From positions 62,001-126,000 of the forward strand of contig JAIXMO010000023.1 of the NCBI GenBank assembly GCA_025677825.1: 64,000 nucleotides of DNA, read 5' to 3'. Both the position numbers and the translations under genes were made by a program. Position 1 is the first letter of the stretch; the number at the start of each line of letters is the position of its first letter. Shown here one piece after another: positions 1 to 64,000 of this stretch. The DNA comes from Helicostylum pulchrum (Eukaryota; Mucoromycota; Mucoromycetes; Mucorales; Mucoraceae). The notes below the pieces were generated by a model, which searched no databases, was not told the origin of the DNA, and saw only the letters and a list, made by a program, of their open reading frames with translations.

Positions 1-72
1 AAAAAGAAAGCGAGAAGAAAAAAAAGGGAAAATTAAGTAAAAGTAAAGAAGATGGTATGTTTTTTTTTCTCT

Positions 73-1562
73 TTAAGAAGATTCAGAGAGAGCATAGTTC
101 TTTTCATGCTCATATTTAAGGCTTTTGTGACCTTCTTCAATAGTCTCGACTTGACCACCAACCAAGACTTCAGGGTTATGACCATCAATCAAGTTATCGA
201 CATGCTCAACAGTAACATCAGAGACCTTGAAACAGACGATATAAGTCAAGAGAAGACCAACACCTTCAATAGCAAAGTTAATATAAACTTGAGTCATGAA
301 AGGAGTATGAATGGCATCAACTTGAGAAGAGACAGCAGAGAAAGCGTTTTGAATGGTCTTATAGAAACCACCATATCTAGCGGCACGTTCAGTATCGTTG
401 GTCATTGTACCGAGCAACCAATAGACGAAACCTTGATAGATGGCATCAACGAAACCAAAGACACTGTAGAGGATGATATAACCAGCATATTCAGGAGAGT
501 AAATATCTTCTTGAACGAATCCTTCAGCCTTGACACTTTCAAAAGTGAATTTCTTTTGAACAAAGATACAACCGATCCAAGAGGCACACAAGAGAGCCAA
601 GATGAAGGTATTACCGAGAATAGCACGAGATTTACGGTTACCAAGTCTAGACCAATCGAGCAACCAACCAAAAACACCAGCACCAAGAATTTGACAAAGC
701 CAGTACAACAAGTTGTTTAAAGAACGAGCACGAAGACTGAAGAATCCACCACCGTTATAGACTTGGAATTGATAGGTATAGAACCAGTTTGAACCAGCAA
801 ACAAGGGAATCAAACAAATCATCTTCCAATCGAGGAATAAACGGAAAATCTCAACGGCTTCACGCTTCCAGTTAGAGAACTTGTGAAGTGATACAGGTGA
901 TCCATTAGCACGGATAACTTTATGAGCGGGTAAAAGAGCTAAAGAAAGGAAAGCACCGAAACCCATAATACACATGAAACCAATATAGGTACCAATCTTG
1001 ACAGTGTTCTCACCAGATCCGCTGGAGAAGTTGTTACCGAGAGGAATGGCGGCACCAACAGTAGCACCCAAGTTGAAGACCATCCAGAAAATAGAGAAAG
1101 CCTTACCCTTATCTTTTTCATCGGGGTAGGACATCATAATACCAGCTTGGGCGGTCCAAAGGAAACCGGCACCAATACCAAGAATTGCACCGGTAGCGAT
1201 AGTGAAAGCTGGGCTAGTAGTAAGGTAAGACCCAACGTAAAGAACATAGGCAAGAGAAGCAGGAACAAGAATACGATGACCAAAGATGTTGAAACTATAA
1301 ATAAAAAAAAAAGTCAGTAAATAAAATTGAATAATTAAAATTTAATGTAATGTACATACACAGGGGCACCAATTAAAGAACAGATAGTGAAAGTAACAGC
1401 TAAAGCAGTGTTTGCATCATTGGTAGTTTTGGGATCAGATTGACCAGCACCACCCATACCGTTCAAGGCATTGAACATACCAGGACAACAGAAACAGATG
1501 AAACCGACCAAGAAGACTTGAAAGTTTGGATCATTATAACGGAAAGGTAATTTAAATCCCAT
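73..1562 (-). CDS. UNC93-like multi-pass membrane transporter (MFS fold)
   Basis: Two exons, 1562-1360 and 1294-73, join in frame (donor GTATGT, acceptor TATAG) to give 474 residues, the usual length for fungal UNC93-like/DUF895 proteins. The protein starts MGFKLPFRYNDPNFQ and goes straight into a hydrophobic segment rich in Gly, Cys and Phe. About eleven to twelve hydrophobic helices follow, with an MMSYPDEKDKG loop in the middle and a charged cytosolic tail. The family belongs to the major facilitator superfamily; the substrate is not known for most fungal members. The start is the first ATG of the open frame and is preceded by stop-rich AT sequence. The fold and family are recognised from the sequence; no substrate is inferred. 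Confidence 0.85.
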
Positions 1563-2050
1563 TTATATATTTATACAGAAAAGAAAAAGGATATATAAGA
1601 AAGAAAAAGATATAATGAAGAGAAATAAAATATAAAAAAATAGAAAACCATTTTATACTTTTGATCAAAAAATAACGGAGTTGATTTCTTGATTTTTTGG
1701 GAAAGGGTCCTTTTCCCGTTGTAACACAAGACAATTTGTAAAGTTTCAAAATTCCTTTTTATATTGAATTCCCACGAAGATATAAAAGAAAGGGTGAATG
1801 ATCATTACGTTATTCGTTGAGGGTCCAATCCAACCCTGAAGTACAGAAAGAACCCTGATAATTCCCTTTTTTTTTTTCATTCTTTTTTTTATTTATTTTT
1901 TACTGCAAAATAAAAAATAATGATAATGGTAATAAAAAAAGATGTAGTATAAAATAAGTACATTTTTGATTCCCATGGAATGATATTGATTGGTTTAAAA
2001 AATAAGAAAAGCAAAAAAAAAAGAAGAGTGATATTTTTTATTACTATAAT
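1563..2050. other. Intergenic region between two minus-strand genes
   Basis: AT-rich spacer holding the promoter of the UNC93-like gene and the 3' end of the Syo1-like gene. It has several T and A homopolymers and one GC-richer patch near 1800-1860. No supported gene is seen. Confidence 0.6.
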
Positions 2051-4851
2051 CTATTTACGTTCATTTTTTTTATACTTTATAAAAGCGTTTAAGTTATCAA
2101 GTGCCTCGTCACCTCTCATTCTCAAATCAAAGTTTTTTCTACGGTCAATAGATTTTACCTATTTTTTTTTTTTTTTTTAGACTCATAAATGGAAAAAGTG
2201 GGGTAAATATATTTTCTTACCGTGGAACGAATAGACGGAAGAACTTGCTTTAAATTATTTAAAAAGGCGCCTTGAACAAAAACAGGTAAATCATAGTCAA
2301 AAGCGGCATCATTGTACACATCAAATAGCAAATTAAGAGCTTCAATTGCAACAGCAGGTTTTGTTGCCTTGTCATTTAATAGGTTCATAATAAAGATACC
2401 AATCACCTTATTTTTTTAGGTGTGGTTAGTATAAAGTAAATTTTGCACCTGTTCTTGTATTACTTACTTTATTTGTATTGACATCTCCCAGACGCATCGC
2501 AATTGGACCCAAACATCCAACTATTTTTATACGCATTGATTCTAATGGAATCATTTCATAGGTCCCACATAAAGCTCCCACATCCGTATGATCAAGCGGC
2601 TAATAAATTGTTTAAAATAAAGGTAAAAAAAAAAAGAAGGGGATAGGGGTCCATATATTATTATATAATACGATACTTACTATATCCTGTCCAAGTCCAC
2701 GACCTAATGCCCAAATACAACTAACAACAATTTCTAAAATACCATCTCTTGCCCATTCTTCTGGTTTACTGCTAGCTACTTCATTTGCAAGATTAAATAA
2801 CCATATCCATAATTGAGTAGCATCAGATTTATATTCTTTAAACCAATACTTCTTTGGTACTTCATTCATTGCCAATAAAAAGTTATTGAGGCATTCTAAC
2901 GAACGTTGATGGGTAATTACAAGTCCATGTGTAACAAGCGGAGAAAGGTTCATTTGGTGAAATGATATCGGAGTTGCGGTAGAAAGTCGGATCAGCTGTG
3001 GGAATATTTGGTGTATGTAAGCATGCAGAACAGGGTTTGATCTAATAAGGGCATCATCCATTGCTGAGGATGTTTGACCGAAAATCTCTTGATCAATACC
3101 ATCATCGTCGTCATCTTCTTCCTCGTCTTCTTTAGGGGGTAATTCTTCATTTTCATCCAACATGGCTTCATCTACATCTTGAATACCATCCTCTATAATA
3201 TATATTAATTATAAAGAACAATAAAAAAATATCTTTAAAAGTTAAACCTTCTGAATCTTCGTCGTGTACACAAATATCAGCTAATAATTCTAATGCTAAT
3301 TGAGTAATAGATAACCTATCTTCTACACTTTGAATATAACGCTTGATAAAGAGATATTTACAGATAAGTGACCTTTTTTTTTCTTTCTTTCTTTCTTTTC
3401 TTTTAATGTAATTTACCTCTTCATTCGTCAAGGGTTGTTTAGGCTTGGGAGTAATATTTCCGGATTCTTCCTGGTGTAAGTTTACATTCTATAAAAAGGT
3501 TAGTTTATTTACCCTGAATAATTTTTTTTAAAAAAAACTTACTCCACTTTGTACAGCAGAAACAGTATTTTTTGCTGCATCTTGAATATCATAATCTAAT
3601 GCTTTGATCAATACAGGTACTAACAATTCATTTAATTCTGCAACTGCATCTGTGTCTTCATCCCATGACGTGGTTAAACGTACCACATCACGCACGTTGA
3701 TTAATATAGCTAATTTAGAAAAATGATTTAAATTTGTATTCTTGTACTTTCGTATTATTATTATTTCTTACCGCAAGATAATACTTGCACCAATATATTT
3801 TGGCTGTTATTCTTCACAATATTCAATAAATTCTCTATGTAATGAGGATTGTTCTTAAATTCAATCAAAAGATCCTTATTATCATCTGTTAACGTATTCA
3901 AACATTGACCTATTTTTTTATAAGCTAGTTAGTTAGCTTTGTGTGCGTGTGATACAATTTTTTTTTTTTTTTACCAGCGGCCACAATTACTCTTGTAGGA
4001 CATTGTTCTCCAGACATTAAAAACGAGGTTAAAAATGTTACAATATTCATTCGATTAATGGCTTTTACATATTTATCAGATGCTTCGCTGTAAATCGGAC
4101 TTGATCAGAAAACATGTGTCTTTTTTTTTTGTTATTTTTAAAATACTTACCAAATACACCAAATGATGTAAATAAAATTTTCCGTTACATCCCAAATAGA
4201 CTTTCTTCTATCCGCATCTGCTTCATCTTGAATAGGTGCCTTCTTAATAACTAGATCAATTGTTTGTGTAATCTATTTTTACTCTTAGTCGATCGCACAC
4301 ACTTTTTTTTTTAAATAAACAAACCTGAGGAAGTAACTTTGATAAAGGTTCCATAATGTTTCTAGTAAAGTATTCCTTTGCTGCTCCATTATCAACTGAC
4401 GCGATATTTCTATATATATAAAAGAGCAGTTTGTGCTTTAGTTTCAGTTGGCTAAACTTTTTTTGTTGCTGTTGTCGCTTTACCTTAAAGCACCGAGCGA
4501 CTCATCCCGAACTTCTTGTTGTGGATCATTTAAACGTTGAATCAAAATTGGTACAACACCCTTTGACAATAATAGTTTACGAGTAGGTGCGTCAGACAAT
4601 ATAAATGTAGAAACACAAGATGCCGCCCATGCTCTTTCAGTTGGATCTTCTGAAGATAACTAAGCAACAAATTAGAATGCATAAATCAACAAAAACAAAA
4701 AACTTTTTACTTTTTCAACGACTGGTGTCACTTGTTCAGGCGTTGGAGCAGGTAAACTAGCAGCTCCTTCTTTAGCTCTTTGCTCTAAAGTTCTTTGAAT
4801 AGGATTCGTACGTCTCTTGGGCGCCTTCTTTTTTTGTCGAAGTTTACCCAT
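2051..4851 (-). CDS. SYO1: HEAT/ARM-repeat ribosomal-protein import adaptor (Syo1/HEATR3-like)
   Basis: A multi-exon gene (about ten short introns) starts MGKLRQKKKAPKRR, a basic NLS-like N-terminus, and continues into ARM/HEAT helices (for example WAASCVSTFIL, EVRDESLGALR). Exon 1 is 4851-4711, and the next exon starts at 4659 with SSEDPTERA. A very acidic stretch (EEDEEEDDDDDGIDQEIF, near 3090-3160) lies between ARM repeats, as in the acidic loop of Syo1. The last exon follows a poly-T acceptor and ends DEALDNLNAFIKYKKNERK, stop at 2053-2051. Syo1 is known to co-import Rpl5 and Rpl11 with the karyopherin Kap104 and to protect them before 5S RNP assembly. Identification rests on the N-terminus, the repeat type and the acidic loop. 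A related ARM protein cannot be fully excluded. Confidence 0.78.
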
Positions 4852-6236
4852 TTGCTTAATGTTGCTTGTTTTAAAAGTGCGCGCTTCAAAGTGTAAACTA
4901 GAAAAAAAAATCTATCTGGGTATTTGGTGGCTTGTATATGATCTTCCAACTGGTAAAAAAAAAAAAGATCCGCTTTAGGAAATCAATGCTTACAAACCTT
5001 CATGATAGCAAGAACCCATGTTTTTTTGTATACACACCCTTTATTTTTTTTTTCCTTTCTGTCTTTTAAAATGACAGTGTGTTGATCCCAGTTACGGCTT
5101 TTACATGGTTCTAGAATAAAATTGGTCTAGCAGATCTAAATTCTTATACAATAGAGTTATTGTTTAACTATTGTAGCATTTAGAAAACGTATGACAATAA
5201 GACATCTCTCGGCCTTACATTTTTGCTTGTGCAAATATATCCCTCCCCTGTTGCCGACCGAGGGGTTTTTTCTTTAAAAAATGACTTTACGAGGATTGTT
5301 CTCGCCGTTGGGAAAAAAAATACATCCACACATGTTTTTGACACGTTCTTTTTTTAAAAAATAAATCGGTCTTATACAAAAAGGGAAAACAGTATTAGGG
5401 TTCCCGAGGCTACTATTCGTTTCTCCAATTGGTTAGAATCTTGAGATTCTCGCCACCCGTTTCCCGTATCATGAGTCCCTGTAAAAAAACTTCCGAGATT
5501 CATAGAATAGTATAATGCCATTTTCTTTAAGATGGGATTTATAGAGGTGCATGTTATTGATTTTTTCCCCTAAACTAAACTAAAATCAGGTCATGATATT
5601 ATGCGTTATTGTGGCGTCATTTATTTCCGTTATAAAATGTCTCCGCTTGATTCCTTCAAAAAATCACCAAGGACCCTTTACACGTCCAGAGGGAAACTAT
5701 CCATTTACGTAACATGATTACTTCATCAAAAAAAGATTCGTCTTTGGTTATTTTTTCATGTAAAATAACATCAACAGTGTAACCATCAGTTCTAATCACA
5801 TTTGAAAAAGCAAAATTTCTTTATCTTGGATATATCGCTATGTATCGTGTATTAGTTTTTACTTTACGATATTCAGTATACATCATTTCTTGAGATCTCA
5901 TTTTTTTTTAATAAAGCTCCTTTTTTTCCACTTTACAAAAGTATAGTTCGTATTTTGACTTGTTATGTCTCGAGATCTAATAATTTTAAGCCATACTCAC
6001 TTAATTAATCAAAAATAAAATAAGTAAAAATAAAAAAAATAAAAAACATTTGACAACTCTTCTTTTTATTTTTGTCATACACTACTATCAAGGATGAGGC
6101 GCAAAAAAGAACAAATAGACACGTACACTCACGGATTGACGGTAATTAACCCTCCTCGTTCTTTTAATAAACCAAACCGAAGTACTAGAAGCAACACTTT
6201 ACGCACTTTTTTTCTCTAAAAAAAGCTCAAGACAGA
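4852..6236. other. Long intergenic region before the Fanzor relic
   Basis: About 1.4 kb without a supported gene. The first 200 bp form the Syo1-like promoter, with poly-A/T tracts. A stretch at about 5421-5475 resembles a degraded glutamate tRNA (see findings). From 5880 on, the sequence is very AT-rich and leads into the pseudogene at 6237. Confidence 0.5.
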
Positions 6237-8044
6237 ATGTATCTCCAAGATTTTCAAGACAATACTATCAAATCAATTACAGCCCTCGCCAACAAGGACG
6301 CTGTTTTCAGTAGCTTCTTTAACATCCACCTATTTAAAAAAAAAGGCAGTCAGATTAAGCTTTCTATCGCTAAAAAGGAGATGCCTGTGACAGATACATT
6401 AGATATTTCAAAAATTAAACCTCGAACGCTTTTATCAATGTATGATACTGACTACAAATTTCAAAAGGATTCGATATATTATGACGTGAAAGCGCGCCCT
6501 GCAAATCATCTTAAGGCTTTTTTCAAGCTTCAACAACCATGTGAACATGCCAAGAAATTAAAAAAAAATATCTGTTTCCCTATTCGTACGTCTTTTATCC
6601 CTTCATATATGACATTGGACGCAAAAGTAGCGAACTACCATATTTTGAAGAGCAAAAAACATGTAGCGGATAAATACCACACCTGAAGTCAAGTTGTTTC
6701 TTTAAAGGGCCCAATAAATATTTGCGCTTTCAGGATACGTTGGAAACCGATGGAATCGGCGTGTCAGTGCTTAAACAAAATTCCAGTACGAATCGAAGGC
6801 TCGCAGACACCGGCAGACAACAATCTGTAACTAAGGATGAGTACAAGATCGAGCACATTCAAGGTTTGACTCAAGAAGCTCTTAATAGAACAACTGATAA
6901 TTGCGTTTTGATTGATCCTGGTCGCCGTGACTCAATGTAATGTATGTACGAAACCAGTACTGTTAAAGAAAAGAAGACCTTTATTTTCACCAAAAACAAC
7001 CGTACGAAACTTTCTAAACACTTCCGGTATTTACGAAAGCGAAGTCAACCCTTTACAATCAAAGCGACTGAAGCAGCTCATTTTGAAACAGATCCTAGTT
7101 CCATAAGCGTAGATAAATTCGTACAATATATAAAGACAAGAGCATCGGTAAAGGATACTATGTACGCATAATATGGAAACGAGACTATTAAGAGTGACAA
7201 GGTTTTTTCCCTGACTCTGAACTCGACTTTCAAGTTGATAAAAAGTGCAATCTGTATTACGAAAGTTTGTTCCTAGCAAACATACGTGATTTGTCTTCTC
7301 CACGTAATCAGCGTTATAGTACCTACATAAACATGATGTTACAACAAGAACATATTCGGGATAGATTGAATATTACAGACATAAGAAACATCGAAAGATT
7401 AACGGGAAGCATGGACAGGCAGGACACGAACAATAAAAACTTACGGCTTCAGTATTACAAAAACTACAGCTTCTACCATTCAGAAAGATCAAATTTTCGA
7501 CTAAACTCTATTACAATCAGAACGGTCTCGAAGTGGTAAACGGCTTGAAAACAAAATTTGGTCCTAATGCTGTACTCATTCTCGGGGATTGGTCCGCGCC
7601 AAACGTTCCCCATCAAGAGTCTACTAGAAAAAAGGGTCTAATTAAAATGCTAAAGAAAAACGGATTTGTCGTTTATCTAATCAATGGGTTTCGAACGTCT
7701 TCGCTGTGTCCCTTTTGTGAGGCGAGCTTACAAACTTTCAAGACCGTACCAAACCCTCGTCCGTATAAGAGGACGAGTGCGCCGACAGTTACCTGTCACG
7801 GATTGTTAAGGTAGGCGAAAGAAAAAAAAAGTAAATTAAGCACTGATAACTAATGCAACACTATAGGTGGAACGATAACCAATGCTTCGAATCTGACAAC
7901 AGTGAAAAAATGCGGCTCTGGAACAGAGATTTGGCTGCAGTGTTAAATTTTCGTAAAATGCTATTCAGTATAAGAAATACTAGTAAACGCCCATCCGCTT
8001 TTGACAGAAACTATTCCGCCAGAGTTATCGCTCTGGCCAATTAA
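6237..8044 (+). pseudogene. Fanzor (eukaryotic TnpB-like RNA-guided nuclease), decayed copy
   Basis: Segments in changing frames line up in Fanzor order. An N-terminal part lies at 6237-6683. RuvC-I is VLIDPGRRDSM (Asp codon 6914-6916), followed by PSSISVDKFVQYI. Then come LILGDWSAP (7587-7589), GFRTSSLCPFC (Cys codons 7707, 7716), HGLLR, a 56-nt intron (7811-7866), and WNRDLAAVLNFRKM (RuvC-III Asp 7928-7930). This follows the published Fanzor pattern: Asp, then Thr/Ser pair, zinc finger, RD. Decay is clear. There are frameshifts near 6675-6690, before 7267 and near 7490. In-frame TAA codons stand at 6938-6940 and 7169-7171, where Tyr would fit. The third zinc ligand position reads Trp (7868-7870). 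Fanzors are transposon-associated, RNA-guided DNA nucleases; this copy cannot make a full protein. No terminal repeats were found at its edges. Confidence 0.8.
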
Positions 8045-8220
8045 TGCAGGTAATGTACTAAAATATCCTATTTTATAAACGCAAAACGACAATAGTTGGT
8101 GAACTAACGGATATTTTGATTTAAGGCTAGAGACATTTATTTTTTGCGAAACGATATTTATTTTTTTACTGTACCGAGTCTCTTATTAGTAAGAAGAAAA
8201 CCACCCTACTTGGACACCAG

Positions 8221-8868
8221 ATGTTGTATACGGAAGAAGAACTTTCACGTCATAGCTTATTTCATTGTGGCACACCAGAAGAGCTAGAAGAGTCGTACAC
8301 ATACCATGCTAACGCTCGCGATACGCAACGTGAATTTTATTACAGCAGATCCAATTGCAACCGTAAAAGAAGACCGGAATTGACCAAGAGACGGTACTGG
8401 GATAAGACTTTCACTATTGAGCGTAAACTATCTGGAGTAAAGAAGCCGATCGTGGGATTGGGTCAAGTATAAAGGGTCATCAAAGGTTTGGTGGATTCCA
8501 GAAACAGAACAAACACGGTCTAAATACACCTACGATTGTACAATAGTTCACAAACCTGCTTGTTCTGCTTTGATAAGCTTTCTCATCCTGTCTCTGCCAC
8601 TGCTGATAAGATTACCATTTCAAAAGGAACTTTTATCTGTTTGAATAGTAATTTCCCGAAGGCATTTAAAACAATGTGTAGAGACAAGGTCTCCGCACTA
8701 GCAATTGGTCTCGCCGGTCTGGCTTATTTACTCTTTGGTTCGACCTTCCCTTGATTCGACGAAACCTTTACTCGTACTTCCAAAGCACGATTCTTTGATT
8801 CAGTCCTCGATTTTCTGCAAAGGAAACAACGAATGGGCTTGCCTATCGATGGTAGCAATACTCTTTGA
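8221..8868 (+). pseudogene. Second, divergent TnpB/Fanzor-like C-terminal fragment, decayed
   Basis: A coding relic in at least two frames. MLYTEEELSRHSLFHCG runs to KKPIVGLGQV (frame of 8221). A shifted piece KGHQRFGGFQKQNKHG follows at 8472-8540. The frame then returns with YNSSQTCLFCFDKLSHP (Cys codons 8557 and 8566), FICLNSNFPK and MCRDKVSALAIGLAGL (Asp 8683-8685). TGA at 8752-8754 interrupts the frame before FDETFTRTSKARFFD, and the final stop is at 8866-8868. A Ser-Ser/CxxC/C-x-N/RD/AIGL order is what a RuvC-III plus zinc-ribbon end looks like, but it differs clearly from the relic just upstream, so it belongs to another lineage. The fourth zinc position appears to be Phe (SNFPK). Family assignment is an inference from this motif order; the N-terminal half is not visible. 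Confidence 0.55.
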
Positions 8869-9730
8869 GGTATGCAGCTATACTATACATATAAAAAAGA
8901 CATTGAATTAATTTAAAATATCACCCGTTTCTTTCGCCCTCTAAATCTAATGATCTTAAATGTATATTTAAAATATTTTGCTAATCAATTTACTAATTTT
9001 TTTTGAGATCCATAGTGCATTTACCCTCACAGTATACATACAATTTTATTTACCTCTCGACTCTAATTTTTTTCAAATTAAAAAGTTTATCAAACATTTT
9101 TAAAATATCTGAACAGTTTTTAGGCTGTTTTTGTTGCCGAATGCCGCCAAGTAGTTGAAATTAATAGTAATATACTTCCACTTTATGGAGGGAGAAGGAG
9201 CCAAAGAGAATAATACCGGTTTCTTTTAAGAAAGGGTGCCATCAAGTTATTTTTCATAGACCTCTGATATATACAAGCTATATATTCACGCCTTTTTGAT
9301 TACTATTTACTTACTACTTTGTATTTAAATGACAATTGCTAACTTGTTATTCTCATACCTAAGTTAGCGACCTGCCAATTTATGTTATAATCGATTGTGT
9401 TACTATTTATTAAAACAACCTGACAATAACCCAAAAAGATTTATTATTTATTCTATTATTTATTCAACATGAAACCCTTTTCACCAACATAAATAATAAA
9501 TAAAGCAACACAGACAAAGGGTTATACATTACGTTTTAAACCAAATTTATATCGTAACAGACTATCTTTATGTTACTTAAAAGGGCCGCACACTCTTTCA
9601 GTTTTATCTGTCATTTGAACCAATTTCTTTTAATATAAAACTACTTCATTTCAAATAATAAAATCAATCATCTTTCATTTTGTAAAGGCTTTTAAAGAAC
9701 CTTACTGTCTTCTTTTTAACATATATATCA
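8869..9730. other. AT-rich non-coding DNA
   Basis: About 860 bp between the Fanzor-like relics and the hairpin element. No open frame of note, no RNA gene and no recognisable repeat was seen. It may hold the 3' remnant of the upstream mobile element. Confidence 0.5.
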
Positions 9731-10163
9731 CCAACTTTGAATTGTTGACACAGTGATGTAATTTCAGAGATAAAAAAACTAAATTAATAGATAAAAAAAC
9801 TAGCGAGTGGTAGACTACATCATCTAATATATCTCTTCAGGAAATACTACTTTATTACAATGTTAATGAAGTTACTATATCAAACTGTAAATCGTGTGTT
9901 TGTATCGCCTATTTAATAAAGTTTCTATTACAGAATCAGTTTAAAAGTGCATGTTTCGGAATACTATATTTTTCAATTTATTAAATAGGCGATGAAAACA
10001 CGCGATTTACTGTCTGATTCTGATATAGTATACCCCTTAATACTGTAATAACATACTGTATCCTGAGGAGATATATTAGATGCTGTAGTCTACTACTTAC
10101 TAGTTTTTTATCTACTAATAGTTTTTTTCTCAAAGCACATAATTGTTAACAATTCAAAGTTGG
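9731..10163. mobile_element. MITE-like hairpin element, 433 bp, with inverted terminal repeats
   Basis: The left end reads CCAACTTTGAATTGTTGACA (9731-9750), and the right end (10141-10163) is its reverse complement apart from one base. The arms continue inward imperfectly. Matching pairs are ATAAAAAAACTA with TAGTTTTTTATC, AGTAGACTACA-type blocks, and GTAAATCGTGTGTTTGTATCGCC with GGCGATGAAAACACGCGATTTAC-type blocks, so the whole element can fold into one long hairpin around about 9945. It has no coding capacity, typical of a non-autonomous DNA transposon. No target duplication is obvious; only CA is shared by both flanks. Confidence 0.75.
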
Positions 10164-10824
10164 CATGAGGCATCTGAGATTGAACTGAAAAACATGAATT
10201 AGTTCATGCATTAAAAATACTCTCAGCTTTCCGTCTTTCTGTCACTTGAGCAATAATGACGAACAGCATTGGTGTTTCAACAACACGTTGTAAGCATTGG
10301 CATTGTGAGTAGAAAGTCATCTTATTTAAACCTACACTCAAGAAAAAAAAGAAAAAAAAGAGTAAAATAATATTTGATACTTGATGGCATAATATATTGT
10401 TGTTGAGAGTAAATAAAAGGAAGGTATTCGGAAGATGGTAGGAAAGAATGCTTAAAGCAAAAGACAAGATACGTAACATAAGTTAGTTAGCATATATAAA
10501 TTTTTTTTGTGTTTTTGTGTTTTGGATAACAAAAGTAGATGGATTAAACTGTGTTACAAGTGTCATTTTTAATGGTGAAGCAAAGTGGTAATACGGTTTA
10601 AAGCAAGAGTTTATGCTATTCACAGATGTAGTGACTTCGTATGCTATTGCTATACTCTTTTCTTATATTCTAATCATATTTTCAATAAAATAAAAGCACT
10701 GGTAAAAAGTACAATTTGAACTTTTTTTGTAACAAAGCCGACTTTTTTCCTTTCTTAAAAATGAACTCCCCCTATTGCTTTTCTTCTGCTCTCTTTTTTA
10801 CTCGTTATTCTTTATTTTTTTCTC
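10164..10824. other. Intergenic region downstream of the FAD oxidoreductase
   Basis: AT-rich, T-tract-rich spacer between the MITE and the 3' end of the minus-strand oxidoreductase. A 91-codon open stretch on minus (10204-10479) has no recognisable similarity and is probably chance. Nothing else is supported. Confidence 0.5.
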
Positions 10825-12138
10825 TCAAGGAAGAAAGTAATTCGATTTATTGATAGATGTAACAGAATTATACACAATCCATTCTGAAATTATTTTACCA
10901 GTGATTGGCGCATTTAAAATACCCCAAAAAGAATGACCTGTGGCAAGGTACAGTTCTTTATAGTTCGAATGAGGACCTATAATTGGTAAATTCGTTATCT
11001 CTGATAATGGCAAATAACACGCTTGCTCTTTTATGAGCTGTGCATTTTTCGCGGAGAGACTAGAGGATACATTCGCAGCTTGTTGTATAAGCTTATCAAT
11101 AGATTTCTTATCTACAGATACAAGTGCTGCTGATTTAGGAAGCGGTTCTTTGTCATTTGCCCCACATATATAGACAGTTCCGTCCTATATAAAGTATATA
11201 TTATTAGTTAAACGCATACGATATATATATATATATATATATATATTTGCTCTTACTGATCTCGGGTACACCTAAATAAAACAAGACCAACGTTAAATAC
11301 GGATCTTTTTTTTTTTTTTTTTTGACAGTTATTGTTACCTCTGGCTCGGCTGTGGTTGAATTTGTCAACATTGCGGCAAAAATAGCTTGAGCAGGAATAA
11401 GGCAATTAGGCTTCAATACAATTGAATGTACATGGGATCCTTTCACCGGAATCCTTTCGTTGTTAGGGAACTCTAGTTTTCCGCTCCAAGGTCCCATACA
11501 GACAACTACTTTATCAGCATAAAGTTCCTCTCCATCGCTCAATTTAACACCTGTCACGATTCTTCCGTTAAACAAAAGTTCAGAAACGGCTCTACCTACA
11601 AGTACTTTAACGCGTCCCGTCTTTTCTGCTTCGTCTATTAATTTACGTGTAAATAATTCAGGGTGAAGCTGAGCTGTGGTTTTTTCGGTCCCGATTTTCT
11701 CTTGTGATTGAACAGTGTTATTTTTTATCCAGTTTAAAGAGTTTGGATCTGGGTTGTTGGGTGTAGTATCTCTACTTGTATCGAATATGATCGAATATGT
11801 TTCGACAGGTCTGTATCCGTATGTATGAAAACCGTCTAATTCTTGAGCCAGCTCTTGATGAAGTTTAAAGGAGGCTCTTGATAATTCCTTAAGACATTTT
11901 GTATCATCGTTCCTATGAGTTTTTTTTTTTTTTTTTAATATTATATCATTTGCTAATAATCATCAAGTTACCAGTCAAGTGCTAAAAATCCTCCTGCTTT
12001 TCCACTTGCCGCACAGGCAATATCAGTTTCTTCTATTACAGTGATATTATAACCATCATGTTTGGAAAGATAATAGGCAGAGGAGGCCCCCATTATTCCT
12101 CCTCCAACTATAATAACATGTTTAGTATTTTCAGACAT
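10825..12138 (-). CDS. FAD-dependent amino-acid-oxidase-fold oxidoreductase (Tda3-like)
   Basis: Three exons. The first (from 12138) encodes MSENTKHVIIVGGGIMGASS, a classical GxGxxG Rossmann motif for FAD, then ACAASGKAGGFLALDW, which is typical of the Tda3/DAO-like fungal family. An intron with a poly-T tract follows (about 11974-11916). The middle exon carries VKVLVGRAVSEL, VVVCMGPWSG and VPVKGSHVHSIVLKP. A second intron (11338 to about 11189) holds an AT microsatellite and a poly-T run. The last exon ends LATGHSFWGILNAPITGKIISEW, the C-terminal FAD/substrate half of DAO-fold enzymes, with stop at 10827-10825. Yeast Tda3 has been linked to endosome-to-Golgi traffic; the substrate here is not known. 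Distance to CDC48 is 132 bp, tail to head on the same strand. Confidence 0.82.
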
Positions 12139-12270
12139 AGTTTAAAAAGAGAAAAAAAAAATTTTTGTGTAGAAAAATTTCCGTCGTTTAAATAAAGATA
12201 TTATGCTTACAAATATAAGCTTGTATACATTAGGAAAAAAAAAACTTTTGTCATTTTATTAATTTATATT

Positions 12271-14949
<2,679 letters not shown>

Positions 14950-15102
14950 TTTTTATATTTTTAAAAAAAGATAAGAAAAGGGGAATAAAGGAAAAAAAGA
15001 AGAAAGAAAAGGGAAAAACTAGTATTTTTTAAACCCATTTAAACGCGCCAGTGACGTTTCCCTTTTTTTTTTTTCTTTCTTTGTTCTTCTTTTTACAGAA
15101 AA
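14950..15102. promoter_or_regulatory. Bidirectional promoter, CDC48 / BRAT1-like gene
   Basis: Only 153 bp separate the two divergent start codons. The spacer has purine and pyrimidine tracts and a core at about 15037-15060 reading TTTAAACGCGCCAGTGACGT, with an ACGCG element and a CRE-like TGACGT. Shared regulation is inferred from the geometry. Confidence 0.5.
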
Positions 15103-17832
15103 ATGGATACTGAACGAGCTTCGAATATTATCAAGGCATTTCCTCATATATCAAAGACCATTGTCGATGATACATTGTATGAAAAAGTCTTATCGTACCT
15201 AACGCTTGTAATATCCACTGCGGATATATCGAAATTAAATGACATGTGTCACATCTTTCAAAGCATTCACAAAGTAAAAAAAAAAGAATATTAGATCCTT
15301 TTTTGCAGGAGCGGGTTCATTAATACTCTTTTTTTTTTTTTTTTTTTTTTAAACGTATAGGCCTGTCTTGAAATACCCGATCAAGACTACAGAGTAACAA
15401 CTTTATGTATACGGTTTATGGGTCAAGTGATTTACCATGGAAAAGAAAGCATGTTTCAAGAATTACAGACCAGTTACCCAAAGTTACTTTTACTTGTCAC
15501 CAGCGGTATTCGGTCGTCGGAAGGAGCTTTACGTCGCGCCTGTATTGAATGCTGTCAGTTATTTATTCATTGCTCTCAGGGGTACCAATGGTTATTAAAC
15601 AACAAGCAAGCTACTTCTTTTATTACTTTTGCGATACTGGATCAAAGCAATTATGTAGTCGCAGAAGCATGTCGATTATTTTCAACTTTATTAACATTAC
15701 ACGATCGATCGTTACTGGACGTCATGGATCCTTCTTCCTTGATTATATCGATTCTTCATCCTCAATGTGACGAAAAACAAATTATTTCAGCCCTGGACTT
15801 TTGTTGGGAAATAGTCAATATTAAAGCAGTGGATTATATGCGAGAAAAGAAATTGGTATGAGGATATTTATATTACGGTGCATTACACGCAACAATCATT
15901 TTTGACAGCGTATTTTTTTTTTTTACATGTGTAGTTACATCCAGTGATACAATTGTTATGTTCAACAAACAGAATTATTCGATCTCGCGTATTGGAAATA
16001 ATATCAGTGTTATTTACGTGGGATACAGATCCGTTACGAACACTTGGGTTAGAGGATACAACGAATACGGTTGATACAGCGTATGAAAAATTTGTATTTA
16101 TTTCCAATACAATGATTTCACAAGCAATGAAAATGGATGATTTAATGACAGCTGTGTCTCTGCTTGACACATCGTTATTACTGTTATCGAGGTCTAGTAG
16201 TGTTCAAGATAAATTACCTACTGGTATTTTATTTTCTTTATTCGATGCTTGTTTTTTAGATTTGGTCCATGATGAATATAAGAATGTAATACGATTTTAT
16301 ATATTTAGTGTACATACGAAATTAATACTTTTTTTTTTGTTAGGTAAAAAGTCTAGTTAAAACGGCTAGAAGCAAGAATAATTTATTGCAGATTATTTTA
16401 AAGAGTATGGATAAACTTGTTTCGATTGAACCCGAGATAATGGTACGAGACCATCGTTTTACTCAGATATTTAATATATTGAGTAACAGCGTGTTCTATT
16501 CCGATGCCCGTGTATTGAAATCATGCTTGACTTTGCTTGAAACGTCTCTTTATAACCATAAACAACCTGAATTATTAACAAAGTCAATCCGTTCACTTGT
16601 CGACATGATGGATGAAAGTGACTGTAAAAGCCTAGTCATCATTTTAGAAGCTATTGATAATCTCTTGAGTCGTGATCAAATTGGCACCCTTTTAACCGAA
16701 TGCGTAAGTATAAAAAAATGGTATTAGTAAAGGTTTCTAAAACGAATAATAATAGTCAGTGTCTGGAACGCTGGTAGAAGCGTTAAATAACAAGTTGTTT
16801 GATACGGAATGGAATATAAGAGATGTTGTGATTAATTTTGTTGGACAGTTATTTAAAGAGGTACACACCAAAGAAACAAGTGAAAATAGTGTTTAACATT
16901 ATTATTATTATTAGCCGTGGAGTAAAGCAAAGATTCAGTTTGCTTTGAATTTTGATTTACCTTTAAGGGTTTTTGATCGTATTCTTGATAATGAAGCGTA
17001 TGTGCGTGCATCTGCGTTACAAGTATTGACAGTAAAGTATACCAGCTAATTATACATATACGAAAAAATATTAATTTTTTTTTACGTATGTAGAGTATGA
17101 TAAAGTGTAAAGAAGGATGGTGTTATATTCAAAAAGACGAGACTATGAAACTCGTAGAAAGTTTACCTAGTCTGTTACATGATGATGAAGCGTTTGTTCG
17201 CAGAGCAGCTTTAGATTGTATCAACTGTTTAGTAGGGTATCAATCAGGTCAAGGTATAAAGATTGAATACAGTGAAAGCAAAGATAGTTTAAAGTAAGTT
17301 TTTTTTTTACAAAAGAAAAGAGAAAAGTAAGCGATAGTTAATACTGGTAAACAGTCCACATGTTGTTCAAAAGCTGGTGAATGATCAAGATTGCGATGTT
17401 CGTATACGTGCTTGCACTTTAATTGAAAAGCTATGGATAGTATATAATCAAGAAAAAGAGTCTAGAAAGAGAAGACCGAAAAAAGAAGAGTTTTTTTTTG
17501 AGAATATTAAACCGGCAGAAATGTTAGTTGAATGTGCAAAGGATATAAATCGAGTAGTAAGGATTGAAGCATTTAGAGTGATATCTAGTATACTATTAGA
17601 AAATGAACCAAAAGAAGCAGCGACAGCAGCAACAAGTAAAAGAGAGTATAAAGACGAATTTACAAGTCAATTTTTAAATGTGTTATCTGGATTAGATATG
17701 ATTAGATTAAAAGAATCTACAAGCCCTGAACATCTTTATGAAGAAGCATTTGATATCAATGCTGATATGATGACTCAGTCTATTGTACCCAGTGATCCTG
17801 ATGACGATATGAATATGCTGGATTGTTACTAA
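15103..17832 (+). CDS. HEAT-repeat protein resembling BRAT1, C-terminus LDCY
   Basis: Eight exons (15103-15273, 15361-15855, 15935-16285, 16344-16703, 16756-16860, 16915-17031, 17094-17293, 17355-17832) total 2277 nt, exactly 759 codons, giving 758 residues. The protein is almost all alpha-helical HEAT-like repeats, for example VVAEACRLFSTLL, VRRAALDCINCLVG and VRIRACTLIEKLW. A basic linker (KESRKRRPKKEEFFF) and an acidic tail follow, ending DPDDDMNMLDCY. Human BRAT1 (821 residues, HEAT repeats) ends in a conserved Cys-Tyr tail that inserts into the active site of the Integrator nuclease INTS11 (established knowledge). Length, repeat type and the Asp-Cys-Tyr end match this. The family call is inference: repeat proteins are easily confused, and a search is needed. 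It is divergent to CDC48. Confidence 0.6.
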
Positions 17833-18263
17833 TGGCATAATTTGGGTTACACTTATTTCAGGAACCTTAAAATTATGCACCTAAAATGATTGGATTAAAA
17901 CTGTCGGAATAATTTTTTTTTTTTTTTTTGTGTGCGTGTGTGTTCGTGTGTGTGTATTGTGTGTATTGTGTGTGCGTATATACTTTTATATTATATACAT
18001 ATACATGTGCGTAAGCAGTGTATTATAGCTACTACTTGGAAAATAACTATAACGAGATTTCACATGAAATAAATATACACACATATAAAAAAAGCCATGT
18101 GGCAGTGCGTGGCGATTACTCATGCACGTGCTTTCTGCGGTGATTCATATAAAAATAACCAAATTCAGCTTCAGTTCCCTCCTTTTTATTAAATTGCTCT
18201 TTTTTTTTTCTTCCTTTTTTTTTTCTTGTCAACTTAATAACAACAAATAATAACAACAAAACA
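17833..18263. other. Intergenic region with a GT microsatellite, promoter of the bHLH gene
   Basis: Downstream of the BRAT1-like stop there is a degenerate GT-rich microsatellite at about 17928-17985. A pyrimidine-rich stretch precedes the bHLH start. A CACGTG box lies at 18125-18130. Confidence 0.6.
18125..18130. promoter_or_regulatory. E-box CACGTG upstream of the bHLH gene
   Basis: A perfect palindromic E-box 134 bp before the ATG of a bHLH factor whose basic region has the residues expected to bind CACGTG. Autoregulation is an inference. Confidence 0.4.
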
Positions 18264-19138
18264 ATGAACATGACAGAACATTATTCGTTTGAAAATAATA
18301 ATGAACGTAGACCTTCGTTAATTGATCCTACGTCTAGAACGTTGTACCCCATTTCCTCTTTTCGAGCTCATCCATACCAATTAGATAATAGTACACACTC
18401 AAGTCCTTCTAATTCAAGAAGAGCTTCTTTAACTGATCCTGCTCTTCATGTTTCTTTTCGTCCAACCACTTCTCATTTATCTTTCAATTCTCCTCCTTCA
18501 TCTCCTTCTTCAAGAAGATCTTCCATGGTTACAACTCCTGAACAACAATTAGGTCCCCATCCCATTATAAATAATAACTTATCACCATGGAGACGAGAAT
18601 CTCTTCCTTCTATTACACATTTAACTCACAGTAAACCTTCTGATTATCAGTTTAAGCATGTCAAAATAGAAGATAATAGACGTCATTCCATTGCTGCTGC
18701 TACTCCTACTACATCACTAAGGAAATCAAGACAAAACTCAGTATCATCATCTTGTAATGTACCATATGAACAAGATGAACAAGACGGTTTAATGTCAAGA
18801 AGAGGAAGTGAACAAACCCCTTATTCCCGTTCTCCGGAATTGCGTGTTAGTCATAAATTAGCTGAACGTAAAAGAAGAAAAGAAATGAAGGACCTATTTG
18901 ACGATTTAAGAGATTTATTACCTGTTGACAAAGGCTTAAAAACAAGTAAATGGGAAATATTAAGTAAAAGTAAGTCTTTTTATTATTATTTATTTTAAGG
19001 CACTCTTTTCTAATTCTTTTTTAAATTATTGTTGTAGCACTGGAATATATTCGAATTTTACGTGAAAGAGAAGGCTTAATGGAAAGAGAAAAAGCTGAAT
19101 TATTAACTGAATTATCTTGCGTAAAACGTTCCATTTAG
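18264..19138 (+). CDS. Basic helix-loop-helix transcription factor
   Basis: Two exons (18264-18969 and 19038-19138) give 268 residues. The first 190 residues are low-complexity and Ser/Pro/Arg-rich, with repeated RRxS motifs (RRPSLID, RRASLTD, RRSSMV, RRESLP, RRHSIA) that look like basophilic kinase sites. The bHLH starts at [20 protein letters not shown]; its His, Glu and Arg at positions 5, 9 and 13 are the class B pattern for CACGTG. The loop is [15 protein letters not shown], and helix 2 continues across the intron ([21 protein letters not shown]) into a short leucine-zipper-like end, CVKRSI. The 67-nt intron splits helix 2. The exact orthologue is not assigned. Confidence 0.88.
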
Positions 19139-20832
19139 CTTTATAATAAACATCGTTTTTTTTTTATTCTTTTATTGCCACGTGTCTTTTTGCCGAGTAA
19201 CAAAAAAGAATCAGTGTTTTGCATTAAGTCTGACCCAAATACCGAAGATGTAAAATACCCTGGTTTGTTTTATTCAACCACGAGTTTTTTTTTTAAAACC
19301 CAGTAATGTACTTTTTTTTTTGATAAAAGAAAAGGTCGTAGAAAAGATGGCAAGTGTGAGAGTTGTAAACAGTGCCACACTTTTTGCGTGAAAAAAATGA
19401 ATTGCATTGTCACGCTTTAAAAAAAGCACACCCACACACAAATACACAAATTCATGTTACCCCTCTTTCTCTTGGGACTCCGAAGTGGTACTAGCACACT
19501 TTTTACTTTCAGATATTATGTAATACACTTTTTTTTTGATAGATTCAGCCACAAGGGGAAGAAAAAAAAACTAGTCAAACGCAGTTACAACTATGCTAGT
19601 GTGTCTGAATTAACTGTCAAAAGTAATTCATGCAAATAAAGCTTTAGCCCGTAACTACCGCAGCATGGCAACTGTTACTATCAAGAGACAAAAACGTATG
19701 CAAATATGTCTAGTTAATAACAGAATCTCTCATTTGACAGGTTCTAGAACAACTGGTAGTAACGGTCTGGTATTTAGTTTTTTTGAGGGAAACACGCAAG
19801 CCATTTCCGGCAGTAGGAGAGGTATTTCTAAGCATATAAATAACAAAACCTTGCCGAGAATCAGGGCCAAATTGATTCGGTTTATTATAAATACAGAAAA
19901 CAGTTTCCTAGATTTACTTGATAGAAAAAAAAAAGAGTAATGCGTCGAGATGTTTATCACAATAAAGTGACCAATATTCATCTTTTCCTCACTTGTATAC
20001 AGTCATCAATGTAACTGTCATAACCACATGTCACGCTATGTTTGTGTAAATAAAATGATCGTATATTCTGTGCTTATTTCTACTCCCTTTTTTTTTATGT
20101 ATTTATGCTGCAACATATATTTGTCACACACACAAAAGTACAACAGTTATAAAGTATATACCCACTGTTTTTGGGTTGCGAGAAAATATGGTTACAGGTA
20201 ACTAATCTTTTTATATTTTAAATTCAACCAGCGGCGGACGGCTACGTGGGACCCAACATGGTGATGGTGATACTGGAGCAAGGATCGTCCTCGTGTTTAC
20301 GCAAGTACAATCCTAAAAGAAATGATGCTACCCAAACTTCAATGCATGAATGTCTCGTGTCAATAAATTCCATTAGAACCAATACCTTGGCTTCCATGTG
20401 CTATAAACCACTGGCTGGATTAGTTATCCTTTGTATAAATACTCTGTTTGATCTTTGGGTTGAATTAAGCAGTAAAATCAAATACTGGTGAAAGAACGCT
20501 AAAAGGCAAGGGTACTTTTTGTTATGTACCGCAGCATAATTATATCAGCGATAAACTCTCTTTGTAAGTCAATGGATGAATACTTGCACCAGTTATTGAT
20601 TTTAATAGATGTAGGATGGCTGTAAAAATGGAGAAACTAGAGTTTCACTGTTTTTCCCCCCTCTTTTTAAATTAGTTATCACAGGCTTCTATACTTGACC
20701 TTAAAAAGATCGTAAAAAGACTGAGTTTTAAGTTTCAAAAAAAAACGCACACACCGTTACTGCTGGGTCATGTTTTTTTCTCTTACAACTCTTTTTTTTC
20801 CTTTTCTTTTTCTCATTGCAACTCGAAATATA
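19139..20832. other. Intergenic region with two unrecognised open stretches
   Basis: About 1.7 kb between the bHLH and eIF4G genes. A CACGTG box is at 19179-19184, just after the bHLH stop. Two plus-strand open stretches, 19665-19940 (91 codons) and 20246-20491 (81 codons), have no recognisable motif, no clear splice partners and no related copies in this window. They could be decayed gene pieces. The last 150 bp are the eIF4G leader. Confidence 0.45.
19179..19184. promoter_or_regulatory. E-box CACGTG downstream of the bHLH gene
   Basis: A second perfect CACGTG, 41 bp after the bHLH stop codon. It is listed because a pair of these boxes brackets the gene. Confidence 0.3.
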
Positions 20833-23800
20833 ATGAATAGGAATACCGAGAATAACGGAGGAAGAGCTAATAAGTCATTTAATTATGCACAAGCAGCGAG
20901 ATCTTCTCAAACGCGAGGTCCTTTACCGGAACCACTCTTACCGCAGCAACAACAACAACAACAGCAGCAGCAGCAACAGCCAACAGAGCCTACTGCTTCT
21001 CTCTTAAGAAAAACAACTAGTTCATCTAGTTTCAATTCTTCATCCATTGGCCAACACAAAAACTCGTACGGTTTGATACATGTATAAATATATTATTGGC
21101 AACTCACCATCTTAACTCATCTGTTACTTTTTTTTTTAATCTGAAAAAAAAATAGGTACAATAAACCAAAAGATAACACTTATAAAAAGGCACCTGTACA
21201 ACTACCGATGGCACCACCAACAGACACAGGTAAAAAGAAAAAGAAAAAAAAAGATAAAATAAACACATGATAAAATAATGATAATAATGGTTATGATGAT
21301 GATAATAGGGCCTATTCAATTTGGATCTATTAATCAACCTTTAAATACACCATTACCTATCACAGTTGGTAAAAGTGGTGATATACCTGTATTAAGAACA
21401 TCCGAAGTACAATTTGGTAGTTTGCCTGTAACAGATACATCCTCAAATCATGTAAGTATACACATATAAAAAGAAAAAATTTAACTCTCGACTGTCTTTT
21501 TAACTGTTGTATAATGTTTAATAGAGAGCAACAACACAAATTAGGCTTCAACAACAACAACAACAACAACAAAAGTCAGACACACCTCGTACCACCAATG
21601 ATGCTAGATTATTTACGCAACCTTACGCGCCTCGTCGAGATATGAATCAGGGAGAATATAATAATAATAATAATCGTTACTTTGCAAATAGTTATAACAA
21701 GAACAATTATAGACCTCAACAACAACAACAACAACAACAACAACAAAACATGCAGCAGCAACAACAACAAAACTTACAGCAGCAGCAAAACATACAACAA
21801 CAGCAGCAACCACAGCAACCCTCACCCATTCAACAACATTCCCCACAAAATTTACCTCCATCTCCCATGAGTGTGCATCGTTCTCCAAACATGAATAACT
21901 ATCAAAAAAAGAATAACTTATCCCCACACATTTCTCATTCATCTCCTCAAAATATCCAAATGACTACAAGTTGGCCTACAAACCAATACGTAAGTGTATA
22001 GTTATATATATATATTTTGTTGTGTATACGTTTATTAACAACCTAATTTAGTATTACTCTCAATACCCTGTCCCTGTACCACCTTACAATGTTTTACCAG
22101 CAAATAGATCTCCCGTTATTCCACCACCTGCGCCTAGAAAAGTCATTGCCATTATCAATCCATTAACAGGCAACGCTTTAAACACAAACCCAATGTCTCT
22201 TACTAGCTCTGTTCCTGCCCCTGCCACTACTACCATAACCATTTCCAAACACGAAGAAAAGTTAGATTTCAAGGTCCCCCCTCCTCATGTATCCAAAGCC
22301 GTGGATATTGTTGACCCCGCTATTCGTAACCGTGAAATACGTGAGCAAAAGGAACGCGAAGAAGCCGAGCAAGAAGCAGCCAGAAAAGTAGAAGAGGAAA
22401 AAAAGGAAGCAGAAAGAAAGGAACTGGAGCGTATCGAAAATGAGAGATTGGCTGAAATCGTCGAAAAGCAAAGAATTGAAACCGAGCGTCGCCTGCAGGC
22501 TGAACAAGAGGCTATTGAAAAGGCTGAAAGGGAAGCGAAAAAGATAGAAGAGGAAGCGAATAAGAAATTAGAAGAGGATGCTCTTAGAAAGTCGGAAGAG
22601 GAGTCACGTAAAAGAGTCGAAGAGGAGGCACGTAGAAAGGAAGAAGAGGAAACAGAGTTGAAGCGTGTGATTGAGGAGTTAGAAGCGAAAAAGAGACGTG
22701 AGGAACAAGACCGTATCATCTCGGCGGAAGTTGCTTCTCAAAACGTCGGAAGAGTACCCAGTCCTCCTATTCCTGTCAAATCTGTAATGAAAATTATCGA
22801 TGATCCTAGTACGATTCAATACCCTGCTGGTATTCAAGCCCCTCTTGCTGTTCCTGCTTCCTCCGCTGGTAAATTAGCATACAGTATTGAATTCTTGTTA
22901 CAGTTTCAACAAATTTGTTTGGATACTGAAGAGGATTTATCTGCTATTGTCAAAGAATTGAACGACGTCTCTCGCGGAAATAATCCAGGTATGCGTCAAC
23001 CTTCAGATCGTGGTAGAGGAACTCGTTTACCTGGTGGTGCTCCCGGTGTACCTATCAACAACAACCCGAATATGGGCGATCCAATGTTTAGAATGGGGTC
23101 TCGTGATGGGCGTATGGAAATGGGTAAATTTAATATGGGACGTCCTTTGACTGGTCGTGGCGGAAGTAATAATAACCACATGGAACGTCAAGGTTCTCGA
23201 GGTGGTGGTATTAGTAATAGAGGTGGTGGACGTGGTGGTGGAGGCAGTGGTATGAAAATTACTCGTAATCCTCCTCAAAGTCAAGGCGCTCCTACTATTC
23301 CATTTGAACAAGTTGTTCCTCTTGAAAAGAGTGAAAACAGATGGGTACCTACCGTTCAATCGTCTACAACTACAGCAGCAGCAGCAGCTAACACCACCGA
23401 AGATGAATTATTGCCTAGAGAAATCATTATTCGAAAGGTCAATGCTTTACTCAACAAATTAACTGTAGAAAAATTCGATTCGATCGCAGCGCAGATTTTT
23501 GTATACGCTAAACAATCAGCAAGAGAAGATGATGGTAAATCCATTCGTACCGTTATCAAACTTACTTTTGAAAAGGCGTGTGATGAACCGGCGTTTGCGA
23601 CCATGTGGGCTCAGTTATGTAGATCCATGTACGATGCCATGACAGATGATATTCGTGATACTAGTATCTTTAATGAAGCTGGTGAGCCTTCTTCCGGTGT
23701 TTTACTGTTTAGAAAGTATCTCTTCAATCGTTGTCAAGTCGAATTTGAAAAGGGTTGGAAAGTCAATATGCCTGAGGTAACTGAAGTAGACGGTCAGATG

Positions 23801-25172
23801 ACAGAAGAATATTATATTGCTGCCAAGGCCAAGCGTCAAGGTTTAGGTTTAATTCAATTTATTGGAGAACTGTTCAAGTTGGACATGTTATCTGAACGTA
23901 TTATGTACAACTGTATGATCCGATTATGTAACGACCCAACGAATGCGGGTGACGAAGAAGCCGAATCTCTCTGTAAATTGCTTACGACGATTGGTAAGGT
24001 GCTTGATCATAAGCCCAAGACAAGCAGATGGGTGGATATCTTTATTACGAGAATGAAGACTGAAATGGTCCTCAGTCCCAAGATTTCTTCCAGAATTAAA
24101 TTCATGATTCAAAACTTGCTTGATTTGCGTAAGGATAAGTGGGTACCCCGAATTGGAGGTGGACAAGTAGGTCCCACTACCATTGCAAAGATTCATGAAA
24201 TGGCTGAAAAGGCTAAAGAAGAAAAGGAGGCTGCTAGTATGAAGCGTAACAATAGTTCTCGTGGACAATATATACCCAACAACAATAATAACAACAACAA
24301 CCAATATAACAATAATAACAATAATATGGCTCGTACTGGTTCCTATCGTGGTGGAAGAGATCAACATCATTTCCAACCTCATAACAACAACAACGGTGGA
24401 GATGGCTGGAGTACTGTATCTCCTGTTGGCAACGGTACTAATAAATCAAGAACCAATGATCTTACCAACTTTGGTAAAACCGATAGAAGTAGAGCAAAGA
24501 CAAATATTCTTGGACCTGGTAACAGTCCTTTTGCAAGCTTGTCTAGAGGCAAACCCACGATCAATACAGATAATAAGGGGGGACTTGGTGAGGGAAGATC
24601 GAGTCCGGCTACAAATATGTTTAGCGCGTTAGAAAAGGCAGATGAACGTAAAAAGTTACAGATTGCTCCTAGAACAATTGAAGCAGAGGTTGTGGAAACA
24701 CCAAAGCTTTCGGATGATGTAATTAAACGTAAATGTAAGAATATCTTGGAAGAATACTTTAACGTTCGAGATAAAAAAGTAAGACACAAATTGAGAAAAA
24801 AGAGGAACGAGATATTAAAGTAAGATTTTTTTTTTTTTTTAGGAATTATCTGAATGTGTTAAAGAACTTGAGGATGCACATTATATTGTTTTGTTTATTG
24901 GTGAAATGTTGGCAGTGGTGGAAAAGAAGGCAGAGGATGTGGAAAGAATGACTCAAGTGATGGAGTTCCTGGAATTAGAAAAGGAGTTGTATGTTAAAGC
25001 TTTCAAGAGCTTTATGGAGGGATACGACGATTTAACGATTGATGTACCTCAAGCACCAAAATATGTCGCGCAACTTTTATCGGCTGCTGCACTTGCACCT
25101 GAAGAGGTGGATGATGAAGGATTCGATTCATTGAAAAATGCATATAAAAAACTTGGTGTGAACTCAAAATAA
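20833..25172 (+). CDS. TIF4631: Translation initiation factor eIF4G
   Basis: Six exons (20833-21065, 21156-21229, 21309-21451, 21525-21989, 22052-24778, 24843-25172) total 3972 nt, 1323 residues. The N-terminal third is Gln/Asn-rich with several poly-Q runs and ends in RKVIAIINPLTG. A long charged coiled coil follows (EREEAEQEAARKVEEEKK). The canonical eIF4E-binding motif YSIEFLL is at 22880-22900. After an RGG-rich linker comes the MIF4G domain (REIIIRKVNALLNKLTVEKF, GVLLFRKYLFNRCQVEFEKGW, RLCNDPTNAG). Poly-Asn and RS-like stretches lead to a C-terminal MA3-like helical end (ELSECVKELEDAHYIVLFIGE). eIF4G scaffolds eIF4E, eIF4A and PABP on mRNA caps. The donor at 24779 rather than a later GT keeps the C-terminal frame. 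The start at 20833 is preferred to 20770, which would add a hydrophobic leader. Confidence 0.93.
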
Positions 25173-25275
25173 ATTCTCGCCTTATTTTTTTTTAATTGTA
25201 TAGAAAAAATTTTATATGAAGGAAGGAAAAAAGATAAAAAAAAACACAATAAAATTTTAAAAAAGATATATTTTC

Positions 25276-25300
25276 AAAAAAAAAAAAAAAAAAAAAAAAA
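25276..25300 (+). repeat. A25 homopolymer after eIF4G
   Basis: A 25-base A run about 100 bp past the eIF4G stop, in the tail-to-tail spacer with the Cdt1-like gene. It may reflect slippage or an old poly(A) insertion. No retrocopy is visible beside it. Confidence 0.7.
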
Positions 25301-25403
25301 TGTTGGATGATATACAAAGAGGGGGTGGTTTTATGAGGAATTTTTTTTAGCAAGCTTTTTTTTTAAGAAATAGTTAGTTTTAAAAAGTATTTTGGTATCG
25401 TTT

Positions 25404-27085
25404 TTATGATTTACTTACGCGAGCACGAAGAGCAGCCATACGATCTTTAACAGTACCAACAGGTTTAGGCTTTGGCTTCTTGCTTTCTTCCTCAGCTTCA
25501 CTAATTTTTTTATGTGTTTCTAGCAATGCCTTGATTCCTGCAGGAAGATGAGCTTGATTAATCCAATCTTTTTTATCCACGACTAAAGATAACCTGGGTA
25601 ACTTTATTTCTGGAACCGTTGCATCAGGCTTTTTTTTTAAAAAAAAGAGGACTTAATTATTTACATTTGTATATATATTTTTTGGATAGTGTACCTCTTT
25701 ATGTGTGTTGAAATAATTATCTAATCCATTTTTAAGCAGATCAGACCGTTGTTGAAAATCTTTACCTACTAACGGTACTTGCCACTGGTTATCAAATTGA
25801 ATGGAAAACGCCTCAGTTACTTTTCCACCAAAATCTCTCAACTCTTTTGCCTCTATTGTGTATAAATTAGGTGCGATGTACATGACTTTACATATATGGG
25901 CAATGGTGACACTTTTTCGCGTAGAGTTTCGAAGAACAGGCTCAATTTGATGGTATAAAGTAGGCTTACTACGCGCCATGCGATCGGTAATCACTATATC
26001 AAGCGCTTTACGGAGTTTCGTAAGCGTTAATTTCTCTTCTTCTATACGGAGTTTATCGACTTCGGTAAGGTAGGTTTTGTAAGGTGCAGAGGAGGAAGAA
26101 GATTCGGCGTATACTGGAGGTGTGTAGGGCTCTTCGGTGAGGCCGGAGGGTGGTGAGGGTGAGTCGACCGGTGGTGTATCGTAAGTAGCGGCGGGTTCTT
26201 CTGCTTCGTCGTTTGATTTATCTGATGCATAAAAGAGATCGTCGGCAGCAGCAGCGTTGTTTATGCTTTTAACAGCAGGTTCTTCTTGCTCAATCGTATC
26301 GTTTGCCTTTCTTTTTTTGACTACAATTTCTTTTGTTGTGATTTCAGCTTTTTTTTCTTTAATATCAACTTGATTTTCTTTGATTTCAACTTGTTTTTCT
26401 ACGACTTCAACTTGTCTTTCTGCGACTTCAACTTGTTTTTCTACGGCTTCAACTTGTCTTTCTACGGCTTTGACTTGTGTCTGTTTAGCTTTAATTTTCT
26501 TATTTACGGCTACTGGTTTGGTTATAATCTCCTCAACTGGTGCGTCGGTAGTATCTTGTTTAGTTTGAAGGTGATTTTCTTTGATTGTATTATGGACTGA
26601 TGAATGAATAGTTTTATGCTTCTTTTTTGTTTCTTTAGGTAAACCGTCTGCTTTACGTTTTGGTGGGTTGATGTCAGTCTCCTCGTTGTCAACAGGTTGT
26701 AAATTCAATAAAGTTTGCTTCATCGTTTTTGTTGCAATACGACCACTCTTTCTCACAGATTTCTATATTTTTAATAAAAAAAAAAAAGAGGTTGGTATAC
26801 ATGTAAAGAACTGGGGAAAAAAAGAAGCTTACCTGCACTTTGGTAGGTTCGAAATGGACCTAGTTATAGTATTAGTAACTGTATACATGATTCAATGGAG
26901 CACTTACCTCTTCAAATGGTCTAAAAGCAGTGGTTGCATCAGCGATTTTTTTGTTCTTCAAGAGCTCAGAAGATGGTGTGGAAGTGGCATTTTTCTATAC
27001 ATGTAGTATTAATGATAGTTTGTATGCGTATATGTATTTAATAAAATACCCTGCCACGAATTTGTAAACGAATTTGGTCCTTCAT
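25404..27085 (-). CDS. Cdt1-like DNA replication licensing factor
   Basis: Five or so exons start MKDQIRLQIRGR (27085). Short exons follow (ATSTPSSELLKNKKIADATT, then VHFEPTKVQ), then a long exon from KSVRKSGRIATKTMKQTLLN. The middle is Lys/Glu-rich with tandem heptads of VEKQVEV type, then an acidic/Pro region. The conserved part is KLTLTKLRKALDIVITDRM, KPTLYHQIEPVLRNSTRKSV and IAHICKVMYIAPNLYTIEA. This resembles the winged-helix Cdt1/geminin-binding domain (helix of the target, then a locus-of-lysine type HLAQIK.IYP motif). The C-terminus DWINQAHLPAGIKALL and DRMAALRARVSKS fits the second winged helix and tail. Cdt1 loads Mcm2-7 on origins with ORC and Cdc6. The call is inferred from motif pattern; an ACGCGT box at the start supports it. 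Confidence 0.55.
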
Positions 27086-27102
27086 ATTTAATATACAATT
27101 TT

Positions 27103-27108
27103 ACGCGT
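27103..27108. promoter_or_regulatory. MCB-type ACGCGT box before the Cdt1-like start
   Basis: A perfect ACGCGT lies 18 bp upstream of the minus-strand ATG at 27085. MluI cell-cycle boxes drive G1/S genes, including cdt1 in fission yeast. The sequence is palindromic and could occur by chance in this base composition. Confidence 0.4.
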
Positions 27109-27199
27109 GTTTTAAATACAACAGAGAAAGAAAGAAAAGGAAAAAAAAAAATCCAAACAAAAAAATTGTTTATTGTGACTGCTTCCTATTGGTATAATT

Positions 27200-28651
27200 T
27201 TAAAATGTCTTTCTGTGAATGATGTCAGGATCCTCTTGATACTCTTCAGCAGAAACCCACATCTTTTTAAATGTACTAAGAGAAGCTAAAATGGAACCAC
27301 CGATCCAAGTACTGTACTTACGCTCAGGAGGGGCATAAATTTTGATTTTAATATCTTTTAATGCGACCTTTTTAATTTCGGATAAAAGACGTTCACCAAA
27401 GCCTTTACATAATGTAGAACCACCAGATAAAACAACGTTTGAGTAAAGAGATTTTCTCAAATCAAGATCAGCACGGCCAATACAATCTACAATGACTTGG
27501 TGAACACCAGGGTATTCTTCTCCAATTAACTCGGGTTGAAATAAAATCTCTGGTGCACGGAATCTTTCAATACCAAGCTATATAGTTCAAGTCAGTAAAC
27601 ATATACTTACATTCAATGAATATATACTTTACCTTGATAATGTTTCCATCTGGTAACATAAAATCGTCAAGTTTACCACTCATTTCTTTTTCTTCCTTAA
27701 CAGGGTTCAATGCAATATAACAAGTTTTTTCTTTAATAATACGTACGACCTCCTTTTCTGCAGTTGTACGGAAATTGTATCCAGATTTTCTCAATAATAA
27801 TTGTAAAGATTCAGTGACATCTCTTCCGGCAATATCGACTCTACGAATAGCATGAGGAATAGCGAAACCTTCGTACACAGGTACAGCGTGTGTAACGCCG
27901 TCACCAGAATCGAGTACGATACCTGTAGTTCTACCGGAAGAGTATAAACTAAGCACTGCTTGGATCGAAGTGAATAAAGCAGGTACGTTAAAAGTTTCAA
28001 AAAAGATTTGTGCAGCTGTATCTCTATTAGATCGAGGATTTAAAGGTGCCTCGGTCAACAAGACAGGATGCTATTATATGTAGAGTATTAGGGGTTTTTT
28101 TTTTCTTTAGTAGTGTATGTGGTTATGGATGGTTTTACCTCTTCTGAAAGGGTTTTGAGTTCATCAGTATAAATATATTGCCAAATACGTTCCATATCTT
28201 CCCAATCATTAACGATACCATGTTCAATAGGGTATCGAATCTTTAATAATCCACGTAATTCTTGGGCTTTTCTTCCAATAAAAGTATCGCCTTCCACTGC
28301 ACCAGCCATCACACGAACGTGCTTTGGTCGACCCACCCTATGTAAATGTTAATTACGGGTTTTTTTTTTTTCGTTGTTGTTTGGGTTTTGCAAACTTACA
28401 TGGAAGGGAAAAAACATTTTGGTTGTTCCTCACCAGCGAAACCTGCTTTAATAACACCAGATCCCTATTAAAGATGAATAAATAAGTTGGATGATGTTTT
28501 TTTTTTCAAAAATAAAAAGGGGGAAGTCTTACATTATCAATCACTACAGGTTGATTCGTCAACACCTATTTTATTTTAAAAAAGAAAAACATTAGCTTTT
28601 TTTTTATATGATAGTAATTGAAAATAGTACATCATCAAATTCGGAATTCAT
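27200..28651 (-). CDS. ARP1: Actin-related protein 1 (centractin, dynactin)
   Basis: Five or more exons start MNSEFDD at 28651, then [11 protein letters not shown] and [16 protein letters not shown]. The actin fold continues with [71 protein letters not shown] and [20 protein letters not shown]. It ends [18 protein letters not shown] and IIHRKTF. These residues follow animal ACTR1A more closely than conventional actin, notably RVMAG and the HRKTF end. Arp1 forms the short filament of dynactin, which links dynein to cargo, nuclei and hyphal tips. Introns carry long poly-T tracts. Identity is secure. Confidence 0.95.
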
Positions 28652-28712
28652 TGGGATATATTGAACAGAAGAGCTATTAAGATAACAGGAGTAATTTGGC
28701 GGTTAAGCTGGG

Positions 28713-28746
<34 letters not shown>

Positions 28747-29135
28747 GCTCAACCAGTCCCGCTCACGTGAACACAATACATATGAAATTATTTATGCTCG
28801 TGTTCCTGAATTTGCTCTTTTTGACATTGTACTTACAGTGTATCTTTTTTTCTTGTGTGAACTATGCTGAAAAAAAGACCCTGTTTTTTGATTTACAGGT
28901 TTTTTTTTAGAAAAAAAAAAAGTAAACTCAGAAAACAATGATTCAGTAACCAAAGTTGGTGTCGGACAGCCGTATACAAGATCATTTTAAACGCGTTCTA
29001 GTTTATTACGGTAAAACTCAACAATGCTTTCAAATGTAAATATTTACATTCTTAAACTAAACATAAAAAATAAAATAAATAAAAAGCGCTTTCTTTTTCC
29101 TTTTTATTAACTTCAGTATATATACTTTTTTAAAA
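28652..29135. other. Divergent spacer between ARP1 and a small secreted-peptide gene
   Basis: Shared upstream region of 484 bp. It holds a T30 run (28716-28745), a CACGTG-like GCTCACGTGAACA sequence near 28760, and ACGCGT at 28991-28996. No gene is supported. Confidence 0.6.
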
Positions 29136-29374
29136 ATGAAGTGCCAAATCACACTTGCTAGTCTTTTCGTCATTTTTACGTCTATAGTATCTGCCATTCC
29201 ATTGCATCAGCGTACGCAATTAAACTCAATTTATACATAATCAATTTAAATAACAATAAGCGTATATATATATATTTAGAATGCAATCAAAATCTGGTAT
29301 GTCCAAAAGACCAGTACTGTCGCAAATCGGGTGATCTTGTGTATGGTACTTGTGAAGATCCTAAGCACGTTTAA
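29136..29374 (+). CDS. Small secreted Cys-rich peptide
   Basis: Two exons (29136-29211 and 29280-29374) join in phase to 57 codons, 56 residues. The N-terminus MKCQITLASLFVIFTSIVSA is a good signal peptide, with a likely cut after the Ser-Ala. The mature part of about 36 residues has four cysteines (QQCNQNLVCPKDQYC and YGTCEDPKH), enough for two disulfide bridges. The intron (29212-29279) has a GTACGC donor and a TTTAG acceptor. A TATA-like stretch lies about 20 bp before the ATG. No family is recognised. A role as an effector, antimicrobial peptide or wall component is possible but not shown. Confidence 0.65.
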
Positions 29375-31050
29375 CCGCTTTAGAAAATAAAATCTCATTT
29401 TACGCCAGCAAAAAAAAAAAAAAATTAAAATATTAAAATAAAATGTGTGTATACGATTTAGTTAATTAAGGCACATTGATATCTTTTTTTTTTTACACGT
29501 TGTATATGCTATTACGTGCGTTTTTTTTAAACATCGAGATCGATAAATTAAAAGACATGTATAGTGTCTGAACTCCCCCTTTAAACGCGCATGCTAAAAA
29601 GGAGAGAGAAATAACGCAAACTGCGACTTTTTGCAAAAAAAAAAAAAAAAAAACTATTGATTATTACACCCTCTTCCGTTGTATTGGTTCTACGGCTTGC
29701 AAAAAAGTGACGAATATGTACTCAGCTACAACTGACATTTCTAAAAATGAGTGGGTAAGTGTAGACCCGCGTAGCTGACCTTTTTATAATTATAGTCTTG
29801 CAGCACTTTTTTTTTAAAAATACTATATTTTGTACATGAGCTGTATCTCGCTTAAAAAGAGGATACGTATGAATATATTACTGCTGGCGTATATATATAT
29901 GTGTGTAGATTGGGTTATACATACATGTGAAGTCTGGGGGGGGGGGTTTGTGTTTACATTTTTTGTTACCAAAGCACATTTAAAATTCCCTGTATGTATG
30001 CTCGTAAGTTTAAAAAAAAAAAGATGCGCGTTTTGCGTTACCTTGTAATTACAAACCGTTACATCATGTTTCTTTCCGATTTGGCTTAATAATATAATTC
30101 AAACTACTAAAGAGATGTATATTTAATAATTAGGCTGAAAGGGTATTCTTATAATACTCGGTCATTTTTACGGAAACATTCCTAGTGGATTTCGCCTTTC
30201 AAAACAATTTTAATTCGGATAAAAAAAGGGACATTATCTAAACAAACTATATTGTTTCTACTAAGAAACACAAAAAGGACTTTGCATTTACATTAATAAC
30301 TGAAACACTAGAGTGTCAATGATCTGGATGAATGCGGGTTTTGTTTTGTGTGAGAAAGTTGGCTGAATTAAAGTCAGATGGCTACAAAAGATCAACGTGA
30401 TTGCTTGGGCTAAAAGTTTCCATTTTTTACTACAACTCCATACAGCCAATGTTTTAAAGTTTTTTAAGGGTTATTTTTAACCTAACATTTGTTGTATGAG
30501 ATTCATCGGCCAGTTAAACTCCAAGTTTCTCTTGATAATTGGCGTCATTGTCAGTTCATTTTACCCAAAGAAAAAAAAAAGTATTCTGTCGTCATTACTA
30601 CTGGTTATCTAGTCATTCGGAAAGGCGTATCCGGGTACGCCGTAATCACCGAATCTCACACTCTTTTCAAAATTATTGAATAGTTTATGCTGCTTTGTAT
30701 GTATCACGAGGTTTCAATGTTGATTATTTGTATTTGTCGAATTAAGCAGGATTCGGTTTACTTGACTATTATGCAAAATATAAATATCGATTGTCTTTCA
30801 TTCGTACTTTTTCATTAGCTTGTAGTACATACGTTTCCGCAGCATTGACTTGCGCAAAAAAAAGTCCGTAAACTGCGGATCCATCATGCTATAAAGCCCG
30901 TTTTTTTTTATTACGGAAAGCCTTTTATGTGGGTGGTTGCATAGCCTCAAAGTTTTAAGTCACACTACATTTAATTTTGACGCACAACCGTAAAATGACA
31001 CAAGAAAACTTTTTTTATTACTTTTTTTAAAATCCAACCCACACACGTAT
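29375..31050. other. Intergenic region, about 1.7 kb
   Basis: AT-rich DNA with A, T and G homopolymers (G9 or longer at about 29936). At 29717 a short ATG-initiated stretch ends in a perfect GTAAGT donor, but no in-frame second exon could be found. Open stretches at 29830-30048 and 30489-30683 have no recognisable content. The last 150 bp are the promoter of the hydroxylase gene. Confidence 0.45.
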
Positions 31051-31725
31051 ATGCCGAAAGCAAAGAAAGATAAAAAATCCACTACTACGAGTGAAGAAGT
31101 TAAAGCCACGGGGTTTCCTAAGCTGGAACAAAAGCAGTATTTAGAGATTACGGAATTAGAAGCACAACAGATCTACATTATACCTAATTTCTTGCACGGC
31201 AAAGAATGCGATTCGCTCATAAAATATTTCGAAACTAATTTACCGCCCAAGGCAAGCCCTGGAGGTAAACCAAAGCGCGGGGAAGCGTTTCGTAACAATG
31301 ACAGACAAGCTTTACAAGATGCGGGATTGGCACAAGAAATATGGAATGGGATGGAAAAAGTGGTCCAAGAGTCAAGTATCAGTAGGACGAGAGTACCAAG
31401 AGGATTAAACTCTAATATTCGGGTTTACCGGTATAGGAAGGGTCATTCTTTTGGTGCTCACTATGATGAGAGTGTACAAGATAAAGTGACGGGGCTATGG
31501 ACAGATTGGACCCTCTTGATCTATTTGAACGAGGATATGGAAGGTGGCGAAACAGTCTTTTACAAAGATTCGACCTATAAGAATCGGAAACCCGACCCGA
31601 TTGTAGTACAGCCAAAAAAAGGTATGGCTTTGCTTCATCGACATGGTACACACTGTTTATTACATGAAGCAATGGAAGTAACGGGTGGGAGTAAGTGGGT
31701 CCTTCGCAGTGATGTATTAGTATAG
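31051..31725 (+). CDS. 2-oxoglutarate/Fe(II) prolyl-4-hydroxylase-like dioxygenase
   Basis: A single-exon gene of 224 residues. After a Lys-rich N-terminus (MPKAKKDKKSTTTSEE) comes the P4H double-stranded beta-helix. The Fe ligands are His and Asp in SFGAHYDESV and a distal His in LLHEAMEVTGG. The 2OG-anchoring basic residue is in SKWVLRSDV. The segments IYIIPNFLHGKECDSLI and WTLLIYLNEDMEGGETVFY are typical of this fold. The protein has no signal peptide, so a cytosolic or nuclear role is likely. Fungal members of this group hydroxylate prolines or act on other substrates; the target is unknown. Confidence 0.88.
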   Translation: MPKAKKDKKSTTTSEEVKATGFPKLEQKQYLEITELEAQQIYIIPNFLHGKECDSLIKYFETNLPPKASPGGKPKRGEAFRNNDRQALQDAGLAQEIWNGMEKVVQESSISRTRVPRGLNSNIRVYRYRKGHSFGAHYDESVQDKVTGLWTDWTLLIYLNEDMEGGETVFYKDSTYKNRKPDPIVVQPKKGMALLHRHGTHCLLHEAMEVTGGSKWVLRSDVLV

Positions 31726-32627
31726 GATGATTCATGCGTAAATACAGCAACAAATGATAGTATCGTATTTTATATTTTGGTCCTCCAGTGAAATAAACTC
31801 TGAAACGTTTTATTATATTGCAACAATGTAACCATCTAGTACGGGGATATAAATAATCCCACTTGTACATAATAGATATATATTTTTTAAGGGGTCAAAT
31901 ATATCTTTGTAACCAGTCATAGCAAAGTGTGAACCATATAATAAATTATATTGCTGTTGTTACTTCTATTATAGATCGGTATACGATTAGACGCAAGCAC
32001 TAAAACTAAACAATACATTGTAAATATAACATTGAGGAACAATGGTAAATATAATAGGTTTAATGAAAAAGGTCATGGCGTGTAAAAAAAAAAAAAAAAA
32101 AAAAAGGGATTCTCGGAATAAGAAGGTGGTACAAGCATGAACAATTTTGGTAGTTTGTTATTCTTTTTACAATCATAATTGAATAGTTCAAATCGTTATG
32201 AAACGAACAGATGATAGACTAGCATTTGTGGCTTCTGCTTGCTGCTACTCTATTTCTCCCAGGATCATATTGCTCTTAACTTTTTAGATACTCTATACTC
32301 TCTCTCTTTCTTTCTTACCTTTCTTTTTTTCTAAAACGTTAGAAGAGAGGGATAAAAAGTCACGCGTTCCTTTTAATGTGCATATCGGTTATAACAAGGA
32401 GTGCCAGAGTAATTGCGGGATAAATAATATGGTGCTATCTGTTGTAACGTGATACAGACCGCAGGTAAAAAAAAAAAACTCTGTCATCATATCAAAAAAA
32501 AAAAAAAAAAGGTATTTATAGTTGCCCATCTCTTTTCTTTTTTCTGTTGCTCTCTTTTTCTTTTTATTGTCATATTTACAATAAAAATATATCTATACAC
32601 ATATATAAACTCATATATTATTCCTCT

Positions 32628-32658
<31 letters not shown>

Positions 32659-32685
32659 TTATAACAAAAAAAAAACTATTTAAAT
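31726..32685. other. Intergenic region and long leader of the forkhead gene
   Basis: Holds poly-A runs, ACGCGT at 32362-32367, and a CT dinucleotide repeat at 32631-32651 about 35 bp before the forkhead ATG. CT tracts near starts are common in fungal promoters. Nothing else is supported. Confidence 0.6.
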
Positions 32686-34374
32686 ATGTCTGATAAAAAG
32701 CAATTATCTCATATGTCACAATTTTCAATCATTCGTGAATCACCAGGAGATTCAAAGTTACACGATAAATCCGGCACGAAAAAGCAAGCTCAACAACAAA
32801 AGACTTCAGAACTCAAGTTTAAGATTGAACCTATTGGTATTCAACCCGAAGACGATGATGACCTTGAAACTTGCCCTTCAAGAACAAGATCTTCTTGGCC
32901 TCATCAAATCATTCCTTGGTGGAAACCAGCTGATCGCTTTGAAAAGCCTCCTTACTCTTATGCCACTCTCATTGCCCATGCTATTTTGACAAGTAAAGAT
33001 GGTCGTTTAACATTAAGTGATATCTACAAGTGGATCTCGGAAGCTTACCCTTATTATAAGCGTGGTGAAAAGGGCTGGCAGGTAAAAACAAATTGAACTT
33101 TTTTTATGCAGTATGTTAACATTTTCTTTAAAAATCTTTAGAATTCTATTCGTCATAACTTGTCATTAAACAAAAAGTGGTTTGTTAAAGTAGATCGTCG
33201 CCCTACTCAAGCTCATCCCGGTAAAGGTGGTTACTGGACACTTCAAGTAAACATGGAAAAGATCTTTGTTGATAACCTTTCACAAGCTGGTGGTCACAGT
33301 AGAAGACATCATGATATGGGAATGTACGGCTCTCTCTCTACTCAATACTATCGTTCTTCTTCTTCCTCTTCTTCTTCTGACGATGAAATGTCAGTGAATA
33401 ACATGTTTCCTAATATTCTTATTACTGTTCCTGGTGATTACGAAGCCAAAAAGACCAAGCCAACTAGCTCCAGTAACGTTATCTCTGCTCCTCGAATTCG
33501 AAATATGACTTCACAAGAAAAGCTGGCGCTTTCATCTACTGCTGCAATTACACCTAAAACGGATCCAAAGAATTTCACGATTCGATTTACTTCTACTTCT
33601 TCCGATTTAAAGCGTCGGAAGTCTTCCGATCCCCCAAGACCCGCTCCCAAAGCCGGTAAAAAACACACGCCTGTGGAGCCTGGATCTTCTACTAGCGAAG
33701 ACCGAGAAGATAGTGCGGTTGAAATTGGCGATGAACATACTACCAAAAGAAGAAAATCAACAACAATTGACACCATCACTGCGTCACCCACTTTGGGTTA
33801 CCCTACTCTGTCGTACAACCCAATCAGACCCGTAGATGTGATCGGCACAATGTCTTTTAATAATGATTTTAATCCCGATTTCAGTTCGGGTTTTGTTAAT
33901 GATTTCAATAATGATATGTGGATGTTCGAACCTGAAATGGCTACTACAAATGATATGTTACTTACCTCTGGATTCCCTCTCAACAGCGATAATGAAGAAG
34001 AAGCACGCAATCTCTTGGATGGCTTACAAAGTACTACTTTCGCTCCTCAACAAACTATTTCTCAGCATCATGATATGAAGACCATTGACCTTCAGTTTGA
34101 CGCATTTGATAAAACAATTCATTATCCTAACACCTTTTCAACCGAACACTTTTCTGACATCAACAATAACATGTACATTTCTGATATTAGTTCGTATAAT
34201 ATGGAGCAGTATATTGACTTGAGTGGAAGCACAATCATCGATAATACACAGCAACCATCTGATTTACTGCTTGAAGATGAAGCAATAACCACTAGTTACT
34301 GGAAGGATAACGTAACTTCTTGCTATATGAATTTTGATTTTACACCTATGCCTTTTGTTGTTAAACACGAATAG
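32686..34374 (+). CDS. Forkhead (FOX) transcription factor
   Basis: Two exons (32686-33081 and 33142-34374) give 542 residues. The forkhead domain sits near residues 84-190. It begins FEKPPYSYATLIAHAILTSK, continues RLTLSDIYKWISEAYPYYKR, and crosses the intron at KGWQ/NSIRHNLSLNKKWFVK, the signature of recognition helix H3. It then ends HPGKGGYWTLQ. The intron splits the domain exactly before NSIRHNLS. The C-terminal 350 residues are disordered: Ser runs, basic RRKSSD and KRRKST (possible NLS), and an acidic/aromatic tail rich in Asn and Asp that could activate transcription. No FHA domain is present, so it is not Fkh1/Fkh2-like in layout; it resembles the single-forkhead Hcm1/Sep1 group. This subgroup is an inference. 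Confidence 0.92.
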
Positions 34375-35060
34375 TTTTTTATTTTATTTTTTACATTATG
34401 TATTTACTATATATCTATATAGACCAATTCCCCTAAACTATACCTTTTTTTCTTCTTTTTTTGTCCTCTTGTATATTCTTTTTCTCTTCTCATTTACAGT
34501 GTAATTTAACAAATAAACATATCATCTCATATTATTAAATAACATTTGCTATTTCTGGTAATTTGCTAAAAAAGGAAATTCCGATCAATAACATTGCATG
34601 TATCACAAGAATTCATCAGATACTTTTTCGTAAAATACTATCCTTGGATGTTCCCACATTTTATTGTGTCTTGTTACCGCTATTTCTAAAATGAAATCGA
34701 TCATTCAGGTTTTTTTATTCAATAGAAATCTGATATATATATATATAAAAGACTAGCAGGTCGTAATATACGGAAAAAGGAGAGGTAATTAGCATGTTAC
34801 TCTGCGCTAATAAAAAAGCGTCTTCTCTCTTTCTTTCAAGTAACTTGTTTTGTAAAATAAAGTACATCAATCGATATTATTTTTTTGTGGCGTAATCATG
34901 TTTCAATCTTTCATGTTTCCCTTTTAGCCTCATTTTTCGGTGATCGAAATAAGATGTTTTCATTGTATGATTAAACATCAGGGAATGATTCTTTTAGTGA
35001 AAGTTATTCTTTAGGATGTTTTATTTAATACCAAAATTAAAAAACTGCATGTTATTTTAT
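34375..35060. other. AT-rich intergenic region
   Basis: About 690 bp after the forkhead gene with TA-rich microsatellite (near 34733-34745). No gene, RNA or repeat is supported. Confidence 0.5.
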
Positions 35061-35712
35061 ATTTTCTCAATAACTGGTACGTTGGGCCGTTACCTTTTAA
35101 GCCCTGTTAGAGGTTACGAACAAAGAAGAAAAATTAATAGTACCTGATTTAGCAACAAAGATGTCTCCATGCATCTACAAACGACCAAGTTGAATTTTCG
35201 TGTTGAAGAATTGGGAGTAAATTATGGCTAGTAAATGGTGTTGGTGATGAGGCTGCCGATGATGAAGGGGCGGATGAAGGTATTGCTGTTGCTGAAGGCT
35301 CCACTGACAAACAATGCTTCTTGCAGAACCTCTAGATCCACTTGTTGCCATAGCTCACTTTTTGATTGAACAAAAACAGTCTTTGATATCTATGGAATTA
35401 CGGGAGGATACCACTATCCAAACGATTTTCAGGTTTGCAAACGAAATATTTGGAAATGACATTGGAAAATATGATAATATAGTTGATACACTTCAATATG
35501 TTTGTACCCAGTCTCGGTAGTAATTACTTAAAGCAAGGAGCGCATTAGTTGAAGACGTTAAAAACAGCAATACATATATTTATAATTTAATAAATAAAAA
35601 CAGATTGGCATCTTTGTTACTAAATCAGCTACTATTAATTTTTTCTTCTCTGTTCGTAACCTCTAACAGGGCTTAAAAGGTAACGGCCCAACGTACCAGT
35701 TATTGGGAAAAT
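35061..35712. mobile_element. TIR element 1, about 652 bp, non-autonomous DNA transposon
   Basis: Near-perfect inverted repeats of about 100 bp lie at 35061-35163 and 35609-35712. Shared blocks include CAATAACTGGTACGTTGGGC, CGTTACCTTTTAAGCCCTGT and TAGAGGTTACGAACA. Only a few mismatches separate the arms, so the insertion is fairly young. Inside, 35314-35520 is an open stretch (AEPLDPLVAIAHFLIEQKQS, then TIQTIFRFANEIFGND). A Gly/Asp/Glu-rich run in another frame precedes it, as if a coding piece were frameshifted. No transposase motif is visible. Target duplication was not clear. Confidence 0.75.
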
Positions 35713-35767
35713 TAAACTACCTTTTTGGGAGAAGATGGTTAAATCACCGCGAGAACGGGTTCTTACA

Positions 35768-37886
35768 ATGTGAGCGATTTTAGAAGTCCGGTATCTCAGT
35801 GAGCTTTTTTCTTTAGAAGTAAATTATTCACTGTTCGATAATAAAAGTATATGTATTTAATGGTAATATCTTCTTCTTCTGTCGATAAGGACCTCTTTTT
35901 AAATTTTAATGCTGTTGTTGGTGGTGGAATATGACATATTTCTCAATTTCTTTTTTTTTACACACGGAAACACTTGGAATCCTTCTTTTCTTCAAGCTTA
36001 GGTTGAGTAGATCTAGGTGTGGGCTTGGGTTCTTCAGTATGATCAACTTCGTTTAAGGGCTCAGTAGCCTTGGTAGGTTCAACCTTGAGCTTCAAAACTT
36101 TTTTAACTTCTAAAGCAACAGTATAGATGTGATGATAAAGAGAATAAATGATAATATAAACAGTAGGCATGATGATTAGAATACCGATAAAGAAAAGACG
36201 TAAAATGAAGAAAGGTGCATGTTATTTATTTTTAACCAACGAGTGGGCTCTAGCCTCAGTTTCACATCAATGGTGAGTTAATACTATATTGGCCATATGT
36301 CTGTCTTTTACTGGAAAAGATTTCTTTTGACCCAAGTGTTGGGTTTAATAAAAAACGGGAAGTGAGGGTTTTTTTTTAATATAAGAAGCTGTGTAACAAA
36401 AAAGGTATAAAGGCCATACTTCAGAAGAAAGGTGTACGAAGAAGACATTCAACTGAACAGAAGAGGAAATATGACGTAGTATTATTTTTTGTTTATTTGA
36501 TCAAAAAGTAAGCAGGAAAAAAAATACTCTTCTCTATCTCTTTTACTGCATATTCGGTGTAATTACTAGTCCAAGAACTTCAAGGTGGTTAGTTTGTAGT
36601 GTGGGGCCTTAAAACCCTCTCTCTTTGTCTCTTGTGTCCGGATTTCTTCAACAGACCCAGGCGCAACTTTCTCAAAAACATGGCACACCACTAGGGATAT
36701 ATATGTTTTTTTTTCTGTAGTAGCAACTTTTTAGTATTTACTTGGTTTATTGAACGCGTCTTCACCGGTTTTGTTTAGGTAAATATACTCTTATTTTATT
36801 ACCTTCCTTGACATTAACTCTTTTTTTTTTTTGTATAGTAAATTACTTTTGAAGTTGTCTCAAGGTAGTGTATGAATGGGATTGAGATTTAAGAAAACAA
36901 AGGCCTTTTGTCGCACCATTAGGCTTGGGATCAGAACTGGCTTCAACATTGCATGCGGCATTTTCTTATTTCTCGAGTCGCAAGTTACGAGACAAAGAGA
37001 TATCTAACAATAACTAGATTGTTTTCTTTCCTGCCAAGATTGAAATCATTCTTACAGTTTATCTGGTGGCTGTACTCTGATACTATCCTTGCGGGCTGTC
37101 TTTACACTGGAATCTCAATGCATTCGACGGGCAACTGGTGTGGTTCCTTAGCTGTGTCATACGGTATTGTCCTCAAGCATCTTCTCTTTTTCTGTAATAG
37201 AAAAAAAATAGTTGATGGATATCAGTTTGCTGGTTGGGTAAGAGGAATCTCGTGTGCCGACATTTATGCCCGCCTCGTGCCTCTGAACTAGAGTCCTTAC
37301 TGGAAAATCTTTTGTGTTTGTAATTGTGGGGTGGCCATTGGATTGGAAAGTAAGAATATGTAGTATTTTCCAAGTAGTTCCTTTTTGTGATGTAGTTTAT
37401 TCTACTGATAAAATTGATCTACCATTAATTTTTGGGACCAGAAGTACTCTCGCCTTCCCGTGGCTGCTTGTCCTGTTAGTAGCAAAGTACTCTTACTTTG
37501 TGAACCAAGAGGAGTACATTTTTATTATTATTAGTATTTATTGTTGTTCAATAAATAGTTTTATTTGAAATATAATAGCATTTGTCTCTATTTATGGTCA
37601 ATAACAATGTCGGTTCTAACCTATGATGACACTCATTTATCTATTTGATTATCAATGTATTCAAGAAGTGAGACTTTGTTGTGATATATAGTATTTATCC
37701 TTTACAGTAGAGTGTTATTTATAATTATTCAACACTCAGGATATTCAAGGTAACGTAGTATCACCTCATATGAGATTAAAGTACAGTAGCAGCTCTATTT
37801 AAGGGTGGCCTTATGTCCAACAGTGAATAATTTACTTCTAAAGAAAAAAGCTCACTGAGATACCGGACTTCTAAAATCGCTCGCAT
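35768..37886. mobile_element. Inverted-repeat pair, possible 2.1-kb TIR element 2
   Basis: 68-bp arms at 35768-35835 and 37819-37886 are inverted and differ at only one base or so. Blocks are GAGCGATTTTAGAAGTCCGG, TATCTCAGTGAGC and TAAATTATTCACTGTT. The enclosed 2 kb has no recognisable transposase. It begins only 55 bp after element 1, so one may have landed beside the other. Alternatively the two arms are ends of two separate elements facing away, since the CAGTG end points inward here. Confidence 0.6.
35958..36170 (-). CDS. Small hypothetical membrane protein inside TIR element 2
   Basis: The open frame starts MPTVYIIIYSLYHHIYTVAL, a hydrophobic helix, then a charged tail (VEPTKATEPLNEVDHTEEP, PTPRSTQPKLEEKKD) ending SKCFRV. 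Hydrophobic codons continue in frame upstream of the ATG (APFFILRLFFIGILII), so a 5' exon may be missing from the call. Codon use looks coding. The gene is 70 residues as drawn, lies between inverted repeats, and has no known relatives that I recognise. Confidence 0.35.
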   Translation of the reverse strand: MPTVYIIIYSLYHHIYTVALEVKKVLKLKVEPTKATEPLNEVDHTEEPKPTPRSTQPKLEEKKDSKCFRV

Positions 37887-38565
37887 AAGAAATCACTGCA
37901 GTTATAATAAATATTGGTTTTTATTTTTAAAGAAACAGTGAATGCGTTTTGGATCCAAGTTATTTAGTACATAATTGTTGTTTTAACTATATCTTTGATA
38001 AAAAGAATTAAAAACGAACTTTTTTGTTTTTTTTTTCGATTTTCATTTTTTTGGGGGGGGGGGGGGTCAACCTCTTTTGTGTTTTTGTAGTTACTCTTGT
38101 ATCTTTGTGAAAAAAACACGGATTATATAAAACGTATTTAAAACATTTTTCTTATACAGAGTTTGAGAATAAGCCAATGTCTTTGAGCAACAAAATAGTT
38201 GCTTATCAAGTGCCCTAATATGCCCGTACTGACACTTATGTTTAATGATGATCATGTATATGCTTATGTTTACTATCCTATATTATAACCTATACATAAG
38301 TCCTATTATAATTTATATAAATACTTTACTGTTTTATGGTTAAATAAAGATAATAATTTTTTTATCTATCAAACCTAACATTCCCAATTATTACACCAAT
38401 TGCGATTTTTGTGATTTCCAAACTGGATACTCGAAATAAAAAGCTGAAAACAAACCACTAATTGAGACGATTGGGGCTTACTTTTTTTCAAACCCGTGTT
38501 TCTGACAAGTATAAAAACCCATTTTATTTTTATTTTACTTGTTGATAGATACTTGGATAATAACT
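37887..38565. other. AT-rich spacer with a G14 run
   Basis: Holds a G14 homopolymer at 38053-38066, unusual in this AT-rich DNA, and the promoter of the transporter pseudogene (TATA-like TATAAAAACC near 38512). No gene is supported. Confidence 0.5.
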
Positions 38566-40170
38566 ATGGAAAATGAGGAGCACGAAAGCTCGAGATTCAA
38601 AACTTTTTTAAAAAAGGAGGTGTCAAATTTCACCACCTATTGACCAAGATCCTCGGCTTTTAAGTAAGAGAACAAAATCCGGTATCATTGCATGTGTTGC
38701 ACTCGTTACATGTACCGCTGGTTTTTCAAGTACAATTCACTTTCCAGGTAATAGTTGTTTAAAAAAACCAAAACAAGTATACTAATTTGTTATAAAGGAC
38801 TCCCGTATGTGACGAAAGAATTAGATGCCCCACCTATTGAAACTACTTTAACAGCAGCACTGTTTATTTTTTTCATGGGGGCTGCGCCAGTTGTATGGGC
38901 ATCTATATCCGAATACTATCATATTTGACGATTTATAATTTTATGCGCCATGACAATCTTTATTGTTACTTCTGTCGGAGCAGCATATGTGAATAACATT
39001 TGAGTGCTTGTTGTAGTTCGCTGTTTGCAATCTATTGGTGTATCTTGTGGACAATCGGTAGGAGATGGCTATATATCTAATTTATACGCTATTGAAGAAC
39101 GCGGCAGTGCGTTTGGAAAATATTTGTTTGGTGTTATCTTTGGACCTTTATTGGGGCCTATTATAGGTGGGTTTTTAATCATGTCAGAGCTAGGTTGGTG
39201 ATCTACGTTTTGCTTTTGCTTTGTGTTTGGTATTTTTATATTTTGCATTACGTTCTTGTTTATACCCGAGACATTTCGAGATAATGAAAAGTTTGATGGA
39301 CAACCTCCTGTGTTTAACACGATAGAGTGTTTTAATTATACAAGGGATTCGATGCAAACAAGTAGAAGTAAGAATGAACTAAACCCAGTTATATCCGAAT
39401 CCGTTAATACGGAGCAGCAATCAGAAAAGAAGAAGCCCGAAAACGAACAGCACAGTATGTCAAAGAAAGATGTTGTCGACGTAGCACCTAAGCAAGAAAA
39501 AATGTTTAATCCATTTGCACCTTTTGCCCTTTTAAGATATCCATTTATTTTGATGTCTTCAGTTGTAGCAGGTCTGTTTTTCGGAGCAATGTTTGCAACA
39601 GAAACAATTCTACCAGAAGCGTTTAGTAACACATACGGATTAAATTCATGGCAAGTGGGTCTTTCGTATATTGGAGCAGGTATTGGCAGCTTGAGCGGAG
39701 CGTATGTTGGCGGTCGATTATCTGATCGTCTTTTACTTCGATCTCGTCGTTTACGAGGAGGTAAACCGAAAGCAGAAGACCGTTTAACGATGAATATGTG
39801 GTTTGCAGGAGTTGTATTCAATCCGTTGGGGCTTTTGCTATTTGGCTGGGTAGTAGAGTACAAGCTAAGTTTTTGGTGGGCTATTGTTGGATTCGGTATT
39901 CAGTGCTTTGGTAACGTTCAAGTAGTGGCAATCGTGACAGCGTACCTTGTGGATTCCGTACCTGGTCGTGGTGCAGCAGTTACTGCAGCCGCTAATTTTG
40001 TTCGGTTTGGAATTTCTTGTATTTTGACGTTAATATCTACACCCATGATTGCAAGTCTAGGAGCAGGATGGACATCAACTTTGTTTGCTGTCCTTTCTTG
40101 GGTCGGAATGTTGATCGCCTTTATTTTAAAAATTCGAGGAGAGAAAATTAGACGTTGGAGTGGATACTGA
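38566..40170 (+). pseudogene. MFS drug:H+ antiporter (DHA1 type), recently inactivated
   Basis: The first ATG (38566, MENEEHESSRFKTFLKK) loses frame at an A6 run near 38611. The next frame gives PPIDQDPRLLSKRTKSGIIA and helix 1, then an intron (38748-38797) and FPGLPYVTKELDAPPIETT. From there one frame runs to the stop at 40170, broken only by three TGA codons at 38926, 39001 and 39199. These sit at EYYHI*RFII, NNI*VLVVVRC and ELGW*STF, where Arg is usual in this family. MFS features remain: RCLQSIGVSCGQSVGDGYIS, FGPLLGPIIGG, and a long cytosolic loop before MFNPFAPFALLRYP. With the stops repaired it would be a 12-helix exporter of about 510 residues; as it stands no full product is expected. 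Confidence 0.8.
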
Positions 40171-40671
40171 TAGAGGTTTTGGATGATCTTATTGAAGCTG
40201 CATACAAGTCAATTATCTATTATTATTTTTAGAGAAAAAAAGAATTTGAATAGGGTTTTAAAGAGTAGTTGGAAATAAAGTTTACTTTGGCAAGGAACGA
40301 CTTGTAATACTGAGTGATTTTAGGTTTTTTCTATCAGTATTTAGTCGTGTCTCTAGTTTAAAGATTAAGAAACCTACTGTTGATATCTCCAAAAGAAACA
40401 ATTGTGAGCTAGTTACTCAAGGTAACTATATCTTCTTTTCAAGAAGCCACGGATAAAAAACTACACGTATAAAAAAAAACTAGTTTCTAAAATTATTTCT
40501 ACTCCTTGAGAGTGTAAGGATCGCCTTTTATAGAACTGTTTACAGAATTGACTGCTTCTGTGTTAATGCTTGGGATAAACTCACGGAATGAAACAATAAT
40601 AATAATAAAAAAATTTGATTTTCCCTTTTTTTTTTCTTTCCCTCTCTCTTTTTCTTGTTACTTATTTTACC
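40171..40671. other. Intergenic region
   Basis: 500 bp of AT-rich DNA ending in a pyrimidine-rich leader (CTTTCCCTCTCTCT) just before the HMG gene. Nothing else is supported. Confidence 0.5.
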
Positions 40672-41768
40672 ATGGCGGAAGGTTAGTTTTTGTTTTTTTA
40701 AATAACAAAAAAAAGGTACCTTTTTTTTTGACTTTTGCTCAATCTAGATCTCAAGTATAGACAAAAATATAAAGATTTAAGAAAACGTATTCGAGATATC
40801 GAAGAGGTAAATAAATAGAAAAAAAACACGATCGTATTATATTCTTCATCCTTATCGATGAGCTTTAGGAAAATGACGTGCTTAATGTTCGACTCTTTAA
40901 AGCTCGCAAAAGTATTCGTCATCTAAAGTTGGAGAGAACGTAAGTATATAATAAATATGATTATCTGAGCTAGTTTATAATAATGAAGATAATAGTTTTT
41001 TACTTGATCGTATGGAGAAAGTTAGTCACCCTTCAGTTGATTATAATAGTGACAATTCTGATATTGGTTCAGAAGTATATTCGCATGATGAATCAGATAT
41101 TGTAAGTGGGTTTTCTTTTTTTTTTTTAAAAAAGGATATAAAGCTAATTATAAAGTATAGATATTACACAAGTTTCAGGGCAATAAACACGGTAGAATGG
41201 AAAAATTAATTGTGAATAAACCACAACGTAAAAAGAAGGATCCAAACGCGCCAAAGGGACCAGGCAATGTCTTCTTTTTATACTGTAGACTTGAAAGAGA
41301 TAAAATTAAAGACGAACATCCAACGGAGAATCTTGGAGAAGTAACTAGACTTCTCGGTCAAAAATGGAAAAGTCTCTCTAAAGAAGAAAAAACGGTATGT
41401 TATCAAATGATTGTCTTTACTCCTTTTTTTTTTGAAATAATAATAATAATAATTGGTATAAATAGAAATATTATGACATGTATAAGCGTGAATTAGAAGA
41501 ATACGAAGAAGCTATGAAAACTTATACATTAAATGGTGGTAGCGGTGGTGCAGGTAGTAATCATATTGGTTCAAGCGGTGTACCCACACCATCTGCTGCT
41601 ATGATTTCTGTCATATCTTCTCCTACTCAATCAACAGAAATGTCAATGGATTTTCCTAGTGACCCTCCTCAACCTCATGATTCACCTGATGTTGGTTCTA
41701 TATTAATGGATGAAGATGTACCCGTTTATAATCAAGATGTTATCTGGCAAAACGATACTCAACCATAA
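40672..41768 (+). CDS. NHP10: HMG-box protein, INO80 subunit Nhp10/Nht1-like
   Basis: Six exons; the first is just ATGGCGGAAG. The N-terminus MAEDLKYRQKYKDLRKRIRD, NVRLFKARKSIRHLKLE and TFLLDRMEK is a coiled coil of the INO80F type also seen in yeast Nhp10. An acidic linker, then basic KPQRKKKDPNAPKGPGN, leads into one HMG box (FFLYCRLERDKIKDEHP, TRLLGQKWKSLSKEEKTKYY, MYKRELEEYEEAMKTY). The tail is Gly/Ser/Pro-rich and acidic (SILMDEDVPVYNQDVIW). Nhp10 helps the INO80 remodeller engage nucleosomes and ends. Coiled coil followed by HMG box is the same order as in Nhp10, which makes this better than a generic HMG call. Confidence 0.75.
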
Positions 41769-41910
41769 AATACTTTTTTTTTATTAAATAAACTAAAAAT
41801 AAAAACAGTCTTCTCCGCACTCCAACAGTCACACACCCTACGTTAAACAATGTCCCTGTAAGTCCCAAGAAAACATTATTTTCCTTTTACACACTCTCTT
41901 ATATTATACC

Positions 41911-42606
41911 ATGAGTTTCCTCCGTGCTGCTACCAAAACCGTAAGTGATAAAACGACTTTACATATAGAGTTTTTCTCTTTATTTAAAAGTACGTATTCT
42001 AAAACTAAATTCAACTCGTATAGTCTGCTTTCTTGCGCCCTACTGTCAACTTACGTACTCCCGTCGGTTCTTTATATGCTCGTTGGATTTCCACTGAAAT
42101 GAAGACTCGTTTAGATAAGGTAAATGACTAGTTTTTTTTTTATATATGTGACATTATGCAGGTAATATTATTTTTTATGCTAAATTATTTTTGTTGTTGT
42201 GTAAATAGGATATTAAATCTAACGATGTCGTTTTATTCATGAAGGGTACACCTGATTCCCCTATGGTAAGATAAGCAATAACGTACATGTAAAGAAAATA
42301 GAGACTAAAGATTGGAAAAAAAAAACTCGTTAGTGTGGTTTCAGTCGTGCTACTGTTCAAATCATGCAAGTTCAAGGTGTTGATTTTGAAACCAAAGTCA
42401 ATGCTTTCAACGTATTGGAAGATAGCGAATTAAGAGAATCTATCAAGGAATATTCAGAATGGCCTACTATTCCTCAAGTTTACGTCAAGGGAGAATTTGT
42501 TGGTGGATGTGATATTTTATTAAACATGCATCAATCTGGTGATCTTGAGGATCTCTTGGTAAAGAATGAAATTATCTCTCTTGAAGAAGAAGAAGAAAAG
42601 AAGTAA
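41911..42606 (+). CDS. GRX5: Mitochondrial monothiol glutaredoxin Grx5
   Basis: Four exons. The start [10 protein letters not shown] splices to [20 protein letters not shown], an Arg-rich presequence without acids. The mature part begins near [20 protein letters not shown] and has [10 protein letters not shown] joined to [11 protein letters not shown], the CGFS active site, with an intron placed right before its Cys. [19 protein letters not shown] is the glutathione-binding and TVP-like region. The C-terminus is acidic (SLEEEEEKK). Grx5 passes Fe-S clusters from Isu to target proteins in the matrix. A tiny open frame (ATG TCC CTG TAA) lies in the leader at 41850-41861. Confidence 0.94.
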
Positions 42607-42735
42607 ATTTATAATTAATATTCTTGTAAACTACACCATGCGCGCACACACACACAAACAAATACACACAAGCACACGCATACAATAAAATATATTTTAT
42701 TTTTGTATAAAAAAAATATTCATAGTTTTTATAAT

Positions 42736-45069
42736 TTAATGATATGTTTTCTTGACAGTTTCAACAAATGTACGAATCTTGGCTAAATCTTTGACACCAT
42801 TTGTTTCAACACCTGAAGAAACATCAACAATCCAAGGCTTTACTTGATGAATAGCAGAAGCTACATTAGTAGCATCGAGACCACCAGCTAAAATAACAGG
42901 GAAATCCTTATTACCCAAGAATTCAAATTGTTTATGAGTAACAATATCTCTTGCAATAGACCAATCGAATTGAACACCTTGTCCTCCTTGTTGATCAGAT
43001 GGTAAACTAGCTACCTTGGCATCCAAAAGTACATACTGGTGATTGCCAGGTTGAGTATAATTAGGCATTTGTGCACGCTTATAAGAGTTATTATCGACAT
43101 GGAACACCTTAATCACAGGTACTGGTAAGTACCGTGCTACTTCAACTGATTCAGTACCATGTAATTGAATCAAATCTAAACCAATTTCTAAAGCAACTTG
43201 TGTCATATATTCAATTGATTGATTCACAAAAACACCAACAACCAAAGGCTTTCTTTTACGTGCTTCTAATAATTGACGGTGTATTTGGAACCAGTCAGCA
43301 GTTGAGTCTGTACTGGGTTTACAAGGTCTTGAGATATTTAATTCGCGTACAGATTTAACAATAGCAGAAGCGGTTTCTAAAGATACCTTTCTCTTGGATT
43401 TCTCAGCAAAGATAAGACCGATTAAATCAGCACCAGCATTAGCAGCCTCAACAGCAGCTTCAACGGTCGAAATACCACAAACTTTAGCAAGCGATTGCTT
43501 TGGCTCCCTTGAAACATGAACTGGGTTGGTCTTTTCAAGTCCAAGTAATTCAGAAACAAATTCCTTCAAGTTCCAAGCACGCATTAAAGCTTCACCTACA
43601 AGTACACCCTTGACACCTTGCTTAACATACGTTTCTACATCGGCTCTATTTCCAATTCCAGAGAGAGCACATAAAATAGTACCTTCAGGTACCATCTCTG
43701 CCAAACGAGACGTGGTTTCCATATCGACATCAAAGCTGTGTAAGTTACGGTTATTGACACCAATTAATTTTGAACCTAGAGCATTGGCACGAGCCATTTC
43801 TTCAGCGTTGTTTACTTCTACCAAAGGTTCCATACCAAGAGATTTAGAGTAATTATATAATTCGTGTAAAACTTCGTCATTTAACATGGCAACAATTAAT
43901 AAAACTGTATCGGCACCGTATAAACGACCTTCTAAAATTTGATAACAATCGACAATAAAATCCTTTCTCAAGACGCAGGGACGGTTAGGTAAATCTGCAA
44001 AGGATTGACGAACTTGATACATATCATGAATTGTACCACGGAACCATTTGGGTTCTGTCAAGACAGAGACAACACTTGCACCTGCTAAAGCATATTGCAA
44101 TGCTTGTTCAGCTGCATTAGCAGTGGCGTCAATATTACCCTTGGATGGTGATGCACGTTTGACTTCAGCTAAAAGTGCAGGAGTTGATTGCTTCAAACGA
44201 GCAACAACATCAGAAAGAGGAGGTGCCACATGTAAGCTTAAGAGCTTTTCTAAATCTTGCATGGTTTGACCTGGGATTTCTTTAGCTGCTTGAACATCCT
44301 TTACACGTTGAGCATAGATACGAGTCAAAATAGAAGGAGCATCACCAGTTGTAGTGGCAGCAGTAGTGATAGCAACAGCGGCGGCAGTAGCAGTAGCAGC
44401 AGCAGCAGCAGCCTTAGTTTCAGCGCTTGTTGAAGGGGAAGGTTCACGCAACTTGTTTGGTAAAATACCAGCTCCAGGGTTCTCTACCCAAGTACCACCA
44501 GTCAAACTTAAAAAGTTGGCGATCATGGTATGACCATTTTCACACAAGATACTTTCAGGATGAAATTGAAGACCTTCAACAGTGAATTCTTTATGACGAA
44601 CACCCATAATGACACCATCGACAGTGGTAGAAGTGACTTCCAAAGTATCAGGCATAGTGGATGGCATACCAGCTAATGAATGGTAACGGGTCACAAGGTT
44701 GTTTTGGGGTACACCCTTAAATAATCCACGATTATCGTGTTTAATAGGTGAGGTTTTACCGTGAACAATATCACCAGCATAAGATACAGTACCACCGTAT
44801 ACTTCAAACATACATTGCATTCCCATACAAATACCAAGAATAGGAATCTTGCCGGCGAAATGAGCAATGGCGTCGCGGGAAATACCAGCATCAGTTGAAG
44901 GATGACCTGGACCGGGAGAAACGACAATATTACGTGGTGATAACTTTTCGATTTCTTCAATGGTGATTTTATCGTTACGGTAAACAACTACGTCTGCTCC
45001 TTGAGAACACAAGTATTGATAAACATTGTATGTAAAACTATCGTAGTTATCGATTAATAAGGTAGTCAT
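42736..45069 (-). CDS. TRP1: Trifunctional tryptophan protein: GATase, IGPS and PRAI
   Basis: One intron-less frame of 777 residues. Residues 1-200 are the glutamine amidotransferase of anthranilate synthase: [19 protein letters not shown], the nucleophile Cys81 in GICMGMQ, and LQFHPESI. A low-complexity Ala/Thr linker (about 205-240) follows. Residues 245-510 are indole-3-glycerol-phosphate synthase ([52 protein letters not shown]). Residues 525-777 are phosphoribosylanthranilate isomerase ([54 protein letters not shown]). This fusion is the usual fungal trpC/trp-1 layout. A TGACTCA site lies 118 bp upstream. Confidence 0.97.
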
Positions 45070-45527
45070 ATTTTTTTTTTTTTTGAAAGAGAAAATAAAC
45101 TATTATAAAAAAAAAGGAAAAAAAAGGTTCAGGTTTGAGTGACTAATAAAACGTAAACGGAGATTAGATAAGTCTAAATGTCAATCTGACTCACAAATTG
45201 AATTCGGACGCAGAAAGAAATATATAAAACTAATCAATCTTTTTTTATGTAATAAAGAGTTTGTTTACCAAAGCAATGTAATGGACATCCTTGGTATTCA
45301 ATTGAATTAGAAAACTAGAAAATATGGAGAGGAAAATATTTTTTTCAGTAGTATAATTCATTAGAATATAACTTCATACCTGTGGAGTCCTTATACCCTT
45401 CCTTTTTTTTTTTGCATAAATTTGATAAATCAAAAATTAATGTACTATAAATCTTGTTCACTTCTATTACTTTTTTTTCTTTTCCTTTTCCACTCTATAA
45501 GATATAAAACATATATCATTATTCTAA
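45070..45527. other. Divergent spacer, TRP1 and homeobox gene
   Basis: 458 bp between two divergent starts. The TRP1 side holds TGACTCA (45187-45193) and a related TGACTAA at 45140-45146. The rest is AT-rich with T and A runs and CT-rich sequence before the homeobox ATG. Confidence 0.55.
45187..45193. promoter_or_regulatory. Gcn4/CPC1-type site TGACTCA upstream of TRP1
   Basis: A perfect general amino-acid control element, 118 bp before the TRP1 ATG, with a one-mismatch copy at 45140-45146. In fungi Gcn4/Cpc1 induces tryptophan genes on amino-acid starvation. Function here is an inference. Confidence 0.5.
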
Positions 45528-46175
45528 ATGTCTAAAGAAAGGTCCAGAAGAGCTTCTTTCAGTAGTGAGGAGATCTATACGGCAGAAGATGACAATTTGT
45601 CTTCTGGAGATGAAATGTACTATGGTACACCTGTCAGACCCAGGCAGCGATTTAGCACAGAAGAAACAAGTATTCTGGAACGTGCTTTTAAGGAAACGCC
45701 TCGCCCTAGTGCAGAAATAAAAAAGGATCTTGCTTACCAGTTTGGAACTGTTCCTAGTCGTATTCAAATCTGGTTTCAGAACAGACGAGCAAAAGAGAAA
45801 AAAATATCGGGCATCAGTACACCACAAACAGCAGAAAATAGGCAATATAAGGAGGACCGAAGGGAAACCCCCCAGGCAAAAAAACCCAGAACGGAAGATG
45901 GTATTGAACCAATCGTTCCTTTAAGACCTAACGTCTATTACTCTGATAGTCCGATACTATCAGGACCGGACATGTTCCTATACCCACACTCTTTTATTTT
46001 TACGAACCCTAGAAACATTGACCCAGGCGTTGGAAGTTCAAGAGGTTCTTTAGAGCGCTTCCGGCACTCTCCTACGATCGATAATAATATCTTAAATCAT
46101 GATGAAGAAGATAAAGACGTGCATGAAGATAATATTAAAAAAGGTAGTTTTTGGATGAAACTAAATATCTATTAA
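45528..46175 (+). CDS. Homeodomain transcription factor
   Basis: The open frame encodes 215 residues. After a Ser/Glu-rich N-terminus (RRASFSSEEIYTAEDDN), the homeodomain begins RPRQRFSTEETSILERAFKE. It continues TPRPSAEIKKDLAYQFG and ends with helix 3, IQIWFQNRRAKEKK, with the invariant Trp, Phe, Asn and Arg. The C-terminus has a basic RRETPQAKKPR stretch (possible NLS) and an acidic end (NHDEEDKDVHEDN). A GTAGTT donor at 46144 and an acceptor near 46295 could replace the last 10 residues with only three (GLS); the unspliced end is used here. No paralogue class is assigned. Confidence 0.85.
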   Translation: MSKERSRRASFSSEEIYTAEDDNLSSGDEMYYGTPVRPRQRFSTEETSILERAFKETPRPSAEIKKDLAYQFGTVPSRIQIWFQNRRAKEKKISGISTPQTAENRQYKEDRRETPQAKKPRTEDGIEPIVPLRPNVYYSDSPILSGPDMFLYPHSFIFTNPRNIDPGVGSSRGSLERFRHSPTIDNNILNHDEEDKDVHEDNIKKGSFWMKLNIY

Positions 46176-48130
46176 AGATGTACGTTACTTATTTTATTTT
46201 CTGCCTCTCTCAACCATTCATGCAAAGGCAAAAGACGTTCATCGCGTAATTCGAAAAACTAAATTTATAGCTCAACTTTTTTATTCGGTATACAGGACTT
46301 AGCTAGTTTGCTTTTAAATTTTTTATTTAATATTGCTGTTGTCTATATGAATATACAAATAAAATATATGTTTACTACTCTTGCTTATATACACATTTTA
46401 ACTTCTTACTTCAATATAATTATTCATTTTATCTTGTTCATGCTACTTGTACTTTTGCTCTCTTTTAACGCTCCGACTGTTCTTTTTCTGCTGCGGCAAG
46501 CCCGATTCACTGTCAGTTTTATAAAGCAAAAGAGATTTATTCCTTGACAGCATACACTGATGTATTAAAAGGAACTTTCTAGATTGCTTTACACTTTTGT
46601 TTATGTAATTAAAGTCGTGCTTCGGTGTTTATTGTAAAAGAAAAAAATAGTTTTTTTTAGAATGTATTGCACCAAGGTCTAATACAAAATAAAGAAATGG
46701 CCTTCAGGTATTAAGACCGAGCTTCACTTTTTCTTCCTGCAATCAAGTCATAGCACTGAAACATACACCACTGATGTAATTTTAGGATAATCACAAATCT
46801 GTTTGTATCAGTACTACCTTTCCCTGATAAAAAAAAGACGCGTTAAAAAAAAAGCAGGAAAAAATCCAACTACAAGTTTTTCTTTTAAAAGAAAAACATA
46901 CTATAGTAGTACTGCTAGTTACTTTTACATGAAATAACTGCTAAAAGGGGATATTTAAGAAGCTGAAATACGTCAGCTAAAATAGAATTGTGATAAAAAA
47001 GGGTCATCAAACCTTGAAATAAAGATAAATACGACATTAGTGGTCTGGAATTTCACGAAAGTCTACCCTTAAATTGAACATCTGGGCCCTTTGTTACCCT
47101 GCATACATTACATAATCATAGCTGTTAAACAAAAGGACAAAAAAAAATTACATCTAAAGTTAATTAGAGTAGGCACTAGCTTTCTCTTCTTAAGACATCC
47201 CTCTTTTTTATAATGGCTTCTATCTGAATACAGTAGCGACGGGTGGATCTATCCAGGACATCTTCAGTCCTCCACTTTAACACCATTATTTACCGGAAGT
47301 GTTTAACCCCCCCCCCCTTTTTTTTTTAGAAATCTAGCTGTGGTTCTAATGTTTAAGCTCTTCTATATGAAGATACAGAATATGTTTTTTCGGTAATAGG
47401 TTGGATATGCTCGAGAGCTATTCTGGAAATTATAATCCATCATTAATAAATAGAACACGCTTAAATAGAGCCGTCACTGTACGTCGACTCTACTCGAAAT
47501 TGTTTTCGTTATGGGTTGTAAAAAAAATTAAAGTTAGCAACCAACTCTAATTATTTACAGCAGAATGTTTTCGTGATAATATCCCTCTCTTCCTGTGTCG
47601 CTCCAACTTTCTCCTAACCAGTGCTTATGGCACCAATTTACAATTGTAAATTTTCTTCCTCAGTCGGCGATAAAGAGAACGCGGATTGAGGGAAGTAAAC
47701 ACACAAAGAAAAAAGAGGAAGCGTAATGTGGCAAACGCTACTTTGCACTTTAAGAGTGAACTATGATATTTGCCTCGTTAATTTACTTTGTACCTTATTC
47801 CGTGTTTTTACTTTTATTCAGAGCATTTTGGGACCATATGTGTGTGCCTGAAGGGATATAGACTCGAACCAAAATCCCCGTATGTTGTAAGTAATTCGCA
47901 AGGCGCTTTACACTCGTATCGATAATAAGCTTTTAAACAAGAGACGAGGTGTAACATATGTATACTTAAACGATCAAAGTTATTTTCTGTAAATATAGTT
48001 AGACTCATGTGAGTATTAAGTAAGCGGAAATTGTATGTGACCAGTTTTGGTATTATACTTCTCTATCAAGCTTTTTTTGTTTTTGTTTTTCCTTTCCTTT
48101 TTCTTTTTCGTTGCTCTATTTTATTTGTAA
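46176..48130. other. Long intergenic region, about 2 kb
   Basis: AT-rich DNA with a C11 run at 47307-47317. An open stretch at 46308-46547 is hydrophobic and looks like chance. A GGTTCGAGTC-like B-box word occurs on minus near 47862, without the rest of a tRNA. No gene is supported. Confidence 0.5.
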
Positions 48131-49036
48131 ATGACAGAGGAAGCACCTATCCTTAGTAAAGAAACGCTTCAACTATATAAAGACTATGTCGGTATAAAAG
48201 ATCCTAATGAGCTTTGTACTCATTTAATAAACATCAAGAACAAACTTTCTGAGGTATGAATATAAAGAAATATATAAAAGTAGACACGGGTTTTAATGTA
48301 AATATAACTAGGAAGGAAAAGTGAATTATCGATGTATTCAACAATATGAATTTGCATTTTCAAGAATTTATTATCGATTCTTTTACAAGAGAATACTCGA
48401 TTTAGCTCAACAAGTGGAAAAGCCTTATTTTCTGGATATTGGATGTTGTACAGGTACAATACTCAAAAAAAAAAAAAGAGAGAGCAGAAATATACATGTG
48501 TATTAATAACAGAGAGAGAAGGTACAGATTTAAGAAAACTATTGCTGGACGGGTACCCAAAAGAATATTTAATTGGATTAGATATTGAACAAAGTTATAT
48601 CGATTGTGGATACGAGTTATTTGGAGATTCAGCAACGACATGTCCTATTCAATTTATTGTTCGAGATTTATTAAAATCAGAATGCATGTTGAAAGAAAAG
48701 ATGACAGTGATTCATGCTGGTAGTGTATTTCATTTGTTTTTAAACTTAGATGACATGCGTCAATTTTTAAAGAAACTTATTGGCAATTTAAAGTGGGGTG
48801 GATTATTAGTAGGTGGCCATGTTTGCGCTGAAAAATCTAGACAGTTTTTTAGGCAATCGACTCAACGGTTAAAATTCTATCTTGGTATTGATGAATTTAA
48901 ACAGTTGTTGCAATCTGAAGGGTTTCAAGAGATTGAAATTGAAACAAAGCCTAGGATAAGTAGTGATGAAGAAACATTTACGGCATTTTGGGTATCTTTT
49001 TGTGCTATATACCAACCTGACAGAGATAAACAGTAA
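48131..49036 (+). CDS. Class I SAM-dependent methyltransferase
   Basis: Three exons. MTEEAPILSKETLQLYKDYVG leads to EGKVNYRCIQQYEFAFSRIY. Motif I is FLDIGCCTGTDLRKLLLDGY, split by a short intron (near 48456-48521) inside the Gly-rich loop. GLDIEQSYIDCGYELFG carries the acidic residue that binds the SAM ribose; VRDLL and VIHAGSVFHLFLN are motifs II and III; WGGLLVGGHV is the post-III strand. The protein is about 255 residues without a signal peptide or a targeting tail. The substrate cannot be told; helical N-terminus plus a single Rossmann methylase fold is common in small-molecule and protein methylases of fungi. Confidence 0.78.
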
Positions 49037-49165
49037 TAATAATGATGATAGTGATAATAATTATAATAAAAAGTGAGGTTCGTTTTTTATTCTCTCTCTT
49101 CTCTTTTTTTTTTATATGTATATTGAGTGTACGAGCTGGAATATACATATGTATGTACGTATATT

Positions 49166-50827
49166 TTAAGGCCTACGCACAACTTTATTAGGTACCTTTT
49201 TGCACATTGAAAGATGCCCCGGTTTAAAGATCAATCCACAAAAAATACAAATGTTTTCTTTAGAACTGCCCTTTTTAAATCTGACTTTTCTATTACCAGT
49301 AGTATTAGGAGAAAGACTTCTACGGTTAGAACGACGAGTGGGAATTACCATTTGAGCCTGTCTACAATCTTTTGTCGTATGTGTAGAGTTTTTACCGTGA
49401 ATATAACAACCTCTCTCCGGAGAGACAGATCTTTCACGGTAATAACGTTCTGCTGGAGAACGCGATCTTTTTCTGGTCTCCGACTCTTCTCGACGTGAAT
49501 TACGACTGGTAGAACGAAAAGATTCCCCTGTCTGTTCTTTTAATTGTTCAAGGTGTTCCTTGACATCTTTTGATATAGGTATGCTTGTAGCATGTTGTTC
49601 AATTACCTGTACATCTATCGTATTTGTATCATTTTCTTGTATTTGTTGTGGTACTGGTCTGGAAGTAGTAGTATTAGATGTACTAGTACTATACTCGGAT
49701 ATAACGCGTCTAGCTAATGCCTGAATAGGTTGGTTTACTACGCTTGACACTTCCTTTTTAACAACGATTGGCTCCGTTGATACGGAGCTAGTGGATGCAG
49801 CACTAATCATTTTATAAGAAGCAGGGGCTGTGGGGATGGGACTGTTCTGGTTTAATTGAATTGGAGGAGTTGGACTTGAAGGAGGAGGAGGAGCGGGTAT
49901 TCTTGCTAACGCCAGGGGAGTGAATTCCATGTAAGGATACTTTACGATCGTATAATCAGGACAAGAGGAGGTAGAGTGTTCAGCCAACAAATGAAAATCA
50001 CAGTCTTTTTGATTTACTTTTTCATGTTCCAAGCGGACAGCTAAATGAGCACTCTTTGAGTAAAAGGTGAAATCATCATCCGTAGCACTAAGAAATACAG
50101 TAGCTCTTTGCATAACATCTTTTAAATCACAGTGAAAATTTGTAGAGGCGTCATAGTCAATTGTTGAAATCAGTACTTCTTTTACTGGTGAATTAAATAT
50201 GTTTACATAATAACTGATGCCATCTATTTGAGCTTCCTCTGTTAATCGCGTAAATCTCTTATTAGCTATTTCGATGGTCTCTATTTCTGGTATATACTTG
50301 AAGTTGGCAATTTGATTGAATACAATGGTTCGTCTGGACGGATCATCAAATTTAGACATAAGTCTCTTTCTAACTTGTCGCCAGTCTAGCTTCAGGTTGT
50401 TAGCGGTTTGAAATGTCAAATGGATCCACATGAATCTGTCATAATTATGAGAACTGCAAGCCAACAACAGTTTTAACCAATCAGTTTCAATGTTTAATTG
50501 CTTTGTGGTTAAGGTTTCACAGTATTCAGTTAATTTGTTACAAAAGTCAAATACACAAGCAAAGTGTGGTAGTGTAGGGTTAATTGTCTGGTCAGTAGTT
50601 AACTGAAATATAAAAGAAGGTTTAAAGTCTGCTTCTGGTTCTTTTTTTACTGGTACTGGACTTGAGGTGTGTTGTGTGGCATCTTCCACTTCAGAACAAA
50701 GGCGCTGAATTTCTAACCCCACCTTTTTCAAGGTTTCTGTAGTATTAGAGTTTTGATCCCCTTCACTTGGTAAGAGGTTTGCCCACTTCTCCAGTAAATT
50801 AAATAGTTCCGTTTTGTCAGTTTGCAT
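49166..50827 (-). CDS. Stand-alone Gag-like protein (Ty3/Gypsy type), possibly domesticated
   Basis: An intact 553-codon single-exon frame. Residues about 70-280 are helical and look like a retrotransposon capsid: IETDWLKLLLACSSHNYDRF, NLKLDWRQVRKRLMSKFDDP, SRRTIVFNQIANFK. A long Pro/Ser/Thr linker and an Arg/Ser/Glu-rich part (RSRSPAERYYRERSVSPERG) follow. Two zinc-knuckle-like motifs close the protein: CYIHGKNSTHTTKDC and, near the C-terminus, CIFCGLIFKPGHLSMC. No protease, reverse transcriptase, integrase or LTR was found within several kb on either side. The frame is undamaged, which suggests either a recent solo element or host use. It shares a 164-bp promoter region with RNase Z. Confidence 0.7.
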   Translation of the reverse strand: MQTDKTELFNLLEKWANLLPSEGDQNSNTTETLKKVGLEIQRLCSEVEDATQHTSSPVPVKKEPEADFKPSFIFQLTTDQTINPTLPHFACVFDFCNKLTEYCETLTTKQLNIETDWLKLLLACSSHNYDRFMWIHLTFQTANNLKLDWRQVRKRLMSKFDDPSRRTIVFNQIANFKYIPEIETIEIANKRFTRLTEEAQIDGISYYVNIFNSPVKEVLISTIDYDASTNFHCDLKDVMQRATVFLSATDDDFTFYSKSAHLAVRLEHEKVNQKDCDFHLLAEHSTSSCPDYTIVKYPYMEFTPLALARIPAPPPPSSPTPPIQLNQNSPIPTAPASYKMISAASTSSVSTEPIVVKKEVSSVVNQPIQALARRVISEYSTSTSNTTTSRPVPQQIQENDTNTIDVQVIEQHATSIPISKDVKEHLEQLKEQTGESFRSTSRNSRREESETRKRSRSPAERYYRERSVSPERGCYIHGKNSTHTTKDCRQAQMVIPTRRSNRRSLSPNTTGNRKVRFKKGSSKENICIFCGLIFKPGHLSMCKKVPNKVVRRP

Positions 50828-50991
50828 GTGTTGTAGGTGGAAAGAGAATTAAGGAAAAAACTGAAAGAGCAATTTTTTTTTTTGATGTTGTTGAAGTTGT
50901 TAAAACAGTCACTTTTTTTTTTTTTTTTTTTTTTTGCTCTCTTACAATTGGGATAAAGATACATATTCTTAAACCTGTTTCTTTCTTCTTC
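50828..50991. promoter_or_regulatory. Short divergent spacer, Gag-like gene / RNase Z
   Basis: 164 bp separate the two outward-facing starts. The sequence has a long T run (about 50911-50935) as the only striking feature. Confidence 0.4.
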
Positions 50992-53900
50992 ATGCTATTA
51001 TTACATTGCCGTGTAATAATAAAGCATAACAATAGACCGTTTCGATCGTTTTTACAACAGCGTGGCATGAAGGCATATATTCAAATTGTTGGACAGAACT
51101 CCCCTGAGGGACCTGCAAGTCTTATTGTTCATTACGATGACCAACGTTATTTGTTCAACTGTAGAGAAGGAACTCAACGTTTATGTGTGCAAGAAAAAGC
51201 TAGACTTGCAAAAACCAGTAACGTATTTCTATCTCGATTAAATTGGGATTGTATTGGTGGTTTGACAGGTGAATACAATAATTTTTGTTTCTTTAGCTTT
51301 TTTTCTGTGTGTGTAAAACTGACATATATTGTTTATATAAGGCATGTTGTTAACATTAACTGACGCTGGTATAAAGAATATCGGATTGCATGGAGGAAAA
51401 AATTTGACTCATTTTATTGCTGCGACTCGACATTTTGTTTACAGGTAAAAAAAAAAAAGATCCAATCTACTGGGAAAAAAACTTACTTTTTTGTGCAGAA
51501 CAAGTACAAATGTAAAAATTAATGAGATTGATGAAACAAGTAAACCATTCAAGGATAAAAACCTTTCAGTAACACCAGTTATTGTATATCCTGTAAAGAA
51601 TAACAAGAGAGATTACCAAGAATTTAGTAGTAGTAGTAGTAGTAGTAGTGGTAGCGAAAGTGACTCTTCTAGTGATTCAGAATATAACTTTGTAAAAGAT
51701 CCAATTGATGATGAAAAGGGAGAACATAAATATAGACAAAACGTAGTAAACATGATGTTTACAAATACGAATCAAGGTCAAAAGGCACCTGGACATACAA
51801 TTGAAGCGGACTGTTCTCCTCGTCCCGATAATACAAATGCATCAACTAGAGTTCATCCACTTTCAGAAGAGGCAAAATCTACATCCAAATCGTTGACAAA
51901 TACACAAAGAAATTATTTGATGAAGGCATTACCTAGAGTACAACAAGATGCAGCAGCTATTACTTACATCTGTCAAGGTGCTTCTGTGCCACCTAAATTT
52001 AATAAGGCGGCAGCAGTTGCTTTAGGAATTAAACCTGGACCAGTCTATGGTCAATTACAAAAGGGCATTAGTGTCACTCTAGATGATGGTAAAGTTGTAA
52101 CGAGAGAAATGGTGTGTGACCCTGAAGTACCTGGTCATGTATTTGTAGTTGTTGATTGCCCTAATTCATCATACATTGATGGACTAATTAGTTCTAAACA
52201 ATTTGATACTTATTTGGATCCAAACGGGAAATATAAAATTAACGTCATGATTCATCATCTTGGTAATAACGTTATTCATGATTCTCGTTATAAGGAATGG
52301 CTTCGTAAATTTGACCAAACAACAGACGTAAGTTTTTTTTTTTCATTGTTATTATTGTTATCTGTGCGTTGCGTTGTACATGAAAGCTCACTTCCTTTTA
52401 TTAGCATATTTTCGGATCTACAGATGTTTGCGCACAAACTGTCCAATTTACATCACATGCGCTTGGTCAAGTGAAGTTATCTAAGTTAAACGATAAAATC
52501 TTTCCTATCCCTCAATACAGTAATATACCTGAAACTAAACTTTCTGACAGTAAGTATGATTGCTATATATATATATAAATGGTATATACTAATACAATCT
52601 ATAGTAAAGGGTCTTCCCAAGAATAGTTTTGTTTTAAAGAATATGGCACAATACAATCTTGAACCTAGAAACGGAATTACCTATTTAGATCGTCCCGCAT
52701 TTAATCACACTAATTTCGATTTACCTGAAATTAAAGAAATTGAAAATAATCAGGAATATGCTGAAGCTGTAAAGTTGGCAAAGGCTGAAGCCGATAAAGT
52801 GGACACAGAAACTGAAGATTTTCCTGGTAAAGATGTTGAAATCGTTACGTTGGGTACAGGTAGTTCAATTCCTGCCAAATATAGAAACGGTAAATATTAT
52901 TTTGTTTATATTTTTACAAGTATTTTATGATAACAAAAAAAATACACGTATTAGTAAGTGCAACATTAGTAAAGATCCCAAACTATGGATCCATCATGTT
53001 GGATGCAGGAGAAGGTACCTATGGTCAAATGATGCGTCGGTATGGTTTAGGATATGTCGATGAAGAAATTAGTAAACTTCGATGTATTTTCGTCTCTCAT
53101 TTACACGCTGATCATCATTTGGGTGTAATCCAGTTAATTAAAAAATGGAATATGGTAAGTAATAATTAATATTTGTTTTGATTTTACTAAACTAGTTTTA
53201 AACAGGTTAATAGAACAGAAGATACTCTTACAATTGTTGCTCCTTTTGTTTATAAGCATTGGTTGGGTGAATATGGTGATGTCGAATTTATTGGATCTAA
53301 AAAAAGAGTGAACTATATTCGTAGTGAAAATATATTATCTAAAGCTACACCAAGAGGTCGAGAATTAAAAGTGTAAGTTGAAAGGTTTAAATCAATGACG
53401 AAATTAACTTGCTGTATTTAGTTTAAACGAATTAAAAAAAACGCTGGGCCTTGAGTTTATTCAACCTGTTGAAGTAATTCATTGTAGATGGGCTTATGGT
53501 TTATCAGTCAAACATAAGTCGGGTTGGAAACTAGTGTAATAATAATATATATATATATTTTTTTAAAAAAAATGATATTAACTGCTTTGTTTACTACTTA
53601 GTTACTCTGGTGATACTAGACCTTGTAATAAACTTGTAGAAGCAGGAAAAGATGCAACATTATTAATTCATGAAGCCACATTAGAAGATGCAAGCCTTGA
53701 TAAAGCTATTGCCAAACGTCACAGTACAACCGGAGAAGCGATTGACGTAGGAAAACGGCAAGTATTTTACAAGAGCTGTTTAAATATTTCTATACTAACT
53801 TTATTTATAATAGAATGAACGCCCGATTTACATTATTAAATCATTTCAGTCAACGCTATCCCAAGTTACCAGTACTTTCATCAGAACAATCTAACGTGTG

Positions 53901-54027
53901 TTTTAGTTTTGATATGATGTCTATCCCTATCAAACAATTGCCATTATTACCAAAGTATACAAATGCTATCCAGCTTGTATTTAAAGATGAAGAGAATGAT
54001 GAAGAAGATGAAACGAAAATCAAATGA
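50992..54027 (+). CDS. TRZ1: Long-form tRNA 3'-processing endonuclease RNase Z
   Basis: About nine exons. From the upstream ATG (50992) the protein begins [19 protein letters not shown], basic and free of acids, then [20 protein letters not shown] from the second ATG at 51067. The N-terminal half is the degenerate beta-lactamase-like domain ([40 protein letters not shown]). The C-terminal half is catalytic: [32 protein letters not shown], and the zinc motif SHLHADHH at 53095-53118. It goes on with [25 protein letters not shown] and [11 protein letters not shown]. This is the ELAC2/Trz1 layout. The enzyme cuts 3' trailers from pre-tRNAs. Two possible starts suggest mitochondrial and nuclear forms from one gene. 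Confidence 0.95.
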
Positions 54028-54236
54028 TCATTTGACCTAAAAAAAAATACGCCCAATAAATAATTTCATGTGTCACTAAAGATAAAGGAAAAAGGGGATA
54101 ATAATGATGAAACTCAATCATGCATTTTTAAAAAAAAACACGTAATATATATATACGTTCTTTTTCACTAGTCTTTCTTTTTTCTCTTTCTTTTCTCTTT
54201 CTAAATTTTTTTTTTAAAAAAAAGGAAATAATAAAA

Positions 54237-55357
54237 ATGACTGATCTTGCTCCTCCCTCTATTGATACCTCTGCTGAGACTAATAAAATGGTTGAATCAC
54301 CCATTCCCTCTGCTACTGCTCGTAAGTAAAATAATAATAATACATGGTATAGTTTATCAACACTAACTAACATTTTATTTTAGCACCTGTACCCGTACCT
54401 AGTACTTTTAACAAGGACATTGGCATTGATACCCCTCCACCTTCTACTAAACCAGTTCAAGCCGCTCCTATTAAACAAACCGAAACTTCTTCTCCTATTA
54501 ATCCCACTCGAGCATCTAAACCTTTCTGTTATACCTCCCCTAAAATTAACTTTGAAGATGGTAAGTGTTTTCTTTATATATTTATATGACGTGATTTCTT
54601 GGAGAGAACCTAACCTTTTTTTTTTCTTTTTTTCGTGTTAGATGCCCCTACCTATTTGAAAACAAAGGCCGAGTCACTTATTTACTGGGAGTACCCCAAG
54701 AAGAGTGCTGCATTCCTTGTTGGTACACTTGGTATTCTGGTTTTAACACAATACTATTCACTTTTACAAATTTTAGCTGGTGTGTTTACCCTTGTCACTG
54801 GTTTAAACTTGATTTTTGTAAACACACACAAGCAAGGGCAACGATTTATTGGAGGTAAATCTACTGAGAACATTGCTAACCCTCACAGTCAACGTCTTGA
54901 AACCAAGGGTAGTTATATTCCTCGTGATCGCGTCTTACGTACAGCACAATTAACTGTTGACGTTGTTGAAGTCATCACACAACAAATAACAAAATTGGTG
55001 TTGATTGAAGATAATTGGAAATCAGTTATTTCATTGATTGTTTCTTATTTGGTCTGGACTCTTGCAAAATTTGTCTCTACAAAATACTTGGTTGGAATCT
55101 TTGCACTTTCTGCCTTCTCCGTTCCCCGCTTATACCTTCAAAATAAAGATTTAGTTGATGGTCACGCTGCTGCTCAAACCAAGAATGCTCGTGTATTAGC
55201 TGAAAAGTATGGTGGTGTTGCGTATGAAAAAGCCAAGGAGTTAACTGAACAAACTAGAAGCTTTATCAAGAGTAAAACCTCTGGTGCTACTGCTGCTACC
55301 CCCGGTGTCTCCGCATCTGGCGCTATCCCATCCCAAGAACCTAAAAAGACTGAGTAA
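54237..55357 (+). CDS. RTN1: Reticulon-like ER-shaping protein
   Basis: Three exons (54237-54321, 54384-54560, 54642-55357) give 325 residues. The Pro/Thr-rich cytosolic N-terminus (about 105 residues) is disordered. The reticulon homology domain starts near LIYWEYPKKSAAFLVGTLGI and has two long hydrophobic hairpins: SLLQILAGVFTLVTGLNLIF, then SVISLIVSYLVWTLAKFVST with YLVGIFALSAFSVPRLYL. A linker of about 80 residues separates them. The C-terminus has an amphipathic helix (KAKELTEQTRSFIKSK) and an Ala/Ser/Pro tail without a KKXX signal at the very end (KKTE). Reticulons wedge into the outer leaflet and bend ER tubules. Confidence 0.9.
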
Positions 55358-55463
55358 TTCTCTTTTTTTCCTTTCCAATCCCCCCTCCCTCCTTTTTTTT
55401 TTATTACGTGTAGTTAAACGATTTTTTTTTAATAACTTTTTATTAAATAATAAAAAAAAGTAT

Positions 55464-56271
55464 TTATTCAACATGTACACTAAGAAGTGGAGTTGCTTCC
55501 GTTGTTGTTGCTTGTTTACTTTTAAATAGTTTGTGATACATGGTCACAAAAAAGGCTATAATAAGAGTAGGTATCAGTAAATGAATGGTAAGTTTTTTTC
55601 GTTCATACTTGGTAATTCTTACATTCAATAAGAATCCTGGTGAGGCGAATAGCTTTGTTATAGTATCCGTGCCTCCAACAAGTTTGATAAAGTTTTTGAA
55701 TAAATTTGCAATCTCTATGATAAAAATAGGCGTATTTCACCAGTAGATCCATTTGAGTGGTAGTACAAGTCTGTCCTTCCTTTAAACATATTAATGTTGC
55801 GGGTCCCTTATACAAATGCACATCACGCGGCTTGAACCCGACCGTAATATGAAAATTAGATCGGCCTAGTCCAAGATAATTTCTCATGTCCTGACCAAAT
55901 GGCCAAAACAGTACACGAAAATAGGAAATTGCCTCATCTTCGCGGCTAGTTCCCAGACCTAAATCAATAGGTTTTTTCCAAGTCGTTGGCTCACCGAATT
56001 TTTTGATAATAAATTTGTTTACATGTCTTAAACTAGTTTGTAAATGTTTTTTAGCTGCTTTATTTGTCGAGTTAGGAGGAGTTGGCATTAAACTAGCCAT
56101 CTCCAAATGATTAATAACCGTGACATGGTGACCACCTTTATCTCGTTTCTCTCTATTTTCAATATATTCCGACGTGACTAACTCATTAGCTTGTTCGGCA
56201 AGTCTGTCAATATAAGATCCATGCAAGGAAAGGTATCTTGCTTTAGGTTCAAATATTAAATCTGGATCCAT
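55464..56271 (-). CDS. 2H-phosphoesterase-like protein
   Basis: Two exons (56271-55623 and 55555-55464) total 741 nt, 246 residues. The first carries two His-x-Thr motifs about 110 residues apart, GGHHVTVINHLEM and SNFHITVGFKPRDVH, the signature of 2H phosphoesterases, which cut or ligate 2',3'-cyclic phosphate ends of RNA and nucleotides. MDPDLIFEPKARYLSLHGSY precedes them. The region after (FIQKLYQTCWRHGYYNKAI) is helical. The 67-nt intron has a GTAAGA donor, TACTGATAC branch-like site and TATAG acceptor; the last exon ends TTTEATPLLSVHVE. Without splicing the frame stops after 222 residues, which is also possible. The exact substrate and family name are not known to me. Confidence 0.6.
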
Positions 56272-56344
56272 GACTGTAATGTAGAATTAGTAAAATAAAA
56301 AAGATAAAAAAAAAAAATCTGATTAAAACTGTAAAAAAAATAAT

Positions 56345-57506
56345 TTATTCAGTTAAAGTCATAATCGTTTCGTCGAATATAATGACCAAGTCACGAACGG
56401 CTAGACACCGAAGATGAAAAAGTAGCATTTTTTACTATTCAGTTTATCAGTGTAATCATCCATAGTACACTTTAATAATTTAATAACTCCTGGCTCGAGT
56501 TCAGAATAGAAATATCGATCACCAGTTTCATTTGAATACTTTAAAAAGAAATGTAAAAAGTTTCGATGACGTTTTTGATTAATTACTAGCTTGTCAAAGT
56601 TAGTGTATGGCATGTCAATGATCGTTTTCTTCCCTTTAAGCTGGCTTCTATTAAACGATATAAATTCGTTTTTTACAAATGACATTATTTTCAAGTTTGA
56701 TAATCGAACAGATAGTTGATATAATGCGGCGGGGTTGACCTCGCTACTATACAAGTAGAGTTCTTCGATCGTCGTATCGTTTGATAGTGTAGGATTACAA
56801 GTTTGTAGTTTATCGAAGGATCTGAAGTATTGACATCGTTGTCGCGGGCAAATATTAAGGAATTCGTCTATTTCTTCCAGTTTGAAGTCATTGGATCTAA
56901 GTAGATTCAAACTCGTTAAATACTTGAACTTTGACAAGTATGATAGTAAATTCAGATGCAATTTTTTCTCGAATAAGAAATCTCTGGAGCTTGGCGGTTT
57001 TAATCTGAGCACAAGATGGGTGAGTCTATCTTTAAACGCGAAAGCAATTGCCATATATATTTGTATATCACCATATTGATGAGGTCATGGAATTGTATTT
57101 AGCTTTTTCCACCTGTGTTGTTCTGTAAGCAATCGTAGCCATAATGAAAAAGAGGAATGTGCCATAGTCATAGTTTGTACATTTGGACAACAATCGCTTA
57201 GTTTTTCAAAGAGGCCTTTGGGATCACAAGGTCTGTCAGGTGCATAAAATATTTTTCCAAAGTCGAACTTGTTTACAAGTTTTCCTAAATGTTCCGAGGA
57301 CTGTAAAGTGTTGACAAGCCTTATTAATTGAATACCGTAATTTCTTAACGCAATAGTATGGTAGATAACCCGTTCCACGGACTTTTGTCATGCTTTACAG
57401 ACAAGTTGACATTGAAAATAGATCCTTTGTTGTCTATTTTACGTAGCGTATATTGTAATATCTCTGCTGGTATTTTACTCCACGAATGTAGGTTATAACT
57501 TGACAT
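56345..57506 (-). pseudogene. Decayed tandem copy of the F-box/LRR gene
   Basis: A shortened copy of the intact neighbour at 57629-59461. The start MSSYNLHSWSKIPAEILQYT matches the neighbour's N-terminus. A one-base loss near 57415 and a TGA where the neighbour has Trp (KTWQKS) break the F-box. The middle LRR part is missing: EEIDEFLNICPR joins directly to sequence matching the neighbour's last 150 residues, a loss of about 670 nt. The last coding part (LYQLSVRLSNLKIMSF, GDRYFYSELEPG) ends with another frameshift near 56405, after which VRDLVIIFDETIM continues to 56345. The two copies are about half identical by eye. Confidence 0.8.
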
Positions 57507-57628
57507 TGTTCTTTTACAAAACAAAAAAAGTATAAAGTGGAAATTATTTTTTTATTATTAAACTTAAAACTTAACCAAACTGAACGATCAAGTCACGGAC
57601 AGCTTGACGCCGAATATTTAACATTCAA

Positions 57629-59461
57629 TTACATTGTTATCCTTGTTATGCCAAGTCGAACGTTCAAGTCACCGATATCTCGACACCTGAGATATAAGAA
57701 GTAGGATGATTTATTATCCAATTTATCAGTGAAGTCTGTAAATGTGCACTTTTCTAGTTTAGTAATTCCACGCTTGAGTGCTGTATAAAAATATCGATCT
57801 CCATTTTCACTCGAGAGCTTTAAAAAGAAATATGTATAGACCCTTTTAGGTGTTTCCTCGATGCATAGTTTATCAAATTTAGTGTATGGCATAGTAATGA
57901 TCATTTTTCTTCCTTTGATAAGTCTTCCGTCATATTTGATAAAAGTATTTTCTATAAATGTCATTCTTTTCAAGTTTGGTAATCGAACAGATAGTTGGTA
58001 TAATACAGTGGGGTTGATTCCGGTAAAACTCAAATCAATTTCTTCAATCGATGCATTAGTCGATAAGTGAGGATTACAGCATTGTAGAATAGGGAAAGAG
58101 CATTCTAGTTTCTTCAACGAACGACAATTTTCAAATACATGATCCAAATAGTATCCTTGATATACAGCCACTGTTTCCTCCGTCCCCATGGATGCAAATG
58201 GAATGGTAAATTTGAGGTTCAAATTAGTTAAAAGAGACCCCATTTTTTCTATTAGTTCAACTGGCGTAGATGTCCCTTCTAACGCGGTATAAGAAACTAT
58301 TACATCTCGTCTACTTGAAACGCCGATAGAAGGTTTAGCAGGGAAAGAGTTGCCGATAAAACCATTTCCGTCTATTGATAACGTTACTTCCTTCTTAGTT
58401 GCCTTGTATGCTTCGGATTGCCAATATCCAGATAAAACTGAAGCTATATCTTCACATGCGAGGTACTTTGCCGAAAAGAATTTTCTGTTGAGACCATATT
58501 GAAGAAAAGATTTTACAACCGGGGCGCTATAACTTATATTCCGCTTCTCATCAGAAATACTGATATCTTGATTAAATTTAAGTAACTCCAGATTAGGTAA
58601 TACGTGCATTAAATAGGTTAGTGTTTCGTCTCCACCGTCAGTTGTTACGTTAAAATTCAGTTTTTTTAATCTTGTTTTCGGTTTAAAAAGTTTGATTTTT
58701 TCCAATATCTCAGCAGAATGTCTTGGCACAGTTTCTAAAGGAATCAGGGCAGTTTCAGTGTTTTCATACAGTAGAGGAATTGTTAGGCTAACAAGTTTTG
58801 GGCAAGTATCAAGAATCTCATCTACTTCTTCCAATTTCATGCCATTGGGCCTATGTATGCCCAAATTCTTTAAAGACTCGACTTTCGATAAGTCTGATAG
58901 CAACTTCACGCGCAATTCTCTTGTTAAGGTGACAGTTCCAGATTCTGGTGATTTTAAGGCGAGTATGAGGTGGGTGAGTCTATCTTTAAACGCGAAAGCA
59001 GTTGCCATATACACCTGTATATCGTTACTTTGAAAAGGCTTTGGAATCTCCGCTAGTTTTTGCCACTTGTCTTTTTCTAAAAGTAATCTTAACCATAACG
59101 AATAGCAGGCATGTCCGGTTGTCATAACTCGTACATTGGGACAATAATCGCTCAGCTTATCAAAATGACCTTTGGGGTCCCAAGGTTTGTCGGATGCGTC
59201 AAATACTTTATTGAAATTGAATCTATTTACAAGTTTTCCTAAATTTCCTGACGATTGTAAAGTGTCGACAAACTGTGTTAATTGAGGATCATAACTTGTA
59301 AAGTCAATGGTGTGGTAGCCAATTTTTTCGGCAGACTTTTGCCATGTTTTGCAGACAAGTTGACATTGGAAAATAGTTTGTTTATCATCTACTTTTCGTA
59401 GTGTATTTTGTAATATCTCGGCCGGTAATTCACTCCACGAACATAGGTTATAGTTTGACAT
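57629..59461 (-). CDS. F-box protein with leucine-rich repeats
   Basis: A single-exon frame of 610 residues. The F-box is near residues 8-50: WSELPAEILQNTLRKVDD, then FQCQLVCKTWQKSAEKIGYH. It binds Skp1 in SCF ubiquitin ligases. The rest is made of irregular LRRs, for example KLEEVDEILDTCPKLVSLTI, LTYLMHVLPNLELLKF, CRSLKKLECSFPILQCCNP and LYQLSVRLPNLKRMTFIEN. Such F-box/LRR genes are expanded in mucoralean fungi, often in tandem, and their targets are unknown. Fifty-odd bases after its stop, 57571-57620 still encode AVRDLIVQFG, a piece of another copy's C-terminus. Confidence 0.85.
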   Translation of the reverse strand: MSNYNLCSWSELPAEILQNTLRKVDDKQTIFQCQLVCKTWQKSAEKIGYHTIDFTSYDPQLTQFVDTLQSSGNLGKLVNRFNFNKVFDASDKPWDPKGHFDKLSDYCPNVRVMTTGHACYSLWLRLLLEKDKWQKLAEIPKPFQSNDIQVYMATAFAFKDRLTHLILALKSPESGTVTLTRELRVKLLSDLSKVESLKNLGIHRPNGMKLEEVDEILDTCPKLVSLTIPLLYENTETALIPLETVPRHSAEILEKIKLFKPKTRLKKLNFNVTTDGGDETLTYLMHVLPNLELLKFNQDISISDEKRNISYSAPVVKSFLQYGLNRKFFSAKYLACEDIASVLSGYWQSEAYKATKKEVTLSIDGNGFIGNSFPAKPSIGVSSRRDVIVSYTALEGTSTPVELIEKMGSLLTNLNLKFTIPFASMGTEETVAVYQGYYLDHVFENCRSLKKLECSFPILQCCNPHLSTNASIEEIDLSFTGINPTVLYQLSVRLPNLKRMTFIENTFIKYDGRLIKGRKMIITMPYTKFDKLCIEETPKRVYTYFFLKLSSENGDRYFYTALKRGITKLEKCTFTDFTDKLDNKSSYFLYLRCRDIGDLNVRLGITRITM

Positions 59462-59580
59462 TTTTTTTGTCTTTTTGTCTTGTCGAGTGGAAAGTACATA
59501 GAAGAAAAAAAAAGAGTTTATTTCGTAATCCTGTTGATACGGACTATTAACTTTATTTTTTTAAAAAAAGGTATAAATGT

Positions 59581-60993
59581 TTATTGTTTTGCAGCCTTTT
59601 CAGCGAGATCTTGTCGTCTTGATTTACTGTTAGGATCATAGTAAGGTCTTTCAGCCTATTTTAAAAGAAGAAGAAATTTTGTAAGTACAAAAAATCAAAT
59701 GTAAAAAGTATTTTTTATGATCAAACTTACAGTTGGTGTAACTCTCCAACCATGGCGTTTACCATGACCGAAATAATCAAATATAGCACAGTGGAAAGTA
59801 GATCTGTTATCCCAAATAGCAACTGTATCCTCAGTCCATTTGAATCGAACTTGGAAATCATGCCCTCCGCTGATATGATTAAATAAGTACTCGAGTAAAA
59901 TTTTAGACTCACGGTTATTCAAACCGACAATATTTTTGGTGAAACCAGGTTGAACAAAGAGGCCCTTCCAACCAGTAACAGGGTGAGTACGAACAATAGG
60001 GTGAACAGAATCGACAAAGTCACGGCGAATGAATTGTCCTGTACGCTTAGCATTATCGGTATGAACTTGACCTGTATGCACTGCAGAAAGTCCTTCAAGG
60101 AATTTTTGTAAAGATGGAGATAGTTTATCGTAAGCTTCATAGGCAGATGCCCAGAGTGTATCACCTCCAACACTAGGCACCGTATCAATCTTTAATATAG
60201 ATAAGCCGGCTGGTTGGTTTTCATATGTGATATCACTGTGCCAACCTGTTTAAAAAGAATAAAGGTGAATAATAATTTGAATAACGAAGTTTTAGACTTA
60301 CCATCAGCAGCAGATTTACCCTCAAAATACTTGGCAGTGTTAGGACTAAATAATATTATCAGTTAAACACAGAATTTATGCGTGTATGTTTGGATAATAA
60401 TTACTTTGTTTCATCGTAAAGAAGTGTGATGAGTTCTGGAAGACCTTCGGGGTGACCGACGGTATTGTGAATATGTCTTTTTTTTTAAGAAAAGAAAAGT
60501 TAGAATCTACATAAAAACGAATGATAAAAAAACTTACAGACGACCAAAATATCTACCTAACTCAACGGCTTGGTAAGGATTGATATCTTGATCACGGAAA
60601 AAGACAACACCTCGTTCGGCAGCTAATAAGGCTAAGTCGTTTTTTTGTTGATCGGTTAATTGAGATAATTGGATACCATGGATTTCTGTACCAATAGTAG
60701 GAGTTAAATCAAAGACAGTTTTAGCATTATCATAAAGAGAAGCCTTTTTGGGATCGGCAAGTTTTCCTACATCATGGTGCTCGAAATATTCGAGAGGGGG
60801 ATACTGTGCAAAAAAAAAACAAGGAGTCGTTACTATCGTCTCTATTCTATATACGCAAAGTATTATTTGGAAAACTTACAGAAGTCTTTGGGAAGATTTG
60901 ATAGCTACCCTGTTCACGAGCTAATTGTTTCAAGTTCAATTTTTGGTATTGTTCGGAGACAGATTCAATAGAGGTATTAGTGCTTGGAGGCAT
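59581..60993 (-). CDS. TauD/TfdA-family Fe(II)/2OG dioxygenase (sulfonate dioxygenase-like)
   Basis: Six or so exons encode about 380 residues. The start is MPPSTNTSIESVSEQYQKL, then YPPLEYFEHHDVGKLADPKK. TPTIGTEIHGIQLSQLTDQQ and VVFFRDQDINPYQ are the family's N-terminal signature. GWHSDITYENQP holds the Fe-binding His and Asp. VPSVGGDTLWASAYEAYDKL, THPVTGWKGLFVQPGF and DNRSTFHCAIFDYFGHGK contain the 2OG site and the distal His. The last exon ends DLAEKAAKQ. Yeast Jlp1 of this family frees sulfite from sulfonates for sulfur supply; other members act on herbicides or carnitine precursors. Substrate is inferred only to family level. Confidence 0.88.
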
Positions 60994-63530
60994 ATTTGAT
61001 ATAAATGATGATAGTAAGAAAAAAATGATCTTTTTTAATCCTCTTCTTATATACACTTTAATCTTAAACGTGAAACGTATTCTTTTTAAAAATTGAGATT
61101 ATTTTCAAATAAGAAAAGACGTTCTAAATCTAAGAAATCACATCATATCAAACAATTCGAGCATTTACTAGGAAATCGTTAAATTGATTTAATATTCTCA
61201 CTTTGCTAGAGGGGGAAAAGTTAAACCGTTATACATGGCAGTATAAAAAAATAGCGCCATATTAAATATTCTATTCGCAATAAACGATTAATATTCTCTC
61301 GTTTTTGATATTGCGAAAACTATTGATCTTTTTTTTTTTTTTTACTTTTCATATTTTTAAATTATCTATAGATCTAATTTGTATTCGGTTCGAGAAGTAA
61401 AAAAAAAAAACCATTATATTTAACTTTGTGTTGTATAGGTCTTTTAAAATGTATTACTTTACACTCAGCAATACTTTTACTTATTGAAGACAAGACAATT
61501 TTATTCTTTAAAAACCTTAGTAGGATAACATTTTTTTTTTTTGCATGATAAGCATGATAGCTATGTGCCACAATAAAAATAAAATTCCGTCATAGCAAGT
61601 TAAAATTACTAATATCGAACAAACAATGTCCTCTTAAATTATAGAGTAAAATAGTCTCTATCCTTTTTTTTTTCTACGCTTGGTTACACTGCGATTGATG
61701 GTTGCCGATTATTTTTCAATAAGCAACTTGGGCAAAAGAATCATTTCCAAACTTTTAATTGTACCTTATTTCGATCACTGTTAAAATGGCGTTTTTAGAA
61801 GTAATGCCTAAAAATTCACTTCAAAACATGCGTTTTAAAGAGGATAATAAATTAACAATGATGGATTATAATACTTTAAATAGTTTTTGAACTCGCCCAA
61901 GCTATTGTACAAAAACATATGCTGTGTATCGTTTTTAGCAAAATTTAAAGCATTATAATCATTTTAAATTCTAAGTTATTGCTCTCAATTAAAAGATTAC
62001 AGAGTTATTTATTAGGATACTACATAATAATACATTTGAAAACTACTTAGATATGATATATAGGACTAAAAGGTATCTTTGCGCTCACTTTATTTCGCTT
62101 ACACTGCATTCCTTTCCAATCTTTCATCACTTAGCAACAATCTGTATCTAATTACTTTTCTTAAGATTCACTGCTGATACGCTCCCCATTTAAGTCTAAA
62201 TGTATTATCTTTATATTTTATGAACCTGTTTCTAAGTACCTAGCTTTAGTGACAGCGATTAAAAAAGAATAATGCGCGATATGTTTTAAAAAAGTTTTAC
62301 CACTAATTTATCTTTTATTGCCAGAAATCTAAAGAAAATTTTGAATTACATGTTGCGTAATAAAAATTGCTTAGAGGCATATATACCTTTGTATAAAACT
62401 ACTCTTTGATTTCTGAAAATTATCTAAACTTTCTTTAAATGTAACACAGCAGAACCAAAAAAAATGTAATTACGCAATCGAAAATGATATCAAAGAAATA
62501 AGATTTTGGGTACAAGCACGATTTTTATTACGTTTACCCACATACTTACCTATTACTCGTATTTGTAAAAAAAAAAAATAGATCTTGTTAAGCTATTGTA
62601 GTGATTTTCGAAAATTATTACATAATACATACAAAAAAAAGTAACGTGATAGAATCAGAGTTTTAATAAAAAAAGCGTTTTGTTTTCAAAAAAAAAAAAA
62701 AAAAAAATGGCTTTATTTCCAAAAGCCCTTTAACGTGATTTTCTATTTCTAGGGTGATGTCTATTGTAATAAAGATTCTCGGTGAAGGTCTCGATGTTTC
62801 GAATAATTTAATCAGTAGCGAGTTGCGGTTATTTTACTACTGCGGTTAATTGTGGTATTCATTTAGAATTAAGAAAAAGAAAATTAAAGTGGTTGTAGTT
62901 AAATAATAATGGTGCATAAAAAAAAGATCATATATATAGTATTTTGTCAACCGGACTATTAAAATAACAATAACAAAAAGAAGAATCACCAGTGCTGGAC
63001 GAACGACTTTGTTCTTTTTTTTTTCGAGAAAGTTGTTACTCCACTGACTTTTATACCCTACTATTTTATCTTTTGTGTTAAAAATAAATCCTCCTGTATT
63101 TGTTAATCTCGCTCATTACACGGCTTGTTACTCGTGTTGGGTGAAAGAATCAAGTTTGATATCGGATTTTTTCATGTTACTACCGATTTGATTATGTAAA
63201 TTTGGTATTCAAATCAGAATAGTACTTTTGTCTTCTAATAATATATCCACCTTTTTTCGTGATCAACTGAATACGCGTGAATTCGGAGCGTTTCATTACT
63301 TTATCCTCTAATATACTCGAAGTGTTCACGATTTTTTTTGTGGGAGATTAATCCAGTTTATTTATAACGTTGCAGGGACGGGACTAAATATGTTTATTGA
63401 TTTGAGTAAAATGTATTTTCCGTACTATTAGGAACATATATTTTTTCCAGTGAGCCTTCTCGGCAGTAAGTGAAACATAGTTAAATATTATTCATAAAGG
63501 ACATGTAATTCTTATTGAAAAGGCATAAAA
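60994..63530. other. Long AT-rich intergenic region, about 2.5 kb
   Basis: No supported gene. T and A tracts are frequent, with an A-rich run at about 62689-62707. No TIR, tRNA or conserved reading frame was seen on either strand. Confidence 0.5.
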
Positions 63531-63955
63531 CTAAGAGGAAGTGGTGGAAAAGAATGGACCAAGTAAATTCATACCTGTCTTATCTCCTTCTTCGGTTAAT
63601 TTAAGAATAGACGGGTTTACTATGGTAGAAAGAGAGTCGGAAGGAGCGTTAGGATTAAACCTATTTTTTATAAGAATGTCGTTGTGTTCTTTCTTAAGCT
63701 GTGCAATAATTGATGTTGTTGTAATTAAATTGCACTATTTACCACAAAGAGAAACAAATGTTAGTCAAATATACAAAATCAAATGGATAATAATAAAAAT
63801 AAATACCTTCATGCCCCAAAAGAACTTCAGGAAACTCGGTAATGACTCCAGTTTATCATCAACATCTGGCTTTATTAGCATCATTCTTTCCAACCAGAGT
63901 TCATATATTGGCCCTTCTGGTTCGAAGCTCAAGCTCCACAGATACAAGTGCTCGC
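63531..63955 (-). CDS. C-terminal two exons of an unrecognised protein, cut by the right edge
   Basis: Exon 63955-63807 (EHLYLWSLSFEPEGPIYELW, DDKLESLPSFLKFFWGMK) follows a TTTTAG acceptor. A 72-nt intron (63806-63735) joins it in phase to exon 63734-63531 (CNLITTTSIIAQLKKEHND, PSDSLSTIVNPSILKLTEE, ending PFFSTTSS). The exons hold 49 and 68 codons including the stop, with two bases of a split codon at the upstream end, so the gene continues beyond 64000. The mix of LYLWSLSFE and LxxLPSFLKFFWGMK resembles anonymous proteins repeated many times in mucoralean genomes; I cannot name a domain. The overlapping plus-strand open stretch is judged a shadow. Confidence 0.6.
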
Positions 63956-64000
63956 CTAAAATTTTGGATGAGAAAAAAATACATAAATAGTCACTATTAC

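Follow-up and report, generated by a model that had tools for sequence, protein, structure and literature searches.

Probable remains of two nested mobile elements in Helicostylum pulchrum: a dead Fanzor1 element inside a divergent Fanzor-like element

A segment of the genome of the Mucorales fungus Helicostylum pulchrum that had been read as one decayed Fanzor gene is very probably a dead composite of two mobile elements. We analyzed a stretch of 64,000 nucleotides (C85:62001-126000, here referred to as the window) in the context of the 32.2-Mb genome. At positions 5872 to 9035 of the window, on the plus strand, the remains of a mariner-type element with a Fanzor1 gene (family A) lie inside those of an element encoding a divergent Fanzor-like protein (family B), and the composite would have spread to at least four places before decaying. 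The earlier reading, made from the sequence only, is partly supported: it was right about the relic and about intact-looking relatives, and it missed the nesting in a second Fanzor-like element.

The inner gene is a dead Fanzor1 gene at 6351 to 8041 on the plus strand. In a tblastn search, the Parasitella Fanzor P0025 (849 aa) matched positions 6348 to 8017 in collinear pieces at 40-57% identity, and the best piece of the relic (7437 to 7811) matched the solved Parasitella Fanzor 1 (9cf0) with an E value of 9.7e-46 and the Spizellomyces Fanzor (8gkh) with one of 6.3e-13. The collinear coverage and the match to 9cf0 make the identification as Fanzor1 firm. The motifs that had been named from the sequence (the Asp of DPGRRD, GDWSAP, TSSLCPFC, and WNRDLAAVLNFRKM) are all present on the plus strand in that order. 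The published TnpB/Fanzor motif, D-X(125,275)-[TS][TS]xx-C4 zinc finger-X(5,50)-RD (PMC3627910), is present in P0025 (D at 485, TS at 758), and the relic has its D, TS, zinc finger, and RD parts in order, with one Cys replaced. In the profile search proposed at the outset, the sole Pfam match among six pieces of the relic was PF07282 (Cas12f1-like TNB; E value of 0.2), at 12.3 bits against a curated cut-off of 26.3. That cut-off was also missed by the paralogous loci L018 (15.0 bits) and L013 (13.4 bits) and by the family B locus L045 (9.9 bits), and it was passed by 17 of the 18 other places listed in the genome. Among the loci that pass it, L002 (C158:323164) has an open frame of 382 aa that belongs to yet another TnpB/Fanzor-like family.

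The relic comprises two exons, the first of them broken. Alignment of P0025 and of P0027, another Parasitella Fanzor, together with a stop check, places exon 1 at 6351 to 7810 (plus strand); it starts at about residue 289 of P0025, and approximately the first third of the protein is missing. In-frame stops lie at 6684 (TGA), 6938 (TAA), 7169 (TAA), and 7434 (TAA), and the frame changes near 6700, 7205, and 7420. The lesions had been given as two TAA codons at Tyr-like positions, which are those at 6938 and 7169, and three frameshifts, which stand; the TGA at 6684 and the TAA at 7434 are additional stops, and the last of four frame changes in all is an intron, not a lesion. The span first assigned to the relic, 6237 to 8044, similarly holds for 6351 to 8041, but positions 6237 to 6350 belong to the family B gene. 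The end of exon 1 (7437 to 7810, plus strand), which gives the match to 9cf0, encodes GDWSAP and the first half of the zinc ribbon (TSSLCPFC...CHGLL). It is followed by a phase-2 intron of 56 bases (7811 to 7866, plus strand; GTAGGC...CTATAG) whose position is kept in most paralogues: by eye, at least 23 of the 29 loci compared have a GT directly behind the corresponding codons, and a strict donor-site pattern recovered only 12 of the 29 because it is too narrow for L018-type copies. Exon 2 (7867 to 8041, plus strand), delimited by paralogue comparison, tblastn, and stop check, encodes the rest of the zinc ribbon and the RuvC-III motif WNRDLAA.

Beyond these stops and frameshifts, residues that a nuclease would need have been lost. 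The Glu of the conserved DEF(K/R)TS, which is present in close copies and which we read, after section 7 of PMC11423790, as the probable catalytic Glu of the Asp-Glu-Asp RuvC, is a Gly in the relic. The catalytic Asp-Glu-Asp of the window copy is therefore incomplete: the relic has a Fanzor1 ancestor but no longer works as one. The zinc-ribbon Cys after the intron, also kept in close copies, has become a Trp. The Fanzor RuvC insertion (FRI; 7190 to 7440, plus strand) lacks 10 residues, a gap in the tblastn alignment that includes the loop carrying PQP in the Parasitella Fanzor. Close copies stop just before a hairpin described below, whereas the relic has lost this native stop and reads on to a TAA at 8042. 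Both ends of the Fanzor1 transposon are missing as well. Recoding of the stops and frame changes in a gene still in use would agree with the hairpin, which keeps all seven of its pairs in the relic, but the protein has lost about its first third together with the catalytic Glu and the zinc Cys, most Fanzor1 paralogues also bear stops or short frames, and we regard this reading as next to impossible. The window copy cannot act.

With a piece of the relic as query, 61 places were found in the genome, its own place included. Intact relatives had been expected in the same genome, and two intact-looking ones exist, each with a single long open exon 1 ahead of the intron and an RD exon: L013 (702 aa stop to stop) and L018 (622 aa). 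L013 aligned over residues 3-621 of the 621 residues of the solved Parasitella Fanzor 1 (E value of 4e-195), L018 matched solved Fanzors with an E value of 2e-149, and family A matched Spizellomyces punctatus Fanzor 1 (8gkh; PMC10432273) with one of 1e-44. An unrelated zinc-ribbon origin, named beforehand as the alternative to a Fanzor relic, was rejected on the matches of L013, L018, and the window piece to solved Fanzors and on the tblastn alignment of the Parasitella Fanzors. Outside the Helicostylum genome, the named matches among the 120 of 151 matches listed came from Mucorales, Coemansia, Syncephalis, and Dispira. Among six young Fanzor1 copies, compared in 15 pairs, dN/dS ranged from 0.37 to 1.35. 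Parasitella parasitica Fanzor 1 (PDB 9cf0-9cf3; PMC11423790) belongs to the same family and shares the FRI, the D-E-D layout seen in the relatives of the relic, and, with the candidate hairpin described below, the seven pairs published for the first stem-loop of its guide RNA; it differs in that the window copy is dead and its FRI lacks the proline loop, the cyclophilin-binding site in Parasitella (section 4 of the same paper). L013 (C96:111457, minus strand) has both the FRI and the PQP loop, and PMC11423790 reports the FRI only from Parasitella and Rhizopus. The Fanzor1 relic in itself is ordinary, one more member of a known family.

Better-preserved copies elsewhere retain the ends that the window copy has lost. 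In C94, the left end of the Fanzor1 element is a TA followed by CAGTGCAGCTGGTAAATATTGTCC, the right end mirrors the left imperfectly over about 40 bases, and both inverted repeats are flanked by TA. The same right end is found in C83 and L026. When the 3' region was used as a probe, the match stopped at query base 209-211, which is the right end with its TA, at 18 of the 31 places other than the query's own. No transposase gene was seen between the ends. By these ends, Fanzor1 is carried by a mariner-type DNA transposon, as in the Tc/mariner elements of Bao and Jurka 2013 (PMC3627910), with which it shares the inverted repeats, the TA duplication, and the lack of a visible transposase gene; the present element differs in lying inside another Fanzor-like gene and being carried by it. 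In the window, the 3' part of the element covers 8042 to 8171 (plus strand), and comparison with C83, C94, L026, and L030 shows a deletion of some 50 bases that took away the right inverted repeat.

Elements with at least three kinds of ends seem to carry related Fanzors. In L011/C136 (by BLAST) and L036 (by eye), similarity to the window ceases about 10-15 bases beyond the hairpin, and the end of the window-type element lies roughly 180 bases farther on. By eye, L011, L013, L014, and L036 have Fanzor1 cores with the same hairpin and a different 3' flank (TTCTTCTTT(T/C)GGGAG...). Young Fanzor1 elements (L018, L019, L021-L023, L025, L027, L031, and L033) end in ...(A/T)ATA(G/A)TG followed by TA, again by eye, and have repeats of about 22 bases, varying in number, between hairpin and end. 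About 0.8 kb downstream of the L011 Fanzor (C136, minus strand), a 164-aa open frame resembles, by eye, a fragment of a Tc1/mariner DDE transposase.

The hairpin lies at 8018 to 8037 (plus strand) and has a 7-bp stem (GCCAGAG-UUAUCG-CUCUGGC). A search for this loop found a stem around UUAUCG or a close variant past the Fanzor1 stop in the window and in 28 of 29 loci, the exception being L024. In 22 distinct sequences, the covariation of the seven-pair stem was 0.437, compared with 0.261 +/- 0.037 in shuffles (0 of 500 as high) and no more than 0.118 in register-shifted stems; two other measures gave no excess over shuffles, and the second outermost pair is formed in 10 of the 22. PMC11423790 gives seven pairs for the first stem-loop of each of the three Fanzor1 guide RNAs and a length of 75 nt for the Parasitella guide RNA. 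The derivation of a guide RNA from the end of the element, suggested earlier, is strengthened by this covarying hairpin of up to seven pairs just past the Fanzor stop, which by sequence comparison is the best guide-RNA candidate, putatively stem-loop 1. A search of Rfam over 5800 to 9100 gave no match.

The sequence on both sides of the Fanzor1 remnant belongs to family B. BLAST of the window against C46 and C83 identified the start of the family B gene at 6094 to 6197 (plus strand), with its ATG at 6094; an internal deletion at about 6197 then cuts the gene, removing approximately 1.8 kb that is present in C46. The internal coding piece that follows (6198 to 6350, plus strand; MYLQDFQDNTIKSITALANKDAVFSSFFNIHLF) is the part formerly called Fanzor1, and the C-terminal part of the gene (8172 to 8868, plus strand; zinc ribbon SSQTCLFC, CRDKVSALAIGL) lies beyond the Fanzor1 element. 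Both were recognized by tblastn with the Mucor hiemalis protein P0123, which matched 6216 to 6374 with an E value of 0.002 and 8194 to 8763 with one of 2e-19; protein stretches related to the first piece occur in C83 and L050, and the C-terminal part contains stops (e.g., a TAA at 8470). A single decayed Fanzor1 gene at 6237 to 8044 with unrelated neighbors would place all the motifs named at the outset in one gene, but 6216 to 6374 and 8194 to 8763 match different parts of one other protein, and in C46, C83, and C94 these flanks recur in unchanged order, with element ends outside them. Contradicted by these shared flanks, the single-gene explanation is very unlikely.

The host element with the nested Fanzor1 element extends from 5872 to 9035 (plus strand), the boundaries being common to C46, C83, and C94, with differing sequence beyond. 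It begins with TTCAGTAT at 5872 and ends with CAGTAT at 9030 to 9035. In BLAST comparisons among the window, C46, C83, C94, and C136, the similarity of the window to C46 and C83 extends past the Fanzor on both sides. Near-complete composite copies occupy four of six places, the other two being short, and a probe from the 5' part of family B found five places, three long and two short, the window being short with this probe because of its deletion. The outer flanks of the four copies differ, which indicates that the composite moved as one unit. The deletion fusing family B to the middle of the Fanzor and the loss of the right inverted repeat are common to the window and C46, and the further deletion at 6197 belongs to the window.

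The spread of the composite to at least four places would also be expected if the two genes formed one working two-nuclease unit and not an accidental nest. However, the family B gene is split by the insertion, the Fanzor1 element is present at other places with a right end of its own (L026 and L030), and family B is found without a nested Fanzor1 (L045 and L055). Moreover, 5 of 52 family A loci lie within 5 kb of a family B locus, 3 of them in the composite, against about 1.6 expected by chance; family A beside PF07282 loci was seen 2 times against 0.3 expected, and family B beside such loci 0 times against 0.5. We consider such a unit even less likely than a single gene. Guide-directed homing would be a different route to the same copies, in which a guide from the 3' flank of the nested Fanzor matches B genes and uninterrupted B copies are cut and receive the element. 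It would be consistent with the DNA 3' of the Fanzor1 right end in C83 and C94, which is family B coding sequence, and with our probe searches of the genome, which turned up no long copy of the B subfamily free of interruption. But the outer flanks of the four copies differ beyond the B ends, so that they are accounted for by a single composite that transposed; when we looked for a wider tendency of A to lie beside B, no clear excess was left after exclusion of the composite; and the position at which the guide would start is unsettled. Homing is thus improbable, if slightly less so than the other two alternatives, and the transposed composite remains our preferred explanation. Because the 3' flank in the nested state is family B sequence, family B genes may have been the target of the guide, a hypothesis that has little support.

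The ends of the family B element are of a different kind from those of the Fanzor1 element. The right end (GTGCATTTACCCTCACAGTAT; 9015 to 9035, plus strand) recurs in 8 of 13 copies examined, as ATTTACCCTC(A/T)CAGTAT in seven (C83, C94, the window, C57, C98, C163, and L049) and as ATTTATCCTCACAGTAT in C46, and it was not found in the available sequence of L042, L044, L047, L050, and L055. The left end reads TTCAGTAT in the window, C46, and C94 and CCCAGTAT in C98, and C83 is without the CAG. A subterminal palindrome at the left end (TGAGATCTCA; 5891 to 5900, no strand assigned) is present in the window, C46, C83, and C94, with a related form in C98. Inspection by eye revealed neither inverted repeats nor target duplications for family B.

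Family B has 132 matches in the H. pulchrum genome, and its named matches all come from Mucorales. Among 22 homologues listed, none has a Fanzor or TnpB Pfam domain, and one has PF05208. The published TnpB/Fanzor motif is complete in 6 of 15 family B sequences, with a D-to-TS spacing of 157-241; 2 more, which are C-terminal, have the zinc-to-RD part, and in 7, several of them fragments, the motif was not found. Whereas a single-sequence search of solved structures found no similarity of family B to Fanzors, profile comparison with Fanzor1 gave a probability of 96.4 and an E value of 1.4e-9 (3.6e-7 and 1.6e-7 when repeated), and all 10 reversed or permuted controls had a probability of 0.3 or less. 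Family B is, on these profiles, judged homologous to Fanzor1, a relationship detectable by profile only. A first family B model (722 aa, pLDDT 55.3) was excluded from the fold search. For a weakly predicted model of the family B core, the best six of 177 Foldseek matches were Fanzor1 chains (best E value of 1.7e-5), headed by Spizellomyces punctatus Fanzor 1 (8gkh), and the best VIA matches were also Fanzors. This Spizellomyces protein resembles our sequences in its match to family A and in being that best Foldseek match; family B differs in its lack of single-sequence similarity to 8gkh, in a large extra N-terminal part, as in P0123 (1129 aa), and in ends without inverted repeats.

Among the intact-looking family B copies, L055 has two open frames (387 and 722 aa), and open C-terminal exons are found in, e.g., L062. 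Starting about 165 bases past the family B stop codon of L055, an apparent C-terminal exon of another Fanzor-like gene (SHGILSCKSCNILWDRDINVALNML) lies at 3720-3926 of that locus (C85:4919-5125, plus strand), with no first exon recognized upstream. In L070 (149-1117, minus strand), an open frame joins a possible C2H2-like finger stretch to a family B C terminus. At the family B stop region of the window, there is a small hairpin (CTC-TTT-GAG; 8861 to 8869, plus strand) with counterparts in other B subfamilies. In nine sequences, the stems differ among subfamilies and are self-complementary, and they form 40 pairs, compared with a mean of 6.2 after shuffling (0 of 20,000 as high), a test that overstates the case because the hairpins had first been chosen by eye.

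Taken in order, these events would have begun with an outer element that encoded the divergent Fanzor-like protein. Next, a mariner-type element bounded by terminal inverted repeats and bearing a Fanzor1 gene, together with a 3' hairpin as candidate guide-RNA scaffold, would have inserted at a TA of the family B gene that lies between the first RuvC motif and the GDR motif, and the ends of the outer element would have carried the composite to at least four places. The window copy would later have lost the 5' part of the Fanzor (by the deletion that C46 also has), a further portion of the family B gene, the right inverted repeat of the Fanzor1 element, the reading frame, the catalytic Glu, and the zinc Cys. 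In its living state, the Fanzor1 would by homology have been an RNA-guided nuclease with a guide RNA from its own 3' end, as demonstrated for relatives (PMC10432273 and PMC11423790). Ordinary fungal genes surround the relic, among them an AAA ATPase (12271 to 14079), an eIF4G-like protein (22193 to 24823), and a multifunctional tryptophan enzyme (42736 to 45069). Downstream of it, at about 9770 to 10130, a long inverted repeat seen by eye is perhaps a small nonautonomous transposon.

The Fanzor1 kind is already known; family B appears, from its sequence relationships, to be an unannotated Fanzor-like branch that is abundant in H. pulchrum. No description of it was found in the accessible literature on Fanzor/TnpB, Mucor, Mucorales, and fungal transposons, supplements and most subscription papers being beyond reach. 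Speculatively, and with the odds against it, family B could be a distinct lineage of eukaryotic RNA-guided nucleases that is restricted to Mucorales and continues to move, with its own stop-codon hairpin RNA and large extra N-terminal part, and the composite a case of one Fanzor lineage parasitizing another, possibly with a guide toward the host Fanzor gene. Since its ends have no inverted repeats, with direct CAGTAT at both ends and subterminal palindromes, family B would on this reading move unlike the mariner-borne Fanzors. Family B is worth pursuing: its unusual ends directly pose the question of its mode of movement, the hairpins offer a tangible way to approach the guide RNAs of both families, and, if family B is an RNA-guided nuclease, the known range of eukaryotic ones would be enlarged.
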